Shown: positions 1-64,000 of the stretch, in pieces | Numbering within the stretch: the first letter of the stretch is position 1 | Layout of the letters: each line of letters starts with the position of its first letter | Source: Spirosoma foliorum | GTDB taxonomy: Bacteria > Bacteroidota > Bacteroidia > Cytophagales > Spirosomataceae | Assembly: GCF_014117325.1 (NCBI RefSeq) | Contig: NZ_CP059732.1 | Span: forward strand, 3,733,001 to 3,797,000 | Reading direction: 5' to 3' | Length of the DNA: 64,000 nucleotides | Translations under genes and position numbers: made by a program | Notes under the pieces: model-generated | Told to the model about the DNA's origin: nothing | Databases searched by the model: none | The model's input: the letters and a program-made list of their open reading frames with translations, nothing else

Positions 1-776
1 TTATGCACGTTGATGCGTCGCTCGATTCGCCTGAGCATCGTAGGGCGCTTGTAATTGGTAAAGTCGTGGCCAGTATGCACGCGGAGCTGCGTAAACACCT
101 CCCGCAGAGCATGCTGGGGCTCGTCAGACCCAGGCTGGAGCCCTCCGGCGATAACCAGAGCTACCCAGTTGTGAGCATACGCCCGCAATCGGGCCGGAAT
201 CTCCTCGACAGGCAGGATATCATCCACCAGATCAGTCGCTATGGCATGGCGGGGCATCTCGTTGTAAGCGGCCTGACGGGGATTCTGTACAAAGACCGCT
301 CCGCCCCGCTCCTTAATTCGCTTGAGGCCCATGGAGCCGTTGGCTCCCGTGCCCGAGAGAATTACCCCAATAGCCCGCTCCATGTGCGACTCGGCCAGGG
401 TGCGAAAGAAAATATCCACCGGTGCCCGTCGGTCTTCGATCTGGGCATTGGGGAGCACCACCAAGTGCTCGTCATCCATTTGCAGATGCTTATCGGGGGG
501 AACAACATAGACGTGATTAGCAAGGACCAGCACACGCTGCTCTACCTTATGAACCGGAATGCTGGTTACGCCTTGTAGGATTTGGGTCAATTGGGAGTCA
601 TAATCGGGCGAAAGGTGTAGAATCACTACGTAAGCCAGGCCCGAATCGGGGGTTACCTGCTTAAAAAACTGGGTCAGCGCTTCAACGCCCCCCGCAGAGG
701 CTCCAATGCCTACAATGATTGTCTCTGACGGCGGGATCTGATCTGGTGTTTCTGGGGTTATTTTTTTCTTGCTCAA
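1..776 (-). CDS. Hybrid CheB-CheR signalling protein, N-terminal part (truncated by window edge)
   Basis: About 258 residues are visible before the gene leaves the window. After a lysine-rich lead comes a CheB methylesterase domain with IIVGIGASAGG (nucleophile Ser27) and VVILHLSPD (His54). The loop that normally reads LTGMGxDG reads ILSGTGANG, so the catalytic Asp is replaced by Asn146. The last visible stretch, GHDFTNYKRPTMLRRIERR, is typical of the start of the CheR methyltransferase domain in CheB-CheR-PAS hybrids. No ATG fits: the frame is closed by a TAA at 789-791, and TTG at 774-776 is the best start. It lies 26 nt behind the second CheB gene on the same strand, so the two are probably co-transcribed. 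Hybrids of this kind usually serve non-flagellar signalling; the ligand is unknown. Confidence 0.8.
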   Translation of the reverse strand, partial: MSKKKITPETPDQIPPSETIIVGIGASAGGVEALTQFFKQVTPDSGLAYVVILHLSPDYDSQLTQILQGVTSIPVHKVEQRVLVLANHVYVVPPDKHLQMDDEHLVVLPNAQIEDRRAPVDIFFRTLAESHMERAIGVILSGTGANGSMGLKRIKERGGAVFVQNPRQAAYNEMPRHAIATDLVDDILPVEEIPARLRAYAHNWVALVIAGGLQPGSDEPQHALREVFTQLRVHTGHDFTNYKRPTMLRRIERRINVH

Positions 777-802
777 GAGGAAGGTGGTTTAGGTATGGAA
801 GA

Positions 803-1870
803 TTACAAAAGAGCGGAAAGGGCAGGCACAATACCGTCGGAACTGGTAGGTTGATCGTCGGGGGTTTCCGGTTTTAGCGCAGGCTGAATTCGTGCGGCCT
901 GACGTAGCAACTCACTCCACTGTTGATCCACCTGAGCTAGCTGAAAATAAAGGGCCGCCTGCCTGGGTTTGTTAGCTGCAGCAAACTGGTCGCCAAGCTG
1001 ATTGAGCAGTATAACCCGTTCATCCATACCCCGCAGAGCACTGTACAAACTCTCCTCAATTTTTCCGGTTACGCTGGCTAGCAGGGAATCGGCCGAATAA
1101 GCATGACCAGTATGGCAACGATAACGGACAAGTGATCCCTCCTCAATCTTTATCATCACCCCGTGACAGTCAGGACAGGCGTAAGCACTGAACTGACCAA
1201 ATTGAGCCATTGTATTACCTAGTGCCGTGTCTTCAGCCGCGATGCGAATCTCTGTTTTCGTTTTTTTATCCTGATTTACAGGTATGGATGATGTCGGGTC
1301 AACCTCTTGCCCTACCAGTTGGACCAATAAAGTGGCTAATTGAGCGATGGGGGCAATTGCATCGATAGTTACCTGACGGATAGCACTTTCGGGCATGGCT
1401 GATACCGGAGCTTCCTTGGGGTCCTGCACCAGGGCCATGCCGCCATACTCCTTAATGGTCCATAAACCGGCCGTACCATCGTCGAGAGCACCGGACAAGA
1501 TCACGCCGATGACTCGGTTGCCATAAGCATAGGCCGCTGAGCGAAACAGCGGATCGATGGCAGGACGAAAGCGATTTTCTTTGGGCCCATGGGTCAGGCG
1601 GACGTGGTCATTTTCCAGCAGCAAATGATGATCAGGTGGCGCGATATAAATGCGATTCATCCGAATGAGCTCGTTCGAAACAGCATGGGCAACGGGGAAA
1701 GTCGTTAGCTTACGGAGTGCCTGGGGCATGACCCCCTGAACCGTAGGTGCCATGTGCCAGACAATAAAAATGGCCGCGTCCAGATCAGGAGGCAAATGGG
1801 CGATGAGTTGTTGAATGGCCTCGAAGCCACCAGCCGATGCGCCTATGACAATAATATTTCGTTTTTCCAT
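803..1870 (-). CDS. CheB-type protein-glutamate methylesterase without receiver domain
   Basis: This 355-residue protein starts directly with the methylesterase domain and lacks the N-terminal receiver of chemotaxis CheB. The triad is intact: GASAGG with Ser12, VWHMAP with His39 and LSGALDDG with Asp131. Residues of about 230-260 hold a CPDC pair and a CHTGH pair, a likely small metal-binding knuckle, followed by a helical C-terminus. This layout is known from stand-alone CheB-like proteins in bacteria without flagella. It is the first gene of a probable two-gene unit with the CheB-CheR hybrid downstream. No cheA, cheW or receptor gene is in the window, so the substrate is not evident. A role in regulating a gliding or stress signalling pathway is inference. 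Confidence 0.88.
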   Translation of the reverse strand: MEKRNIIVIGASAGGFEAIQQLIAHLPPDLDAAIFIVWHMAPTVQGVMPQALRKLTTFPVAHAVSNELIRMNRIYIAPPDHHLLLENDHVRLTHGPKENRFRPAIDPLFRSAAYAYGNRVIGVILSGALDDGTAGLWTIKEYGGMALVQDPKEAPVSAMPESAIRQVTIDAIAPIAQLATLLVQLVGQEVDPTSSIPVNQDKKTKTEIRIAAEDTALGNTMAQFGQFSAYACPDCHGVMIKIEEGSLVRYRCHTGHAYSADSLLASVTGKIEESLYSALRGMDERVILLNQLGDQFAAANKPRQAALYFQLAQVDQQWSELLRQAARIQPALKPETPDDQPTSSDGIVPALSALL

Positions 1871-2234
1871 ATCAAGGATGCAGTGTGGTCTGTCGGATCG
1901 GCTACTGGCAGGCTACTAACGCGGAGCTGAATGCGACTTGAGTCGAAGTGCTTGGTTAGGTGTGGACTTGCACTTACGAATATAGAGGAATTACCCTTGG
2001 TTATACTACCCAACCTATCCGGTAGTAGGCTCGGTTAATTTTTTATGCTTAGGTGGAAAACCTCCATCCTACACATTAGGTTAAAAAATCTTTCTCCAGC
2101 CCATTCACTAGTACTCTTCCAATTTAGATTCTAAAGAATCAACCGCACGGGCGAACCCGAGAATCTACTTTGTTAAAGTACTAGGCCGTTGAACAATTTA
2201 GTCAATCGAGAATATAGTTAGATCAAACGAATCG
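1871..2234. other. Intergenic region between divergent cheB and a small coiled-coil gene
   Basis: This 364-bp spacer separates the divergent starts at 1870 (minus) and 2235 (plus) and must hold both promoters. I see no exact TAnnTTTG box with a well-spaced upstream TTTG, no RNA gene and no convincing reading frame. Confidence 0.4.
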
Positions 2235-2438
2235 ATGAAACATCTATTCCAAAGCCAATCAGAACGGCTGAACTACCTGGAACTGGTTTATAAACGACTG
2301 ATTCAGAGAACTGAGGACGCAATAGTCATGTTGAATCAATTGGAGCAACGTCAACAAGAAAACCGTGAGAAATTAGCAGCAGTAAGACGGCAATGTGACG
2401 AGTTGCAGACAAAAATTGACGCCCAAAAACAGGCGTAA
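2235..2438 (+). CDS. Small hypothetical coiled-coil protein
   Basis: This 67-residue protein has no family I recognise. It is strongly helical and charged. From about residue 15 onward hydrophobic residues recur with heptad-like spacing between Gln, Glu, Lys and Arg, which suggests a short two-stranded coiled coil. There is no signal peptide or membrane segment, so it is probably cytoplasmic. It stands alone between the divergent cheB gene and a hairpin at 2501-2538 that may end its transcript. Codon use resembles the neighbours, which favours a real gene, but length alone cannot exclude chance. Confidence 0.5.
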   Translation: MKHLFQSQSERLNYLELVYKRLIQRTEDAIVMLNQLEQRQQENREKLAAVRRQCDELQTKIDAQKQA

Positions 2439-2500
2439 AAGAGGAAAGATTTGGTGTGACCAACCAGAACCATTGGTTTTCACTGGGTATTTGAAGCGGC

Positions 2501-2538
2501 ACGAGGCTTGGTTAAGTTAATAGGTTACCAAGCCTCGT
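2501..2538. repeat. Perfect 12-bp hairpin after the small coiled-coil gene
   Basis: Arms ACGAGGCTTGGT (2501-2512) and ACCAAGCCTCGT (2527-2538) pair perfectly around a 14-nt loop. No T-run follows on either strand, so it is not a textbook intrinsic terminator but may still define a transcript end. Confidence 0.6.
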
Positions 2539-2741
2539 ACGCTCTAAAAAGGAGCGTATACTACTATAACTAACAGGCCGCGGAGCGGTTGTATAACGCT
2601 GCAAAGTGATTGATAAGCTCGACGATTAAATTTCATTCCAGGAAAATTTACCCTGGAAATAAAGGTTTCAAATTGAAAATTGGAACTCCACCGATGTTTG
2701 ATGACAGCTATTGCCTGGAAAGGTAAATAAGGGATCAAATT

Positions 2742-3854
2742 CTACTGCTTATCTGAAGACGAAACTAACGCGTTTCGCTGCTGATCGATTGCCTGAAGCA
2801 AGTTGGCATACGGAGCATTAAATTTCTGGATGCCCTCGTCTTCCAATTGCTGAGCTATCTCATTCAGATCAATACCTGCCAGTTGAACCCGCTCCAGTAC
2901 CTGCGTAGCCTCTTCGTCATGGCTCGTTAGGCTTAGGGCAGCCTGACCATGATCCCGAAAGGCGTTCAGCGTATCCATGGGTACAGTATTGACTGTTTTA
3001 GGTCCAATAAGAGCCTCCATGTATTTAACATCTGAAAAAGCCGGGTCTTTGGTTCCTGTACTAGCCCAGAGCAACCGTTGCGGAACTGCCCCTGCGTCGG
3101 CTAATTTTTTAAACCGCTCGCTGCTGAATAGCTGACCGTAACTGGCATAGGCTCGTTTGGCTAAGGCTATGGCCACTTCGCCCGTCAATTCAGTCAGATC
3201 CTGCTCCTTTAGCAGGGGGTCAACCAGCGTGTCAATTCGACTGATGAAAAAACTAGCTACAGATGCCAGCTGGTCGATGGGCTGGCCTGCCTGCAGACGA
3301 TCTTCCAAACCAGCGATGTAGGCTTCGGCAACAGCTCTATAGCGATCCAGCCCAAACAACAGGGTTACGTTGATATTAATACCTTCGCTAATTGCCTGCC
3401 GAATAGCCGGTAGACAAGCCTCGGTGCCCGGTATTTTGATCATAACGTTGGGCCGGTTTACTGCCTGCCACAAGAATCGCGCCTGCTGAATGGTTTTTTC
3501 GGCATCAAGGGCAAAATAGGGTGATACTTCCAGGCTCACAAAGCCATCAGCACCACTTATTTTGTCGTCATATACAGGTGCAAACAAGTCCGCTGCACGC
3601 TGAATATCGACCACGGCGACCCCGTAGAAAATGGCTTCGTTCGACTGCTCTGTCTGCGCAAGGCGTTTTATGTCCTCGTCATAATCCTGACTACTGCTAA
3701 TGGCTTTCTCAAAAATGGCCGGATTCGATGTTAACCCCCGAATACCATCTTCCTGAATAAGGGTTTGCAGAGCGCCTGTATTCATTAATTGACGGTCAAT
3801 AAAGTCAAGCCAGATGCTTTGGCCCAGTTCGTGTATTTGTTTAACCCGGTTCAT
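2742..3854 (-). CDS. tal: Transaldolase
   Basis: This enzyme of the non-oxidative pentose phosphate pathway moves a dihydroxyacetone unit between sugar phosphates. With the start at MNRVKQIHELGQ the protein has 370 residues, the usual length for the mycobacterial/cyanobacterial-type transaldolases. WLDF (Asp18) and GIRGLTSNPAIF near residues 38-48 belong to the active site, and NVMIKIPGT places the Schiff-base lysine at Lys140. The frame stays open upstream to 4100, but those extra 82 residues have no family character and the homologous start is at 3854. It is monocistronic here. The window also holds zwf, pgl and rpiB, so much of the pathway is nearby though not in one operon. Confidence 0.93.
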   Translation of the reverse strand: MNRVKQIHELGQSIWLDFIDRQLMNTGALQTLIQEDGIRGLTSNPAIFEKAISSSQDYDEDIKRLAQTEQSNEAIFYGVAVVDIQRAADLFAPVYDDKISGADGFVSLEVSPYFALDAEKTIQQARFLWQAVNRPNVMIKIPGTEACLPAIRQAISEGININVTLLFGLDRYRAVAEAYIAGLEDRLQAGQPIDQLASVASFFISRIDTLVDPLLKEQDLTELTGEVAIALAKRAYASYGQLFSSERFKKLADAGAVPQRLLWASTGTKDPAFSDVKYMEALIGPKTVNTVPMDTLNAFRDHGQAALSLTSHDEEATQVLERVQLAGIDLNEIAQQLEDEGIQKFNAPYANLLQAIDQQRNALVSSSDKQ

Positions 3855-4195
3855 AAAACTGTTGAGTAATAGTATGTTAATCATTAGGCTGGTTGATGCT
3901 AACCAGGGAGAAGCGAATAGGACAGTATGTTCAAAAGGTGAACGCTTTGCGTTTTTCAAACAAGAAGCTCGAACAAAGGACTTTCGTTGCATTGACGACA
4001 AATCTATTCCTCCTTCTATAGGCAATCTATGATGGTTGTCATCTGCCCTTATGATGCTTATTTTGGCAGGCAATACTTGGCCGAAAGCTTTGACAATCAA
4101 TCCCCCCGCTCCGATTCCTATGGATTAAGCAAGGGCTGGCCTATAGTTTTGTCATATTTTCACCCCGACTCACAATGGTACAGGCCCGATGGATG

Positions 4196-4213
4196 AGCCG
4201 CACGGGCGGCCCT
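4196..4213 (-). repeat. Dispersed G/C-rich element, copy 1
   Basis: On the minus strand it reads AGGGCCGCCCGTGCGGCT. It differs at a few bases from copies at 50843, 52031 and 59919. The inner CCGC-CCGT-GCGG can form a short hairpin. All copies are intergenic. Confidence 0.6.
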
Positions 4214-4231
4214 GTTGTTTCGCCCACAAAA

Positions 4232-4254
4232 AAACCGGGAGAAAATCCCCCGGT
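4232..4254 (-). terminator. Intrinsic terminator of the efflux operon
   Basis: ACCGGG (4234-4239) pairs with CCCGGT (4249-4254). Read on the minus strand the stem is followed by a run of T (complement of the A-tract at about 4228-4233), as expected downstream of emrB. Confidence 0.8.
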
Positions 4255-4294
4255 CTTTTATCAATCGAACCAAATAAAAACTCAATAGTCAACC

Positions 4295-5851
4295 TTATTC
4301 CATGACCATTTCGGTATGAGCAGGCGCTTCGATTTTCTTACCGACAAACAGCAATAGTAACGGTACACAGACCAGGAAGAAAGCCCCGATCACCAAGAAG
4401 GTATCGGCATAGGTCATGACCAATGCCTGCCGCATAACCGCTCCCTGCATCATACCATAGGCTTTGCCGGTAGCTGCCATCAGGGCATCCCCTTTTGAGA
4501 GAAACAGCCCTGTAAATTGCTTGATTCGGTCGACTGATAGTGGGTTATATATCGAGATATTATCTGACAAACGCGACGCATGAAACACGGTGCGTGTCGA
4601 GATATAGGTCGTCATGATAGCCGTACCGAATGTACCACCTAACTGACGAATCATACCCGTAAGCGCCGACCCCTGAGGAATGTCGATATTTTTCAAATCA
4701 GCCAGCGTAACTGTGGTCAACGGTATGAAAATCAGACCCATACCAACACCACGAATAATCAACGGCCAGAAGAAATCATCGGGACCAGCCACGAGGTTAA
4801 TCGTCGACAAATCGAAACAGAAGCCGAAGAACATTAGAAAACCAATAGCTGCATACCAGATGGGCGAAATGAAATTCTTACCCATCAGTCCACCCACAAT
4901 CGGCATCATTATGCCCGTCATAATGGAACCAGGCATTAGCAATAAACCTGTTTGACTAGCGGTAAAGCCCAAGATTGTCTGGCAGAAAACAGGAATAATA
5001 AAGACGGATGCAAACAGACCAAAACCCAGGATGAAATTGAACAGGGTTCCTACCGCAAAGCGACGCTGGCGTAATAATCGGAGGTTCAGAATGGGTATTT
5101 TAACGGATAACTGACGCCAGATAAAGCCGATCAGTCCAACAACTGCAGCAATAGACATGCCTACAATGAAGGTCGAATCGAACCAGTCTTTTTCTTCACC
5201 TTTTTCCAGGATGATCTGTAAACCACCGATACCCATCGTCAACAGGATCAAGGCGAGCCAGTCCATCTTACCCGCGGCTATCTTCTCGGCTGGTTCCTTG
5301 ATGTAAGTGTACGTCAGGAACGTAGCTAGAATCCCAAAGGGAATGTTAATATAAAATACCCAGTTCCACGACAGATTATCGGTGATATATCCACCAAGAG
5401 TTGGGCCAATGGATGGGCCAATAATTACCCCCACCCCGAAAATGGCGTTGGCAATGCCTAATTGCTCTTTCGGGAAGGTCTGAATCAGAATGGATTGGGC
5501 CGTGGTCAATAAACCACCTCCACCAATGCCCTGTACAACCCGGAAAAATACCAGCTCCCACACGTTCGTCGACGTACCACAGAATATCGACGCAATGGTG
5601 AACATAACGATCGACGCAGCAAAGTAATTCCGACGCCCAAGTTTGGCCGTTAACCAGCCCGACATGGTAATCATAACCGCACTGGCGGCTGCATAGCCCG
5701 TAACAACCCAGCTAATATCCCCCAGCGATGCACCAAGGTTACCCATCATCTGGTTCAACGTCACGTTAACAATCGACGAGTCGATGGTTTGCAGCAGGGC
5801 GGCCGTCGTTACTGTTATAACAACGATCCATTTTTCAAAACCTAATTTCAT
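4295..5851 (-). CDS. emrB: DHA2-family MFS multidrug transporter (EmrB/QacA type)
   Basis: This inner-membrane, proton-driven drug exporter has 518 residues and about 14 hydrophobic segments, the number expected of the DHA2 (14-TMS) drug:H+ antiporters. Near the N-terminus LLQTIDSSIVNVTL matches the conserved TM1 region (usual LDxTIVNVALP), and GPSIGPTLGGYITDNLSWNW matches motif C and the following loop. The gene follows the HlyD-type adaptor gene with a 121-bp spacer almost filled by an inverted repeat, and ends at a clear intrinsic terminator. With the adaptor and the TolC-like channel it would form a tripartite pump across both membranes. Substrates cannot be read from sequence. Confidence 0.93.
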   Translation of the reverse strand: MKLGFEKWIVVITVTTAALLQTIDSSIVNVTLNQMMGNLGASLGDISWVVTGYAAASAVMITMSGWLTAKLGRRNYFAASIVMFTIASIFCGTSTNVWELVFFRVVQGIGGGGLLTTAQSILIQTFPKEQLGIANAIFGVGVIIGPSIGPTLGGYITDNLSWNWVFYINIPFGILATFLTYTYIKEPAEKIAAGKMDWLALILLTMGIGGLQIILEKGEEKDWFDSTFIVGMSIAAVVGLIGFIWRQLSVKIPILNLRLLRQRRFAVGTLFNFILGFGLFASVFIIPVFCQTILGFTASQTGLLLMPGSIMTGIMMPIVGGLMGKNFISPIWYAAIGFLMFFGFCFDLSTINLVAGPDDFFWPLIIRGVGMGLIFIPLTTVTLADLKNIDIPQGSALTGMIRQLGGTFGTAIMTTYISTRTVFHASRLSDNISIYNPLSVDRIKQFTGLFLSKGDALMAATGKAYGMMQGAVMRQALVMTYADTFLVIGAFFLVCVPLLLLFVGKKIEAPAHTEMVME

Positions 5852-5860
5852 AACCTAGAA

Positions 5861-5973
5861 AATTAATGGATAATGAATAATGAATAATGTAGAATGCTAG
5901 CCTACTCAAAACGAGCACTTTGCTTGCAATGTATTACCGTTATTCATTCTACATTATTCATTATCCATTAATT
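5861..5973. repeat. Long inverted repeat in the emrB-emrA spacer
   Basis: The left arm 5861-5896 and right arm 5945-5973 are reverse complements except that the left arm carries one additional 7-nt word (AATAATG). The arms are made of AATGAATAATG-like words. The right arm touches the stop codon of emrA. Confidence 0.85.
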
Positions 5974-7085
5974 TATTTACCCTGCAAATCCACGGCCACT
6001 GTTGCGCTCATGCCTGGACGAAGCTTCGCATACAATGGGCTGTTTTTATCCAGATCGATACGAACTGGAATCCGTTGCACTACTTTCACGTAGTTACCCG
6101 TTGCATTGTCAGGAGGCAGCAGGGAGAATTTAGCACCCGTTGCCCCAGCAAATGAGCCAACATGGCCAATCAGTTTTTCGCCTTCGAACGCATCCACATC
6201 AATGTCAACCGTTTGACCAGGTTGCATTTGCTTTAACTGTGTTTCTTTGAAGTTTGCGGTCACCCACAACGAAGAGTTACCAACAATTGAGCAAAGGGCC
6301 TGTCCAGCCTGAACCAGTTGACCAACTTGCACTGAACGCTTCGAAACAACGCCCGAAGCAGGGGCCAACACAACCGTGTAGGATAGTTGTAACTTAGCCA
6401 AATCCAGGTCCGTCTGACGCTGTTTAATAGCCGCTTGCGCTACCGTAATCTGGCCTTCGGTTGCTTTACGTTGCGAACTCGTTACGCCCGTTTGTGTACC
6501 TGCTGCATTTACCTGTGATTGCGCTGTTTGTAACTGAGCCTGAGCCGCTTGTACTTGTGCCTGAGCCGCATCGCGTTCGGCCTGAATGGCATCAAACTGC
6601 TGTTGTGGGACGGTTTTCTCAGCCAGCAATCGGCTGTAGCGGTCAAAATCAAGACTCGCTTTACGAGCACGAACCTGAGCTGCTACTAAATTAGCCTGAG
6701 CAGTAGCAACTTGGTTACGAGCCGTTTGCACACCTGCCTGCGAGCTTTGTACACTGGCCGATGCAACACTTACCTGCGTACGTGAAACCCGGTCGGCAGC
6801 CATCGCACTTTGTATAGCGGCTTCAGCCTGAGCGACCCGAATACGATAATCAGCGTCATCTAATACGATCAGTGTATCACCTTCTTTCACAAACTGATTG
6901 TCTTGGAAGCGAATAGCTTTCACATACCCACTTGCTTTCGGAATAACTGGATTTACATCACCGTCGATCTGGGCATCATCGGTTGTTTCATGACGTTGCA
7001 GGTACTTAAATTCGCTGTACCCAAAGAAGAGAGCTACGGCCAGAATGATGACGCCCCCTATACGGAATAAAGTTTTCTTGTCCAT
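5973..7085 (-). CDS. emrA: HlyD-family membrane fusion (periplasmic adaptor) protein
   Basis: The adaptor links the inner-membrane transporter to the outer-membrane channel. The 370-residue protein has one N-terminal membrane segment (residues about 8-24), then ETTDDAQIDGDVNPV, which is the conserved entry to the barrel-sandwich domain of EmrA/HlyD proteins. A long Ala/Gln-rich helical hairpin spans about 85-220, rich in AQAQVQAAQAQLQ-type repeats. VLAPASGVVSKRSVQVGQ closes the lipoyl domain, and a beta-barrel domain follows. It lies between the TolC-like gene upstream and the DHA2 transporter downstream, each spacer holding its own inverted repeat. Loss of either partner should abolish export; that is family knowledge. 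Confidence 0.93.
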   Translation of the reverse strand: MDKKTLFRIGGVIILAVALFFGYSEFKYLQRHETTDDAQIDGDVNPVIPKASGYVKAIRFQDNQFVKEGDTLIVLDDADYRIRVAQAEAAIQSAMAADRVSRTQVSVASASVQSSQAGVQTARNQVATAQANLVAAQVRARKASLDFDRYSRLLAEKTVPQQQFDAIQAERDAAQAQVQAAQAQLQTAQSQVNAAGTQTGVTSSQRKATEGQITVAQAAIKQRQTDLDLAKLQLSYTVVLAPASGVVSKRSVQVGQLVQAGQALCSIVGNSSLWVTANFKETQLKQMQPGQTVDIDVDAFEGEKLIGHVGSFAGATGAKFSLLPPDNATGNYVKVVQRIPVRIDLDKNSPLYAKLRPGMSATVAVDLQGK

Positions 7086-7102
7086 GATTTTTACTAAAGA
7101 AG

Positions 7103-7184
7103 AATGAACAATGTAAAATGGATAATGTACACTAAAGGATAATTACGGAGTGTGTCCTTCATTATTCATTTTACATTGTTCATT
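7103..7184. repeat. Inverted repeat in the emrA-tolC spacer
   Basis: Arms 7103-7127 and 7160-7184 (25 bp) pair with one mismatch. The words are AATGAACAATG and AAAATGGATAATG, related in style but not in sequence to the repeat in the next spacer. Confidence 0.8.
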
Positions 7185-7194
7185 ATACATTAAA

Positions 7195-8526
7195 TTAATT
7201 GAGGTTATTACCCGTAGCTTTCAACAGGCGCTGATAGGCTAGTTGTGCATCTACAGTTGCATTGATTACATTAAGTTGAGCCTGAAGCAGAAAGCTATCG
7301 GCCTCCAGCAAATCGGTTGAGCCAACCAGTCCATTCCGGAAACGGGACTCCGTCAGACGATAGTTTTCCTGTGCCTGACCTACCGCAGTGCGAATCACAT
7401 TTTGCTGTTCCAGAGCCAGTTGATAGTTGTTGTAGGCCGTTACGACCTCTGACCGAATCTGATCATTTTGTTGCTGACCTTGTAAGCTAGCCTGATCGAT
7501 GGCCGTTTGAGCGCTGTGTACTTTGCCCTTCATGTTATACAAAGAGCCGATATTGTACGAAAGCCCCAGACCCACATTCCAGGCACTGATGAATGAACTC
7601 GCTTCTGGAATAACGCGGGCGGTTGGATTAATGTAGTTGTAGCCTAATGATGCCCCCAGGTGCGGATACATAACACTTTTGGTATTTCGCAACAACTCCT
7701 GCGCCGATTGAACTCGTAACGCATTGGCTTCTACTTCGGGGCGAGTCTGTACCGCTTTATCTATAAATGAACCGAGCGGCTCAGCTACTGTAGCCGGATT
7801 GGCAAGAACAGTATCAACAGCAATCACCTGCGATTCGGGCAAACCCACCAGCAGATTAAAGTTATACAGGGCCGTCTGGCGGGCTTTCTCAACCTGTAAG
7901 CGGCTCAGTTGCAGGTTATTTTTCTGTAACTGAATCTTTAATACTTCGTTGGCCGTTACTACGCCCTCTTTCTGGAGATTTTGAGCTTCGCGTTCTTTCT
8001 CATCGAACTGTTTGATACTCTGTTCAATTACACCAATCGAACGAACCAGTTTGACAATGTTATAGTAAGCATCCGATACCGTGTAAACCAGCTCTGACCG
8101 GTTGCGCTTGGCATCCAGATGGCTGGCCTTTGCCAACAGCTCAGCTGATTTCTCAGCCGATTTTTCGGCAAATCCACCAAAAATCGTCTTACTGATCGTA
8201 GCGCCACCCATCGTTGCATTGAATGCCCCGGCTGGAATAGTCAACAACGATTTTCCATCCGCATCTTTTCCAAACGAAAACGGGCCCGTCAGACTATAAC
8301 GAGAATAGGCCAATGATGCATTCGCTGTTGGCAGGCTACGATCCTTAGCTTCCTGCAAACGCGACTCAGCCGATTCGGTGCGCAAATCAGCCAGTTTAAT
8401 TCCCTTGTTGTTTTGCAAAGCCAATTGAATGGCTTTGTCCAGTGGCATGACCGCCGGTGCTGACTGGGCTTTCACCCATCCCAGACTCAGTACCCATAGC
8501 CCTGCTCCTATTATGTACTTTTTCAT
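7195..8526 (-). CDS. tolC: TolC-family outer membrane efflux protein
   Basis: This outer-membrane channel component has 443 residues with an N-terminal signal peptide ending near KAQS (residue about 20). Two similar alpha-helical halves are recognisable by LDKAIQLALQNN and by the second-half helices with LLRNTKSVMYPHLGASLGYNY. TESRFRNGLVGSTDLLEAD near the C-terminus is typical of outer membrane efflux proteins. Its ATG overlaps the TGA of the MarR gene by 4 nt (8523-8526), which indicates translational coupling and one operon. Together with the adaptor and transporter it completes the tripartite pump. Confidence 0.93.
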   Translation of the reverse strand: MKKYIIGAGLWVLSLGWVKAQSAPAVMPLDKAIQLALQNNKGIKLADLRTESAESRLQEAKDRSLPTANASLAYSRYSLTGPFSFGKDADGKSLLTIPAGAFNATMGGATISKTIFGGFAEKSAEKSAELLAKASHLDAKRNRSELVYTVSDAYYNIVKLVRSIGVIEQSIKQFDEKEREAQNLQKEGVVTANEVLKIQLQKNNLQLSRLQVEKARQTALYNFNLLVGLPESQVIAVDTVLANPATVAEPLGSFIDKAVQTRPEVEANALRVQSAQELLRNTKSVMYPHLGASLGYNYINPTARVIPEASSFISAWNVGLGLSYNIGSLYNMKGKVHSAQTAIDQASLQGQQQNDQIRSEVVTAYNNYQLALEQQNVIRTAVGQAQENYRLTESRFRNGLVGSTDLLEADSFLLQAQLNVINATVDAQLAYQRLLKATGNNLN

Positions 8527-8963
8527 TTTACTGATTGATTTCTAATTTTTTCCAGGAGTGTGTTCATCGTGCTTACTTCTTCATCGGTCAGATGACTGAC
8601 GATCGACTCAAAATTGCTGAACTCTACAGCTACAGTTTCGACAAATCGATAAGACTCTTCCGTCAGTCGTAAATTGACTTTCCGCCGATTTTGAGGATCT
8701 ATCTCGCGAACGATCAGATTTTTTGCCACTAACCGGTCAGTCAATCGGGTCATATCAGAATTGATATCGGTCATTTTTTCCTTCAGTTCCCCGGCTGTCA
8801 AACTATTCGGATAAACCTCCGACAGACGGCGTAAGGTGACGTATTGCTGAACCGACAAATCGAAGGGAGCTAGCTTTTGTCCAAAGTAGTTGAAGATGTA
8901 GCTATCCGTTTGATGCAGATTCTTGATTAGTCGGTGGTATTCGTTTACTAAGTGCTCTTTCAT
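8523..8963 (-). CDS. MarR-family transcriptional regulator of the efflux operon
   Basis: This 146-residue winged-helix regulator has the MarR fold: an N-terminal dimerisation helix, FDLSVQQYVTLRRLSEVYPNSLTAGELKEKM as the helix-turn-helix entry, MTRLTDRLVAKNLIVRE as recognition helix and wing start, and DPQNRRKVNLRLTEE as the wing. It is the first gene of the operon marR-tolC-emrA-emrB. Two perfect palindromes at 8996-9011 and 9013-9024 sit across its promoter, so it probably represses its own operon and releases it when a small molecule binds. The ligand is unknown. Confidence 0.92.
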   Translation of the reverse strand: MKEHLVNEYHRLIKNLHQTDSYIFNYFGQKLAPFDLSVQQYVTLRRLSEVYPNSLTAGELKEKMTDINSDMTRLTDRLVAKNLIVREIDPQNRRKVNLRLTEESYRFVETVAVEFSNFESIVSHLTDEEVSTMNTLLEKIRNQSVK

Positions 8964-8979
8964 GTGTCATTGGCCGTGT

Positions 8980-9024
8980 CAAAGGTATAACCAATATTTG
9001 TTTAAACAAATTTCGTTTAAACGA
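8980..9024 (-). promoter_or_regulatory. Promoter with two palindromic MarR operators
   Basis: On the minus strand the -7 box TACCTTTG (8987 to 8980) matches TAnnTTTG exactly and a TTTG lies 19 nt upstream (9010-9007). The perfect palindromes ATTTGTTTAAACAAAT (8996-9011) and TCGTTTAAACGA (9013-9024) share the core GTTTAAAC, 15 bp apart. The first covers the -33 element, which suits repression of the efflux operon. Confidence 0.8.
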
Positions 9025-9266
9025 TAGAATTTTACCATGAAAGCCTGTTTCTAGCGTCTGCAAAAGGAATTAGCTTTTATTAATCCAATAAAATCTCTGC
9101 ATTAGAATAATACAATTGGATTTCTGAATCGAATGGCTCTTGTATTAACCCAAATGCTATTGCGCAGAACTCAATTTTTAATCTTTTTTTAACCTTAGGT
9201 TCTCTAAATTGTATCCCGGAAGCTGACTGATTAGCCTCTTCTATTCCTCTTTAAACACCAGACTTT

Positions 9267-10115
9267 ATGATTGATGATATACTCGTATCTCCCAGGCCTC
9301 CACGACTAGTCAGCTTGAGTGACAAAGCCATACGCTGGTCAGGTCTGTTGCTTGTCACGACGGTTTGGGGTAGTGCAGCGCTATTCGGCTTGTATATTCT
9401 GGCTTTTTACGCATCCGCACTATATGAAGGTCAGGCAGAGCGCTGGAACCAGATGTTACCCCGACTATATGAGTCAAACACAACTACAGCAACCACCGGA
9501 ATCGGTCTTCATTTTGCCGCAGGTGGGATTATTCTTATTCTCGGAAGTATTCAGCTTATCGATTCAGTCAGGGTGCGCTATCCAGCTATACACCGCTGGA
9601 TTGGGCGTGTGTATATTGTTGCCTGCCTACTGGCAGCCATTGGCGGGTTGGCCTTTATTTTAGCGAAAGGCACTATAGGCGGATCAATAATGAGCCTTGG
9701 ATTCGGACTCTATGGTGTACTCATGTTTATAGCAGCTATAGCGACGTATCGGCAGGCGATAGCCAAAAATCTGGACAAACATCGGATGTGGGCGCTACGC
9801 CTATACGCACTGGCTATTGGCTCGTGGTTGTATCGAATGGATTATGGATTCTGGCTACTCCTCACCGATGGACTGGGTCATACCAAAGCCTTTAGTGGGC
9901 CTTTTGACCGGGTAATGGATTTCTTCTTCTACATTCCCAACTTATTGGTCGTTGAAGTTTTCGTTCGGGCAGGATCATACAAAGCGTCGCCAACGCTTAA
10001 GCTGTCGGCTTCGTTTATCCTACTCTTCGCAACTAGCTTTTTACTTCTGGGCACCTATTTTTTCACCCTATATTATTGGGGGCCAGCGATTATGAAGTGG
10101 GTATCGGTGAGTTGA
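9267..10115 (+). CDS. DUF2306 family integral membrane protein
   Basis: This 282-residue protein has about seven hydrophobic segments and sits in the inner membrane. YPAIHRWIGRVYI and NLDKHRMWALRLYALAIGSWLYR are the conserved His/Arg-containing motifs of DUF2306 proteins, whose biochemical role is not established; the paired histidines have prompted ideas of haem or metal binding, but that is not shown. It stands alone, divergent from the marR operon (303-bp spacer) and convergent with fumC. Two contiguous palindromes and a bidirectional terminator follow it. Confidence 0.75.
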   Translation: MIDDILVSPRPPRLVSLSDKAIRWSGLLLVTTVWGSAALFGLYILAFYASALYEGQAERWNQMLPRLYESNTTTATTGIGLHFAAGGIILILGSIQLIDSVRVRYPAIHRWIGRVYIVACLLAAIGGLAFILAKGTIGGSIMSLGFGLYGVLMFIAAIATYRQAIAKNLDKHRMWALRLYALAIGSWLYRMDYGFWLLLTDGLGHTKAFSGPFDRVMDFFFYIPNLLVVEVFVRAGSYKASPTLKLSASFILLFATSFLLLGTYFFTLYYWGPAIMKWVSVS

Positions 10116-10147
10116 TTGTATTTGGGATAGAAGTAAGAGGCCATGTT

Positions 10148-10179
10148 TATACAATTTTGTATATATACAGAACTGTATA
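10148..10179. promoter_or_regulatory. Two directly abutting 16-bp dyads
   Basis: TATACAATTTTGTATA (10148-10163) and TATACAGAACTGTATA (10164-10179) are perfect palindromes with 7-bp arms and a 2-bp centre, sharing the TATACA arm. They resemble regulator binding sites more than RNA hairpins. They lie between the 3' ends of two convergent genes. Confidence 0.6.
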
Positions 10180-10183
10180 CAAA

Positions 10184-10207
10184 AAAAGCCTCATTGCTGA
10201 GGCTTTT
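10184..10207. terminator. Bidirectional terminator between the DUF2306 gene and fumC
   Basis: AAAAGCCTCA (10184-10193), loop TTGC, TGAGGCTTTT (10198-10207). A and T tails on opposite sides make it suitable for both strands. Confidence 0.85.
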
Positions 10208-10224
10208 GACAGGAGAACTTTTAA

Positions 10225-10250
10225 TAGCCCACTGCTTTAGCAGTGGGCTA
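10225..10250. terminator. Second hairpin immediately downstream of fumC
   Basis: TAGCCCACTGCT (10225-10236) pairs perfectly with AGCAGTGGGCTA (10239-10250). It lies 4 bp from the fumC stop codon and may protect or end the fumC transcript. Confidence 0.7.
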
Positions 10251-10254
10251 AACT

Positions 10255-11655
10255 CTACTTAATCTCGCCAACCATATCCTCTGGCTTCACCCATTCATTA
10301 AACTCGTCTTCGGTCAGATAGCCAAGTTTCAGGGCAGTTTCTTTCAGGGTCGAACCGGTTTTGTGAGCGGTCTGAGCAATTTCGGCGGCTTTGTAATAGC
10401 CAATTTTGGTATTCAAAGCCGTTACCAGCATCAGTGACGAATCGACGTGTTTTTTGATGTTGGCTTCAATCGGTTCGATGCCTTCCGCACACTTATCGTT
10501 GAATGATACGCAAACGTCGCCAATCAGTCGGGCCGAGTGCAGAAAGTTGTAAATCATGACCGGCTTGAACACGTTCAGCTCAAAATGCCCCATAGCACCA
10601 CCAAAGTTGATGGCTACGTCGTTGCCCATCACTTGCGCAGCCACCATGGTCATGGCTTCACACTGGGTTGGGTTCACTTTACCCGGCATGATCGACGAAC
10701 CAGGTTCGTTATCCGGAATATGTAATTCACCAATTCCCGCACGCGGACCGCTCGACAACATCCGAATATCGTTACCAATTTTCATCAGGCTAGCCGCTAC
10801 GGTTTTCAACGCGCCGTGTGCTTCAACAATAGCATCGTGGGCTGCTAGGGCCTCAAATTTATTTTCGGCTGTAATGAATGGTAGGCCCGTTACCGTAGCA
10901 ATGTGTTTGGCCACATTCTCCGAGTAATTCGGGGGCGTATTGATACCGGTTCCAACGGCGGTTCCGCCCAAAGCCAGTTCGCTCAGGTGAGCCAGTGAGT
11001 TATTGATAGCCCGTAGACCGTGGTCAAGTTGCGACACATAACCAGAGAACTCCTGCCCAACCGTCAACGGCGTGGCATCCATGAAGTGTGTCCGGCCTAT
11101 TTTAACAATGTGCATGAACTGCTTCGACTTGGCTGCCAGCGTATCACGCAGCTTGGTGATGCCGGGAATCGTTACGTCGAGCAGGATTTTGTAGGCGGCA
11201 ATGTGCATAGCTGTCGGAAACGTATCGTTACTCGACTGCGACTTGTTCACATCATCGTTAGGGTGCAGGAACTTCTTCTCGTCTGTCAACTGACCGCCAT
11301 GCAACACATGCCCACGATAAGCTACCACTTCATTAACGTTCATGTTCGATTGTGTTCCCGAACCCGTTTGCCAAACAACCAGCGGGAATTGATCATCCAG
11401 TTTACCTTCCAGAATCTCGTCGCAAGCCTGACCGATCAGGTCACTTTTTTCTTGTGGTAGCACGCCCGCATCGAGGTTGGTCAACGCAGCCGCTTTTTTA
11501 AGGTATGCAAATGCCCGAATAATTTCGCGAGGCATTTTGTTGATGTCCTGAGCTATTTTGAAATTTTCGATCGAGCGCTGGGTTTGGGCGCCCCAATAAA
11601 CGTTAGCCGGTACTTGTACCTGGCCCATCGTGTCTTTTTCGATACGGTATTCCAT
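10255..11655 (-). CDS. fumC: Fumarate hydratase, class II
   Basis: The enzyme reversibly hydrates fumarate to L-malate in the citric acid cycle, without an iron-sulphur cluster, as a cytoplasmic tetramer. The 466 residues are the normal length. [13 protein letters not shown] (98-110), [11 protein letters not shown] (187-197, His190) and the superfamily signature [11 protein letters not shown] (319-329, catalytic Ser321) are all present. It is a single-gene unit. A TAnnTTTG box on the minus strand at 11755-11762 puts the transcript start close to 11747, so the 84-bp inverted repeat at 11661-11744 would form nearly the entire 5' leader. Two hairpins follow the stop codon. Confidence 0.96.
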
Positions 11656-11660
11656 GAATA

Positions 11661-11744
11661 AATGAGCGAATTAGTGAATGAGTGATTGAGTGAATGAGGA
11701 ATGAAGCCTATTCGCTCAATCACTCATTCATTAATTCACTCATT
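11661..11744. repeat. 35-bp inverted repeat in the fumC leader
   Basis: Arms 11661-11695 and 11710-11744 pair with three mismatches in 35 bp. The words are AATGAGTGAATGA-like. The left arm ends 5 bp before the fumC start codon. Confidence 0.8.
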
Positions 11745-11754
11745 ATGTTTTCTG

Positions 11755-11762
11755 CAAAGGTA
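11755..11762 (-). promoter_or_regulatory. Putative -7 box of the fumC promoter
   Basis: On the minus strand TACCTTTG matches the Bacteroidota TAnnTTTG box exactly. No clear TTG element is seen about 20 bp upstream. Confidence 0.5.
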
Positions 11763-11959
11763 GGTCGGCGCGTGTGTTTTTACCATACTCTTAACGAGGT
11801 TTCCATGCTGTTTTGCGCATCTTTAAACCGCTTGCCATTGATATATCTATCTTACTTACTGTTTCTTAATCGGCCGATTAATCCAATTTTGTAACATTTT
11901 AGTACAGGCTGAGTTCAGTAGTATAATTCACCTAATTTCAACGTTAAGAAAATACGATC

Positions 11960-12121
11960 ATGGGAAATCTCCTGTACACCATTGCAGTAGTACTGATTAT
12001 TATCTGGCTTCTGGGCTTTTTAGGATTTGGCAGTTTTGGTATGGGTGGGCTTATTCACGTTCTGTTGGTCATTGCCGTCATTATGATTATACTACGCCTG
12101 ATTCAGGGCCGAAGTGTATAA
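11960..12121 (+). CDS. Small lmo0937-like membrane protein (53 aa)
   Basis: The frame beginning MGNLLYTIAVVLIIIWLLG encodes 53 residues with two hydrophobic stretches (about 5-23 and 29-45) joined by a glycine-rich turn, LGFGSFGMGGLIH. It ends LRLIQGRSV. The pattern of a hydrophobic hairpin with a Gly-rich centre matches the lmo0937 family of tiny membrane proteins, common in Bacteroidota and Firmicutes and of unknown function. A perfect 16-bp hairpin 19 bp past the stop ends the transcript, which supports a real single-gene unit. Confidence 0.8.
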   Translation: MGNLLYTIAVVLIIIWLLGFLGFGSFGMGGLIHVLLVIAVIMIILRLIQGRSV

Positions 12122-12427
12122 ACGGAATTCGTTCGTTTATCAACAACGCCAACTCATAAATGAGTTGGCGTTGTTGTTTGTACAGTCCAGAATCGAACAG
12201 TTACTTAAACACAAAGCTGGCGTTGATGAAATTTGTCCGTATAAGCCTGCAAGTCCTTTTTAAATCAAGCCAATGAATAACTTAATTTTCAAACATGGGC
12301 CGTTGAAATGAAGGCCGAACGATAAATCTTCGGCCAAATCAAAAATTTATGAAAGAACGTGGGTTACTTTTTTCATTTCAGCGAATTAATAACAAAACGA
12401 TCTGACTAATTCAAATTCATCGCAACC
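12122..12427. other. Intergenic region before the small lipoprotein gene
   Basis: Besides the terminator at 12141-12176 this spacer shows only a short GGCCGAA/TTCGGCC hairpin near 12312-12334. No further gene or exact promoter box is recognised. Confidence 0.4.
12141..12176 (+). terminator. Terminator of the 53-residue membrane protein gene
   Basis: Perfect 16-bp stem, arms 12141-12156 and 12161-12176, loop TAAA, followed by a short T-rich stretch. Confidence 0.8.
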
Positions 12428-12616
12428 ATGGCAAAATCTGCTTTCTTCCTTCTCTCCATGATGGCTTTAGCAACAGCTTGCTCAAGCACGAAAACCGAAA
12501 CCACCGAAACAGCAACGACGGTAACGGATTCGACATCAATGACGAGCGATTCTACAAAAACGGACTCGACATCGACCATGTCGGCTGATACAACCAAGAA
12601 AGATTCGATTAAATAA
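12428..12616 (+). CDS. Small Thr/Ser-rich lipoprotein
   Basis: The 62-residue product starts with a lipoprotein signal, FFLLSMMALATAC, with the lipidated Cys at about residue 18. The mature part is almost only Thr, Ser, Asp, Lys and Met, including repeated DST and TKTDST words. It is likely an unstructured envelope peptide. Such low-complexity lipoproteins are common in Cytophagales and have no known function. The complementary strand is also open across this region, an effect of the repetitive composition; the lipobox and the terminator favour the plus strand. Confidence 0.65.
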   Translation: MAKSAFFLLSMMALATACSSTKTETTETATTVTDSTSMTSDSTKTDSTSTMSADTTKKDSIK

Positions 12617-12638
12617 TTGCTCATAACAAGCAATTAGC

Positions 12639-12676
12639 AACCAAAAAGGCCTTCTGTTCAGAAGGCCTTTTTGGTT
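12639..12676. terminator. Bidirectional terminator between the lipoprotein and Wzi-like genes
   Basis: Perfect 18-bp stem with arms 12639-12656 and 12659-12676 and a 2-nt centre. It carries A5 and T5 tracts, suited to stop transcription from both sides of this convergent pair. Confidence 0.85.
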
Positions 12677-12715
12677 ATAACGACATTGACTAAAATTTAC
12701 TGACTTACTGGTCAA

Positions 12716-14251
12716 TCAACGAAAAAGTGGAGAAACGATTTTTTTTCGAGGCTCCGCATGTCTAGCTGCAGTAGAAGGCCAATTTTTCCGCAAACCAATG
12801 TAGACACCCGTTGAATTTGGCAATAATGATCCTAGATCTGTAGCGACCGAAGCGTTTACATCAGTAGGTCCTAATAAAGGCAGCTCCAATTGGGCATTCA
12901 CTTTCAATAGACCAGAAAATTGATTCGGAGAGCCGGGTAGTGGCGTAACATAGGTACCCATATTATGGCTGTATGACAATTTGGTTTGCCAATTAACTTT
13001 CTCACCAGCCGTCCCACTTAATCCTATATGAAGGACAGAAACCCGGTTATTAACGATAGGGCCATAAGGAATGCCTGGTCGAATATCACCTTCAGGCGTC
13101 AGGAAAGGAGTTCCTATCGTATGCGCATGAGTCGTCCAGCCATCAATGAATTGGGAACTGTTAAAGTAATTCACCCGGCCTTGTAAATGTGAAACGCCGA
13201 GAACGAACACATCTCCTCCCTGATCGGCCGTATACAAAAATTCAACTAAGCCGCGATCAACCGAAATAAAGCCTGTCCCTTTTGTTTTCCGGCGAATACT
13301 CAGGCCATTTAATCCATCTGCTATGGTTGTGAGGTAAAAAAGAGCCCCTGTATCGTATGGATTTTGGCGATAAACCAAAATAGTAGAATTGCCAACATCA
13401 AATTCTGCACCCAAATCCAGCGAACCGAGGTGATTGCCAATACGATTCAATTCATCGATTGAGGCAACATTACCATCTACATTTGAACCAGGATAGGCCA
13501 GACCTGTTATTGCATAAAGGTATGCTTTAAAGTTCGATGGTAAATGGCCATTATTCGACACATCTGGACCTAAGTAAGGTGAATAACCTCCCCAAACAAC
13601 CTGGTGATTAAAGCCCGCATAGAGCCGAAATGACGCTGTTGGTTTACCCAAACGAACGTACAAAGTAGACTGATTCAAATACGTATTAATAACCTTTCGA
13701 TTCGCATTTTCAAAAATGGCATTCCCAAACGAAGCATTGATACTAACAAACCCTTTAGTAAATGGTAAAGGAGCATAGCCTCGGGTACCGAATTGAATAG
13801 TAGGCAGTGGTAAGGCATTACCCGACATGGCATACGATCCCGAAGTAAGTAGTGTATCCACTAAGCCGACAATGTTTTTTCGACGCCCAGCATACACTTC
13901 CAATTGTCGCCAACGAGCTTTAATGTACGCCTGAGGGAGAATTACCTGCTGGTTTAACGACCCAACATTGCCGACAACCTCTAGTCCATACCCCCAATCA
14001 ACTTTCCGGGAATGTTGCGGGCGATAATCAGATGATAAACCAATTCGTACAGTCCCAAATGAGCCTGCTAACGGAACAGTTCCATATTGATTAGCTCGTT
14101 GCCAGAACGGCACGCTTGGGCCAGAAGCCACTAAAGCGCCAATCTCCGCAAAAGCTTGAGTTGGCTTCGCCAGAGAATCTTGTTGGCCAAACGCTTGGGA
14201 GAACGAAACAAATACCCATAAAACAATCAGCCAAAGGGTTGCAAAACGCAT
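12716..14251 (-). CDS. Outer membrane beta-barrel, Wzi-like capsule assembly family
   Basis: This 511-residue protein has a signal peptide ending near AFGQQ and a sequence of short amphipathic strands with aromatic belts. The N-terminal PFWQRANQYGTVPLAGS stretch, the regularly spaced glycines and the blocks AYIKARWRQLEVYAGRR and YVRLGKPTASFRLYAG resemble the Bacteroidota members of the Wzi capsule assembly family. Wzi anchors capsule polysaccharide at the cell surface, but no capsule genes are nearby and the family call rests on pattern only. A generic porin-like barrel is the alternative. It lies 89 bp downstream of pgl on the same strand and converges on the small lipoprotein gene. Confidence 0.65.
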   Translation of the reverse strand: MRFATLWLIVLWVFVSFSQAFGQQDSLAKPTQAFAEIGALVASGPSVPFWQRANQYGTVPLAGSFGTVRIGLSSDYRPQHSRKVDWGYGLEVVGNVGSLNQQVILPQAYIKARWRQLEVYAGRRKNIVGLVDTLLTSGSYAMSGNALPLPTIQFGTRGYAPLPFTKGFVSINASFGNAIFENANRKVINTYLNQSTLYVRLGKPTASFRLYAGFNHQVVWGGYSPYLGPDVSNNGHLPSNFKAYLYAITGLAYPGSNVDGNVASIDELNRIGNHLGSLDLGAEFDVGNSTILVYRQNPYDTGALFYLTTIADGLNGLSIRRKTKGTGFISVDRGLVEFLYTADQGGDVFVLGVSHLQGRVNYFNSSQFIDGWTTHAHTIGTPFLTPEGDIRPGIPYGPIVNNRVSVLHIGLSGTAGEKVNWQTKLSYSHNMGTYVTPLPGSPNQFSGLLKVNAQLELPLLGPTDVNASVATDLGSLLPNSTGVYIGLRKNWPSTAARHAEPRKKIVSPLFR

Positions 14252-14340
14252 CAGGAAAGATTTTATCGAGCAAAAATACCTAGTCTGGCGAAAATAAACA
14301 CGAAATACCAGCTAAAGGGAAAAGAATTGATTTTCCAGGG

Positions 14341-15069
14341 TTAGTCTTTCTTTATTAGTGCGGCAGCCTTTTCATCAACTAGCCACACTAAATCCCCATC
14401 AATTGGCTTAATTACTTGAGATGGGTATTTATCTGGATTATAAGCTCCTTCCAGAACTTCATGCAAAGGTTCAGCTTTTTTTGGCCCAGCTACTAAAAAT
14501 AGCACACAGGAGGCTCGGTTTGCCATGGGAGCGGTCAGCGTCAGGCGAAACATGTTTTGTTGGGTCAGAAAATAAGCTTTTGTCCAGGCAGTTTGTTCGT
14601 GAACCACTTCTGTACCTGGAAACAATGACAGTGTGTGCCCATCGTCGCCCATGCCAAGTAGAACAAGATCGAACGTAGGGCCTGTTTCGCCAAAATAGTC
14701 GTGCAAAATCCGATCATAGTCGGCTGCAGCCGCATCGGGATCAAGATCGGTACGCCAAACATGAATTTGATCTTCAGGCGTATACACATGCCCTAGAAGT
14801 GTATCGTACGCCATACCTGCGTTACTTTGCTCATCATCAATGGGTACATAGCGTTCGTCGCCCCAAAACACGTGTAATTGTAACCAGGGAATTTCGTTAA
14901 CGTAAGGCGATTTCGCCAGCAATTCGTGCAATGCCTTTGGCGTGCTTCCTCCTGAAAGAGCGATGGTAAAGCGGTCTTGTTTTTTCAGCACTTCTTTAAT
15001 GCGGTTCGCAATAAAATCGGCTGCTGCTTTAGCTAAATCAGTTGGGTTCTTCTTGATAATAAGTTGCAT
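14341..15069 (-). CDS. pgl: 6-phosphogluconolactonase
   Basis: The enzyme hydrolyses 6-phosphogluconolactone, the second step of the oxidative pentose phosphate pathway, in the cytoplasm. The 242 residues are typical of the DevB/Pgl type. FTIALSGGSTPKALHELL (about 38-55) is the phosphate-binding motif, WGDERYVP (about 89-96) and DLVLLGMGDDGHTLSLFPG (about 151-169) are the other two conserved blocks. It lies downstream of zwf and a cupin gene on the same strand, with inverted repeats in both spacers, so the three probably form one functional unit. Confidence 0.95.
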   Translation of the reverse strand: MQLIIKKNPTDLAKAAADFIANRIKEVLKKQDRFTIALSGGSTPKALHELLAKSPYVNEIPWLQLHVFWGDERYVPIDDEQSNAGMAYDTLLGHVYTPEDQIHVWRTDLDPDAAAADYDRILHDYFGETGPTFDLVLLGMGDDGHTLSLFPGTEVVHEQTAWTKAYFLTQQNMFRLTLTAPMANRASCVLFLVAGPKKAEPLHEVLEGAYNPDKYPSQVIKPIDGDLVWLVDEKAAALIKKD

Positions 15070-15072
15070 AAC

Positions 15073-15155
15073 TTCTTTTGACAGAATTGACAGGATAAAC
15101 AGGATTTCCTCAGGAAAACCATTCCTGCTTCATCTTGTCTATCCTGTCAAAAGAA
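15073..15155. repeat. Imperfect inverted repeat in the pgl-cupin spacer
   Basis: Arms of about 35 bp (15073-15107 and 15120-15155) share TTCTTTTGACAG at their outer ends and then diverge. The words GACAGGATAAACAGGATTT and TATCCTGTC recur in it. Confidence 0.65.
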
Positions 15156-15187
15156 TAATTTCTCTCTAAAAAATGGAGTAGGCCCGT

Positions 15188-15529
15188 TTATACAAAATCT
15201 TCACGCATGGGCGTAAAAATATCGACCAGTACTCCGGCTTCTTCACAAACGGCTCCGTGCCAAACGTTTGGTGGAATGTAATAAGCATCGCCTGCCCGAA
15301 CAATCTGGGTTTTGTCGCCAATCAGAATCGAAAATGCACCACTGGCCACGTAGCTCATCTGGGTATGATAATGACTATGTGCTGTGCCAATACCACCTGT
15401 TTCAAAAGCCACCTTGACCATCATCAGGTTAGCATCGTAAGTCATGATCTTACGCTTTACACCTTCTGCTACCTGTTCCCACGGCAGGCTTTCATCGTCA
15501 ACAAAAAGAGCGGCAAGCTGAGTTGTCAT
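15188..15529 (-). CDS. Cupin domain protein
   Basis: The 113-residue protein is one small beta-barrel cupin. The first motif reads GTAHSHYHTQMSYVASGAF and supplies His ligands for a metal, the second ends PPNVWHGAV with the third His. YVASGAFSILIGDK and VRAGDAYYIPPNVWHG are characteristic. Cupins of this size bind small ligands or act as isomerases or sugar-phosphate modifying enzymes. Its position between zwf and pgl suggests a job linked to sugar phosphate metabolism, but no specific activity can be read from sequence. Confidence 0.85.
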   Translation of the reverse strand: MTTQLAALFVDDESLPWEQVAEGVKRKIMTYDANLMMVKVAFETGGIGTAHSHYHTQMSYVASGAFSILIGDKTQIVRAGDAYYIPPNVWHGAVCEEAGVLVDIFTPMREDFV

Positions 15530-15533
15530 AAAT

Positions 15534-15628
15534 AGTCAAGAGTCGTCAGTTTATAGTCATTAGTGGCTGGCGCAAAAATGTTAAACCTTCGTCAGGCACT
15601 AATGACTATAAACTGACGACTCTTGACT
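15534..15628. repeat. Perfect 32-bp inverted repeat in the cupin-zwf spacer
   Basis: Arms 15534-15565 and 15597-15628 are perfect reverse complements, 31 bp apart. Words such as AGTCAAGAGTCGTCAGT and TATAGTCATTAGT recur. The repeat fills nearly all of the 104-bp spacer. Confidence 0.9.
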
Positions 15629-15633
15629 GAATT

Positions 15634-17133
15634 TTATTTCCCCATCCAATGAAATCCATCCTTCTCCACGAGCTTCATGGCCGCTTCAGGTCCCCAGGAG
15701 CCTGGTTCATAATTTGGGAAGTCAGGCGTTTCGTTTTCCCAGGCCTCCAGAATTGGCGTAACCACTTTCCAGGCAGCTTCAACCTGATCGGCCCGCATGA
15801 AGAGCGTCGCATCGCCGGTCATTACATCAAGTAATAGCGTTTCGTAGGCCTCTGGCTCCTGTCCGGCATAGGCATCTTTATAGCTAAAAACCATATCGAC
15901 TGGGTCGATGGCCAACGTTTGGCCCGGGCGTTTAGCCTGAAACCGTAAACGGATATCCATAGCTGGTTGAATACCAATTGTCAGTCGGTTTGATTGCCAG
16001 CTCTGGGTAGCCTCTTCGGGGAAGGCGTAATAGGGTGCCGGTTTAAACTGAACAGTAATAATCGTGGCTTTTTCGGGCAGCGATTTCCCAGTACGCAGGT
16101 AGAAGGGAACATCCTCCCATCGCCAGTTGTCGACAAAGAGTTTGACGGCGGCAAAGGTCTCAGTTGCCGAATCAGGTTTTACGCCTTCTTCTTCCCGATA
16201 ACCCGGAATATCTTTTCCATCTTTTTTACCAGGTCCATACTGTCCCCGAACAGCTACGTCTTTCACTTCTTCGGGTTTGATCCGACGAATGGCATTCAGT
16301 ACATCTACTTTTTTGTTGCGTACCTCGTTGGCGTCAAAGGAAATAGGCGCTTCGGTAGCAACCATACATAGCATCTGGAGCAGGTGATTCTGGATCATGT
16401 CGCGCAGCGCACCAGAACCTTCATAATAGCCACCACGCCCTTCGAGCCCTACTGTTTCGGCAGCCGTAATCTGGACATACTCAACGTAACGTCGATTCCA
16501 GATGGGTTCAAACAGCGAATTAGCGAACCGAAGTGCCAGAATATTTTGTACAGTTTCTTTTCCCAGATAATGGTCGATGCGGTAAATCTGCTCTTCGGCA
16601 AACAAGCCGCCCAAGAGCGCATTTAGCTCCATGGCCGTTTTCAGATCGTGACCAAACGGTTTTTCAACGACAATTCTAACTCTTGATTTATCACCACAGA
16701 GTGCGAGCTTGCCCAGATTGGTGGCAATATCAGGCACCAATTGAGGAGCAACCGCCAGATAGAAAACTACATTAGCCTGTACACCCCACTCCCCTTCTTT
16801 TTTAGATACAAAGCCGGATAGTTTTGTGTAGGAAGCGCTATCGCCAGCGTCCATTTGCAGGTAGGACACAGAAGGGGCAAATGCACCCCAGGAATTATCA
16901 GAATCGTTTTTCCGTCGCGAAAATGACTGCACCCCCTCTAGTAATCGTTCGCGAAAAGACTCATCTGTATAGGAGCTTCGGCCTAAACCAACCACCGCAA
17001 AACGGTCAGACAAATACTTGTCGAGGTAGAGATTGTAGAGGGCTGGTGTAAGTTTGCGAAGGTTCAGATCGCCACTTCCACCAAAAATGAATACAATAGT
17101 AGCAGCCGGACGCTGATTAGTAGCTGGAATCAT
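15634..17133 (-). CDS. zwf: Glucose-6-phosphate 1-dehydrogenase
   Basis: The enzyme oxidises glucose-6-phosphate with NADP+ and commits carbon to the oxidative pentose phosphate pathway. The protein has 499 residues. [14 protein letters not shown] (15-28) is the dinucleotide-binding loop, EKPFG (157-161) and the active-site signature [13 protein letters not shown] (185-197) with the catalytic His-Asp pair are intact. It heads a probable unit zwf-cupin-pgl on the minus strand. gnd is not in the window. It is divergent from the ethylene-receptor-like kinase, with 235 bp between the two starts. Confidence 0.96.
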
Positions 17134-17368
17134 AAGTCGATTGTATTGACGGGGTGCAAATTACCTACACGCCCAATACTGAACAAGTTTTAGAGTAGTA
17201 TGGCTTTTTAAAAGACATCGGCAAGCCAAAACAACTTCCTACTTTTCGAGAAACCATTCCTGAGAACTTTTTTGTTCAGTTCGCCCCATTTTATTTCAGT
17301 TAACGAATTATCTTTATCGGTTATATGTACCTCTATTTTTCACCTAACTTCCTTTCCTGCAAGCTCGT

Positions 17369-18532
17369 ATGGAACAGCTAATCGAGTTTTTTAGCCGTCT
17401 CACCGACACAAGTGACTGGCCACCACGTTGGTATTGTGGTCAATGGTCCGATTTCCATGGCTGGCTTTATATTACTTCTGACTTGATGATCTGGCTGGCT
17501 TATATGGTCATTCCGCTTGTTTTAGTTCGTTATCTTTTTGTTAAAAAAGGAGTACCCTTACCCGGCGTCTTCTGGCTTTTCGGTGCATTTATATTATTGT
17601 GTGGCCTTACTCATCTGATTGATGCCATAATATTCTGGATACCGATTTATCGAATTAGTGCCCTGGTTCGCTTTCTGACAGGCGCGGTTTCTATTGCAAC
17701 GGTAATAGCCCTCTTTCGGTATTTTGACGAAGCCGTGGGCCTGCGTACCTCCAAAGAATTCGAACACGAATTGTTGTTTCGTCAACAGGCAGTAACTGAA
17801 CTAACACGATCAAATGAAGAACTACAGCAGTTTGCCTATGTAGCTTCGCATGATCTTCAATCCCCCCTTAAGACGATTTCGAACTACCTGAAACTGCTCC
17901 ATACGAAATACGGCGATCAGTTACCCGCCGACGCGCATAAACTCGTTGAAACATCGACCAATGCGGCCGAGCGAATGCGGGTGCTCATCAATGATTTGCT
18001 CAATTTCTCGCGCGTAGGTAACGAAGTCGCCTTTACCCAAGTCAATCTAAATCTGTTGGTTACTGAAATTCTGGAAGAGCAACAGGTCGAGATCCGAACA
18101 AGTGGTGCTACGGTTGACGTAGGGCCACTCCCCACCATGACAGCACATTACACCGACTTCAAACAGGTCTTCCAGAACCTGATTTCCAATGCCTTAAAAT
18201 ATCGTAAACCATCCGTACCTCCTTACATAAAAATTCGGGCGATTGACGAAGGAGATCAATTTTGTTTCTCCATCAGCGATAATGGCATAGGAATTGAGCG
18301 GCAATATTTTGAGCGGGTATTTCAGATTTTCCAGCGGCTCCACGGACGTAACGAATTCTCTGGAACAGGCATTGGTTTGGCCACCTGCAAAAAAGTTATT
18401 GCTATTTATGGTGGTCAAATATGGATCGAGAGTACAATTAATGTAGGTACAACCTTTAATTTTACCATTCCAAAAGTTATTAAAACTACGCACCACTATG
18501 CCCAAACCGATACACTGTATTCTGCTAATTGA
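17369..18532 (+). CDS. Sensor histidine kinase with ethylene-receptor-like membrane domain
   Basis: The 387-residue kinase has three membrane segments (about 34-56, 67-90 and 95-114), a linker and a HisKA/HATPase core. The membrane part matches the ethylene-binding domain of plant ETR1: Asp38, Tyr45, Ile48, Pro49, Ile75, Cys78 and His82 align with ETR1 Asp25, Tyr32, Ile35, Pro36, Ile62, Cys65 and His69 at a constant offset of 13. GAFILLCGLTHLID contains the copper-binding Cys/His pair. The phosphoacceptor lies in ASHDLQSPLKTISNYL; DNGIGIERQYFERVFQIF and GTGIGLATCKKV are N and G boxes. The receiver gene downstream overlaps its end by 35 nt. Copper-dependent sensing of ethylene or a similar small hydrophobic molecule is inferred from the residues. 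Confidence 0.88.
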   Translation: MEQLIEFFSRLTDTSDWPPRWYCGQWSDFHGWLYITSDLMIWLAYMVIPLVLVRYLFVKKGVPLPGVFWLFGAFILLCGLTHLIDAIIFWIPIYRISALVRFLTGAVSIATVIALFRYFDEAVGLRTSKEFEHELLFRQQAVTELTRSNEELQQFAYVASHDLQSPLKTISNYLKLLHTKYGDQLPADAHKLVETSTNAAERMRVLINDLLNFSRVGNEVAFTQVNLNLLVTEILEEQQVEIRTSGATVDVGPLPTMTAHYTDFKQVFQNLISNALKYRKPSVPPYIKIRAIDEGDQFCFSISDNGIGIERQYFERVFQIFQRLHGRNEFSGTGIGLATCKKVIAIYGGQIWIESTINVGTTFNFTIPKVIKTTHHYAQTDTLYSAN

Positions 18533-18932
18533 CGACGACCCGGATGATATTTTTCTTCATCAGGTAGTTATTAATGATTCAGGATTGTGTGATAACATTC
18601 GGGTTGCTGAAAACGCAAAGGAGGCTCTTCATTATTTAACCAACACCAGTCATCCCGATTATATCCGGCCAGATTTAATTCTGACGGATGTGAATTTGCC
18701 CGGAATGAATGGGTTTGAATTTCTGGAAGAATATCACCATCTGGATGAACAGCTCAAAAGTCGGCTGGCCGTTTTGGTATTCACCACCTCATTAGCCCCC
18801 CGCGATACCCAACGGGCGGCCATGATTGCCCATGTGAACGGCTATTATACAAAGCCTCTCACCAATGCCACCCTTCAGACAATTGTTAATCAATACGTCA
18901 TTACTTCGCCAAACGATAGCTTAAACAACTAA
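18498..18932 (+). CDS. Single-domain response regulator (Rcp1/CheY-like)
   Basis: The protein is one receiver domain of 144 residues with no output domain. LLIDDDPDD holds the acidic pocket, ILTDVNLPGMNG the phosphoacceptor Asp (about residue 56), FTTS the conserved Thr/Ser switch and YTKPL the conserved Lys. It starts within the last 35 nt of the kinase gene, so the two are co-translated and very likely form a cognate pair. Such short receivers act through protein contacts or phosphorelay rather than DNA binding. Confidence 0.93.
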   Translation: MPKPIHCILLIDDDPDDIFLHQVVINDSGLCDNIRVAENAKEALHYLTNTSHPDYIRPDLILTDVNLPGMNGFEFLEEYHHLDEQLKSRLAVLVFTTSLAPRDTQRAAMIAHVNGYYTKPLTNATLQTIVNQYVITSPNDSLNN

Positions 18933-18959
18933 TCCGTTCAGGGAATCAATTACATCGGC

Positions 18960-18967
18960 TACCTTTG
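18960..18967 (+). promoter_or_regulatory. Putative -7 box before rpiB
   Basis: TACCTTTG matches TAnnTTTG exactly and lies 36 bp before the rpiB start. No convincing TTG element is found 19-21 bp upstream. Confidence 0.45.
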
Positions 18968-19003
18968 TTGCTGTTTCTAATTTCTGACTAATTCAACTTT
19001 CAA

Positions 19004-19438
19004 ATGAAAATTGCCATTGGTTCCGACCATGCCGGTTTCCAGTACAAAGAAGCCATCAAAGAAATGCTCACTGGCCTCGGACATGAGGTTATCGATAAAG
19101 GCACCTATGCCGCAACGCCATCTGTAGATTATCCGCTCTTTATCCGGCCTGTAGCTGAAGCTGTAGCGGCTGGCGAAGTAGAACGTGGTGTGGTACTTGG
19201 CGGATCGGGTAACGGCGAGGCCATTGCGGCCAACCGTGTGCGCGGTGTTCGGTGTGGGTTGTGCTGGAATGAAGAGTCGGCACGCCTGTGTCGGCAGCAT
19301 AACGACGCCAACGTTATTTCACTTGGCGAGCGCATGATGAGCGAAGAAACCGCCCTGAAATTAGTTCAAATCTGGCTCGATACCCCTTTTGAAGGAGGTC
19401 GCCACCTGGCTCGAATTCAAGAATTAGATAACTATTGA
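19004..19438 (+). CDS. rpiB: Ribose-5-phosphate isomerase B
   Basis: The enzyme interconverts ribulose-5-phosphate and ribose-5-phosphate. The 144-residue protein has the LacAB/RpiB fold: IAIGSDHAGF (4-12), DYPLF, and GVVLGGSGNGEAIAANRV (62-79). At the catalytic base position Glu72 follows GSGNG, as in the mycobacterial RpiB, whereas E. coli RpiB uses Cys. NVISLGERM is the conserved C-terminal block. It adds to the pentose phosphate genes zwf, pgl and tal in the window but is a separate unit on the plus strand. Confidence 0.95.
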   Translation: MKIAIGSDHAGFQYKEAIKEMLTGLGHEVIDKGTYAATPSVDYPLFIRPVAEAVAAGEVERGVVLGGSGNGEAIAANRVRGVRCGLCWNEESARLCRQHNDANVISLGERMMSEETALKLVQIWLDTPFEGGRHLARIQELDNY

Positions 19439-19449
19439 TGTAGGATGTG

Positions 19450-19509
19450 TGATATATGATGTAAGATGTAGTTATCAGTACAGTAGCATACATCTTACAT
19501 CATATATCA
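19450..19509. repeat. Inverted repeat between rpiB and the ABC exporter gene
   Basis: Arms 19450-19470 and 19489-19509 (21 bp) are perfect reverse complements built of TGATATATGATG-type words. The right arm ends 7 bp before the next start codon. Confidence 0.85.
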
Positions 19510-19516
19510 TACCTCA

Positions 19517-21271
19517 ATGCAGATTCTCTGGAAATACCTTAAGCCTTATCGCTGGTTGGCCGTACTGGCATTAGTTCTGGCCGGTATTGCTCAAATTCTC
19601 GCCCTGGTCGACCCAATCATCTTTGGGAAGCTCATTGATCAGTATGCTACCCATCCCGGCTCCAAAACAGAAACCGAAAAAGTTAGAGGAGTTCTGCAAT
19701 TATTAGCCATCGCCGTTGGCGTAGCCGTTTTGTCGAATATAACCAAGGCGTTTCAGGAATATGTAACCCGTCTGGTTGTTCAGAAATTTGGCACAGATAT
19801 TTTCAACGACGGCCTGAAACAAACCCTACGCTTATCGTATCAGGAATTTGGCGACCAAAGCAGCGGTGCCACGCTCTCGATCCTTCAAAAAGTTCGTACT
19901 GACACCGAGAAATTCATCAATTCGTTTGTCAATGTTCTTTTTTCGTCCATCGTAGGCATGGGCTTCCTGATTTGGTATGCCGTTACGAAACACTGGGCGC
20001 TGGTTCCCGTATTTTTGATTGGCGTACTTTTATTGGGCGGACTAACGGGGCTGCTCAGCAAACAAATCAAAACAACCCAGCGCTCGATCAACCGCGAAAC
20101 GGCTCTCCTATCGGGCGTAATCACCGAATCGTTACGCAATATTGAATTGATCAAAAGTCTAGGATTGACCTTCCCAGAAATCCGACGACTAAAAGCCCAG
20201 ACAGGCCGCATTTTCGAGCTGGAGATGTTCAAAGTTCGGCGGGTTCGATTTCTGTCTTTCTGGCAAAGCACTACGTTGAATATTCTGAAGCAATCCGTTC
20301 TGTTCACCTTGCTATGGCTCATTTTTCGGAATGTGCTTAGTACAGGCGAGCTGATTTCGATGCAATTCATTTCAGTTTCTATTTTCAATCCATTGCAGGA
20401 ATTGGGCAACATTATTCTGGCCTATCGCGAAGCCGAAGCCGGGTTGGCTAGTTTCGAGAAATTGATGCAGAAACCTATTGAACGCAATCCAGAATCACCA
20501 ATTGAAGTAGGACCAATTGAGCGGCTTCGGTTCGAGGACGTTGTTTTCCGACACATTGGTGCCCATCAGAATGCGATTGATGGCGTCTCGTTTGAGGCTT
20601 CGCTCGGTGATACAATCGCCTTTGTTGGCCCGTCGGGTTCGGGAAAATCAACGATGGTTAAGTTACTGGTCGGTCTTTATCGGCCCGTGGGCGGTGAAAT
20701 TTACTACAACGATATATCAACAAAGGATATTCGGTTCAACCCGATGCGTCGGCAAATTGGGTTCGTCACCCAGGACACACACCTCTTTTCCGGCACCATT
20801 CGCGAAAACCTTTTATTCGTTAAACCCGACGCTACCGAAGCTGAGATGCTGGATGCCCTGGACAAAGCCGCCTGCGATCATTTGCTGGCTCGCTCTGAAC
20901 AAGGGCTCGATACCCAGATCGGCGAAGGGGGTTTGAAGATGTCGGGGGGCGAAAAGCAACGGCTCTCCATTGCCCGCGCCTTAGTCCGGAACCCGCGATT
21001 ATTGATTTTCGATGAAGCCACATCGGCTCTGGATTCGCTTACAGAAGAAGAAATAACCGATACTGTTCGCAGTGTATCGGCCATGCGCTCGCAAATTACG
21101 ATTCTGATTGCGCATCGATTGTCAACGATTTTACACGCCAATACGATTTTTGTGCTGGAAAAGGGTAAAATTGTCGAAACAGGCAGTCATGAAGAACTCA
21201 TTTCTCAAAAAGGACTTTATTATGCTATGTGGCGTCAGCAAATCGGCGAGCGAAGAGCGGTGGTATCTTAA
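19517..21271 (+). CDS. ABC exporter, fused membrane and ATPase domains (MsbA-like)
   Basis: This 584-residue half-transporter has six membrane segments in residues about 15-300 and a nucleotide-binding domain in about 335-575. GPSGSGKST is Walker A, VTQDTHLFSGTIREN the Q-loop region, MSGGEKQRLSIARAL the signature motif, LLIFDEATSALDS Walker B with the catalytic Glu, and IAHRLST the switch His. All ATPase motifs are canonical, so it probably works as a homodimer. Lipid or drug export is typical for the family; the substrate is not evident. It follows rpiB by 78 bp with an inverted repeat between. Confidence 0.93.
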   Translation: MQILWKYLKPYRWLAVLALVLAGIAQILALVDPIIFGKLIDQYATHPGSKTETEKVRGVLQLLAIAVGVAVLSNITKAFQEYVTRLVVQKFGTDIFNDGLKQTLRLSYQEFGDQSSGATLSILQKVRTDTEKFINSFVNVLFSSIVGMGFLIWYAVTKHWALVPVFLIGVLLLGGLTGLLSKQIKTTQRSINRETALLSGVITESLRNIELIKSLGLTFPEIRRLKAQTGRIFELEMFKVRRVRFLSFWQSTTLNILKQSVLFTLLWLIFRNVLSTGELISMQFISVSIFNPLQELGNIILAYREAEAGLASFEKLMQKPIERNPESPIEVGPIERLRFEDVVFRHIGAHQNAIDGVSFEASLGDTIAFVGPSGSGKSTMVKLLVGLYRPVGGEIYYNDISTKDIRFNPMRRQIGFVTQDTHLFSGTIRENLLFVKPDATEAEMLDALDKAACDHLLARSEQGLDTQIGEGGLKMSGGEKQRLSIARALVRNPRLLIFDEATSALDSLTEEEITDTVRSVSAMRSQITILIAHRLSTILHANTIFVLEKGKIVETGSHEELISQKGLYYAMWRQQIGERRAVVS

Positions 21272-21300
21272 ATTTAGTAACCACAGAGGCAACGAGGATA

Positions 21301-21419
21301 CAGGAAAAGTTCCTGGTGATGTTGGTTACTAATAACCGACACGTTAGGTTTTAAGAAACCTAACCAATTACATTAGGTTTTGAGAAACCTCCCCTATGTC
21401 AGATGTAAGCGTCTGACAT
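21301..21419. repeat. Array of short hairpins after the ABC exporter gene
   Basis: Four hairpins follow each other: CAGGAA/TTCCTG (21301-21315), TTAGGTTT/AAACCTAA (21344-21363), AGGTTT/AAACCT (about 21375-21390) and TGTCAGA/TCTGACA (21398-21419). The AGGTTT and GTCAGA words recur in the hairpin array at 51884-51987. Confidence 0.7.
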
Positions 21420-21434
21420 CACAGAACAAAAAAC

Positions 21435-23600
21435 ATGAATAAGCAGAGTCGGGAAGTCAGTTATTTTCTATCCAGTCAGTATTTCTCGGACGGGATCAGG
21501 ATAACGCTGTCTATTTTGCTGCCGTCTCTGCTACTCGCCCAGTTCGACCAGCTTCAGGCAGGCATGGCCATGTCGTTAGGAGCCCTAAACGTTAGTTTGA
21601 GCGATGCTCCAGGTCCCGTCATGCATCGGCGGAATGGTATGGCGTCCAGTGCCCTTATCAGCTTCTCGGTCACCTTGATTACAGGGTTCGCCCGTATGAG
21701 CCCCTATACAATGGGCGTCGAAATCCTGTTGTTCAGCTTTTTCTTTTCCATGTTCGCCATCTACGGCAACCGGGCTACATCGGTCGGAACGGCGGCTTTA
21801 CTGATCATGATTCTGATGATCGACCGCCCCATGGATACCGCCGGAGTGTTGCGCGAAAGCGGCCTGGTATTGGCCGGTAGCGTCTGGTATAGCACCATCA
21901 GCTTATTGGTCTCCCGCTTACAACCCTATCGGTTGGCGCAACAGGCATTAGGCCAGTGTATCCACGAGATTGCCAAGCTGATGGCTATAAAAGCAGATTT
22001 TTACGACGTATCGACGCAGCTAGATGACAACTACCGCCATTTGATTGCCCAACAGGTCGATGTAAGTGAAAAGCAGGATGCCGTACGGGAAGTCCTGTTT
22101 AAAAGTCGCCGGATTGTGACGGAGTCAACCCGAACGGGGCGATTACTGTTGCTCACCTTTGTGGATGTGATCGATCTGTATGAGCAGATCATTGCGATGT
22201 ATTTTGATTATTCTGATATCCGCGAGCGATTTGGCAAGTCAAGAATACTCGATCAGATTGCCCACACCATCCGTCGGTTATCAGTCGAGCTTGATCATAT
22301 TGGGCTTGCTATTCAGCTACCCGTTCCGTTTCATAAGCCAATTGATATTAACCCAATTCTGGAAGAACTGAAACGCCATATCGACGCGCTCGGCGATCAG
22401 GATGGCAGCACATTGGTACTAAAAAAAGTGCTGGTCAGCCTACGAACAGTTAGTCAACGGCTAACGGCCCTGCAAAAAAATCTTGTATCGCCTACCCTTA
22501 ACCCCATTGATAATGAGGCTATGGAATACGGTCGGTTTGTCTCCCATCAGGAAATCGATTTGAAGTCGTTTCTGGATAACCTCACACTCGATTCGTCGGT
22601 ATTTCGCCATTCGGTACGGGTAGCCATTGCGATGCTGGTCGGGTTTGTGATCACCAAACTCCTCCCCTACGGCCACCATAGTTACTGGGTATTGCTCACG
22701 ATCTCGGTCATTCTGAAGCCGGCTTTTAGCCTGACCAAGCAACGAAATATTGAACGTATTCTTGGCACATTGGCGGGGGGGGTAATTGGTGTACTCATTC
22801 TCACGTTTTTCCCGAATAAGAACGTGCAGTTTGCCTTTATGGTGTTACTGATGCTGGGTACGTATAGTGCTCAACGGATCAATTACATTGTGATGGTCAT
22901 TTGCGTAACCCCATTCATTTTAATTCTTTTCAAATTTCTGGGAGTCAGTTATTTAGGCGCTGCAGAAGAGCGTTTCTTCGACACGTTGCTAGGTGGGGTT
23001 ATTGCCTTTATGGCCAGCTATTTACTCTTCCCGCAATGGGAGTCAGAGCAGTTAAAAAAGCCCATGCAGGCTATTCTGAAAGCCAACGTCCGGTATATCC
23101 AACTCTTACTAGATAGCTTGTCTGGACGACCTATTAACCTGGTTGACTACAAGCTGGCCCGGAAGGAAGTGTACGTTACGTCGGCCAATTTATCGGCTGC
23201 GTTCGATCGGATGTTATCGGAACCGAAACACAAGCAGCGCAACGAAAAACTCATTTACGAGTTTGTGGTCCTGAATCATGTCTTATCGGCCAACATTGCT
23301 ACGATTACCTCGGCCCGCTTAACCGATGAGCCTAAAGTCTATGCGACTCCGCTACTGCGTCCTGTCAAACGCGCCCTGCGAATACTAACGGAAAGCCTTC
23401 ACAAGATTTCCGCAACCACGGCCAAACAAAGCCAGGATGTAAATGCGTTGGATATAAATACGGCTGCTACTTCACTAACTGATCCCTCATTACTGGAACA
23501 ACTTAATTTTATTCAGCAAGTCAGCAGCGATATTGGCAAAATCGTGGAGCGATTGATGACAAGGGAGCAGATTATTAAAAAGCGCCATCAGTCGGCATAA
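21435..23600 (+). CDS. FUSC-family inner membrane transporter (YccS/YhfK-like)
   Basis: This 721-residue protein has the duplicated layout of the FUSC superfamily: an N-terminal group of membrane segments (about 15-165), a cytoplasmic helical region (about 170-390), a second membrane group (about 395-530) and a helical C-terminus. HSVRVAIAMLVGFVITKLL followed by YWVLLTISVILKP is the conserved fusaric acid resistance-like block. The family is linked to aromatic acid efflux, but individual substrates are mostly unknown. No adaptor or outer-membrane partner is adjacent. The upstream spacer holds a hairpin array, the downstream gene starts 71 bp later on the same strand. Confidence 0.85.
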   Translation: MNKQSREVSYFLSSQYFSDGIRITLSILLPSLLLAQFDQLQAGMAMSLGALNVSLSDAPGPVMHRRNGMASSALISFSVTLITGFARMSPYTMGVEILLFSFFFSMFAIYGNRATSVGTAALLIMILMIDRPMDTAGVLRESGLVLAGSVWYSTISLLVSRLQPYRLAQQALGQCIHEIAKLMAIKADFYDVSTQLDDNYRHLIAQQVDVSEKQDAVREVLFKSRRIVTESTRTGRLLLLTFVDVIDLYEQIIAMYFDYSDIRERFGKSRILDQIAHTIRRLSVELDHIGLAIQLPVPFHKPIDINPILEELKRHIDALGDQDGSTLVLKKVLVSLRTVSQRLTALQKNLVSPTLNPIDNEAMEYGRFVSHQEIDLKSFLDNLTLDSSVFRHSVRVAIAMLVGFVITKLLPYGHHSYWVLLTISVILKPAFSLTKQRNIERILGTLAGGVIGVLILTFFPNKNVQFAFMVLLMLGTYSAQRINYIVMVICVTPFILILFKFLGVSYLGAAEERFFDTLLGGVIAFMASYLLFPQWESEQLKKPMQAILKANVRYIQLLLDSLSGRPINLVDYKLARKEVYVTSANLSAAFDRMLSEPKHKQRNEKLIYEFVVLNHVLSANIATITSARLTDEPKVYATPLLRPVKRALRILTESLHKISATTAKQSQDVNALDINTAATSLTDPSLLEQLNFIQQVSSDIGKIVERLMTREQIIKKRHQSA

Positions 23601-23671
23601 GTAATCTGAGGCTGGCGCGATCTGCTCTAAATTCCATATCTTGGAGTTTCATACTACCAAGACATTCATCA

Positions 23672-25645
23672 ATGAAACCTCTTTACTTCCTCGCTCTACT
23701 AGCCTATCTGGTTAGTCCAAACCGTGTATTGGCTCAAGCACCAAGCATTGTTCAATCAATCGACATGAAAAGCGTGTCGAATCCCCAACTCTCACCCGAT
23801 GGCAAGTGGGTTGCTTATACGGTTACCAAAACCAATTGGGATGAGAATACATTCGACACCGATATTTGGCTGGCTAACACAAACACGGGAGATCACTTTC
23901 AATTAACAAACTCCAAGAAATCGAACAACAGTGCCGCCTGGTCGCCCGACGGAAAATGGCTGGCTTTTTTGTCTACACGAGACGACAAATCCCAGTTGTA
24001 CCTGATCAGTCCTTTCGGTGGGGAAGCTCGCCCATTGACCAAATTTGAAACGGGCGTAACGTCCTTTAAATGGTCGCCAACCGGAAAGCAGATTGTATTT
24101 TCGGCCACTGTGCCCGACAGCAAAGTCGATAAAGAACGTAAGGACAAATACAGTGATTATGAGGTGGTTCGCGACGACTACAAGATGGCGCATCTGTATC
24201 TGCTCGATAGCCTGACCAATGAGAAACCTGCCCAGGCCAAAGCCTTAACCAAAGGAATTGGTTTTTCAGTCGGTAGTTTTGTTGTATCACCCGATGGGAA
24301 GAAAATTGCGTTCGATGCCTCGAAAAACCCGGATCTCATCAATGGACACACCTCTGATTTGTATGTTCTGACGCTTGGCGATACCATTACCCGAAAAATA
24401 GTATCGCTTAAAGGGCCTGATCAAAACCCGGTCTGGTCGCCCGACGGTCAGCAAATTGCCTTCACAACAGCTAACGAAAACGAATTCTATTTCTACACAA
24501 ACCGGCTTATTGCCACCATACCTGCTTCGGGTGGGACGCCAAAAATCCTGACCAATACGTTCGATGAAAACGCCAATCTGTTGGAGTGGACAAGCGATGG
24601 TATTTTGTTCAGTGGCTATCAAAAAACAGCCGCGCATTTATTCCGAATTGACCCGGCAACCCTGAAAACAGAACGACTCACTAAGCCAGACAACCTGATA
24701 GCCACTCAGTTTTCGTTCAGTAAAGATGGGCAGCAGATGACGTTCGTTGGGGCGCTGTCCAACCAATATGCGGAAGTTCAGATCTCATCTGTTCGCACAT
24801 TTACGCCCAAAACTCTGACGACATTGGGAAAACAGTTAGCTCTGTTCAAAATCTCAACCCGCGAGGTAGTCAGTTGGAAGTCGGTAGATGGTAATGTAAT
24901 CGAAGGCATTTTGATTAAACCCGCTAATTTTGACCCTACCCGAAAATATCCGCTTCTGGTCGTTATTCATGGTGGTCCAACCGGAATTGATCTGCCATCC
25001 GTTACCGCTGATCGTTATTATCCGATTGAGCAATTCACAGCTAAAGGAGCGCTCGTATTACGCCCCAACTATCGCGGGTCGGCAGGGTATGGCAGTAAAT
25101 TCAGAGCCCTGAATGTAAAAAACTTAGGATTAGGCGATTATGACGATGTCATCTCAGGCGTTGATTACCTGATTGGCAAAGGCATTGTCGATAAAGATAA
25201 AGTGGGTGCTATGGGCTGGAGTCAGGGAGGCTATATTTCGGCTTTCATCACAACTTACAGTGATCGATTCAAAGCAACCTCAGTGGGAGCCGGAATCTCA
25301 AACTGGGCTACCTACTATCAGAACACCGACATTACGCCTTTTACTCGCCAATACTTACAAGGCACACCCTGGGACAACGCGGATATTTATCAGAAAACAT
25401 CGCCCATTAGCTATGTTAGCCGGGCTAAAACGCCTACCCTAATTCAACATGGCGAGCTGGATCGACGTGTTCCTATTGCCAATGCTTATGAATTACGACT
25501 GGCTTTAGAAGATAAAGGCGTACCCGTTAAGATGGTTGTCTACAAAGGTTTTGGGCATGGAATCACAAAACCTAAACCGATGCGCCAAGTAATGGAAGAG
25601 AACTACCGATGGTTCAGCAAATACATCTGGGGAGAAAATCTGTAA
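23672..25645 (+). CDS. S9 family peptidase (acylaminoacyl-peptidase/DPP type), secreted
   Basis: The 657-residue protein has a signal peptide ending near VLAQAP. Residues of about 30-390 form a beta-propeller with repeated SPDGKWVAY/SPDGQQIAF blades (PD40 repeats). The C-terminal alpha/beta-hydrolase starts at about 400: VIHGGPTG is the oxyanion segment, GAMGWSQGGYISAF contains the nucleophile Ser, GELDRRVP the Asp and GFGHGI the His. The enzyme would cleave short peptides in the periplasm, with the propeller restricting access. A bidirectional hairpin at 25685-25720 ends the gene. Confidence 0.94.
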   Translation: MKPLYFLALLAYLVSPNRVLAQAPSIVQSIDMKSVSNPQLSPDGKWVAYTVTKTNWDENTFDTDIWLANTNTGDHFQLTNSKKSNNSAAWSPDGKWLAFLSTRDDKSQLYLISPFGGEARPLTKFETGVTSFKWSPTGKQIVFSATVPDSKVDKERKDKYSDYEVVRDDYKMAHLYLLDSLTNEKPAQAKALTKGIGFSVGSFVVSPDGKKIAFDASKNPDLINGHTSDLYVLTLGDTITRKIVSLKGPDQNPVWSPDGQQIAFTTANENEFYFYTNRLIATIPASGGTPKILTNTFDENANLLEWTSDGILFSGYQKTAAHLFRIDPATLKTERLTKPDNLIATQFSFSKDGQQMTFVGALSNQYAEVQISSVRTFTPKTLTTLGKQLALFKISTREVVSWKSVDGNVIEGILIKPANFDPTRKYPLLVVIHGGPTGIDLPSVTADRYYPIEQFTAKGALVLRPNYRGSAGYGSKFRALNVKNLGLGDYDDVISGVDYLIGKGIVDKDKVGAMGWSQGGYISAFITTYSDRFKATSVGAGISNWATYYQNTDITPFTRQYLQGTPWDNADIYQKTSPISYVSRAKTPTLIQHGELDRRVPIANAYELRLALEDKGVPVKMVVYKGFGHGITKPKPMRQVMEENYRWFSKYIWGENL

Positions 25646-25684
25646 GCCTTCAATTGATCAACCAGAACATATCTGACCTAAACG

Positions 25685-25720
25685 ACAAAGCCCCGGCAGA
25701 ATAGACTGTCGGGGCTTTGT
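25685..25720 (+). terminator. Intrinsic terminator of the S9 peptidase gene
   Basis: ACAAAGCCCCGGCAG (25685-25699) pairs with CTGTCGGGGCTTTGT (25706-25720), with one G-T wobble. Confidence 0.8.
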
Positions 25721-25855
25721 TAACGAGTATGATAGTAAAACGGCGGTGTGCCTCGAAATGTTTCATCGTTGAAAAATTGTCCCATTATTTTTCATTTTAA
25801 TTCGAAGATAAAAATTCATGAACCTTTTATACCTTTCCAGAAACATTAGTCCCCT

Positions 25856-26467
25856 ATGCCTTATTTAGTACTCGACCTTGAAATGACCGGCCCAGAGCCA
25901 GATTACAACGAAATAATTCAAATCGGTGCCGTACTTTTCGACGACAACTGGGTTGAAAAAGGTCAATATCTTACCAATGTCTATCCAGAAAATAAAGACG
26001 CGTTCTCTTCCTCATCCGAAAAAATTCACAATCTCTCCCTCGCCGATCTGGAAGATGCTCCCATGATCTACGATGTATTGCCTGAAATGGAAGAATGGAT
26101 TTGTAAAGAGTTGGGCTTGCGCGTTCCGAAAGGTCAGTTAGATCGAACACCTTTTCTGCGCGATGTGATCATTTGCGGTCAGAGCGTGATTAACGACATC
26201 AATTTTCTAAAAGAGGCTTACCGGTATGAGAAGCTCAAGTGGCCCTATTCGCGCGTACTGCTTGATTTGCACACACTGGCTTATTTTACCTTCCGGGTCT
26301 TAAAAGCCAACGGTCGCAAAGTTCCCGATCGGCTAAGTCTGACCGCAATTGCCAATTACTTCGGATTTTCTCGCGAAGACGGATTCCACAATGCACTGGA
26401 AGATTCGGTACTCACAGCCAAATGCCTGAAAGAAGTTTTTGCCCTGAGCAATCAAATGAAGCTGTAG
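25856..26467 (+). CDS. DEDDh 3'-5' exonuclease (DnaQ/oligoribonuclease-like)
   Basis: The 203-residue protein consists of one RNase-T/DnaQ exonuclease domain. LVLDLEMTG gives Asp7 and Glu9, VINDINFL gives Asp114 and FHNALEDS gives His178 and Asp183, which completes the DEDDh set for two-metal catalysis. It could trim DNA or RNA 3' ends; it has no polymerase or other domain, so whether it is a proofreading subunit, an oligoribonuclease-like enzyme or a general nuclease is open. It is a single gene, convergent with the site-2 protease, with two inverted repeats in between. Confidence 0.87.
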   Translation: MPYLVLDLEMTGPEPDYNEIIQIGAVLFDDNWVEKGQYLTNVYPENKDAFSSSSEKIHNLSLADLEDAPMIYDVLPEMEEWICKELGLRVPKGQLDRTPFLRDVIICGQSVINDINFLKEAYRYEKLKWPYSRVLLDLHTLAYFTFRVLKANGRKVPDRLSLTAIANYFGFSREDGFHNALEDSVLTAKCLKEVFALSNQMKL

Positions 26468-26474
26468 TGATAAG

Positions 26475-26532
26475 TAATGGATAATGTGAAATGGGTAATG
26501 GACAATTGCAGGCGCGTGATCATTATCCATTA
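26475..26532. repeat. Inverted repeat after the exonuclease gene
   Basis: TAATGGATAATG (26475-26486) pairs with CATTATCCATTA (26521-26532). Similar TAATGGATAATG words occur in the spacer repeat at 5861. Confidence 0.7.
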
Positions 26533-26604
26533 ATCGTTCCTAAAGTAACGTAAATTATGGATAAAATCTGGATTTATTAACTGATTGTTAGCTATTTATA
26601 GTAT

Positions 26605-26688
26605 TTTTTTGTCATCCCGACGTCAGGAGGGATCTTCGGTAAGTAACCAGTTGCCGAAGATCCCTCCTGACGTCGGGATGACAAAAAA
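26605..26688. repeat. Perfect 35-bp inverted repeat, GTCATYYCGACG family, copy 1
   Basis: Arms 26605-26639 and 26654-26688 are perfect reverse complements with a 14-bp centre. The arm starts with T6 then GTCATCCCGACGTCAGGAGG. It belongs with the repeats at 56813-56904 and 59751-59827 and lies between convergent genes. Confidence 0.92.
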
Positions 26689-26726
26689 CAAGTATTATGC
26701 TATTCGTAAATCGGCCATAATTCACA

Positions 26727-27791
26727 TTACAGTATGAAAGGTCGAGGACTGAAGCACAAAACAAAAATAATCAGTGCGAGCCAGCCTAATACCTGCCGCT
26801 TCAGATCGAGCGGTTCATCCTGCTCCGTTTCTGGATGGTAAATGCCCAGAAAACGCCCAACGACAAAGACAAAAACCAGGAAATTTGAATATCCTTCTGC
26901 ATTTGGCCACACCCAAGATACAGCCAATTGAGCTATTACAACGCTAAGTGCAATGAGTAGTGAGGTTACCCAATTTTCGCTTATGCGTGAAAATGCCAGA
27001 TATAAAAAACCTACATAAAGCCCAAATTCTCCCAACTCCTCAAAAAAAGCTTCATCGGTCGGTACGGCAAAGTCGGAGGGTTTGTAAGAGCCTAATCCCG
27101 CATAAAAAGCAAAGACGATGAACAAAGCAGGAGCCACCCATTGAAATCGTTTGCGTCCGATAAGGCCATAGAGGATATGCCCACCGTCTAGCTGTCCAAT
27201 GGGAATCAGGTTCAGGGATGTAAAAAACAACGCCAGATAGCCTGCCATCACATACGGATAGTGCACCATTTCGTACGGATGCGGCACACGGGCTGGATCG
27301 GCTACGTACGTTTTGAAGAAGCTAAATAGCAGGTTATCGCCCAGACCAATAGCCGCACCTTCTGGCAGGTTCTTATAAGCATATTTCCCATAATCAAGGC
27401 CCCACTTGGCGTACTCGGGGTGAATGGTAAAGATAAATTCAGGCGGTGGCAGATGTGAAAAAGCATACCACAAAACGACTAGCGCCAGTACAAAACCAGC
27501 CAACGGGCCAGCAATGCCAATATCAAAATACTTCCGACGACTGTTGATGTAATCCTTGATCCGAATGAAAGCACCCAACGTGCCAATGCTCTGGCCAATA
27601 CCCAACCAGAGCGGAATGTAATAGGGCAACGTCACCCGAACTTTGTTTGCTTTAGCCGTAAAGTAATGGCCAAATTCATGAACCGTCAGAATAGCCAGAA
27701 AGGGGATCGAGAATTGAAACCCACCCAAAAACTCCGACCAACCCAGTGGCTTGGTTATACCCTCGAACGGAATAAAGAGACTCCCATACAT
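26727..27791 (-). CDS. Site-2 protease family (M50) intramembrane metalloprotease, 5' end out of frame
   Basis: The open part encodes 354 residues with several membrane segments. VHEFGHYFTA (His38, Glu39, His42) is the zinc motif and LIPIGQLDGGH the second metal-binding block, as in site-2 proteases that cleave within the membrane to release regulators. The codons just upstream of this ATG stay open and encode LITLITTTLAGAEW, a segment expected in this family, and a further in-phase-looking start MSQRTKTYLLHGGLF lies at 27879 in the other frame. The two parts join only if one T of a T8 tract (27832-27839) is removed. So the intact gene would run 27879 to 26727 and is frameshifted as given. 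Sequencing error, phase variation and decay are all possible. Confidence 0.85.
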   Translation of the reverse strand: MYGSLFIPFEGITKPLGWSEFLGGFQFSIPFLAILTVHEFGHYFTAKANKVRVTLPYYIPLWLGIGQSIGTLGAFIRIKDYINSRRKYFDIGIAGPLAGFVLALVVLWYAFSHLPPPEFIFTIHPEYAKWGLDYGKYAYKNLPEGAAIGLGDNLLFSFFKTYVADPARVPHPYEMVHYPYVMAGYLALFFTSLNLIPIGQLDGGHILYGLIGRKRFQWVAPALFIVFAFYAGLGSYKPSDFAVPTDEAFFEELGEFGLYVGFLYLAFSRISENWVTSLLIALSVVIAQLAVSWVWPNAEGYSNFLVFVFVVGRFLGIYHPETEQDEPLDLKRQVLGWLALIIFVLCFSPRPFIL

Positions 27792-27879
27792 CCACTCAGC
27801 TCCAGCCAGTGTGGTCGTAATAAGGGTAATTAAAAAAAAGACCTCCGTGCAGGAGGTAAGTTTTGGTACGTTGGCTCAT
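27792..27879 (-). other. Displaced 5' segment of the site-2 protease gene with T8 tract
   Basis: On the minus strand ATG at 27879 opens MSQRTKTYLLHGGLFF, runs through a T8 tract (27839-27832) and then ends at an early TGA. Deleting one T restores LFLITLITTTLAGAEW and the protease frame. The same bases also form ACCTCC/GGAGGT (27841-27846 with 27852-27857) followed by T8, which looks like an intrinsic terminator inside the coding region. Confidence 0.7.
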
Positions 27880-27898
27880 GAATGGTGTATGATGTAGA

Positions 27899-27955
27899 AT
27901 GTATGATATAGGATGTATGTCCAACTAGAAAAATCATACATCCTATATCATACAT
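27899..27955. repeat. Inverted repeat between the HAD hydrolase and site-2 protease genes
   Basis: Arms 27899-27919 and 27935-27955 (21 bp) are perfect reverse complements; outer flanks 27883-27898 and 27956-27973 continue with GATGTAGAATG-like words. Centre 15 bp. Confidence 0.85.
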
Positions 27956-27967
27956 CATACATTCTAA

Positions 27968-28597
27968 TTATACATCTTTTAAGTAATCAAGAATCGTCAT
28001 TGGCGGCTCCACCCGTACAGCCTGGATACCTAACTTGGCAGCCGACTCGATGTTAGCGGCATTATCGTCGAAGAAGGCAGTTTCTTTGGCTACTAGACCA
28101 GCCTCTGTCAAAACGTGTTGATAAATTTCTGGAGAGGGTTTTGCGATTCGAACATCGTAGGAATAGAACACCCGTTCAAACAATTCCTCCAACGTTGGCT
28201 GGTTCAGACTGGTCAGCATTTGATTCACCCGCCGAATATGAATGGGGCTGGTATTGCTCAGAAGAAACAAACGGTAGTTCTGTTTCAACTCTTTAATCCG
28301 CTCGACCCGTTCAACAGGCAGTTCCAGTAAAACCGTGTTCCAGGCAGTATCAATGACCTCATCGGCCCAACTATCATTTTTCAACAATTTTCGGACATGA
28401 TCGCGGAAAGCAGTATCATCGACCAGGCCAGTTTCATATTGGCCAATGATATCGAATTGCTTCCAGATCGCCATTACTTCGTCTTCTGACAAATTCGCCA
28501 GCATGGCAAAATTTCGAACCGGAGCGGTCAGGTCAATCGGGATGATCACATCACCGAGGTCGAAAATGAGGTTTTTAAGCGTTGATTGGGTAGACAT
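27968..28597 (-). CDS. HAD-superfamily hydrolase, subfamily IA
   Basis: The 209-residue protein has the HAD motifs in order: LIFDLGDVIIP (motif I, nucleophile Asp in FDLGD), LFLLSNTSPIH (motif II, Ser/Asn), a Lys in RIAKPSPEIYQ (motif III) and TAFFDDNAANIESA (motif IV). The cap is an inserted helical domain at about 20-85, as in subfamily IA phosphatases with a small alpha cap. Likely a sugar-phosphate or nucleotide phosphatase; the substrate cannot be assigned. It is divergent from the ATPase cassette with an 86-bp gap, and precedes the site-2 protease gene on the same strand. Confidence 0.9.
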   Translation of the reverse strand: MSTQSTLKNLIFDLGDVIIPIDLTAPVRNFAMLANLSEDEVMAIWKQFDIIGQYETGLVDDTAFRDHVRKLLKNDSWADEVIDTAWNTVLLELPVERVERIKELKQNYRLFLLSNTSPIHIRRVNQMLTSLNQPTLEELFERVFYSYDVRIAKPSPEIYQHVLTEAGLVAKETAFFDDNAANIESAAKLGIQAVRVEPPMTILDYLKDV

Positions 28598-28683
28598 AAA
28601 CTCCGTTCACAGGTTCGATTGAGGCCTTAGATGAACCGGGAGCCAAAGATAACGTTAGATTTGCAGACAAACGGTGAAATAGC

Positions 28684-29889
28684 ATGGCAAAGTTGACGGT
28701 AAAAAACGTCGGCCCGATTCGGGAGGCTGAGTTAGAGGTCAAAAAGCACACAATATTTATCGGCCCACAAGGTTCAGGGAAGAGCACGCTCGCGAAGTTG
28801 ATTGCGATTTTATCTTCAAGAAAAACAGATAAATTCAGCCACTATACATTTAGTGATTATAATATTCACAATTATGTTACACAAGAATCAACTGCAGTCT
28901 TTTCCACTACACATCTACAAGCATCTTTACAAGACAAAGGATTACTTTATAGTTTGTTAAATGACAAAGGTAATATACTATCTCAAGTTACAGTTCTGCC
29001 AAATAATGATTCTACACCCAAAGATTGGCCGAATGAGGACAACAATATATATGAGGAGTTACAAAAAATATCAGAATTTAGTAATGATGTTCAAACATCA
29101 AAATTAATTAAAGATTTACTTCTTAGAATAGATAAAATTCCTGATATATGGCGTTCATCAAGCTCACTAATTGAGGAATATATACCATCCGAAAGAATGC
29201 TACTTGCAGTACTTTCTAAATCTATTTGGAGCTTGATAAACTCTGATATAGATTTCCCTAAAATCATCCTTTCATTTGCCAGTAATTTCGAACGTATACG
29301 CAATCAAATAATAGACTTTCATATTCCCTTTTTAAATGTTACCTATGAGCATAAGCAAGGTGAAGATATTTTAATACATGAAACTGGACATATTAGTTTG
29401 AGTCAAAGTGCTAGTGGATATCAGTCCATTATTCCTTTATTATTGGTTGTTGAAGTAACTCGTCAGCGTTCTAGTCGACGATTTATCATCGAAGAACCTG
29501 AACTTAATCTCTATCCTAGTACTCAGAAAGATCTAATTTATAACATGGTAGGAGGATTATTACCTAACGTTGATTATCCTGATACGGAATGGATTATCAC
29601 CACACATAGTCCTTACGTACTCAGTTCGTTCAACACATTAATGTTGGCCTACAAAGTGGCGCAAAAGAGTGATGAACTACGCGCAGAAGTGGAGAAAATA
29701 ATACCATCTCGTTGCTGGATTAACCCGGATGAATTTGCCGCTTATTATGTAGATAATGGCACCGTTAGAAGTATTATCAATGAAAAAACCGGGCTAATCG
29801 CCGATAATGAACTGGATGATGTATCGGAAGATTTAGCTGGAGAACAGGACCAATTATTTGAACTTAGCCGTAGCGTCCCCCGTGCTTGA
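28684..29889 (+). CDS. AAA/ABC-type ATPase of a two-gene cassette (defence-like)
   Basis: The 401-residue ATPase resembles SMC/OLD-like ABC-type ATPases. KHTIFIGPQGSGKSTLAKL is the Walker A region (Gly27-Thr35), ISLSQSASGYQSIIPLL a signature-like block, RRFIIEEPELNLYPS Walker B with two acidic residues and EWIITTHSPYVLSSFN the switch-His block. The region of about 40-230 is an inserted, poorly conserved helical domain. The DNA is noticeably richer in A/T than the flanking genes, a sign of recent acquisition. The next gene overlaps it by up to 32 nt and encodes a PD-(D/E)XK-like protein. Paired ATPase/effector genes of this type often act in phage defence; that is inference. Confidence 0.85.
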   Translation: MAKLTVKNVGPIREAELEVKKHTIFIGPQGSGKSTLAKLIAILSSRKTDKFSHYTFSDYNIHNYVTQESTAVFSTTHLQASLQDKGLLYSLLNDKGNILSQVTVLPNNDSTPKDWPNEDNNIYEELQKISEFSNDVQTSKLIKDLLLRIDKIPDIWRSSSSLIEEYIPSERMLLAVLSKSIWSLINSDIDFPKIILSFASNFERIRNQIIDFHIPFLNVTYEHKQGEDILIHETGHISLSQSASGYQSIIPLLLVVEVTRQRSSRRFIIEEPELNLYPSTQKDLIYNMVGGLLPNVDYPDTEWIITTHSPYVLSSFNTLMLAYKVAQKSDELRAEVEKIIPSRCWINPDEFAAYYVDNGTVRSIINEKTGLIADNELDDVSEDLAGEQDQLFELSRSVPRA

Positions 29890-30400
29890 TACTATCCGCC
29901 AGACATTCCCACGAACAACGACTGGCAATTGCTTACAAACCCTAACCGATACAGAGTTTTGTATTTTTGATACCGATAAAAAGCGGTGCGAAATTCAACT
30001 CGACCCTGATGGTCTAAAGCATTTCACTGTTGAAAATCCTACCAGTCGTGCTATTCACTTTTTGGCGATCGATAAATGTATTTTTTCTGACGGAGATCAT
30101 ATTCAGCGTTGTGATTGCGCTGTTTTTGATTCCAAAACTTTTTGCTTCGTTGAAATCAAGGAAATTGACAGCGCAGCCAAACGGTCTGAGCATTATCGGA
30201 AAGCAAAAGAGCAACTCAAAGCAACAATTCAACATTTCCAGGAGCAGCTTGAGTTTACCACAAAGCGCATTGAAGCCTATGCCTGTGTTGGGCGCACAAC
30301 GGCAAGACCAGCCAAACCAGCCGCAGATCTGAATGATCGGCTAGAATTTGAAGAATTAGGATCGGCCTTGTATCATGGCAATATCAAACGTTTTGCCTAA
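29858..30400 (+). CDS. PD-(D/E)XK nuclease-like partner protein
   Basis: I do not recognise a named family. The 180-residue product contains QRCDCAVFDSKTFCFVEIKE, where Asp86, Glu99 and Lys101 reproduce the D-(x)12-E-x-K core of PD-(D/E)XK nucleases, on predicted strands followed by a long charged helix (about 105-135). No ATG fits: TTG at 29858 or GTG at 29882 would start it inside the end of the ATPase gene, which implies translational coupling. A strong terminator follows at 30404. The pairing suggests an ATP-gated nuclease, with the ATPase as sensor or regulator. Confidence 0.65.
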   Translation: MNLAVASPVLDTIRQTFPRTTTGNCLQTLTDTEFCIFDTDKKRCEIQLDPDGLKHFTVENPTSRAIHFLAIDKCIFSDGDHIQRCDCAVFDSKTFCFVEIKEIDSAAKRSEHYRKAKEQLKATIQHFQEQLEFTTKRIEAYACVGRTTARPAKPAADLNDRLEFEELGSALYHGNIKRFA

Positions 30401-30403
30401 AAG

Positions 30404-30435
30404 AGAAGGCCCTGATTAGCTAATCAGGGCCTTCT
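30404..30435 (+). terminator. Terminator of the ATPase/nuclease-like cassette
   Basis: Perfect 15-bp stem (30404-30418 with 30421-30435) with a 2-nt centre and a following T-rich tail. It lies 3 bp after the stop codon and can also serve accA on the minus strand. Confidence 0.85.
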
Positions 30436-30449
30436 TTATATTCTGACAC

Positions 30450-30471
30450 GGGCCAAGCCAGAGCTTGGCCC
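30450..30471. terminator. Hairpin next to the accA stop codon
   Basis: GGGCCAAGC (30450-30458), loop CAGA, GCTTGGCCC (30463-30471). It is 6 bp from the accA stop and probably marks its transcript end. Confidence 0.65.
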
Positions 30472-30477
30472 AGCCAA

Positions 30478-31431
30478 TTACTCCAGAACAACACCCATAT
30501 CACAGAATTTCTCAATCCGTTGATTGATGCGTTCCTGCGGGTCGATCGCGTTAAGTTCAGCTAGTGCTTTTAAAATGACGTCTTTCAGATGGTTGGCCAT
30601 TTCCTGATGGTCGTTATGCGCGCCACCAAGCGGTTCTTCTACAATTTCATCCACCAGCTTATTCAACTTCATATCGCGAGCTGTCAGCTTCATGGCTTCG
30701 GCAGCCTGCTCCTTGAAATTCCAGCTTCGCCAGAGAATAGTCGAGCAGTTTTCGGGCGAGATAACCGAATACCAGGTGTTTTCGAGCATAAATACTTTAT
30801 CGCCGATGGCAATACCCAACGCACCACCCGATGCCCCTTCGCCGATGACGATACAGATAACGGGAACCGTCAGCATAAACATTTCTTTCAGGTTGCGGGC
30901 AATCGCTTCGCCCTGTCCCCGCTCTTCGGCCTCCAGACCCGGATAGGCACCCGGTGTATCAATCAGCGTAATGATGGGCTTGTTAAACTTTTCGGCCAGC
31001 TTCATCAGGCGCAACGCTTTCCGATAACCTTCGGGGTTAGGCATACCAAAGTTCCGATACTGCCGCTGTTTGGTATTTCGCCCTTTCTGCTGCCCGATAA
31101 TCATGACCGTCTGATCGCCCAGTTCGCAGAAACCACCCACCATCGCCGGATCATCACGAACCGTACGATCTCCGTGCAGTTCGATAAACTGATTGCACAT
31201 CAGGGAAATATAATCGAGGGTATAGGGCCGATCAGGATGGCGCGATAGCTGAACACGCTGCCAACGGGTGAGGTTTTGAAAAATCTCAAGCCGAAGCTTA
31301 TCAATGCTTTGTTCAAGAATAGCAACGGCTTCGCTCACGTCGACATTACTGGTTTGAGCCAATTTTTTCGTCTCTTCCAGCCGCGCTTCGAGGTCGGCAA
31401 TGGGCTTTTCAAAATCTAGATAAGTCCTCAT
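30478..31431 (-). CDS. accA: Acetyl-CoA carboxylase carboxyltransferase subunit alpha
   Basis: With AccD this subunit transfers the carboxyl group from carboxybiotin to acetyl-CoA, the first committed step of fatty acid synthesis. The 317 residues starting [18 protein letters not shown] are the normal length. [36 protein letters not shown] and [18 protein letters not shown] are the conserved carboxyltransferase blocks. A longer frame reaches 31485 but its first 18 residues are encoded by the spacer inverted repeat and do not belong to the family. It follows the RNA hydrolase gene on the same strand; no accB, accC or accD is in the window. Confidence 0.96.
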
Positions 31432-31433
31432 AT

Positions 31434-31503
<70 letters not shown>

Positions 31504-31505
31504 CA

Positions 31506-32951
31506 TTATAATTCAAAGCTTTCGCCTTTTTTTGGAATGATCACCTGCGGATAGCCTTCTTCGGCCAGCGTAGCTTTGAAAGACTCCATACTCTCGTATT
31601 CTCCATGAACCAGGAAAATAGACTTGAGTGTTTCGGGCGATTGCATTGCCACAAAATTAATCAGGTCATTGCGATCTCCGTGTCCACTAAACACGTCAAT
31701 TTTCTCAATGTTGGCTAGTACCTGATGATCCGTTCCTTTTATACTCAACGTTTGCTGTCCATTCAATAATCGCCAGCCCAGCGTTCCTTCGGCGCAATAA
31801 CCAATAATCAGAATAGTCGCGTATGGATTGCTGATGTTTTCTGCAATGTGGTATTCAACCCGGCCACCCTGCACCATGCCTGATGATGAGATGATTATGC
31901 ACGGTTCAGCAAAGTTAGACACCGCTTTGCTAGCCTTCGACGATTCCAGAAACTGGAAATTTTCGAAGTCAAAAAGAGTCTCGTTCTCCTTGTAAAACTC
32001 TTTGGCTTCAGTGTTCAGCATTTTAACATGCTGCATGTAAATCTTGGTACTTTCGTACCCCATCGGGCTGTCGGAGAAAACCCGGATAGGCGGGAAATTC
32101 CGTTCAGTATACAGCCGGTTAAGCGTATAGAGCAGAGCTTGTGTTCGACCAACGCTAAAAGATGGAATAATAAGTCGGCCAGGAATATCGATGCAGGTTC
32201 GCTGGATAATATCGGCCAAAGCGTCTTCGGGCGACATGGTATTTTCATGAAGCCGATTACCGTAGGTGCTTTCGCAAACTAAATAATCGACATTCGGCAC
32301 CGTGCCGGGATCAACTAAGAGTGGGTAGTTTTTTCGACCAATATCACCCGAGAAGCAGATACTTTTACGCTCACCATTTTCGATTACGTTGATCACTATG
32401 TGAGCTGCACCCAGTAAGTGACCCGCCGGAATAAACGTGACGTCTACGCCATCGGCCACTCTGAACTTCCGGTTGAAACCAATGGGCACTACATTCTCCA
32501 TTGTTTCGCGAACTTGCAGACCCAAGTACAGATCTTTTTGCATCTGTACCTGACGATCTCTCACGCGCTGTTTTTTACTGGCGTTCAGCTCATTAATCCG
32601 CTTTTGGTTAAGCGAAGCTGCATCGTTGAGAAGCACATTGGTCAATGCGAAGGTTGGCTCGGTACACAAAATCTGACCTTCGTAACCTTCGCGAAACAGG
32701 TTGGGTAGATTGCCCGAATGATCTACGTGCGCATGTGTCAGTAGAACCAGGTTAATACTTGAAGCCTCAAAAGGGAAAAATCCCGGATGAGTAACGGCGG
32801 GGGCCGTCTGACCGTTCGAACTGGCCTCTCGTGGCCCGGATCGTTCCATGTCCGAGCCACAGTCAATCAGGATGCGGTAATCATCCTCCAGTTCCAGCAG
32901 GTACATACTACCTGTTACTTGCCGGGCTGCCCCCAGAAATGATAATTTCAT
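31506..32951 (-). CDS. MBL-fold/beta-CASP RNA-processing metallohydrolase
   Basis: The 481-residue protein joins a metallo-beta-lactamase domain with the inserted beta-CASP domain and a C-terminal RNA-specificity block. LLTHAHVDHSGNLP is the HxHxDH zinc motif, FIPAGHLLGAAHIVI, ICFSGDIGRKNYPLL and the C-terminal FLVHGEYESM carry further metal ligands. CIIISSSGMVQGGRVEYH is typical of beta-CASP RNases such as the CPSF-like and YsiL-type enzymes. Endo- or exonucleolytic RNA processing is the expected role, in the cytoplasm. accA follows on the same strand. Confidence 0.93.
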   Translation of the reverse strand: MKLSFLGAARQVTGSMYLLELEDDYRILIDCGSDMERSGPREASSNGQTAPAVTHPGFFPFEASSINLVLLTHAHVDHSGNLPNLFREGYEGQILCTEPTFALTNVLLNDAASLNQKRINELNASKKQRVRDRQVQMQKDLYLGLQVRETMENVVPIGFNRKFRVADGVDVTFIPAGHLLGAAHIVINVIENGERKSICFSGDIGRKNYPLLVDPGTVPNVDYLVCESTYGNRLHENTMSPEDALADIIQRTCIDIPGRLIIPSFSVGRTQALLYTLNRLYTERNFPPIRVFSDSPMGYESTKIYMQHVKMLNTEAKEFYKENETLFDFENFQFLESSKASKAVSNFAEPCIIISSSGMVQGGRVEYHIAENISNPYATILIIGYCAEGTLGWRLLNGQQTLSIKGTDHQVLANIEKIDVFSGHGDRNDLINFVAMQSPETLKSIFLVHGEYESMESFKATLAEEGYPQVIIPKKGESFEL

Positions 32952-33085
32952 GCGTACAACTTTAACTAATCAATATCGTATGTTCGATGACTTTGTGAAG
33001 GATGGCTTAAGGCAAGTTTGGTGGTGTGAATTCCGTAAGTTTGCAAAAGTACAAAATACACATCGAATCGCCTAACTGTTCCCAA

Positions 33086-34630
33086 ATGCGCAGTATTCCC
33101 CGTTTTACGGCCAATTTGTCATTCATTTTACCCACTTGTGTACTTATATATTTTTCAACTGCACCTACGCTGGCGCAGGCTCCCCGTCAGCCTGATTCAC
33201 TCGCTACACAACATGTAATGAGTTTGGTCGAATCCTTTCAGGCTAGCCCAGCTATACGCTTCGGGACAGTTGCGCTCTCTGTCCGGCGCGTGCGCGATAG
33301 TGAAGAATTAATTGGCTATAATGCCCGAATGAGTTTACCCTCGGCCTCAACGCTAAAACTCATCACAACAGCCACAGCCTTAGCTGTATTAGGCCCTACT
33401 TATACCTACACCACTACCCTCGAATACGATGGTACCATCAAAGACAGCATCTTAACGGGGAACCTATATATTCGGGGCACAGGCGACCCATCGTTAGGGA
33501 GTTGGCGCTTTATCAATTACAATGACCTGCCATCGCTGTTAAAAAGTTGGACCGACGCGGTCAAGTCAGCGGGTATTCGCAAAATTCAGGGAATGGTTGT
33601 GGGCGATGCCAGCTTATATGATGACTTGACCACACCGGACACCTGGCCTTTTGGCGATTTAGGCAACTACTATGGAGCGAGTTTGAGTGCCTTAAATATC
33701 AATGAAAATTTATTTCGTGTCTTTTTCAGACCCGGCAAAGTAGTTGGCACACCAACAACTGTCCTACGTACCGATCCACTTCTCCCCTACCTTAGCTTCC
33801 GCAATACGGTTACGACTGATGCTGCCCATACTGGCGATCAGGTAAATATTTACGGCGTACCCTTCATGAACCAGCAGTGGTTAACCGGGAAAGTGCCCAT
33901 GGGTGAGCCCGCCAACGAATTCAGTGTGAAAGGGTCTTTGCCCGATCCGGCTTACTTTGCAGCCTATGCGTTACAAAACCAATTGGTGCAGGATAACATT
34001 ACCATCAGTAGCCCACCCGTTTCAATTGGCGGGGGCTTACCTGCCAGCTTCTCAACTACTGGTAAACGTACTGTTCTCAATCAGCATAAATCCCCCCCGT
34101 TGACCGATCTGGTCCAACAAACGAATTTTCAGAGTATCAATCTATATGCAGAAGCATTTTTGCGAACAGCGGCATTGGCACTGAACAAAAACGTAAAATC
34201 GACCGGCAGTAGCCTGGAAGCAGTAAATACATTCTGGAAAAGTAAAGGAGTCAATCTGGATGGATTCCGGATTCGGGATGGTAGTGGCCTATCGACCGTT
34301 GGCGCTCTTACAGCCGATAATATGACCGGGATTCTAAGCGCTATGGGTCGTGAAAAATCGTTTCCGCAATTTTATGAGACGATTCCGGTAGTAGGACAAA
34401 CCGGCACTGTGCGTAGTCTGGCACGAGGAACAATTGCAGCAGGCAATATTCGGGCGAAAAGTGGCTCTATCGAAGGCGTCCGAGCCTATGCGGGTTATTT
34501 CACAGCCGCAGATGGCGAACAAATGAGCTTCTGCGTATTGGTTAACAAATTCACGCCCGGTCAAAGCCGTACGGTAACCAATGAACTAGAGAAAATTTTT
34601 GTAGGATTAGTTGGGTTGAGTGGTAAATAA
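33086..34630 (+). CDS. dacB: D-alanyl-D-alanine carboxypeptidase/endopeptidase (PBP4)
   Basis: The enzyme trims peptidoglycan peptides in the periplasm. With ATG at 33086 the protein has 514 residues and a signal peptide ending at about TLAQAP; an upstream non-ATG start would add 20 residues before the signal and is less likely. The serine active site is in PSASTLKL (Ser88-x-x-Lys91), the second motif in NFQSINLYAE (SxN) and the third in NIRAKSGSIEG (KSG, usually KTG). The large insert between the first two motifs is typical of class C low-molecular-weight PBPs. It is convergent with the receiver gene; one terminator overlaps both 3' ends. Confidence 0.93.
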   Translation: MRSIPRFTANLSFILPTCVLIYFSTAPTLAQAPRQPDSLATQHVMSLVESFQASPAIRFGTVALSVRRVRDSEELIGYNARMSLPSASTLKLITTATALAVLGPTYTYTTTLEYDGTIKDSILTGNLYIRGTGDPSLGSWRFINYNDLPSLLKSWTDAVKSAGIRKIQGMVVGDASLYDDLTTPDTWPFGDLGNYYGASLSALNINENLFRVFFRPGKVVGTPTTVLRTDPLLPYLSFRNTVTTDAAHTGDQVNIYGVPFMNQQWLTGKVPMGEPANEFSVKGSLPDPAYFAAYALQNQLVQDNITISSPPVSIGGGLPASFSTTGKRTVLNQHKSPPLTDLVQQTNFQSINLYAEAFLRTAALALNKNVKSTGSSLEAVNTFWKSKGVNLDGFRIRDGSGLSTVGALTADNMTGILSAMGREKSFPQFYETIPVVGQTGTVRSLARGTIAAGNIRAKSGSIEGVRAYAGYFTAADGEQMSFCVLVNKFTPGQSRTVTNELEKIFVGLVGLSGK

Positions 34631-34667
34631 AATAGCGCGAGCTTCCGCCCGCGCTATTTTATTTACC
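34622..34667. terminator. Bidirectional terminator overlapping two convergent stop codons
   Basis: An 18-bp perfect stem, arms 34622-34639 and 34650-34667, contains the stop codon of dacB in one arm and that of the receiver gene in the other. A4T and T4A tracts flank the GC-rich tip. Confidence 0.88.
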
Positions 34668-35123
34668 TTCTTCGTGTTCACAGATGGTTACCACATTGAA
34701 CCAGTACTGACCAATAGCTTTGGTTACTTCACTGAGTCGCTGAAAGGTTGGAGGCTTGGTAATGAAACTATTGGCTCCATTAAAATAGGATGTTTCCACA
34801 TCGTCTTTCGCATCAGAGGTAGTTAATACCACAATTGGAATATGCCGAAATTGCTCATCGGCCTTAATTTCCCGCAAGGCTTCCCGACCATCTTTTCGGG
34901 GCATATTCAGATCCAGCAGAATTAGTTCTGGCAACGTATGATTAGCACCAGCATACCGGCCTTTATAGGTCAGGAAATCCATTAAGTCTTCTCCGTCTTC
35001 CGCAAACGAAATACGACTGGCCGGATAATGTTGATGAAAGGCCTCCCGCGTGAGATAACGATCATCTTCGTCGTCATCAACGAGTAGGATATGAATAAAT
35101 TTCGATTGAGGTTGGTCTGTCAT
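34659..35123 (-). CDS. Single-domain response regulator (Rcp1-like)
   Basis: The 154-residue receiver has LLVDDDEDDRYL (acidic pocket), ELILLDLNMPRKDGREAL (phosphoacceptor Asp), VVLTTSDAKDD (Thr switch) and SFITKPPTF (Lys). No DNA-binding domain is present. It begins inside the last 47 nt of the kinase gene, so the two are coupled. The pair repeats the organisation of the ethylene-receptor-like kinase and its receiver at 17369-18932. Confidence 0.93.
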   Translation of the reverse strand: MTDQPQSKFIHILLVDDDEDDRYLTREAFHQHYPASRISFAEDGEDLMDFLTYKGRYAGANHTLPELILLDLNMPRKDGREALREIKADEQFRHIPIVVLTTSDAKDDVETSYFNGANSFITKPPTFQRLSEVTKAIGQYWFNVVTICEHEEGK

Positions 35124-36555
35124 AATGTTGTAGCAATTGGCTTTCGGGCAACACGACTACGAAAGTAGCTCCTTCCTGGGGCTGGCTCCGGGCCGTAATA
35201 AATCCATGGTGGTACATAACAACACGTTTGCAAATGGCCAGACCGATACCCGTTCCTTCAAAAGCAGTTTTGCCATGTAATCGTTGAAAAACTTTAAAGA
35301 TGTGGTCTAAATATTTCTCCTCAAATCCAATTCCATTATCCTCAATGATAATTTCTACATAAGATCGATCGGCAGTTAAACCAACGTAGTCTTCTCCATT
35401 AACTGGCCTTGACTTAATCCGTAGCACAGGTTGTACACCGGGCCTGGTAAATTTAAGCGCATTGGAAATAAGGTTATTAAACAGGTGGTCCATTTGACTG
35501 GCCACCGCCTGAATAACGGGCAACTCGCCTATTTCAATCCGAACATCCAGTCCTTTAATCCGTAATTCCTGATCATCCAGAATACGCTGGACAATATCGC
35601 TCAAAGGTACTGGTTTGAAGTCTTCCTGATGATTAGAAATTCGTGAGAAATTCAGTAAATCTTTAATAAGCTTGGACATTCGCTCCGCCGAGTGCGAAAT
35701 CTTGCTCATAAACAGCATACTATCTTCATCGAACAGATTGCCGTAGCGGTCGGTGATCAGATTCGAAAACGATTGTATTTTCCGTAAAGGCTCCTGCAAA
35801 TCATGACTGGCTACAAACGCAAATCGTTCCAGTTCTTCATTCGATGTTTCCAGTTGGCGAATCTGCCCTTTCAATTGCCCCTCATACTCACGAAGCTGGT
35901 CTTCAGTTGTTTGGCGATGAATCAGCTCCTGCTCCAGCAAACGGTAGGAAATGGCAAGAACCATGAACGTCAGTAACGATAGTGAGAAAATAATGACAAG
36001 CGTATTTCGAAAAGATCGTTCTGCCTGCCGATTCCGCATATCCATCAGTATCCGTTCGGTATCGACCATCAGCGTCACCTGAGACCTAAGGGCATCCATC
36101 GTCCGCTTACTTTCTACGTTTACAGCCCAGTTTTGCTTATCCGTAACCTTAACGCCTATTCGAACTTTTGTTATGGCTAATTTATCCTCAATCAGTTGTT
36201 CTAACCTAACTCGTCGCTGAATTTGAACCCGATTGTCATTGCAAAGGATTCGCAATTGCCTTATCTGTTCCGGTAACAACCGTAAGGCCATTTTATAGGG
36301 AGACATGTAGGTCGAATCCTGACTAATCACATACCCCCTGGAACCCGTCTCAGCATCTTTCATTAACGACAAAATGCGTTCAAGCGTCCCTGTCACTTCG
36401 TACGTATGCCGAACCCGCTTTGTGTCCTCACTATACTGGTTATAGCTATAAAACGATATGATAAACCCCGATGCAATGAGCACCATGGCCATAATGAATC
36501 CGAGCGCAATGCGACGGTTCATTACTTTAGGTGCAAACCGGGGAACAATTTTCAT
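35077..36555 (-). CDS. Sensor histidine kinase with CHASE3 domain
   Basis: The 492-residue kinase has a membrane segment at about 14-34, an extracytoplasmic helical CHASE3-type sensor (about 40-180, with LMKDAETGSRGYVISQDSTY as a characteristic stretch), a second membrane segment at about 185-205, a coiled linker and a kinase core. The phosphoacceptor is in VASHDLQEPLRKIQSF, followed by IEDNGIGFEEKYLDHIFKVF and GTGIGLAICKRVV. The receiver gene overlaps its 3' end by 47 nt. The CHASE3 ligand is not predictable. Confidence 0.93.
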   Translation of the reverse strand: MKIVPRFAPKVMNRRIALGFIMAMVLIASGFIISFYSYNQYSEDTKRVRHTYEVTGTLERILSLMKDAETGSRGYVISQDSTYMSPYKMALRLLPEQIRQLRILCNDNRVQIQRRVRLEQLIEDKLAITKVRIGVKVTDKQNWAVNVESKRTMDALRSQVTLMVDTERILMDMRNRQAERSFRNTLVIIFSLSLLTFMVLAISYRLLEQELIHRQTTEDQLREYEGQLKGQIRQLETSNEELERFAFVASHDLQEPLRKIQSFSNLITDRYGNLFDEDSMLFMSKISHSAERMSKLIKDLLNFSRISNHQEDFKPVPLSDIVQRILDDQELRIKGLDVRIEIGELPVIQAVASQMDHLFNNLISNALKFTRPGVQPVLRIKSRPVNGEDYVGLTADRSYVEIIIEDNGIGFEEKYLDHIFKVFQRLHGKTAFEGTGIGLAICKRVVMYHHGFITARSQPQEGATFVVVLPESQLLQHYDRPTSIEIYSYPTR

Positions 36556-36641
36556 AACGTATAGTCGGGTAGTTCCAACAAATGTAAAAAAGAACTGCCA
36601 ACCATAAGAGTTTCGGAGGATGGCAATCTCGTTAACTTATT

Positions 36642-37181
36642 CTATAACGATTCAACTACTAAATTATGGTTGGTATAGATACACACATCTGCCGCAATAT
36701 GCAGACTCTCCCGAACCATTTCCTCGGCCGATAGTGCTGTAGCGTGTTTTTTCAGAGCAATTGCCGCCGACTGGGCATACATGCCACCAGAACCAATGGC
36801 CGCAACATCACTGTCAGGCTCAATTACATCGCCGGTACCCGATATCATTAGAAGGTCTTCTTTAGAGGCCACAATCAGCATGGCTTCCAGTTTTCGTAGA
36901 TAGCGATCTGTACGCCAATCCTTGGCCAGTTCGATGGCGGCCCGTTTAAGGTTACCCCCATAGGCATTCAGCTTTTCTTCAAAACGTTCGATCAGCGTAA
37001 ACGCATCGGCAGTAGAACCTGCAAAACCGGCCAGCACTTTGCCGCCCATCAGCACACGTACTTTCCGAACATTACTTTTGGCAACGGTATTGCCCATTGT
37101 GGCCTGACCATCGGCACCGAGGGCTACCTGCCCATTGTGTCGAATCCCAACCACTGTTGTTGCATGAATTTTGGGTAGCAT
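36642..37181 (-). CDS. hslV: HslV, proteasome-like threonine protease subunit
   Basis: HslV forms a double hexameric protease that degrades proteins unfolded by the ATPase HslU. The 179-residue protein has a short propeptide MLPKIHA before [18 protein letters not shown], so Thr8 would become the N-terminal nucleophile. [31 protein letters not shown] and [14 protein letters not shown] are conserved blocks. hslU is not adjacent, which is common outside the proteobacterial hslVU operon. It lies downstream of the Lrp gene with an inverted repeat between. Confidence 0.95.
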
Positions 37182-37211
37182 GAATTTTGAGTTATTGGTG
37201 GGTATAACGTT

Positions 37212-37307
37212 TAGTTTGACGTTTGTAGTTCGATGTTTGACGTTGGATAATGCATCCCAGCCTATAAATCAACTAACATCAACCGTCGAACTACAAACGT
37301 CAAACTA
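37212..37307. repeat. Inverted repeat between the lrp and hslV genes
   Basis: Arms 37212-37233 and 37286-37307 (22 bp) are perfect reverse complements with words such as GTTTGACGTTTGTAGTTCGA. The right arm contains the TAG stop of the Lrp-family gene (37305-37307). Confidence 0.85.
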
Positions 37308-37778
37308 GCTTTCTGCAAACGGGATTGGTCGGTTGACGCTTTCTTCGAGGGAAATAAAGGTTTCCGTTCTCTGAATACCAGCCACTTTCTGAATTTTATC
37401 GTGGAGCACTTCACGCAAGTGCTGGGTATCCCGACAAACGATTTTGGCGAAGATGCTGTAAATACCCGTTGTATAGTGAACATTGACAACCTCAGGAATT
37501 TTTTCCAATTGTTTGGAAACTTCCTCATAAAGTGAGCTTTTGTCCAGGTAAATCCCCAGAAACGCACTAATATCCCAACCTAGCTTGGCATGATCGATCA
37601 CCAACTGCGATCCTCGTACGATGCCCATTTGCTTCAGTTTATTCATGCGAACATGAACGGTTCCTCCCGATACGAAGATTCGTTTGCCGATTTCAGTATA
37701 AGCCATATTGGCATCCTGCATTAGTAAACTCAATATTTTAAGATCAGTATTATCAATTTCTAAATTTTTTTCGGTCAT
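37305..37778 (-). CDS. Lrp/AsnC-family transcriptional regulator
   Basis: The 157-residue protein has an N-terminal winged helix (residues about 8-60, LEIDNTDLKILSLLMQDANMAYTEIGKRIFVSGGTVHVRMNKLKQMGIV as read in pieces) and a C-terminal RAM ligand-binding domain (about 72-150) with EVVNVHYTTGIYSIFAKIVC as its core. Such regulators sense amino acids and form octamers or dimers. Targets are unknown. It is divergent from the tRNA-like RNA gene; a -7 box on the minus strand lies at 37806-37813. Confidence 0.9.
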   Translation of the reverse strand: MTEKNLEIDNTDLKILSLLMQDANMAYTEIGKRIFVSGGTVHVRMNKLKQMGIVRGSQLVIDHAKLGWDISAFLGIYLDKSSLYEEVSKQLEKIPEVVNVHYTTGIYSIFAKIVCRDTQHLREVLHDKIQKVAGIQRTETFISLEESVNRPIPFAES

Positions 37779-37805
37779 TTTAGTTTTATTTTCGACGAGT
37801 CATAC

Positions 37806-37813
37806 CAAAAGTA
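37806..37813 (-). promoter_or_regulatory. Putative -7 box of the lrp-family gene
   Basis: On the minus strand TACTTTTG matches TAnnTTTG; it lies 27 bp upstream of the start codon. The -33 element is not clear. Confidence 0.5.
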
Positions 37814-37860
37814 TCGTTTTTTTGAACACATTGTAAATTTTAAGAAATTTTTATGTAAAA

Positions 37861-37893
37861 TTTGCAATAGGCCGATCACATAAGCTATCTTTG
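37861..37893 (+). promoter_or_regulatory. Promoter of the tRNA-like RNA
   Basis: TTTG at 37861-37864 and TATCTTTG at 37886-37893 are separated by 21 bp, a full match to the Bacteroidota TTTG-N(19-21)-TAnnTTTG promoter. The transcript start would be near 37900, about 53 nt before the tRNA-like fold. Confidence 0.75.
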
Positions 37894-37952
37894 TATTGTC
37901 AAGTTGATCGAGCGGGGTCACACGCCGGTCTTCTTGGCTTTTTTTCTCACAC

Positions 37953-38109
37953 TGTAGGATGTCGAAATTGGCAGACGTGCCCTCCTGTCTCGGGGGTGGT
38001 GATAAAGGATAAACGCAGCATAATGCCGCCCTCGTGGCGACTGGGGTTGACCACCAGAGTTGTACTGTAGCTAACTGCACCGTGGGCGGTTCGAGTCCCC
38101 CTCCTACAG
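37953..38109 (+). ncRNA. tRNA-like RNA with a class II (Leu-like) body and an 88-nt structured insertion
   Basis: TGTAGGA (37953-37959) and TCCTACA (38102-38108) form a perfect 7-bp acceptor stem, with G38109 as discriminator and no encoded CCA. GTCGAAATTGGCAGACG is a tRNA-Leu-type D arm, though its third pair is T-T. CCCTC (37980-37984) and GGGGG (37992-37996) pair around CTGTCTC, giving anticodon GTC by position. The T arm is GGCGG-TTCGAGT-CCCCC with one C-C mismatch. Between anticodon and T arms lie 88 nt instead of about 15: GGTG (37998-38001) pairs with CACC (38078-38081), enclosing hairpins at 38018-38026, 38027-38039, 38041-38057 and 38058-38076. It has its own promoter and terminator. 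It is probably not an ordinary tRNA. Confidence 0.65.
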
Positions 38110-38147
38110 CATTTGGTTTTTAGTTTGTTGATGAAGTGTAATTGAAC

Positions 38148-38184
38148 ACGCCGGCTCCCCGATGAGTCCGGCGTTTGTTTTTTT
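38148..38184 (+). terminator. Intrinsic terminator of the tRNA-like RNA
   Basis: ACGCCGG (38148-38154) pairs with CCGGCGT (38168-38174), extended by CTC/GAG inside, followed by TTGTTTTTTT. It separates the RNA gene from lepA. Confidence 0.85.
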
Positions 38185-38225
38185 CGGGCCGTTTTGTTTC
38201 TGAACTTAAGCCCGACTTTTTTGCG

Positions 38226-38233
38226 TATTTTTG
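38226..38233 (+). promoter_or_regulatory. Putative -7 box of lepA
   Basis: TATTTTTG matches TAnnTTTG and lies 34 bp before the GTG start of lepA, downstream of the RNA terminator. The -33 element is weak. Confidence 0.45.
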
Positions 38234-38267
38234 CCTTTTATTTGCTAGAATCCTCCGTTATTCCAAC

Positions 38268-40055
38268 GTGAAACATATCCGTAATTTTTGCATTATTGCG
38301 CACATCGACCACGGTAAAAGCACCCTGGCCGACCGATTATTAGAATTTACCAAGACCGTAGGTGCCCGCGATATGCAGGCCCAATTGCTCGACGACATGG
38401 ACCTGGAGCGTGAACGTGGTATTACGATCAAGAGCCACGCCATCCAGATGGAGTACATGTACAAGGGTGAATTATATACCCTAAACCTGATTGATACCCC
38501 AGGGCACGTTGACTTTTCCTATGAGGTTTCTCGATCCATTGCAGCCTGTGAAGGCGCTTTGCTTTTGGTCGATGCGTCGCAGGGAACCGAAGCCCAGACG
38601 ATCTCCAACCTGTATCTGGCCCTGAACAACGACCTGGTTATTATTCCCGTTCTGAACAAGATCGACCTCCCAGGCGCTATGCCCGAAGAGATTAAGGACG
38701 AGATGGTAGACCTGCTCGGTTGTGAGCGGGATGACATTATTCCGGCATCGGGTAAAGAAGGTATCGGTGTTCCTGAAATTCTGGCCGCTATTGTTGAACG
38801 GATTCCAGCCCCGAAAGGCGAACCCGCGGGCCCATTGCAAGCCTTAATTTTCGATTCTCACTTCAATTCCTATCGGGGTATTGAGGTTATATTCCGGGTC
38901 AAGAACGGCCGTATTCGCAAAGGCGACAAGGTGAAGTTCATGAACACCGGCAAAGAATATTTTGCGGATGAAGTCGGAACGCTCGGCCTGGTACAGGTTC
39001 CGAAAGATGTAATCGAATGTGGCGACGTAGGCTATCTGATTTCGGGCATTAAAGTGGCCAAAGAAGTAAAAGTTGGCGATACCGTTACAACGATCGACAA
39101 TCCTGCCAGTGCGGCTATTCAAGGCTTCTCCGAAGTAAAACCAATGGTGTTTGCGGGTATTTATCCGGTAGAAACCAGCGAATTCGAAGACCTTCGCGAT
39201 GCGATGGAAAAGCTCCAGCTCAATGATGCGGCCCTTGTATGGGAGCCGGAAACATCGGCAGCTTTAGGCTTTGGTTTCCGCTGCGGCTTCCTGGGCATGC
39301 TTCATATGGAAATTGTGCAGGAACGCCTGGAGCGTGAATTCGACATGACCGTGATCACCACAGTACCATCGGTACGTTTTGAGGTGATGACGACCAAAGG
39401 CGAAGAACTTCAGGTATCAGCTCCTGCCGAAATGCCCGAGCCAAACCTGATCGACTACATTGAGGAACCCTTTATCCGGGCACAGATCATCACAAAGGCT
39501 GAGTATGTGGGTGGCATTATGGGCCTCTGCATGGATAAACGGAGTATCCTTAAAAATCAGGTATACCTGACCGCCGATCGTGTTGAACTTCAGTTCGAGA
39601 TGCCATTGGCCGAAGTCGTGTTCGACTTTTTTGATAAACTCAAGACGATCTCGCGCGGATATGCCTCTCTCGATTACGAGTTTATGGACAACCGTGAATC
39701 GGACATGGTGAAGCTCGACGTGATGCTCAACGGCGATAAGGTCGATGCCCTTTCCGCCATTGTTCACCGCTCGAAGTCGTACGAATGGGGAAAAAAACTG
39801 TGCGAAAAGTTACGTGAGTTAATTCCCCGCCAACAGTTTGAAATTGCGATTCAGGCAGCTATCGGCCAGAAAATCATTGCCCGCGAAACACTAAGCGCCC
39901 TGCGCAAAGACGTATTGGCGAAGTGTTATGGTGGCGATATTTCCCGTAAGCGTAAACTGCTCGACAAACAGAAAAAAGGGAAGAAACGCATGCGACAAGT
40001 CGGTAATGTCGAAATCCCGCAGGAAGCTTTTATGGCGGTATTGAAGATAAATTAA
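38268..40055 (+). CDS. lepA: Elongation factor 4 (LepA), GTG start
   Basis: LepA is a ribosome-associated GTPase that can back-translocate the ribosome. The 595 residues starting at GTG 38268 ([19 protein letters not shown]) match the conserved family start; a TTG upstream at 38175 lies in the terminator of the RNA gene and is excluded. AHIDHGKS is G1, DTPGHVDF is G3, NKIDLP is G4, and [17 protein letters not shown] belongs to domain III. The C-terminus [24 protein letters not shown] is the family-specific CTD. A terminator at 40060-40087 follows. Confidence 0.97.
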
Positions 40056-40059
40056 TTAG

Positions 40060-40087
40060 AAGGCCAGCTCGGAAACGGGCTGGCCTT
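40060..40087. terminator. Bidirectional terminator between lepA and the lipoprotein gene
   Basis: AAGGCCAGC (40060-40068) pairs with GCTGGCCTT (40079-40087), followed by T5 on the plus strand. Confidence 0.85.
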
Positions 40088-40099
40088 TTTTATTCGATC

Positions 40100-40681
40100 T
40101 TATTTCACCGAAGCTGTTGCAGTCCCACTTATTGGCCCCATTTTGATTTTCAAGCCAAAATCCTTGCCTTTCGAGACATCTTTCAAACTAACTGTATATT
40201 CCTGATGCCCAGCCCAGACAGTACCGTCATCACTGGGCTTAGGGGTTCCAAATCGAGCCGTAAAGTAAGCGCCGAGATCTTTCTGAAAGTCTGTTACAGA
40301 CTGCTGGCTATTTAAAAACAAGTCCACATCAATAGCAGACACTTTTTTATCGGTCTGGTAATAGAGCATATCTGCCGACTCAAGATTTTTCAACTCAATC
40401 GTGTAGCCGATATGATCAGCGTCGCTTTCGAATGATTCCCCTTTTTCGAGTCCTTTTACTTTAGAAAACTCATCACCGAGATTAATGCCACGCCAATCCG
40501 TGTCTGCCGTTAACCCCAAGTCGGCCAAACGTTCTGTGATTTCCACCTCCGTAGTCAATCCGGAAGTCGCTGCGATTGCAGTTGAATCCGTGCCTTGTGT
40601 ATCTGCCTGCTTTCGCGTGTTGCAGGCACTGAGCGTAAGTATTGACAGGTAAAAGACTGTTGCCAGATAACGAATTTTCAT
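40100..40681 (-). CDS. Hypothetical lipoprotein
   Basis: With the start at 40681 the product has 193 residues and a lipoprotein signal LATVFYLSILTLSAC with the lipidated Cys at about 20. A linker rich in Thr, Asp and Gln follows (to about 40), then one globular domain, with DWRGINLGDEFSKVKGLEKGE near 65-85 and repeated beta-strand-like stretches to the end. I do not recognise the family. A frame extending upstream to 40723 would place 14 residues before the signal and is unlikely. It converges on lepA. Confidence 0.8.
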   Translation of the reverse strand: MKIRYLATVFYLSILTLSACNTRKQADTQGTDSTAIAATSGLTTEVEITERLADLGLTADTDWRGINLGDEFSKVKGLEKGESFESDADHIGYTIELKNLESADMLYYQTDKKVSAIDVDLFLNSQQSVTDFQKDLGAYFTARFGTPKPSDDGTVWAGHQEYTVSLKDVSKGKDFGLKIKMGPISGTATASVK

Positions 40682-40898
40682 GGGTATGAAGTTGGTTCCG
40701 CAAAAGTAATGCATTACCCCCATTTACGATTGCTCTCTATTAATGGGCCTGCATACCAAAAATTGCCCTACGAACAGTAAAATTGGACTTTAAAAGTTTA
40801 ATTCTGTACAAATCCCAACAATTAACTAGCTATATAAACTGAACTAAAAAAAAAGTAGTTGATAAGTATCTAACACGCATTGCGAATTGACTATTCTT

Positions 40899-41825
40899 AT
40901 GCCTTTTTCTCTGTTCGGTGCTAGCAAAATTCCCCTTAACGACGTACACACTATCGAAAAAAGCATCCCCAATATAATTCTGTGGGCTGTTCCGGTGATG
41001 TTGTTTTTTACGGCTATCGAAATGGTCGTTACATATTATCAAGAGCGGGAGTTTTATGAGAAAAAAGAAACAATAGGGTCAATTCTGGTCGGTTTGGGCA
41101 ATTTGGTCGTTACGGCAGCGCTTAAATTGGGATTACTTTACCTGTGTATCTGGATTTATAATCTGATTCCCTGGCGCATGGAATTGCAGTGGTGGACTCT
41201 ATTGCCATGTTATATCATCTATGACTTTTTCAGCTACTGGGCTCATCGCGTTTCGCACGAACAGCGCTTCTGGTGGGCTACCCACGTTGTTCATCACTCG
41301 GGTGAATTTTACAACCTCACCGTCTCGTACCGCCTAAGCTGGATACAACACCTCAAAATCATATTCTTTCTACCTGTAGCCTTTATGGGTTTTCACCCGA
41401 TCATTTTCTTTGTAACCAACCAGATTGCCGTATTATTCCAGTTTTGGGTTCATACGGAGTATATCCGGAAAATGCCTGCCTGGGTCGAGTATATCTTTGC
41501 CACGCCCTCCAATCACCGAGTCCATCACGGTTCACAAGAGCAGTACATCGATAAAAATTTTGGCGCGACATTTATTTTCTGGGATCGTATTTTTGGCACC
41601 TTCGAACCTGAAGGCGAGCCTGTTATTTACGGTATCACGACGAATATCCCGAATAAAGCAAATCCAATTTTTATCAATTTCCACGAACTCACCGATATGG
41701 TTGAGGATGTCAGGAAGGCAAAGGGAATCCGCAAAAAACTGTTTTATATTTTCGGAAGCCCGATCAAAATCGCGGAAGAGAAAAAGCGACAGGAGGCTGG
41801 CGAAACAGCCGAAGTTCCTGCCTGA
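40899..41825 (+). CDS. Sterol desaturase/fatty acid hydroxylase family protein
   Basis: The 308-residue membrane enzyme has about four hydrophobic segments and the histidine clusters that bind a di-iron centre: HRVSH (HxxxH), HVVHH (HxxHH) and the C-terminal HRVHHGS with preceding His residues. The family introduces hydroxyl groups or double bonds in lipids; in Bacteroidota the substrate may be a fatty acid or a carotenoid-like lipid. A start 12 bp upstream (TTG) is possible; ATG 40899 fits better. It is convergent with the ABC pair, the two stop codons being 8 bp apart. Confidence 0.9.
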   Translation: MPFSLFGASKIPLNDVHTIEKSIPNIILWAVPVMLFFTAIEMVVTYYQEREFYEKKETIGSILVGLGNLVVTAALKLGLLYLCIWIYNLIPWRMELQWWTLLPCYIIYDFFSYWAHRVSHEQRFWWATHVVHHSGEFYNLTVSYRLSWIQHLKIIFFLPVAFMGFHPIIFFVTNQIAVLFQFWVHTEYIRKMPAWVEYIFATPSNHRVHHGSQEQYIDKNFGATFIFWDRIFGTFEPEGEPVIYGITTNIPNKANPIFINFHELTDMVEDVRKAKGIRKKLFYIFGSPIKIAEEKKRQEAGETAEVPA

Positions 41826-41833
41826 TTCGGCAA

Positions 41834-43597
41834 TTAACTCGTCCGCTTATCATGCAGCAGCATATCGACTGCATCATTGAGTGAACCGGCCCTGGTAACC
41901 TGCCCTGAGTTGATAAAAAATATTTCATCGGCGCTTTCAATGGTATTCAGGCGGTGCGCAATGATAATTCGGGTGGTAGATTCAGGTAGATTTTGCAAGA
42001 TTTCTTCCAGTAGTTGCTCGGTAACAGTATCGATGTTAGCCGTAGCTTCGTCTAGAATAAGCAGCTCTGGATTGCGTAAAACAGCCCGCATAAAGGCAAT
42101 AAGCTGTTTTTGGCCTAAACTAATGCCATCGGCACTCGTCTGAACTTTGGTATCCAGACCATCATCAAAACGCTCTAGTAAACCCTCCAGATTGGCCTCA
42201 TGGATTACCTCGGCCAATTGCTCGTTTGTGTGGCTCTGAAACTGCTCGTTACCATATAAAATATTATCCCGAACGGTACCCGTAAACAAAAAAGGTTCCT
42301 GCAAAATAAACCCAATTTTACGAGTACGCTCTTGGGGACTATAAGCACGAATATCTTTGCCATCCAGTAACACGGTTCCACTGGTTGGATCGTATAAACG
42401 GGCTATCAACGAAGCCGTCGTTGTTTTACCGCCCCCCGTTGGCCCAACCAATGCATAGGTTTTACCACGCTCCAGATCGAAATTGATGTTGTGCAACACC
42501 TCTTGCCCATTCGGATAACTAAAGGACACATGCTGGAACGATAGCAGTGCAGTAGTCGGCATCGTTAGTGGCTGCTCAACCGTTGTCAGGTTGGTTTGCA
42601 AGGCAAGCATGTGCGAAATACGATCCCAACCCGCCAGAGCTACCTGAAAGTTTGTCCACAAGGCAGCCAGTTGCCGAAGCGGATTGTAAAAGTTATTGAC
42701 ATACGACAGAAAGCTAATTAGCAACCCAATGGTAAATCGATTCGTTGCGATCAGGTAAATACCGAATGTCAGCACAATCAGTTGCCCAAAATTGGCAACC
42801 ATGCCAATAACGGGTGCCATAATATTATTAGCCAAACCAGCTCCAATGGCTGTTCTATAGCTCTGTTGATTAGCCTCATCAAACCGTCTCCGAAAATAAT
42901 CCCGGCGATTAAAGGCAATAATGACCTTGAAATTGTTCAGGCTTTCCTGGATTTCGGCACTCAAGTTCCCGACACTTTTTAGGTTACTGGCATTCTTCCG
43001 TTTCACCCAGGCGGAAGTCAATGCTGTGAACACCCACATCAAAAGAGCTGGCGACAAAGCAGCCGCCCCGAGCGGAAGATCGATGGACAATAGAAATATG
43101 CCCGCGCCGAACATAATAAAAATACTCCCCACAAACTGCATCAGTGACTGCGAGAAAAACTGATTGAGTTTGTCCGTGTCGTTGTTGATCCGGGAAATCA
43201 GATCACCCGCCTTATTTTGATTAAAGAACGCAACCGGCAACTCCTGCAATTTATTGAACACGGCATTTCGTAGTCGGAATAGTGTGCGCTGTCCTACTTC
43301 ACCCATCATGCGAGTTTGTAGATAGTTGGTCCCGAACGCAACAACATAAAGACAAATCAGAATACCAGCATTTCGCAAAACACCATCGTATTGTTTGGTC
43401 TGAATGTACTTATCGATGGTATGACCAATCAGCATTGGCCCAACAAGCGTCAGTCCCGAATTGACCAGAATCGCCACAAACGCCAGGATCAGCGTTGGGC
43501 GTTCATCGTGAATAAGAGCCAATAATTTTCGGAGGGCTTTGTAGGTAGCGTTTTTTTCCTCTTTCTGCCCGGTCGCCTGGTTAAGATCGTAGTTCAT
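41834..43597 (-). CDS. Heterodimeric ABC exporter, subunit with catalytic Glu
   Basis: The 587-residue half-transporter has six membrane segments (about 30-310) and a nucleotide-binding domain with GPTGGGKTT (Walker A), LQEPFLFTGTVRDN (Q loop), ISLGQKQLIAFMRAVL (signature, with SLGQ instead of SGGQ) and LLILDEATANID (Walker B with Glu). Its degenerate signature and the Asp-for-Glu change in the partner are the complementary defects known from asymmetric exporters such as BmrCD and TM287/288. Its start overlaps the end of the partner gene by 17 nt. The pair likely exports lipids, peptides or drugs; the substrate is not readable. Confidence 0.93.
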   Translation of the reverse strand: MNYDLNQATGQKEEKNATYKALRKLLALIHDERPTLILAFVAILVNSGLTLVGPMLIGHTIDKYIQTKQYDGVLRNAGILICLYVVAFGTNYLQTRMMGEVGQRTLFRLRNAVFNKLQELPVAFFNQNKAGDLISRINNDTDKLNQFFSQSLMQFVGSIFIMFGAGIFLLSIDLPLGAAALSPALLMWVFTALTSAWVKRKNASNLKSVGNLSAEIQESLNNFKVIIAFNRRDYFRRRFDEANQQSYRTAIGAGLANNIMAPVIGMVANFGQLIVLTFGIYLIATNRFTIGLLISFLSYVNNFYNPLRQLAALWTNFQVALAGWDRISHMLALQTNLTTVEQPLTMPTTALLSFQHVSFSYPNGQEVLHNINFDLERGKTYALVGPTGGGKTTTASLIARLYDPTSGTVLLDGKDIRAYSPQERTRKIGFILQEPFLFTGTVRDNILYGNEQFQSHTNEQLAEVIHEANLEGLLERFDDGLDTKVQTSADGISLGQKQLIAFMRAVLRNPELLILDEATANIDTVTEQLLEEILQNLPESTTRIIIAHRLNTIESADEIFFINSGQVTRAGSLNDAVDMLLHDKRTS

Positions 43598-45323
43598 ACT
43601 GGCTGGTGCTGCGTTGCGACTGATAAATCTGAACGTATTCGGGGCTAGTGGCCATCAACTCAGGGTGAGTTCCCTTGGCAATAATTTCACCTTCCATAAG
43701 CAGAATGATCTGCTCGTACTCTTCAACCGGCGCAATCTTTTGCGTTACCGATAGTAAGGTTAGCTCCGGGTAGTTTTGTTGAACGCCCGCCAAAATCTTC
43801 TGTTCGGTATTGGAGTCAACCCGCGCGGTGAAATCGTCCAGTAACAAAACTTTCGGATTTAAGGCCAATGCGCGAGCCAGCATAATTCGTTGCTTCTGCC
43901 CCCCCGACAAACTAGCTCCCCGTTCCGAAACAAGGCTTTGGAGTTTGTCAGGCAATGACTCAACAAATTCTCGTAGTTCTGCCGTATCAATGGCTTTTTT
44001 CAACGATTCATCAGTCACCGTTTCACTAAAGGCTATGTTTTCGCGAAGGCTCAGGTTGAACATGATGCTGTCCTGAAACACAAACCCAACCTGCTGGTGA
44101 AAATTCTCTTCGTCATAGGAATCGATGGGTAGTCCGTCGTATTCGATGGTTCCAGAAGTGGGTTTCAACAATCCGGTCAGCAAAAACAAGAGCTGGCTTT
44201 TTCCGGCTGCCGTTGGGCCTACAATGGCGGTTCGCGTACCCGCTTTTACCGAAAACGAAACGTCTTTTAAGGCCGGCTTGTCGCCATAGTACATGGATAC
44301 ATTTTTCAGCTCAATATCGCCTTTAAGGGTTGCTTCTACTGCGCCTGTCTGCGCCGTTTCGGGTGCTTGCAAGACCGCATTGACACGTTCATACGAAGCC
44401 GATGACTGCGCAATCACGTTGCTCATAAATCCAATCACAATGATCGGAAAAACAAGCAGAGCGAGATAGCTGTTGAAGGCCGCGAAATCGCCCAGCGACA
44501 TGCTGCCTGTAATAACAAAATGTCCACCCAGCACCAGAATCGCCAAACCGGCCATATTGGCGGTGAAGCTGATTACCGGAATCAGAGCCGCAAACAGACG
44601 TAAAATAGCGATACCTAAATCCTTTGCATCGGTATTGGCGGCTAAGAATTTGTCGTATTCGAGCTGTTGCGAGTTAATAACCCGAATCAAGGCCGAACCC
44701 AGAATACTTTCGTTGATAACCTTATTGAGCCAGTCAATTACCTCCCGACTCCGCATAAATAATACCCGTACTTTTTTCAGCAACAGGTAGAACGTAATGC
44801 CAATAATCGGCACAATGGTCAATACAGCCAGCGCCAGTTTCCAATTTATATTGATGAGCAGGATACTCGCGCCAATGATAATGCAAAGCGAAGAAACAAT
44901 GGAAACAATAGCCTGCGAGACAAACATCTTAACCGAATCGATATCCGACGTCAGGTTTGTCAATAATTTCGATGGGTTTGTCTGCTGAATATAAATAAAG
45001 CTCTGGCGTGATATTTTGTCGGCTAACTGTGTTCGTAAATCTCGTGCGACACGCTCAGAGGCATAGGTTTGAACGATACTTTGCAGATACGTAAACACAA
45101 AAATGAAGAGCGTTGCCGACAGAAATTCGATAACAAGTGTGCGCAGCTCAAATTTCCCTGCCGAATAATCATCAATACCGTGTGAGATAAGCATCGGTAA
45201 GATGAGGTTCACTCCATTGCTGATCAACGCAAAAAGGATCAGCAACAGAATCATTCTGGAATACGGTTTCAGCAGGCTCAACAAAGAAGATGAAGGCTTT
45301 TTAGGAGCTTCTTTTTGTGGCAT
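43581..45323 (-). CDS. Heterodimeric ABC exporter, subunit with degenerate ATP site
   Basis: The 580-residue partner has six membrane segments (about 15-310) and an ATPase domain with GPTAAGKSQ (Walker A with Gln after Ser), FQDSIMFNLSLREN, LSGGQKQRIMLARAL (canonical signature) and LLLDDFTARVDSNTE. In the last the catalytic Glu is replaced by Asp, so the site formed with this Walker B is inactive or slow, as in TM287. VTQKIAPVE lacks the usual switch His as well. It is the first gene of the pair on the minus strand and overlaps the second by 17 nt. Confidence 0.93.
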   Translation of the reverse strand: MPQKEAPKKPSSSLLSLLKPYSRMILLLILFALISNGVNLILPMLISHGIDDYSAGKFELRTLVIEFLSATLFIFVFTYLQSIVQTYASERVARDLRTQLADKISRQSFIYIQQTNPSKLLTNLTSDIDSVKMFVSQAIVSIVSSLCIIIGASILLININWKLALAVLTIVPIIGITFYLLLKKVRVLFMRSREVIDWLNKVINESILGSALIRVINSQQLEYDKFLAANTDAKDLGIAILRLFAALIPVISFTANMAGLAILVLGGHFVITGSMSLGDFAAFNSYLALLVFPIIVIGFMSNVIAQSSASYERVNAVLQAPETAQTGAVEATLKGDIELKNVSMYYGDKPALKDVSFSVKAGTRTAIVGPTAAGKSQLLFLLTGLLKPTSGTIEYDGLPIDSYDEENFHQQVGFVFQDSIMFNLSLRENIAFSETVTDESLKKAIDTAELREFVESLPDKLQSLVSERGASLSGGQKQRIMLARALALNPKVLLLDDFTARVDSNTEQKILAGVQQNYPELTLLSVTQKIAPVEEYEQIILLMEGEIIAKGTHPELMATSPEYVQIYQSQRSTSQYELRS

Positions 45324-45384
45324 AGCTTTTTCCCAAAGATGAGCTTTGGACTTGGGTGAAGGTTAGCCCAAAGGTACTGAAATA

Positions 45385-45477
45385 TGTAACGCGGACATCC
45401 TGTCCGCATAGATGAAAGACCTCTATCAACCAGATGAGATTGGGTTTCAACTATGCGGACAGGATGTCCGCGTTACA
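45385..45477. repeat. Perfect 27-bp inverted repeat with nested palindromes
   Basis: Arms 45385-45411 and 45451-45477 are perfect reverse complements. Each arm itself contains GCGGACA-TCC-TGTCCGC, a 7-bp hairpin. It fills the spacer between the SPFH gene and the ABC pair and touches the SPFH stop region at 45481. Confidence 0.92.
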
Positions 45478-45480
45478 CTA

Positions 45481-47445
45481 TTACTTTTTGTCCTCAGTCT
45501 TATCTACCAACGGGGTTGTCACATCAACAATTTTGGTGGCCTTCCCCGTTTTCCGTTCTTCAATTTGCTCAAGGAGTTTCAGACCCATAAGCCCATTCAT
45601 TGATCCTTCGGTACCATTACCTGCTCCGTTGATAACAATGTCGGGGATGACGCGGATATGCCCCTTGCCAATCTCTTCGGTGATCTTGAAGCGTGTAAAG
45701 TTTTCGTCGCCCATAGCCCGAACCTGCAACTCGTAGGCTTCGGCAGTCGAACGACCTATTGCCAGAATTTTCTCGGCTTCGGCATTACCAGTTTTAGCAA
45801 TCCGTTCAGCTTCGGCATCGGCGGTTAGTTTTGTAGCTTCAGCATCAGCAGCTGCCTGACGACGACGGGCTTCGGCATTGGCCTCAGCTCTGATTTTCGT
45901 GGCTTCCGATTCGGCACCGACCTGTAATTTCAGGCTTCGAGCCTCCCCTTCCGATTTTTTCACGGCTGCATCAGCTGTACGCTGGGCAATCTCAACGCTT
46001 TGCTGCGCTTTCACGACTTCCCGCTGAATATCGGCTAATGCCGTTTCGCGTTCCATGCCCTGGCGTTTTTCCTGTGCCATCCGCTGGGTTTCGTAGGTTT
46101 TTTCTTCTTCCTGCGCAATCTTCCGATCAGTCAGGGTTTTCATTAGACTATCAGGAGGAACGATGTCGCCAATGAGCGTATCGACCGCATTTACGTTGTA
46201 CACTTCCAATACAGCCCGAATGTGTTCACGGGCGGCTTCCTGCCTTTCTTTACGGGTACTTAAGAATGCAATTACATCGGAGTCCTGCGCTGAGTTCCGG
46301 AAATAGTTACCAATGGTTGGCTCCAGCACCTGCGAAACCAGGTTAGTCATGCTCCCAAAACGGGCAATCACTTTAGGGGCTTCGGCCGATGGAATGTGAA
46401 TAATCTGCGCTACGTCGAGGTTGAACGGGAAACCATCTTTCGAGCGGACTGTAATGGTCGACAGGTTTCGGTCAAGGGCGTGCGCTTCTGTTCGTGCGTT
46501 TGCCCAGTTTAGCACAAGGTTGGTAGTTGGTACGCCTTCAACTTTCATCGTAAAGGTATTGACAGGGTATTTACCTGGTCCCAGCGGCTCCATCCAGACA
46601 CCCCGGAACCCACGTCGAACAATATTCCCATGCTTAAATGACTCACCTGTCAGGTCTTCGCCATCTTCACCTATGTACGAAATCACAACCCCAACATGGC
46701 CAATCGGCACTTCAGTCATCGGTATCTCTTCAATCTGAATGGCCCAGGGATTGATGTAATACGAGCCCGCCAGCACCACCTGCGGCTGAAGTCCACGATT
46801 ACCGCCATTTTGCAGGAAGAAATCGACGTTCTGGAAGTTGTTATGCCCTTCAACGTTCCGGCCAGCAATCTGCCCCGGCAGTAAGGGCGCTCCATCCAGC
46901 GTTGTAATAATACCAACCATGTTTTCCTTGATGACGGTCATATCGGCAATCGTAACCGTGAACGCATAGGGGTTTATCCGATAGGTACCGGGTGTGAGTA
47001 CAGCTGTCTGCCGACCCTTTTGGCCTCCACTGCTCAGAAAGCGCTCAGTATCCTGAAAATTATCGGAATCGACACGCCTAGCCAGGATATTACCGGTTGG
47101 CAATTCGGCTCCATCGTTAGATAGCACTAAGCCAATTTTACCTTCTGGTACAACCGTAAAGGGCTGCATCGTGATACCGTACTGCCAGGGCCACATCCAC
47201 CAATACAAGCCAGGTGCCAGCGTTTGTGCCTGATAACCGGCCTCACCTTTGGTAGCAATGATCCGGCCATCGGGTAAACCCCGATCTGTACCAACAAGCA
47301 CATATTTTTTGGTTACGAGACCTATCCGGTCTTCGGGAACAATGACCATCCCGAACAGAAAGCGTAGGACTAATTTATAAAGCACTACGGCCATTAAGAG
47401 CAGGGCTACCCAGCCCCACGTCGATACAAGGGATAAAAATTCCAT
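45481..47445 (-). CDS. Flotillin-like SPFH/band 7 protein with N-terminal tandem repeats
   Basis: The 654-residue protein starts with one membrane segment (about 10-32). Residues 35-246 hold three related segments of about 64-75 residues, each with a PEGKIGLV-type strand, a (L/P)xGxI(L/I)A turn, FQ...FL..GGxxG and PGxYxINP. A fourth partial unit leads into the SPFH domain (about 250-440). The C-terminal region (about 450-600) is a long Ala/Glu/Lys coiled coil with AEARRRQAAADAEATKLTADAEAERIAK in pieces, the flotillin hallmark. Such proteins scaffold membrane microdomains. It is a single-gene unit on the minus strand. Confidence 0.88.
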   Translation of the reverse strand: MEFLSLVSTWGWVALLLMAVVLYKLVLRFLFGMVIVPEDRIGLVTKKYVLVGTDRGLPDGRIIATKGEAGYQAQTLAPGLYWWMWPWQYGITMQPFTVVPEGKIGLVLSNDGAELPTGNILARRVDSDNFQDTERFLSSGGQKGRQTAVLTPGTYRINPYAFTVTIADMTVIKENMVGIITTLDGAPLLPGQIAGRNVEGHNNFQNVDFFLQNGGNRGLQPQVVLAGSYYINPWAIQIEEIPMTEVPIGHVGVVISYIGEDGEDLTGESFKHGNIVRRGFRGVWMEPLGPGKYPVNTFTMKVEGVPTTNLVLNWANARTEAHALDRNLSTITVRSKDGFPFNLDVAQIIHIPSAEAPKVIARFGSMTNLVSQVLEPTIGNYFRNSAQDSDVIAFLSTRKERQEAAREHIRAVLEVYNVNAVDTLIGDIVPPDSLMKTLTDRKIAQEEEKTYETQRMAQEKRQGMERETALADIQREVVKAQQSVEIAQRTADAAVKKSEGEARSLKLQVGAESEATKIRAEANAEARRRQAAADAEATKLTADAEAERIAKTGNAEAEKILAIGRSTAEAYELQVRAMGDENFTRFKITEEIGKGHIRVIPDIVINGAGNGTEGSMNGLMGLKLLEQIEERKTGKATKIVDVTTPLVDKTEDKK

Positions 47446-47677
47446 GAATGAACTGGTGTTAAACGGTTAAGAAACTGAAAAGTAAGTGAAAGAAAGTCGG
47501 AGTCGAATGACTCAGTTAGCAAGCGGGGAATCAGAATGATACGTCTACATTGGAGTAGCGATTAGTTGGTCAGATGACACGTCAAATGTAGAAGCAACTT
47601 AATCTCAACGTAGCAGAATTAGGATGATTGGTTACAGAAAGCTAAAATTGTGCAGGGGATTTGATGAGCGGCTTAAT

Positions 47678-49120
47678 CTACAACTCCTGCGCCAGATTGA
47701 AGAAAAATCCGGTCTTACCTTGCGCGTTAATGGTGCCGCTGAATCGAAGTACCAGATTATAAAAACTCACCACATCGAGGCTCAATCCCGTACCGGCCAG
47801 AGGTTTGTTCGCCAGTAGGCTCTGGTATTGCTCCGCCACAGTACTATGAACATAACCTGCATCGGCAAACACCGTCAGGTAAGCAGCAACGGGTACCGTA
47901 TTGAACTGCCGGACATGCAACCAGTTCAGCTGCTTCCGAACATTAAATAGCTGATAACGAAGGCTATTTCGCCAAATAAAAGTTCGTTGTCCGTCTACCA
48001 CATACAGCTCATAACCGCGCACCATATCGCTTGAACTTCCCAGTCCACGTAGACTAAAATAAGGCTGCCGTGTAGGCCAGGTCGAGCGCCCACGCAGGCT
48101 CCCGGCATAGTAGAAATGTTTGCCTAATGACCAATACCGGGTAGCGGCTGCTGAGATGTCCAGGAAATGAAAATTATCGCTTGGTAAAATACCCGAAACA
48201 CCGATTCCTCCCGAAATCAACGTGCCCTGAAGCGGGTAAACCACGTTATCGCGCCGGTCGTATCGGTAACTATAGGTCAGCGCCATAAACTGGAGGCTTG
48301 TACGGCTATCCAAAAAATAATCAGGATTCAGTCGGACAATGGTATCAGCGACAGAGTACCGTGTGTACCGTGTGTCAAATGTATGGTAATGGTACAACCC
48401 CCTGCGGTGCGTCAGGGTTAGCGCTGCGTAAGCACGCTCGCGGAGCGTTTCTTCTGACTTTACATAAACCCACTTATCAAATTGCGTGCGATATGGGATT
48501 TCTTTATTGGTCATGTAGCCAATATCGACCCGTAAACCAATTTTTTGCGCCCGATCAATGTACGGTTTAGAGTACGACAAAACCGTACGCTGTAAAAAGC
48601 CTCGTTCAAAGGCTATCTGGAGTTTGTCGTTATTGCCCGTTATGTTGCGATAACTCAGATGCCCTCCGTAAATAACCCGGCTAAAGTCGTGCCCACGATC
48701 ATACCACCATTCATTAAAATTTCGGTCGGCCAGATCAAAAACCGGATAGGCAACGAAATACCATCGTTCCTTCATGGTTACGGTCAGATCGAGCTGGGAC
48801 AGTCGGGTAGAATCTGGAGATGGTATCAGTTGGGTACTAATATCAACCGTTACAAAGAGCGTGGTGTTGTTGATATTCCGTTGATCCCAGGCAATTCGAC
48901 CGGGTAAATCGGACAGTCGAACAGAGTCACCGACCCGCAAAGTCATTTCGCGAAGAATAATTCGATCACGCGTACGGTAATTTCCTTTAAGGATTACAGA
49001 ACGGATAGTAACTTTCTGAGTCGAGTCAATCGGGAAAACTGCAAAAGCCTCTAGAGAACTCAACAGAAACACCGTTAGCGCCAGAATAACGGTTGGCCAC
49101 GTTTTCGGAATCATTCTCAA
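47678..49120 (-). CDS. Omp85-family outer membrane protein (POTRA plus barrel)
   Basis: The 480-residue protein has a signal peptide ending near AFAVFP, one POTRA-like domain (about 35-120: VTIRSVILKGNYRTRDRIILREM, which opens with the family strand-helix) and a beta-barrel of about 130-480 with conserved YRYDRRDNVVYPLQGTLISGG as the bacterial surface antigen motif. It is shorter than BamA, which has five POTRA domains, and closer to the small accessory Omp85/TamA-like proteins. Insertion or secretion of outer-membrane or surface lipoproteins is plausible. It stands alone; the spacer to the SPFH gene holds nothing recognisable. Confidence 0.87.
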   Translation of the reverse strand: MRMIPKTWPTVILALTVFLLSSLEAFAVFPIDSTQKVTIRSVILKGNYRTRDRIILREMTLRVGDSVRLSDLPGRIAWDQRNINNTTLFVTVDISTQLIPSPDSTRLSQLDLTVTMKERWYFVAYPVFDLADRNFNEWWYDRGHDFSRVIYGGHLSYRNITGNNDKLQIAFERGFLQRTVLSYSKPYIDRAQKIGLRVDIGYMTNKEIPYRTQFDKWVYVKSEETLRERAYAALTLTHRRGLYHYHTFDTRYTRYSVADTIVRLNPDYFLDSRTSLQFMALTYSYRYDRRDNVVYPLQGTLISGGIGVSGILPSDNFHFLDISAAATRYWSLGKHFYYAGSLRGRSTWPTRQPYFSLRGLGSSSDMVRGYELYVVDGQRTFIWRNSLRYQLFNVRKQLNWLHVRQFNTVPVAAYLTVFADAGYVHSTVAEQYQSLLANKPLAGTGLSLDVVSFYNLVLRFSGTINAQGKTGFFFNLAQEL

Positions 49121-49237
49121 AAGTACGTCTTTTCAAAAAAATAAGACAAGAATATCTCCATATCCTGCAAATCAGTACGTATTATTGTTGACTACTCAGT
49201 AGGAACCTATGATGACTGTTTAAATATACGACAATCC

Positions 49238-50767
49238 ATGCAAACGGGAAGTGTTCAGAAAACCTCCACCACCGCCAAGCCTAGTTTAAGCTTCTGGCAG
49301 ATCTGGAATATGAGTTTTGGTTTTTTAGGAATTCAATATGGCTTTGGTTTACAACAAGCTAACATGAGTCCCATTTATCGTTACCTGGGCGCCGATGAAG
49401 CCTCTATTCCGGGCCTTTGGCTCGCTGGGCCGCTCACGGGATTATTACTTCAGCCAATTATTGGTGCCGTTTCGGATCGCAGTTGGTCACCGCGCTGGGG
49501 CCGTCGGAAACCGTTTATTTTAATTGGTGCCTTAGCGGGTAGTATTGCCATGATATTTATGCCAAATTCGTCATACGTCTGGATGGCGGCCGGGTTGATG
49601 TGGATGCTTGACGCAGGACTTAATTCGGCTATGGAGCCTTTCCGGGCATTTGTGGGCGACATGCTCAATGATAAACAGCGCCCTACGGGTTTTGCTATCC
49701 AATCATTCATGGTTGGGTTTGGCCAAACGTTAGCCAATTTGATGCCTTATCTGTTGCCTCTTCTGGGTATATCGATGGTGATGTCGGACGACCAATTAGC
49801 AAATGGGATTCCAAATTCAGTGCGTTATCCGTTCTATATTGGTGCTGGTGCGGTTGTGCTGTCCGTACTCTGGACAATCCGCACGACCAAAGAATACCCC
49901 CCCGTCGATGAAAGCTACAAAGAGCCGCATGTTTTTACGGACGAAGAAAAAAAATCCATTGCGTTCTGGCATCTGGCGTTAGCGCTGGGAGGTGCTATTT
50001 TGGCGTTCTTTTTTGCTGCACGTATAGGTGGTTTGGTAACGGGTTTGCTGTGGGGCATTGGCGTATTAGCCGGTAGTTACCTGGTGCTGATGCTGCCGAT
50101 TTTCAAGGAAATACTGGCTTCGCTTTCGGCCATGCCCACAGTGATGAAACAGCTTTGGTGGGTCAAATTTTTCACCTGGTACGGGCTACCACTCATGTGG
50201 CAGTATCTATCGCTGGCAGCGGCCAAATATGCGTTCAATGCGCCTGATACGATCTCGAACAAGGCTGGTTTTGAAGAAGGCACCAAGTGGGGAGGACTTT
50301 GCTTTGCCATGTTTAGTATTTCCTGTGCTGTTATCTCGGTCTTTATTCCACGGATTGCCAAAGCTATTGGTAGTGCGCGAGCTACCCACGCCCTGTTCCT
50401 GACGATTGGGTCAATGGGTTTCTTCCTAACACTTACCTCCAACGATAAAATGATCTATCTCATCGGCATGACGATCATCGGCTTTGCCTGGGGTTCGATC
50501 ATGTCTATGCCCTACCTACTGCTGGCAAGTGCGGTCCCCAAAGAGCGTATGGGGGTTTACATGGGCATTTTTAATGGTTTTATCTGTGTACCCCAGTTTA
50601 TTGGAATGCTTACCGTGCCGCTTTATTACAAACCACTTCTGGGCGACGATCCTCGCAACGCACTTGTGTTAGCAGGTATTTGTTTGTTGTTGGCAGCAGC
50701 ATCCTGCTTCCTGGTAAAAGAAGTCAAAAAGACGAACGAGCCGGCCATCCCGGTTGAGCTTGGTTAA
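49238..50767 (+). CDS. MFS sugar transporter (GPH/SLC45-like)
   Basis: The 509-residue permease has 12 hydrophobic segments. QYGFGLQQANMSPIYRYLGA near the N-terminus and DRSWSPRWGRRKPFILIGAL (loop 2-3 with RWGRRKP) are typical of sugar:cation symporters related to maltose/sucrose transporters. It is followed 105 bp downstream by a PfkB carbohydrate kinase on the same strand, so uptake and phosphorylation of a hexose or disaccharide-derived sugar are probably coupled. The sugar is not determined by sequence. It is divergent from the Omp85 gene. Confidence 0.88.
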   Translation: MQTGSVQKTSTTAKPSLSFWQIWNMSFGFLGIQYGFGLQQANMSPIYRYLGADEASIPGLWLAGPLTGLLLQPIIGAVSDRSWSPRWGRRKPFILIGALAGSIAMIFMPNSSYVWMAAGLMWMLDAGLNSAMEPFRAFVGDMLNDKQRPTGFAIQSFMVGFGQTLANLMPYLLPLLGISMVMSDDQLANGIPNSVRYPFYIGAGAVVLSVLWTIRTTKEYPPVDESYKEPHVFTDEEKKSIAFWHLALALGGAILAFFFAARIGGLVTGLLWGIGVLAGSYLVLMLPIFKEILASLSAMPTVMKQLWWVKFFTWYGLPLMWQYLSLAAAKYAFNAPDTISNKAGFEEGTKWGGLCFAMFSISCAVISVFIPRIAKAIGSARATHALFLTIGSMGFFLTLTSNDKMIYLIGMTIIGFAWGSIMSMPYLLLASAVPKERMGVYMGIFNGFICVPQFIGMLTVPLYYKPLLGDDPRNALVLAGICLLLAAASCFLVKEVKKTNEPAIPVELG

Positions 50768-50842
50768 AAGAAATTACAAAATACGAATACGATGTGTGAC
50801 TTTTGCTCTTGCCCGAGAAAATCGTAATTCGTACCTCATAAC

Positions 50843-50860
50843 GGGGCCGCCCGCGCGGCC
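50843..50860 (+). repeat. Dispersed G/C-rich element, copy 2
   Basis: GGGGCCGCCCGCGCGGCC, in the spacer between the MFS and kinase genes, 12 bp before the kinase start. See the copies at 4196, 52031 and 59919. Confidence 0.6.
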
Positions 50861-50872
50861 GTAATTCATTAC

Positions 50873-51820
50873 ATGACAAATTCACCCCGTCCATACGCCC
50901 TCCTTTCGGTTGGCGAATTACTAGCCGATTTGATTGGCCACCACGTGTCGAGCAGCTTACTTGATGCGCAGGATTTCAGGCGGTATCAGGGTGGAAGCCC
51001 TGCCAACATGGCAACCAATATGGCCCGTTTAGGCGGTAAAGTTGCCCTGGTTTCCTGCGTTGGCAATGATAATATTGGCAAGTATCTGGTTCGCCAGATT
51101 GAAGAATCTGGCGTTGATACCCAATACATTACAGCAGACCCACTCGAACCGACGACGATTGTACTGGTGTCACGAACGGCTGGTACGCCCGATTTTGTGG
51201 CCTACCGCCATGCTGACTGTCAGCTCAAGCCCGAACAATTACCTGATTCGTTACTGGCTCAGACGCAGCTATTTCATACGACCTGCTTTGCCTTAAGTCA
51301 ACAACCTGCTCAGGATACCATTATCGATGCGGCAAAACGAGCCCAGGCGGCTGGTTGCCAGGTTACGATCGATGCCAATTACGCACCTACCATCTGGCCC
51401 GATCGCGATCAGGCCTGGCGTGTGTTAGCCGATTATTTTGCAGCGGGTGCGCTCGTAAAAGTGAGTGAAGATGATGCCGAACGGCTTTATGGTTCCCCAC
51501 AAACTCCTGAACGGATTCTGAGCGATTTCCATCAAATGGGCGCAACAACCATTTGCTTAACGCTCGGCGCTGATGGAAGCCTGGTTTCGTATGATGGTGG
51601 AGCGAAACAAGCACGAATCCCCGGCAAAAAGATTGATGTGGTGGATGTTACCGGCGCTGGCGATGCGTATTGGGCAGGTTTTCTTACGGCTTATTTAGAT
51701 GGCTATGCCCCCGGCAATTGCGCCCATGCGGGTGCCGCCCTAGCCAAAATGAAACTAACCCGGCAGGGACCACTGCCTGACAAAGTAGATCGAAAGCTTA
51801 TTTATGCTGATTTTGAGTAG
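50873..51820 (+). CDS. PfkB-family carbohydrate kinase (fructokinase-like)
   Basis: The 315-residue kinase phosphorylates a sugar with ATP. GGSPANMATNMARLGG (about 41-56) is the N-terminal PfkB signature and DVTGAGDAYWAGFLTAYLDG (about 258-277) the C-terminal one with the catalytic Asp in GAGD. VALVSCVGNDNIGKYL and the lid-forming strands are as in fructokinases. Together with the MFS permease it forms a small sugar-utilisation unit. Fructose is the likeliest substrate; a nucleoside or 2-keto-3-deoxygluconate is the alternative. A triple hairpin follows. Confidence 0.9.
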   Translation: MTNSPRPYALLSVGELLADLIGHHVSSSLLDAQDFRRYQGGSPANMATNMARLGGKVALVSCVGNDNIGKYLVRQIEESGVDTQYITADPLEPTTIVLVSRTAGTPDFVAYRHADCQLKPEQLPDSLLAQTQLFHTTCFALSQQPAQDTIIDAAKRAQAAGCQVTIDANYAPTIWPDRDQAWRVLADYFAAGALVKVSEDDAERLYGSPQTPERILSDFHQMGATTICLTLGADGSLVSYDGGAKQARIPGKKIDVVDVTGAGDAYWAGFLTAYLDGYAPGNCAHAGAALAKMKLTRQGPLPDKVDRKLIYADFE

Positions 51821-51883
51821 GATATAGCACACAGATGACGCGGATTGTTTAAGATTAAACATGATTTTATCTGTGTTTTGTGA

Positions 51884-51987
51884 AGGCAGGTTCCTAAACC
51901 TGCCTCAGTGAGGTTTCTTAAAACCGAACGATTGCTACAATTCGGTTTTAAGAAACCTCACGAAGGTCAGATTTAAGAATCTGACCT
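51884..51987. repeat. Array of three hairpins after the PfkB gene
   Basis: AGGCAGGTT/AACCTGCCT (51884-51905), a perfect 21-bp stem (51908-51928 with 51941-51961) containing AGGTTTCTTAAAACCGAA, and AGGTCAGATT/AATCTGACCT (51964-51987). The AGGTTT and GTCAGA words also occur at 21344-21419. Confidence 0.8.
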
Positions 51988-52030
51988 CACAAAGAATCTG
52001 TGTAAATCTTAAAAATCAGCGGCACCTGCC

Positions 52031-52048
52031 GGGGCCGCCCGTGCGGTT
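52031..52048 (+). repeat. Dispersed G/C-rich element, copy 3
   Basis: GGGGCCGCCCGTGCGGTT, directly adjacent to the stop codon (52052) of the lipoprotein gene, so it may act in its 3' end. Confidence 0.6.
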
Positions 52049-52051
52049 CTA

Positions 52052-52681
52052 TCATTTCACGTCCGCCAATTTATCTAGATCAATGTCTTCAAGGGCGGCT
52101 TTGATTTTATCCATACTAATACCGTGACCTTTAGCCGACACAATGAATCGTTTGTTGACGAGCACGGCTATTTCACCATCTTTGCTGGCGTTGTCGTATT
52201 TTTCATACGCTTTGTTATCACCCATTTTGGTGGTTTTTTCGTAGCCATTTTCGGTCTCTTTGTCAATCTCAAGCATCGACCAGGCCGCCAGACCGATCAT
52301 CATAGCCGAACCGCCCCCATCAATAATAGCCAGTTCGATATTCTCGCTATTGTCGTCGTTGCCATATTTACCGGTTGCGGTCGAGACCGTGAAACCCGCT
52401 GTTCCATTTTTCTCACCTGTTGCTTCTTTACGCGCTAGTCCGTCAGCATCACTCGGTAAAAGCTCTTTGAGCTTACGAAAGTCGACTGTTTCGACGGGCC
52501 CTTTTTTTCCCATCTCCTCGGCCTGACTTGCCATTTCTTTCAGGGCACTCACCGCGCCGAGAGTCGATACACTTTCTTCGTCTTTTTTCTCTTTTTCTTC
52601 CTCTTCTTCCTTACTTCCACAGCCAGCCAATAGCATCACTGGGAGTAAGCCGGTCCAAAGCCAGTTTAGATTCGTTCGCAT
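52052..52681 (-). CDS. Hypothetical lipoprotein
   Basis: The 209-residue product has a lipobox LLPVMLLAGC, with the lipidated Cys at about residue 21. A run of Glu and Lys (about 25-36) forms a flexible linker. The C-terminal part (about 70-209) is a single domain: FTVSTATGKYGNDDNSENIELAIIDG opens it and INDISMDKIKAALEDIDLDKLADVK-like helices close it. I do not recognise the family. Proteins of this size in Bacteroidota are often surface or periplasmic and of unknown role. It is the only gene between the PfkB unit and the M1 peptidase. Confidence 0.75.
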   Translation of the reverse strand: MRTNLNWLWTGLLPVMLLAGCGSKEEEEEKEKKDEESVSTLGAVSALKEMASQAEEMGKKGPVETVDFRKLKELLPSDADGLARKEATGEKNGTAGFTVSTATGKYGNDDNSENIELAIIDGGGSAMMIGLAAWSMLEIDKETENGYEKTTKMGDNKAYEKYDNASKDGEIAVLVNKRFIVSAKGHGISMDKIKAALEDIDLDKLADVK

Positions 52682-52789
52682 AGTCGTTTTACTTAGATAA
52701 GAATGGGGTAAAGGTCAATTACAGGCAAGCTACAGTTTCTTCCAATAGGATATCGATTCTTTTGAGTAAACGTAAATCGATCCTTTTAT

Positions 52790-54442
52790 TTACTCGCTAA
52801 CTCGCTGGCAAAGAACATAATAGTTCGCATCGACAGTGAGTGTTTTAGTCCCATTGGCAGGCATCGTTTTCCACTGCGAAGTCGGTTGAATTTGTTTTAG
52901 TGGACCTGATTCACCCAGACAGATTTTCACGGGCATTGCAAATCCAGGTACACACTGGCTCCAGCGATACTGAATATCGGCTCCTACCAACCGGTATTCA
53001 AGTACAGGAATCCGAACGTCACGCAAATATTGATCGAACACAGGTTTCAGATTGGCACCCGTTTGCTGCGTCATGTATTGTTCAATTTGTGTGGTCGTAA
53101 CGGTCTGATGGTAGAAGGTTTTGTTCATATCCCGCAACAATTGGTGCCACTTGGCATCATTGCCCACGAGTTGCCGAATGGTGTGCAGCATATTACCCCC
53201 TTTGTAATACATATCGCTTGACCCTTCGTGGTTTACGTTGTAGACCCCAATAATCGGCTTATCATTTCGGATGTTGGCCCGACACCCGATTACGTAAGTC
53301 GCTCCGGCATCTTTCCCATAATAGTACTCTGTAAAGAGGCATTCCGAGTAGTTGGTAAAACTCTCGTGAATCCACATATCGGCTACGTCTTTATACGTAA
53401 TATTGTTGGCAAACCACTCATGGCCCGATTCATGAACGATGATAAAATCCCAGAGGAGCCCCCAGCCCGTACGCGAGAGATCCCGGCCCAGATAGCCATT
53501 CCGAAAACGGTTACCATAGGTTACTGAACTCTGGTGTTCCATACCCAGGTAAGGGGTTTCAACGAGCTTATAGCCATCTTCATAAAACGGATAGGGGCCA
53601 AACCAGTATTCAAACGCTTTGAGCATTTTAGGCACCTGCCGAAACTGATTTTTGGCAGAATCGGCATGCTCGGGCAAGGCGTAATAGTTTAGTGAAAGGG
53701 TGCCTTTTTCTCCCGGATAGGTTTCGTCCCAATGGACATAGCGGGCAATGTTCAGGTTGACGCCGTAGTTGTTGATCGGGTTCTTAACATACCAGTCGAA
53801 GGTTCGGGTATGATCTGGATTTGTTGTCGTTTTGATCAAACGACCGTTCGATACATCCATCAAATCTTCGGGAACCGTTACACTGATTGCCATCGAATCA
53901 GGCTCATCGTACATATGGTCTTTGCAGGGCCACCAAACGCTAGCTCCCAGTCCCTGACAAGCCGTGGCAATAAACCAGTTGCCTTCCTTATCGTGCGACC
54001 ACACCATGCCGCCATCCCAGGGCGGGCGCTTAGCTACTTTGGGTTTCCCGGCATAATAAACCGTTACGGATTCGTTCTGGCCAGGTTGCTGCTTTTTCGC
54101 CAGTGTTACGAAAAATGCGTTGCCATCCCGACGAAATTCGAGCGATTTCCCATCCTGCTCCACACGTTCAATGCTTAGCGGGCGTTGTAAGTCGACCTGC
54201 ATTATCTGGCTTGATTTCAGTACCCGATACCGAATTTCAGTAGAGCCTTTGAGGGTACTGTCGGTAGGTTGAACGCGCACCTTGAGGTGGTAAAATGTTA
54301 AATCCCACCACGATCGTTCAGGGGTTATAGAACCTCGTAACGTGTCGTCGTGGGTGAATTGATAACGTTGTGCAGAAGCCATACCGGGCAAAAGAAACAG
54401 GCTTATGGTCAACAATCGGATTATTATCACCTTAGTCGGCAT
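52790..54442 (-). CDS. M1-family zinc aminopeptidase, secreted
   Basis: With the start at 54442 the product has 550 residues and a signal peptide ending near GMASAQ; the upstream 15 residues of the open frame precede the signal and are not expected. An N-terminal beta domain (about 30-220) is followed by the catalytic domain with HESGHEWFAN (HExxH at about 337), then WIHESFTNYSE whose Glu is the third zinc ligand 18 residues on. YLGMEHQSSVTYGNRF corresponds to the substrate-binding GxMEN-like motif (here GMEHQ). It would release N-terminal amino acids in the periplasm, next to the S9 peptidase gene. Confidence 0.93.
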   Translation of the reverse strand: MPTKVIIIRLLTISLFLLPGMASAQRYQFTHDDTLRGSITPERSWWDLTFYHLKVRVQPTDSTLKGSTEIRYRVLKSSQIMQVDLQRPLSIERVEQDGKSLEFRRDGNAFFVTLAKKQQPGQNESVTVYYAGKPKVAKRPPWDGGMVWSHDKEGNWFIATACQGLGASVWWPCKDHMYDEPDSMAISVTVPEDLMDVSNGRLIKTTTNPDHTRTFDWYVKNPINNYGVNLNIARYVHWDETYPGEKGTLSLNYYALPEHADSAKNQFRQVPKMLKAFEYWFGPYPFYEDGYKLVETPYLGMEHQSSVTYGNRFRNGYLGRDLSRTGWGLLWDFIIVHESGHEWFANNITYKDVADMWIHESFTNYSECLFTEYYYGKDAGATYVIGCRANIRNDKPIIGVYNVNHEGSSDMYYKGGNMLHTIRQLVGNDAKWHQLLRDMNKTFYHQTVTTTQIEQYMTQQTGANLKPVFDQYLRDVRIPVLEYRLVGADIQYRWSQCVPGFAMPVKICLGESGPLKQIQPTSQWKTMPANGTKTLTVDANYYVLCQRVSE

Positions 54443-54480
54443 AGTGCAATGGATTGTAGCTTGGTGGTACGGCATACCGG

Positions 54481-54531
54481 CGGCCACGTCCGGGTATAAA
54501 GTAAGCGCTATTGTTCACCCGGACGTGGCCG
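54481..54531. terminator. Perfect 15-bp hairpin between two peptidase genes
   Basis: CGGCCACGTCCGGGT (54481-54495) pairs with ACCCGGACGTGGCCG (54517-54531), loop 21 bp. It lies just past the S9 peptidase stop codon on the minus strand. Confidence 0.75.
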
Positions 54532-54543
54532 TCCAGGCTACTT

Positions 54544-56745
54544 TTACCGTGGTCCGGGTGGGCAGTGAGTCCGTAAATAGTTTGTGTAGAGCGTTCTCAG
54601 ATGCTGTTGTGTTCCTTCTCCCTCTGAAATTCCGTGCGACCGGTTCGGATAGGGCATTACCTGGAATTGCTTGTTGTATTTAACCAGCTCATTAATCAAC
54701 AATTCCGCATTGTCATAATGCACGTTATCGTCGCCCGTACCGTGAATGTAAAGAAGATTTCCGCGTAAGTTTTTCGCATACGTCACCGGCGACCCGGCCA
54801 CGAAATCCTCCCGATTTTCCTGCGGCAACCCCATGTAGCGTTCTTGGTAAATATTGTCGTAAAATAACTGATTCCCAACGGCCGCTATGGAAATACCTGT
54901 TTTGTAAATCTCGGGGTATTGAAATAATAAGTGAAGGGTTGTTGACCCTCCCCCACTCCATCCCCAAACGGCCACGCGGCTGGTATCGATATAGGCGTGT
55001 TGCGAGAACAATTTCTTAGCCGCCATTGCCTGATCGCGGATATTGATCCGGCCTATTTGCCGATAAATCGACTTACGCCAGGCGGCCCCTTTCAGGTTGG
55101 GTGTTCCTCGGTTGTCGAGCGCTACATAGAGGTAGCCTGCATTAGCCATATCGCCCTGAAACAACCGATTCTGACCAATGGAAAACACGTCATTAACCGT
55201 GCTGGAAGCGGGTTCACCGTAGACGTAAAAAACAATGGGGTACTTTTTCGTGCTATCAAAATTCGTTGGTTTCGCCATCCAGCCATCTACCGTAACGCCA
55301 TCGTCTGTGGTCACTTTGAAGAAACTAACGTTGGATTTTGACACAGGTTTCATCCGTGTCGCAATGCTCTCAGACGCGTTGATTGGCTTATGATCAGGCA
55401 GAGTTATCCACTCCTGAACGGGTGGCGTCTGGTAATTCATGAATGAATGCTGTGCCAGCTTCCCATTGGGCGAAATCACGTAATTGTGCGTACCGTCCAA
55501 ACCAGCCGGGGTTAGTCGCTCAGCTTTTCCTTTCCCATCTAGCCGGGTTCGGTACAGGTAACGCTGGTTTGTGTTCTGGGGCGATGCAATAAAATAAATC
55601 TGTCCAGTAGCCTCGTCAATATGGCTAATCGATTCAATATCATACGAACCGGGCGTTAGTAGGACTTCATTTTTCCCATCGGTCGTCACCCGATAAATGT
55701 GCCGCCAGCCATCTTTTTCAGAAACCCACACAAAGGATTTCCCGCCATTGAGCCATTCTCCACCATTGGGATCGGTATTGTTCCGTTCCCTAACATCGAC
55801 CCAGGCTTTATCGGTTTCGGTATAAATCGGCGTAATCGATTGGGTAGCCGTGTTGCAAACAAATAGTTTACTTTCGTTCTGCTTCCGATTCAGTTGCTGA
55901 ATGAACAGGCTCGCGCTGTTAGGTATCCAATCCATCCGGTTCAAGTAGTGCTGTTGCGGATCGCCCGGAATGGCTAACCAAGTCGTGGCTCCTCCTGTTG
56001 CTGAAACAACGCCAATGCGGGTTGGCGATGGAGCCTCGCCTACTTTCGGGTACTCAACTGGTATAACGTGAGAGTATATCGAATCGGTGGTGTTCAACAT
56101 CAGGTAATCCCGAATTTTGGTCGCATCTATCTGCCAATAAGCAATTTGTTTGCTGTCAGGGCTCCAGCGAAATCCATCCCGACAACCAAACTCCTCTTCA
56201 TATACCCAGTCGAACGTACCGTTGATGCGTTTCCGAGTGCCGTCTGTTGTCAGTTGGGTTACCTGACCCGTTGCCACATCTTCTACAAACAGGTTGTGTT
56301 CACTGACATAACCTACAGTTGTGCCATTGGGCGATAACTTAGCGAACATCAATGACTGTGAAGGTCGATCCTTACCCACTTGTCGAACCTGCCCCGATGA
56401 GCGATTGACCAGATAATAATCACCACGGGTGTTGTAACGCCAGACACGAGCTGTGTTCGTAAAAATCAGCACATTGGCGCTATCGGGGGTAAACACAAAA
56501 TCAGAAATCGCCATGCGCTGCCCACTTCCGGGTGCGCGTAATTTATCCTGCGGAATTAATACGGTTTTATTCCCTGTCCGAATGTCGGTCTGGACAAGGT
56601 CTCCCTGCGTACTGGTAACATAAGCATTTCCATTAGCAGTCCAGTGCATTTGCCGACCGGGCACCTGCGCAGTTGATAGGCGAGTGCTCAGCAGTGTAAC
56701 AAGAATAAACAGGTTTCTGGGCGAAACAAAATAAGATAGGCTCAC
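54544..56745 (-). CDS. Dipeptidyl peptidase IV-like S9 family peptidase, secreted
   Basis: The 733-residue protein has a signal peptide ending near LSTAQVPG. A DPP IV N-terminal propeller spans about 60-450, with FDWVYEEEFGCRDGFRWSPD as the conserved double-Glu motif that binds the peptide N-terminus. The hydrolase domain follows (about 480-733): VAVWGWSGGGSTTLHLL (nucleophile Ser), GTGDDNVH (Asp) and NRSHGIS (His). It would cut dipeptides from proline-containing peptides. With the M1 and other S9 enzymes it suggests peptide use as a nutrient. Confidence 0.94.
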   Translation of the reverse strand: MSLSYFVSPRNLFILVTLLSTRLSTAQVPGRQMHWTANGNAYVTSTQGDLVQTDIRTGNKTVLIPQDKLRAPGSGQRMAISDFVFTPDSANVLIFTNTARVWRYNTRGDYYLVNRSSGQVRQVGKDRPSQSLMFAKLSPNGTTVGYVSEHNLFVEDVATGQVTQLTTDGTRKRINGTFDWVYEEEFGCRDGFRWSPDSKQIAYWQIDATKIRDYLMLNTTDSIYSHVIPVEYPKVGEAPSPTRIGVVSATGGATTWLAIPGDPQQHYLNRMDWIPNSASLFIQQLNRKQNESKLFVCNTATQSITPIYTETDKAWVDVRERNNTDPNGGEWLNGGKSFVWVSEKDGWRHIYRVTTDGKNEVLLTPGSYDIESISHIDEATGQIYFIASPQNTNQRYLYRTRLDGKGKAERLTPAGLDGTHNYVISPNGKLAQHSFMNYQTPPVQEWITLPDHKPINASESIATRMKPVSKSNVSFFKVTTDDGVTVDGWMAKPTNFDSTKKYPIVFYVYGEPASSTVNDVFSIGQNRLFQGDMANAGYLYVALDNRGTPNLKGAAWRKSIYRQIGRINIRDQAMAAKKLFSQHAYIDTSRVAVWGWSGGGSTTLHLLFQYPEIYKTGISIAAVGNQLFYDNIYQERYMGLPQENREDFVAGSPVTYAKNLRGNLLYIHGTGDDNVHYDNAELLINELVKYNKQFQVMPYPNRSHGISEGEGTQQHLRTLYTNYLRTHCPPGPR

Positions 56746-56812
56746 AGATGAAGTGTAGAGTTGGTATAAGTTACCATCAAAAATACAGCATTTTCCGAGT
56801 TCTCATAGTAGG

Positions 56813-56904
56813 TTTTTGTCATTCCGACGAAGGAGAAATCTTAACGTATCCTCACCCATCTGCTTGGGAATTTTAAGATTCCTCCTTCGTCGGAATGACA
56901 AAAA
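56813..56904. repeat. 32-bp inverted repeat, GTCATYYCGACG family, copy 2
   Basis: Arms 56813-56844 and 56873-56904 pair with one mismatch. It contains GTCATTCCGACGAAGGAG. It lies upstream of the DPP IV-like gene and near a CAAAAATA (minus TATTTTTG) box at 56778-56785. Confidence 0.88.
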
Positions 56905-56973
56905 ATAAGACAAACCATTAGCATCAACCCAATTAACCAAATAATTATCAGAAGCTTATCCAACAATCAACAG

Positions 56974-57014
56974 AAAAGCCGATTCTTACAGAAATTCTAT
57001 AAGAATCGGCTTTT
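56974..57014 (-). terminator. Intrinsic terminator of lgt
   Basis: AAAAGCCGATTCTTA (56974-56988) pairs perfectly with TAAGAATCGGCTTTT (57000-57014); loop 11 nt, with T-rich tails on either strand. It lies 24 bp after the lgt stop. Confidence 0.85.
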
Positions 57015-57037
57015 GTATGCGTGAGGACTGTCGGTAA

Positions 57038-57883
57038 CTACGATTCTATTTCTTTCGGCTCGTCTCGAGCGGGTATGACGACCGGACTTCGGTAACTCCG
57101 AACTATGAAGTAAACGCCCATAAGTACAGCTGGAATACTCAGAAGCTGACCTACGTTTAATGGCAGACTATCTTCAAACGGAACCTGATTTTCTTTCAGG
57201 TATTCGTAAAAGAAGCGGAGGCCAAAGACCCAGATCAGAAAAATACCCAACATACTACCGCGCGGGGTTAGCTCTTTCTTGCGATTCCAGAACCAAAGCA
57301 GAATGAAGAATAACACCAGACATGACAGCGATTCGTACAATTGGGCGGGGTGACGAGGGATTTTCGCGTACTCGTTGTTATTCATAAACACAAACGCCCA
57401 GGGCACATCGGTTGGACGCCCAACAATCTCGGAGTTCATCAGATTACCAAACCGAATGCAGGCTCCTGCCAATGCCACCACAATAACAATCCGGTCGGTC
57501 ACCCACAGAAAGGTCTGGTTGGTCCGCAGGCTTTCTTTCCGGCGCGAATAGAGCCACAGTCCTGTCAGAATCCCGATGGTTGCCCCGTGACTGGCCAATC
57601 CGGCAAATGGGGGAGTAATGACCGTTAAAGGATTATGCAATAGCACTTCGGGTTCATAAAAAAGGAAATGGCCAATCCGGGCCCCTAAAATGGTGGAGAC
57701 AACCATGTAAATCAGCAATGTATCGGTATCGGCAACGGGCTTATCTTCTTTTTTGAAAATGTAACCCATAATCTGCATGCCAATCAGGAACCCCAGTGCA
57801 AACAGTAACCCATACCAACGTACCGAAAACGAGCCAATGTGAAAAATTTCGGGATTGACTTCCCAAATAATGTATTGAAGCAT
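57038..57883 (-). CDS. lgt: Prolipoprotein diacylglyceryl transferase
   Basis: Lgt attaches diacylglycerol from phosphatidylglycerol to the Cys of prolipoproteins in the inner membrane, the first step of lipoprotein maturation. With the start at MLQYIIWEVNPEIFHIG the protein has 281 residues with seven membrane segments. RFGNLMNSEIVGRPTD is the Lgt signature and HPAQLYESLSC another conserved block. A frame to 57928 adds 15 residues encoded by the flanking repeat and is not expected. The window holds several lipoproteins, its substrates. It is divergent from yidD. Confidence 0.96.
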   Translation of the reverse strand: MLQYIIWEVNPEIFHIGSFSVRWYGLLFALGFLIGMQIMGYIFKKEDKPVADTDTLLIYMVVSTILGARIGHFLFYEPEVLLHNPLTVITPPFAGLASHGATIGILTGLWLYSRRKESLRTNQTFLWVTDRIVIVVALAGACIRFGNLMNSEIVGRPTDVPWAFVFMNNNEYAKIPRHPAQLYESLSCLVLFFILLWFWNRKKELTPRGSMLGIFLIWVFGLRFFYEYLKENQVPFEDSLPLNVGQLLSIPAVLMGVYFIVRSYRSPVVIPARDEPKEIES

Positions 57884-57899
57884 AAAATGAGTTAATACG

Positions 57900-57977
57900 T
57901 TTGAAGTTCGTCGTTTGAAGTTTAGCATTTATAGGTAGCATGACGAACCTCAAACTACAAACTGCAAACCTCAAACA
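57900..57977. repeat. Imperfect inverted repeat between lgt and yidD
   Basis: Left arm about 57900-57927 and right arm 57943-57977 share GTTTGAAGTT- and GACGAACC-type words. The arms are less well paired than the other spacer repeats. Confidence 0.6.
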
Positions 57978-58052
57978 GTAGATCAAATAACGATGATTGG
58001 CAAAGATACATATTGCGGGAAAGTTTTTGTCGGTTTTGCTGTTTATGCGTGT

Positions 58053-58265
58053 ATGATGAAATCAATTCTTATTGGACTGGTTAAGGTTTATCAAGCCATT
58101 GTGTCACCTTACTTTCCAAACGCCTGTCGGTACACGCCTACCTGTTCGCAATACACCATCGAAGCGATTGGCAAACATGGCGCCATTCGGGGTGGTTGGA
58201 TGGGCTTGAAACGGATCAGTCGTTGTCATCCCTGGGGTGGTCATGGCTATGATCCAGTACCGTAG
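58053..58265 (+). CDS. yidD: Membrane protein insertion efficiency factor YidD
   Basis: The 70-residue protein starts [22 protein letters not shown] (either ATG) and carries the YidD core: [15 protein letters not shown] with conserved Cys residues and [17 protein letters not shown] at the end. An upstream ATG at 57993 would add 20 residues without family character. YidD supports insertion of membrane proteins with YidC; yidC is not in the window. It is alone, with lgt divergent upstream and the GroES-like gene downstream. Confidence 0.93.
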
Positions 58266-58384
58266 ATTAGTCGGTAATCAAAAGCTGGCAGTCAGTAGTG
58301 GCTAACAGGCTATGACAATTTGGCCTGAATCGTTAACTCGCCCGATTTTTGACAAACGACTTTCGACTATTGACTGACACTATT

Positions 58385-58759
58385 ATGATTGGGATTACTG
58401 CCGATAATAAACTCAAACGCCTGATTGTTGTAGGCGACCGGGTATTGATTAAGCCTAAAGACCCCACCGACCGCACATTGAGCGGATTATACTTACCCCC
58501 GACTGTACAGGAAAAAGAACAGGTTCAGGCTGGCCACGTTATTAAAGTTGGACCGGGCTATCCGATTCCGTCGCCTATGGAAGACGAACCCTGGAAAGAA
58601 ACCGAAGAAAAAGTGAAATATATGCCACTTCAGGCTCAGGAAGGTGATGTTGCCCTTTACCTGCAACGCAATGCCATTGACCTGGAGTATGAAGGCGAAA
58701 AATATGTTATTGTGCCACAGGGTTCCATTCTGATGCTGGAACGGCTTGAGGATCTTTAA
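58385..58759 (+). CDS. Orphan GroES-family co-chaperone
   Basis: The 124-residue protein begins MIGITADNKLKRLIVVGDRVLI; an earlier ATG at 58349 is less likely. VVGDRVLIKPKDPTDRTLSGLYLPP and GHVIKVGPGYPIP are the GroES beta-barrel, and VPQGSILMLERLEDL is the usual C-terminal end. It has a longer central insertion (about 60-95, EDEPWKETEEKVKYMPLQAQEG) than the typical 95-residue GroES and lacks the usual mobile-loop sequence. No groEL is adjacent. A specialised or divergent co-chaperone is likely; a canonical groESL operon should exist elsewhere. Confidence 0.85.
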   Translation: MIGITADNKLKRLIVVGDRVLIKPKDPTDRTLSGLYLPPTVQEKEQVQAGHVIKVGPGYPIPSPMEDEPWKETEEKVKYMPLQAQEGDVALYLQRNAIDLEYEGEKYVIVPQGSILMLERLEDL

Positions 58760-58945
58760 CCAGGATTTTTTTGATTTGATTGACCGGCTATGATTTTGCT
58801 TTCTACGAAAGCTTAGTCCTAAGTGGGACTTATTTGCTTACCCCACCCCAACCCCTCCCCTGAAAACCAGGGGAGGGGCTAGAGAAGCCGACTCTATATC
58901 CTTCGAAAATCAAAGTCGGTCAGTCAAATCAAAAAAATCCCGGTT
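58760..58945. repeat. Composite repeat: T7-element inverted pair with a CCCCTCCCC hairpin
   Basis: CAGGATTTTTTTGATTTGAT (from 58761) recurs inverted at 58907-58945. Between them CCCCTCCCCTG (58852-58862) pairs with CAGGGGAGGGG (58868-58878). A second such composite lies at 59664-59936. Confidence 0.7.
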
Positions 58946-58949
58946 CAGA

Positions 58950-59663
58950 TTACTGCGCGTCCACCCATCGCAGCACGCTGGCAAATTCGGCCCAGGATTT
59001 GAGTTTAAGTTTTTGGTCGGCTATGTATTTGTCGATCTGATCGGCCTGTTGGGGAAACAGACTGATTAATGTCTTCTTGTTTGCCGTAACGGGTTTCAGT
59101 TCCCCATCCGTTACTTTCAGAAAATAGTTTTCAGCGGTTGGTTGCCCCTTCGGAAGCCAGACATAATACTCCTCCCGTTTACTATATTTTTTCTGTCCGT
59201 AATCAATGGACATCGCGTCTGTATTGCTTTTAACATTCGCATAGATGTACCGGACAAGCTTCGTTTTGCGTCCTTCGAAAAGTATCTGGTAAAAATCTGT
59301 GGCAGAACGTGTGCCAACGGCCGGAAAGCCTTTTTGAAAATGCAAGGTGTCGGGAGCTAGAATCACGAAAGCAGATACCTGATTAACGGGTGCCAGAATA
59401 CGATCGCCCTGCACATATTCTACCTCACCGGTTTGGGTATTATAGCGTAGCTTAGTAGGTACTCGCTTGTTGCCCAACATTATCCAGCCATTCTTTACTG
59501 TATCGCTCGGTATATAAGGCGAACCTTCTACCCCATGATAATTGGTAAATGTTGGTGCCGAAATTCGAACATTCTGGGCACTACTATAATCAACCTGAGC
59601 CTGAGCGAATGTTCCCGTCAGTACTGCCAGCGTAATGAGTCCAGCAAAAAATTGATTAGTCAT
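58950..59663 (-). CDS. Secreted hypothetical protein, paralogue of the next upstream gene
   Basis: The 237-residue protein has a signal peptide ending near FAQAQ. It shares long runs with the product of 59941-60669: EGSPYIPSDTVKNGW, RVPTKLRYNTQTGEVEYVQ, LHFQKGFPAVG and the C-terminal LFPQQADQIDKYIADQKLKLKSW in pieces. The pattern suggests one beta-rich domain with a helical C-terminus. No family name is known to me; the pair looks specific to Cytophagales. The two genes arose by tandem duplication and are separated by a composite repeat. Confidence 0.75.
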   Translation of the reverse strand: MTNQFFAGLITLAVLTGTFAQAQVDYSSAQNVRISAPTFTNYHGVEGSPYIPSDTVKNGWIMLGNKRVPTKLRYNTQTGEVEYVQGDRILAPVNQVSAFVILAPDTLHFQKGFPAVGTRSATDFYQILFEGRKTKLVRYIYANVKSNTDAMSIDYGQKKYSKREEYYVWLPKGQPTAENYFLKVTDGELKPVTANKKTLISLFPQQADQIDKYIADQKLKLKSWAEFASVLRWVDAQ

Positions 59664-59936
59664 AACCGGGATTTTTTTGATTTAACTGACTGACTTTGAT
59701 TTTGAAGCTGTTTGTATTTCCCTTATAAAATGAAAAATTAGGTTGCTTTCTTGTCATTTCGACGCAGGAGAAATCTCAAGTTCGATTAGTAGGTAGGTTT
59801 GAGATTTCTCCTGCGTCGAAATGACAAAAAAATCTATTTAGTTCTAAAAGTTAAAGCATGTTGGGCGAATGCCAACTAATAAAATCAAGGCTATTCAGTC
59901 AAATCAAAAAAATCCTGCGGGGCCGCCCATGCGGTT
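59664..59936. repeat. Composite repeat: T7-element pair enclosing a GTCATYYCGACG palindrome
   Basis: CCGGGATTTTTTTGATTTAA (from 59667) recurs inverted at 59881-59920. Inside is the perfect 29-bp repeat 59751-59779/59799-59827 (GTCATTTCGACGCAGGAGAA) and next to it GGGGCCGCCCATGCGGTT (59919-59936). Confidence 0.85.
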
Positions 59937-59940
59937 ATGA

Positions 59941-60669
59941 TTACAGCGTATCTAAAAACCGCAACACACTCGCGAAATCAGCCCAGGATTTGAGCTTGAG
60001 TTTCTTCTCTGTTAAATACCGATCGATCTGATCCGATTGCTGCGGGAACAAGCTCACCAGCGCCTTTTTACTAGCTACCACCGACTTCATTTCCCCATCA
60101 GACAATTTCTCAAAATAATTCTCGGCGGGTGGTTTTACGGCTGCCATCCAGACGTAATAGTCTTCCTGTTTCCGAAATCGCTCTTTACCATAATCATTCT
60201 GCATCTGATCCGTATTTGCTTTAATATCAGACCGGATATGCTTCACTAATTTAGCCTTACGCCCATTATACAGCAGCTGGTAAAATTCATTGGGCGTCCA
60301 CAGGCCGATTGCCGGAAACCCTTTCCGAAATAGCAGCGTATCGGCAGACAGAATAGTAAATTCGGAAACCGGGTTGATTGGCGTTACTACTCTATTATCC
60401 TGTATATATTCAACTTCTCCAGTCTGGCTATTATACCGTAGCTTGGTTGGCGTCCGCTTATTATTGATTACCAGCCACCCCTGCTGCACGGAGTCTGACG
60501 GCACATAAGGCGATCCTTCTATATTGGAATAGCGCGTTACGAGTGGGTCATATAATCGAATAGCCTGATTTGTATTCGACCCCGATGACGTTATACTCAG
60601 TTGCGCCTGTACATAGCCTCCTGTGACTAGCAGTAGACCAACCAGATAGAGATAGAATCGCTTTTGCAT
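59941..60669 (-). CDS. Secreted hypothetical protein, paralogue of the downstream gene
   Basis: The 242-residue protein has a signal peptide ending near YVQAQ. EGSPYVPSDSVQQGW, RTPTKLRYNSQTGEVEYIQ, RKGFPAIGLW and LFPQQSDQIDRYLTEKKLK align with the protein of 58950-59663, with many conservative changes. Expected location: periplasm or cell surface. No function can be named. It precedes its paralogue on the minus strand and starts 10 bp past the sialate O-acetylesterase stop codon, so it may share that transcript. Confidence 0.75.
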   Translation of the reverse strand: MQKRFYLYLVGLLLVTGGYVQAQLSITSSGSNTNQAIRLYDPLVTRYSNIEGSPYVPSDSVQQGWLVINNKRTPTKLRYNSQTGEVEYIQDNRVVTPINPVSEFTILSADTLLFRKGFPAIGLWTPNEFYQLLYNGRKAKLVKHIRSDIKANTDQMQNDYGKERFRKQEDYYVWMAAVKPPAENYFEKLSDGEMKSVVASKKALVSLFPQQSDQIDRYLTEKKLKLKSWADFASVLRFLDTL

Positions 60670-60678
60670 GTGTCCATA

Positions 60679-62634
60679 TTACTGTTCACCAAATTTAACA
60701 GCTTCGGTGATTCCTTTCCAGGTATCTGTACGAAAAGGGACAGCCGGAAAGCCTTCCTGATTATACAGATTTACCTCCCCATTATCATCAGCCCATCCAT
60801 AATGCACAGCTACCGGAGCACTTACCGAATCGGCATGAACAACTACGGTATTACCCTGAATTTCAGCCTTGGCAAAATAAAACTTATGATCGGCACCCGC
60901 TACTTCAAAACCTTTCAGGTAACCATATTTATCTTTCACAGACAAACCACTTCCTACGCTTGTAAAGGTTAAGATGGCCCGATTTCCGTCAACGGTCATT
61001 TTCTCGAACTGCGGTCCAGCGCTGACGCCCGGTTTTTGGTAGGCTATGCGCATGGCTTCGGCGGCTAAGCGCTTGCCCACGTCTTCTTTATTTTTGGGGT
61101 GAATATCTGATCGTTCACCAATATCTGACGTAACGGCCATACCGGTATTGGGCAATTGCAAAGTCATCGTCTGAGCCTCCCGGAGTTCACCCCAGGTACT
61201 TCCGCGTCGGCTATCGCCATTTGCCGAATTGAAGCTGGCCAACTGAACAAACAGAAAAGGGAAATCGTAGCCCCAATGCTTTCGCCAATCCTGAATCATC
61301 AATGGAAACGTTTTTCGATACTGATAGGCCCGACCTGCATTCGACTCCCCCTGATACCAGATAGCTCCTTCTATGGCGTACGGAATCAGCGGGTTCAGCA
61401 TGGCATTAAACAATTGCGTGGCGTATGTATTAGGCCCTGGCTTATAAGACGAAGCAAAAACAGTAGCGACCCGGTATTTCCACTGTCCTGTTAGGGGAAT
61501 ATCGATATTATCGCCCGAAATATGAAAATCGGCTAAACTTCCCATTAGGCCCCCTGCTCCACCTGTATCGGTTACGCGAACAGCAATCACATTCCGACCT
61601 GGTTTCAACAAGTCATCGGGCAGCGAATAGTCGCGATTCCCTCCGCCTTTTTTAGTGCCAACAAGTCTACCATTTACGAACGTTGAATCCTGATCGTCTA
61701 CAGAGCCCATGTGCAGGACCATCTTCTGTAACTTTTTGCCTTCTGGAATCATCACTTCCTGACGAAGCCAGACCACGCCATCAAGGGTGGGCAAGCCTCT
61801 CCACTCCCAATCACTCGGCATCGTCATCGACTTCCATTGGCTATCATCGAGATCAGCCGCCGACCAAGTCCATTCTTCGGCACTGGTGGGTAGACTCCCT
61901 TGTTGGTTTTTAATCAATAGTTGTGTGCGTTCCTGGCCACTTTTCATCACCTCTTCGTAGGAGCCGGGAAGCTTATTAGCCACGAGTCGAAGCTCATCAT
62001 TCTGATTCATCGCTTCGCGACTCGTCCAGGTTTCGGAATGAGTACCACCCCAGGAGGTATTAATCAGGCCAATGGGTACGTTTAATTCCTTCTGAAGTTG
62101 TTTGGCAAAGAAATACCCGACCGCTGTAAAGTTTGGAGCCGTTTCGGGAGTACATACTGCCCAGTCGCCTTCGATATCATCTTTGGGCGTTAAGCTAATG
62201 TCTTTTTTGACTAGCAGTTGCCGTATTTTCGGGTAATTGGCCGTCGGAATTTCGGTTTTAGCATTCGCAGCTGAGCGCAATTGGTACTCCATGTTCGATT
62301 GCCCAGAGCATACCCAAACTTCACCCGTCAATACATCGTCGAACGTAACGGTATTTTTCTTTCCTTTTACCGATAGCTGATAAGGTCCACCCGCTTCCAT
62401 TGGGTCCAGCGAAACACGCCATTTCCCATCTTTGTCTGCTTTTATGGTTTTGACCTGCGCATTCAGCGTTACAGTTACTTTCTCGCCGGGATCTGCCCAA
62501 CCCCACACAGGTACTGGTTTACGACGTTGTAGAACCATATGCGAGCCAAAAACCTTCGGCAGTCGCACATCGGCAAAGGAAGTTTGCGTTAGTATAAAAC
62601 TTAGGGAGAAGAAAAAGCAGGTCAATCGATTCAT
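60679..62634 (-). CDS. Sialate O-acetylesterase (SGNH family), secreted
   Basis: The 651-residue protein has a signal peptide ending near TSFADV. VWVCSGQSNMEYQL contains the nucleophile Ser in block I, IWYQGESNAGRAYQYRK block III, and TSDIGERSDIHPKNKEDVG the Asp-x-x-His of block V. A jelly-roll beta insert (about 240-370) is typical of sialate O-acetylesterases. It removes acetyl esters from sialic acids or other glycans at the surface. No sialidase or nan genes are near, so plant or bacterial glycans are also possible substrates. Confidence 0.9.
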   Translation of the reverse strand: MNRLTCFFFSLSFILTQTSFADVRLPKVFGSHMVLQRRKPVPVWGWADPGEKVTVTLNAQVKTIKADKDGKWRVSLDPMEAGGPYQLSVKGKKNTVTFDDVLTGEVWVCSGQSNMEYQLRSAANAKTEIPTANYPKIRQLLVKKDISLTPKDDIEGDWAVCTPETAPNFTAVGYFFAKQLQKELNVPIGLINTSWGGTHSETWTSREAMNQNDELRLVANKLPGSYEEVMKSGQERTQLLIKNQQGSLPTSAEEWTWSAADLDDSQWKSMTMPSDWEWRGLPTLDGVVWLRQEVMIPEGKKLQKMVLHMGSVDDQDSTFVNGRLVGTKKGGGNRDYSLPDDLLKPGRNVIAVRVTDTGGAGGLMGSLADFHISGDNIDIPLTGQWKYRVATVFASSYKPGPNTYATQLFNAMLNPLIPYAIEGAIWYQGESNAGRAYQYRKTFPLMIQDWRKHWGYDFPFLFVQLASFNSANGDSRRGSTWGELREAQTMTLQLPNTGMAVTSDIGERSDIHPKNKEDVGKRLAAEAMRIAYQKPGVSAGPQFEKMTVDGNRAILTFTSVGSGLSVKDKYGYLKGFEVAGADHKFYFAKAEIQGNTVVVHADSVSAPVAVHYGWADDNGEVNLYNQEGFPAVPFRTDTWKGITEAVKFGEQ

Positions 62635-62684
62635 GTGTATTCAGGGGTTGAATGAACGTTGTGTATACGCGTATTGGATACGCA

Positions 62685-62711
62685 CAAAAAAGGCGGCCAT
62701 TCAAGCCGCCT
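62685..62711 (-). terminator. Intrinsic terminator downstream of the barrel protein gene
   Basis: GGCGGC (62692-62697) pairs with GCCGCC (62705-62710); on the minus strand a T6 run follows. It ends the transcript of 62738-63610. Confidence 0.8.
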
Positions 62712-62737
62712 ACTCCCTTAAAGTTTATTGTAACTAA

Positions 62738-63610
62738 TCAGTTTTTTCCTAAACGGCTTTTACCCTGGATTTCCAGCACATTCGACTGATGGCGTCGGGC
62801 AGCATAGGAATAACGAAGCGTCAGGCCGTAGCTCATACCCGTACCCGCTCCTAAAAGCTGCGCCTGCTGCGAAGCCATACGATTAGCTGTGTATGTCACA
62901 TCAGTGGTAACAGCGTCGCCAAGCCCCCAGAGTTTACGAGCCGAAATACCTAAATCAAGCGCATTACTTAGTCGAACATTGTATTCAACGCCCAATTCAG
63001 CTAAAGCTGTCATTTGCGAGCTATTGCGGGATTCACTAGTCAAACGGAAATATTCCGGTGTTTCCCAGCGTCCCTGAAATCGGTAACCATTTACAGAAAC
63101 CCGGTTTTCTTCCTGTCCGCTGTTCGGAATCGCCCACATACCGCCACTGACCCAAAAGCCTGATCGTAACCAGGGTTTACTTGTCGATAACAGAAGCCGT
63201 TTACCCCGTAGAATAAAGGCGTTTCGATCGTTGGTGGCCCGTAATGACAAGGGTGGACTGGTGTTGTTAATCGCCAATTGGGTATGAATGGGCATCCGGG
63301 CGTACCCCCCTTCTACCATCCAACGCTCCCGATACGACCAGCCAAGCACAACACCCCAGCCAACTTTGCCGACGAGCGTACTTTCAACCAGACCGTTTAT
63401 AGAATTATCGAGTTGGGCGCGGTCAGTTCTGACGAAACCATCGAGCGCTACATACCAACGATCGCGAATTTGAGGCCCGCCATAACGAGTTAGCAGGCGG
63501 TTATATTGCTGACTATTATCGGATACCCGGTAGTAATCCGTAACGCCCTGACCCAAAGCAGGCAATACGGCTAAGCCAAACAGCACATACAGCAAGTAGC
63601 GTTTCATCAT
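62738..63610 (-). CDS. Outer membrane beta-barrel protein, hypothetical
   Basis: The 290-residue protein has a signal peptide ending near ALGQG. The remainder is a series of short amphipathic strands with aromatic residues, such as VGWGVVLGWSYRERWMVEGGYARM and ISARKLWGLGDAVTTDVTYTANRM, and ends YSYAARRHQSNVLEI. This is the pattern of a small outer-membrane barrel (OmpA-like or porin-type). No family is named with certainty. It stands alone; no partner domain is visible. Confidence 0.7.
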   Translation of the reverse strand: MMKRYLLYVLFGLAVLPALGQGVTDYYRVSDNSQQYNRLLTRYGGPQIRDRWYVALDGFVRTDRAQLDNSINGLVESTLVGKVGWGVVLGWSYRERWMVEGGYARMPIHTQLAINNTSPPLSLRATNDRNAFILRGKRLLLSTSKPWLRSGFWVSGGMWAIPNSGQEENRVSVNGYRFQGRWETPEYFRLTSESRNSSQMTALAELGVEYNVRLSNALDLGISARKLWGLGDAVTTDVTYTANRMASQQAQLLGAGTGMSYGLTLRYSYAARRHQSNVLEIQGKSRLGKN

Positions 63611-63799
63611 CGAGTATTGGCTAGGTATTTCGCAAATAACGCGATAAACGTTTGTTTGTTAACTACTTATCGCCTAATTTTTCATTAATGGTTGATTAAA
63701 TTATCAGATAATCTATTATAAGGCTATTTTCTCCAAACCGCCTACATTAAATTTTTCAGTTTCAACCCGAAATGGTAGCAAATAAGTCACTCTAAAACA

Positions 63800-63829
63800 A
63801 CAACGCCCAGCCTTTTGGCTGAGCGTTGT
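63800..63829 (-). terminator. Terminator of the DUF2911 gene
   Basis: ACAACGC (63800-63806) and CAGCC pair with GGCTG and GCGTTGT (63817-63829), with one C-A mismatch, around a TTTT loop. It lies about 45 bp past the stop codon at 63875. Confidence 0.65.
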
Positions 63830-63874
63830 ACCTGTTTATTCCATACGTTCCCTGCCCAAATCGGGCGGGTCAGC

Positions 63875-64000
63875 TTAACCGTGTTTGGTAACAGGCACCG
63901 AAATTGTCATGTTATCCCAGGCAATGGCAATACTGCTATTGGCGGGGGTAATGGTCAACTTTTCGATGGGGGTCTTATTCATAGAAACAGGTACTTTAAC
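63875..64000 (-). CDS. DUF2911 domain protein, C-terminal fragment
   Basis: Read on the minus strand the last 41 codons of a gene that continues beyond the window are visible: they end AIAWDNMTISVPVTKHG before TAA at 63875-63877. A Trp followed by a VxVP-type strand is the closing motif of the DUF2911 family of secreted Bacteroidota proteins of unknown function. With only this part visible the assignment is tentative. Confidence 0.5.
   Translation of the reverse strand, partial: VKVPVSMNKTPIEKLTITPANSSIAIAWDNMTISVPVTKHG

Follow-up and report, generated by a model that had tools for sequence, protein, structure and literature searches.

Several bacteria make asparagine on a tRNA. According to the available text of PMC4206432, Deinococcus, Thermus and Bdellovibrio form it on tRNA-Asn, a decoding tRNA with a U1–A72 pair, using a non-discriminating AspRS together with GatCAB, in gene sets without the usual asparagine synthetases; the same text poses the puzzle of why GatCAB is retained in Bdellovibrio and some Bacteroidetes. 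The bases that govern such reactions are described in the accessible part of PMC9976931, in which Asp identity is assigned to G73, G34, U35, C36, C38 and G10, with G2–C71 as a minor element, and in which U1–A72 confers amidation of Asp-tRNA-Asn, whereas G1–C72 and U20a prevent it. In Escherichia coli, asnA, which encodes an asparagine synthetase, lies divergent to asnC across a 151-nt gap. Finally, tmRNA, tRNA-Sec and the allo-tRNAs (PMC7609411, available text) are examples of tRNA-like RNAs that bear extra parts or long variable arms.

Here we describe an RNA gene in a 64,000-nt stretch of Spirosoma foliorum DNA (the window). The RNA resembles the tRNA-Asn of tRNA-dependent asparagine synthesis in its U1–A72 pair and its predicted enzymes, AspRS and GatCAB, and its genome likewise lacks the usual asparagine synthetases; however, the carrier in the systems covered by that part of PMC4206432 is the decoding tRNA-Asn, whereas here it would be an RNA distinct from that tRNA, bearing Asp determinants and a loop of non-decoding type. 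The arrangement is that of asnC–asnA, with the divergent gene beginning 174 nt from asnC in the window, but this gene encodes an RNA and not a protein synthetase. Unlike tmRNA, tRNA-Sec and allo-tRNAs, the RNA combines a 7-bp acceptor stem followed by U8 with a retained anticodon arm and an Asp-type loop, and has no tag frame. We consider it probable, on comparative sequence grounds, that this is a dedicated non-decoding RNA that is charged with aspartate, amidated to asparagine and controlled by AsnC. A search of the open literature (titles and the beginnings of abstracts, with few subscription journals covered) returned no description of such an RNA and no precedent for a dedicated codon-blind asparagine carrier.

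A free-standing RNA gene between asnC and lepA

The local gene order begins with a minus-strand AsnC-type gene; a promoter, the RNA and lepA follow on the plus strand. The RNA occupies 37953–38110, with 157 nt up to G73 (38109) and then C74 (38110), and is present as a single copy in the genome. A preliminary description of the locus had proposed a free-standing transcription unit, which we uphold. Its Bacteroidota-type promoter, TTTG (37861–37864)-N21-TATCTTTG (37886–37893), can be read directly on the plus strand, and the strict pattern recurs in 33/33 genus copies and 57/171 other bacterial copies, against a base-shuffled expectation of 0.6, copies with too little upstream DNA having been dropped beforehand. 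The intrinsic terminator at 38148–38184 (+) was likewise confirmed by eye: a 7-bp stem, ACGCCGG (38148–38154) with CCGGCGT (38168–38174), encloses a 13-nt loop and leads into a T-rich run that ends at 38184, and the printed genus members retain the element. Because this loop exceeds the length allowed by our automated terminator scan, the scan did not list it.

A leader with a stem-loop (37894–37952, +) precedes the RNA and, by eye, is near-identical among the genus members printed (the window and L009, L011, L016, L020, L025, L026, L031, L036, L037, L055 and L056). Within it, at 37898–37940, TCAAG..CTTGA can fold around GATCG(A)GCG..CGCCGGTC; of the printed members, only the window and two of its close relatives have a terminator-like T run after this fold. 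On the 3′ side, the printed genus members, and also L040 from another family, share the trailer TAGTTTGTTGATGAAGTGTAA, which lies ahead of the terminator within 38111–38184. By eye, a 21-nt inverted repeat, AGTTTGACGTTTGTAGTTCGA, is also found at 37213–37233 and 37286–37306, downstream of asnC and before an hslV-like gene.

A covarying family related to tRNA

Searching 58 relatives by blastn, we found the RNA in 34 of 35 genomes of the same genus at 90–99% identity (two cut at contig ends; G026 is without it) and in 12 of 23 other members of the family or order at E < 1e-6; a thirteenth relative outside the genus, G056 (blastn E 0.005), was confirmed by a covariance model. ARAGORN returned no tRNA anywhere in the window, the RNA included, and Rfam 15 gave nothing at gathering level; relaxing the search to E = 10 yielded three weak unrelated matches, all outside the RNA. 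The RNA belongs to a family without an Rfam 15 match. Our covariance model, R1, scores the window copy at 130.9 bits and the next match in the same genome at 54 bits.

The structure, drawn by hand on 19 aligned copies, pairs in 93.4% of cells, and 16 of its 29 pairs differ on both sides. None of 500 shuffles reached the observed covariation score, which also exceeded that of every slid register; sliding reduced pairing to 49–61%. The count of further pair types was less telling (39 of 500 shuffles reached it), and folding energy gave no signal for this RNA (z = +0.34). When 100 distinct sequences were aligned by fitting them to the model, each of the helices contained two or more pairs in which both partners had changed. 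The check named for the locus, a search for covariation in homologous loci, thus came out positive, both upstream of lepA and at other places. Its retention at 90–99% identity in 34 of 35 genus relatives shows the RNA to be under strong selection.

The helices are those of a cloverleaf. As the preliminary description had noted, the acceptor stem has seven perfect pairs, TGTAGGA (37953–37959) with TCCTACA (38102–38108), which brings U1 (37953) opposite A72 (38108). The D arm (37962–37978; stem 37962–37964 with 37976–37978) is supported by alignment and covariation, and its Leu-like character was borne out. It had also been called weak, which is true of the window copy, where U10 faces U25, but not of the homologues, in which the D stem covaries (AUG/CAU, UUG/CAA, GUG/CAC and ACG/CGU, with 91.2% of cells paired). 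The anticodon arm, CCCTC-CTGTCTC-GGGGG (37980–37996), presents the loop CTGTCTC (37985–37991), with GTC at 37987–37989, a pyrimidine at residue 37 (37990) and C38 (37991). In the T arm, GGG(C)GG-TTCGAGT-CCCCC (38084–38101), what had been read as a mismatch is better explained by a bulged C at 38087: homologues have a bulge of 0, 1 or 2 nt and all 5 bp still pair. With helices of 7, 3–4, 5 and 5 bp, GG in the D loop and TTCRANNC in the T loop, the fold is that of a canonical tRNA. All arms lie on the plus strand.

Between the anticodon and T arms sits the expanded variable arm (37998–38081), correctly suspected from the window and common to nearly all family members. The up to four insert hairpins at first suggested are not the conserved fold. 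What is kept is a 4-bp closing stem (37998–38001 with 38078–38081), fully paired in the 19 copies and with compensating changes; an internal loop of GGATAAA (38007–38013) facing CTAAC (38071–38075); and one inner stem of variable length (region 38014–38070), which of all the helices is the least well paired (65.9% of cells in the 19 copies and 62.6% in the 100 sequences). Two members lack the long arm, one of 78 nt (L105:1038–1115, in G047) and one of 97 nt from a phage (L253:2908–3004), the latter called a tRNA-Asp by ARAGORN. Both keep U1–A72, G73, U35, C36 and C38, and the arm therefore seems dispensable for the core. In several phage copies the D loop contains an additional hairpin-like insert (L262, L283, L250, L257, L238 and other viral loci), and tandem copies, three or two, occur in several genomes (L051, L095, L096 and L143; L043, L045, L108 and L107).

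A degenerate tRNA carrying an inserted element was suggested at the outset; this reading, or that of a pseudogene, has in its favour that ARAGORN and Rfam miss the RNA. The covariation, the deep conservation, the promoter and the neighbouring gene contradict it, the features that had seemed odd (an Asp anticodon with a pyrimidine at 37) are themselves conserved, and we give the idea almost no credence. A mobile insert was rejected because the genome holds no second copy of the insert. tmRNA was also set aside: the anticodon arm is kept, there is no tag frame, and members of 110–112 nt leave no room for one. tRNA-Sec has a UCA anticodon and an 8-bp acceptor stem, whereas this RNA has GTC and a 7-bp acceptor followed by U8 in 240/240 sequences.

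Determinants for AspRS and GatCAB, and a loop of non-decoding type

The GTC anticodon and discriminator G, first assigned as Asp-type by position, are confirmed (loop CTGTCTC, G73) and prove to be part of a larger conserved set. Across 240 distinct sequences (193 bacterial and 47 phage; the truncated copies L049, L050 and L247 were dropped beforehand), G2–C71, G73, C74 and U8 are present in all, and U1–A72 in 239 (192/193 bacterial and 47/47 phage), the sole exception being A–A. Pair 3–70 is U–A in 191/193 bacterial and 40/47 phage sequences, and pairs 4–7 vary with compensation. U35, C36 and C38 occur in 195/195 bacterial and 48/48 phage distinct sequences; the pattern used to collect the phage and named-genome sets imposes these three bases and Y37, but the 107 rows obtained by blastn or the model, free of that pattern, have the same U35, C36 and C38. 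G34 is found in 176/195 bacterial and 48/48 phage sequences, including the window. G10 is not kept in the family, and an A follows C20 in GGCAG, the numbering 20a being inferred from the Leu-type D loop. Set against the published rules, U1–A72 and the Asp determinants join the marks of AspRS with those of GatCAB in one RNA.

As a rule, decoding elongator tRNAs have U33 and a purine at 37. U33 is present in 162/195 bacterial and 47/48 phage sequences, and the window copy has it, but there together with U37; the pyrimidine first seen at this position is one instance of a conserved feature, as residue 37 is never A (U in 175, C in 16 and G in 4 of the 195 bacterial sequences, and only U, C or G overall). 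Because of the rule for residue 37, and because tRNA models do not detect it, we do not file the RNA as a canonical tRNA, and the view that it is neither an ordinary tRNA nor a tmRNA holds on the grounds of residue 37, detection by tRNA models and the tag frame.

An ordinary Asp tRNA was rejected as an identity: the RNA has U1–A72 and no A37, and a separate tRNA-Asp exists in the same genome (G1–C72, loop CTGTCAC) and in nine phage loci (loop CTGTCAC in all nine). The family shares G73, G2–C71, U35, C36, C38 and mostly G34 with bacterial tRNA-Asp(GUC) but differs in having U1–A72 instead of G1–C72, no A37, a long variable arm and a Leu-like D arm. Since the marks for AspRS and GatCAB are kept while A37 is absent, this is likely to be a dedicated RNA for making asparagine.

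Co-occurrence with GatB

In a hand-picked panel of 38 genomes, GatB is present in 18/18 genomes with the RNA and 5/20 without it, and all 40 RNA-positive genomes among 395 Bacteroidota have GatB. Within the class of S. foliorum (98 genomes), 37 have the RNA and GatB, 57 have neither, 4 have GatB only and none has the RNA only; the Fisher p of 7.5e-23 ignores kinship among genomes that are not independent, and the table was tallied by eye, with 20 of the 73 GatB-less genomes named and the rest taken as absent from the listed matches. The split also runs inside families: in f22, genera g42 and g44 have both and g30 and g49 neither, and genera g33 and g47 of f23 have neither. Beyond the class, GatB is found in 281 of 297 genomes but the RNA in only 3, so that in these genomes GatB by itself is no predictor of the RNA. 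The four class genomes with GatB only are G047, which has the short RNA, G099, which is without GlnRS, G210 and G258. The last two (genus g34, family f25) have GatB in a genus mostly without it, with weaker scores (E about 1e-94), and horizontal gain is possible.

GlnRS exceeds its cut-off in 15/18 RNA-positive and 18/20 RNA-negative panel genomes, which leaves GatCAB no evident textbook task in those 15. Nearly every genome has three class II synthetase matches, which we judged by size to be AspRS, LysRS and AsnRS; in S. foliorum, AspRS, AsnRS, GlnRS and GatB all exceed curated cut-offs. These data bear on a second possibility: a non-discriminating AspRS might charge ordinary tRNA-Asn, on which asparagine would then form as it does in Bdellovibrio, and the RNA would serve that complex as a scaffold or helper. 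The tRNA-Asn of S. foliorum does have U1–A72, and Bdellovibrio, with an equal enzyme set and no synthetases, works in this way according to the available text of PMC4206432. However, a scaffold would have no need of AspRS anticodon determinants, and the AspRS of S. foliorum scores best as the ordinary bacterial type, far below the cut-off of archaeal-type tRNA(Asn) models, although a non-discriminating bacterial enzyme is compatible with this. We regard a helper role as quite unlikely and favour an RNA that is itself charged and amidated.

An AsnC-type neighbour, with the RNA gene in the place of asnA

The divergent gene (37305–37778, minus strand) encodes a 157-aa regulator of the Lrp/AsnC family (Pfam AsnC_trans_reg, 69.8 bits). 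Its best curated model is NCBIfam AsnC (163 bits, below the cut-off of 227), its best PDB chain is 2cg4, AsnC, and over 149 aa it shares 43.6% identity with E. coli AsnC. An AsnC-type gene accompanies 116 of 168 RNA loci and is upstream on the opposite strand in 116/116, with a gap of 122–397 nt. After merging 7 pairs with shared RNA and flank, the 168 loci become 161 places, of which 113 have the neighbour (83/131 outside the genus) and 48 do not; 7 loci have less than 600 nt of upstream sequence. L147, from Spirosoma luteum, has its RNA and flank in common with L031, a relative from the same genus. In a second hand-picked panel, of 44 genomes, a close AsnC (57–100% identity) is found in 20/20 RNA-positive genomes and in G047. 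There is none in the RNA-less G026, G075, G171, G099 and G103; the RNA-less G060, G178 and G414 have a close AsnC beside other genes and no GatB, and RNA-less flavobacterial-type genomes have AsnC at 39–46% identity. An inverted repeat, ATTGTAAATTTTA/TAAAATTTGCAAT (37830–37868), overlaps the −33 element, scores 10 against 6–7 in three shuffles and is seen within the genus, which is suggestive of a possible AsnC site; the spacers are AT-rich, and our search across loci found no common AsnC-site palindrome.

S. foliorum, G011 and G246 have neither AsnA nor AsnB over the cut-offs, and the AsnB-like protein of S. foliorum finds its best match in a lasso-peptide cyclase model, at a score below that model's cut-off. 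In the 38-genome panel, AsnA is present in 2/18 RNA-positive and 4/20 RNA-negative genomes, and the AsnB family exceeds its cut-off in 15/18 and 17/20. The RNA therefore cannot be the only candidate route to asparagine in those RNA-positive genomes. The E. coli-like AsnB with a split layout (frames of 528–586 aa), judged from the layout of matches and not by a curated rule, occurs in 0/18 RNA-positive and 13/20 RNA-negative genomes (Fisher p 1.6e-5); the AsnB-family forms in RNA-positive genomes are mostly of 600–690 aa, with one 571-aa frame, in G132. In G026, which encodes GatB but neither AsnA nor AsnB over the cut-off, the RNA and a close AsnC are both missing.

The AsnC-type neighbour would also suit an RNA that senses or regulates aspartate or asparagine status, its charged state being read by a protein or RNA target, with no part in supplying asparagine. 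The large conserved internal loop, GGATAAA/CTAAC, is a potential binding site for such a partner. We think this unlikely, as a sensor leaves unexplained both the co-occurrence of the RNA with GatB in the class and the copies inside phage tRNA clusters, and we prefer a carrier on which asparagine is made.

Occurrence in bacteria and phages

R1 detected the RNA in 40 of 395 Bacteroidota genomes (tallied by eye from the listing), all at 89.9 bits or more. Below this stands G047 alone at 71 bits, with a 78-nt match that lacks the long arm and has U1–A72, G73, U35, C36 and C38; tRNA-sized matches reach at most 67 bits. In a pattern scan of named genomes, the matches listed include Spirosoma, Dyadobacter, Hymenobacter, Pontibacter, Algoriphagus, Cyclobacterium, Chitinophaga, Mucilaginibacter and Pedobacter, as well as Saprospiraceae and an Ignavibacteriales bacterium; all 80 examined of at least 120 matching stretches were confirmed by R1. 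In seven loci (L116, L167, L067, L077, L090, L182 and L194), a trmB-like frame (tRNA m7G methyltransferase, judged from the letters) lies near the RNA.

On viral contigs, R1 confirmed 52/52 pattern-selected matches. ARAGORN, run on 20 of these loci, found 1 to 26 tRNA or tmRNA genes at 18 and none at 2, and phage DNA polymerases were present on 4 of the 8 viral loci scanned (8 of 52 checked). An uncultured phage of 636 kb (LR756504.1) has its copy among tRNAs, and the viral contigs L249, L250, L264 and L253 combine up to 25 tRNA genes, a tmRNA and the RNA. Plasmids searched with the window RNA, and phages searched with a second query, gave no match.

Phages that carry tmRNA and many tRNAs alongside the RNA, and the retention of the tRNA elbow and anticodon arm, could point to a ribosomal role that involves no codon reading, such as the rescue of stalled ribosomes beside tmRNA. 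Such a role gives no reason for U1–A72, the Asp determinants, AsnC or GatB, and we hold it to be very unlikely. Equally improbable in our estimate is that the RNA, once charged with Asp or Asn, serves as donor to a non-ribosomal transferase (for cell wall, lipid or peptide) and does not yield free asparagine. Non-decoding tRNAs with roles of this kind are known, such as a tRNA-Gly of Staphylococcus, but no transferase gene recurs beside the RNA and carriage by phages would be hard to explain.

A proposed route to asparagine

With moderate confidence, we propose that a codon-blind RNA, charged by AspRS and amidated by GatCAB, substitutes for asparagine synthetase, that its gene occupies the position of asnA next to asnC, and that phages have it among their tRNA genes as a metabolic RNA gene. 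In this scheme, aspartate is predicted to be loaded onto the RNA by AspRS and, while bound, to be amidated to asparagine by GatCAB; the charged RNA would escape the ribosome, asparagine would be released by hydrolysis or by some enzyme, and AsnRS could then attach the freed amino acid to ordinary tRNA-Asn. Expression of the RNA is predicted to be set according to asparagine by the divergent AsnC-type regulator, the RNA gene standing where E. coli has asnA, and in phages with large tRNA sets a copy would sustain the supply of asparagine. Several findings weigh against the proposal: the AsnB-family proteins and the two cases of AsnA in RNA-positive panel genomes, the variation at G34 and the loss of G10, the gene content of G026, GatB without the RNA in G210, G258 and most genomes outside the class, a close AsnC without RNA or GatB in G060, G178 and G414, and the 48 places that have no AsnC neighbour. 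The tRNA mimic of the preliminary description came near to this; the functional reading rests on the AsnC neighbour, the co-occurrence with GatB and the phage copies.

tRNA finders overlook RNAs of this kind, and the family would add to the known RNAs one that Rfam 15 does not match. If the proposal is true, tRNA-dependent amino-acid synthesis would here be separated from decoding, with the adaptor serving as a metabolic cofactor, and phages would be shown to carry an RNA gene for amino-acid supply. It would also explain why these Bacteroidota keep GatCAB despite having AsnRS and mostly GlnRS, and would fill the hole in the asparagine metabolism of Spirosoma-like genomes.
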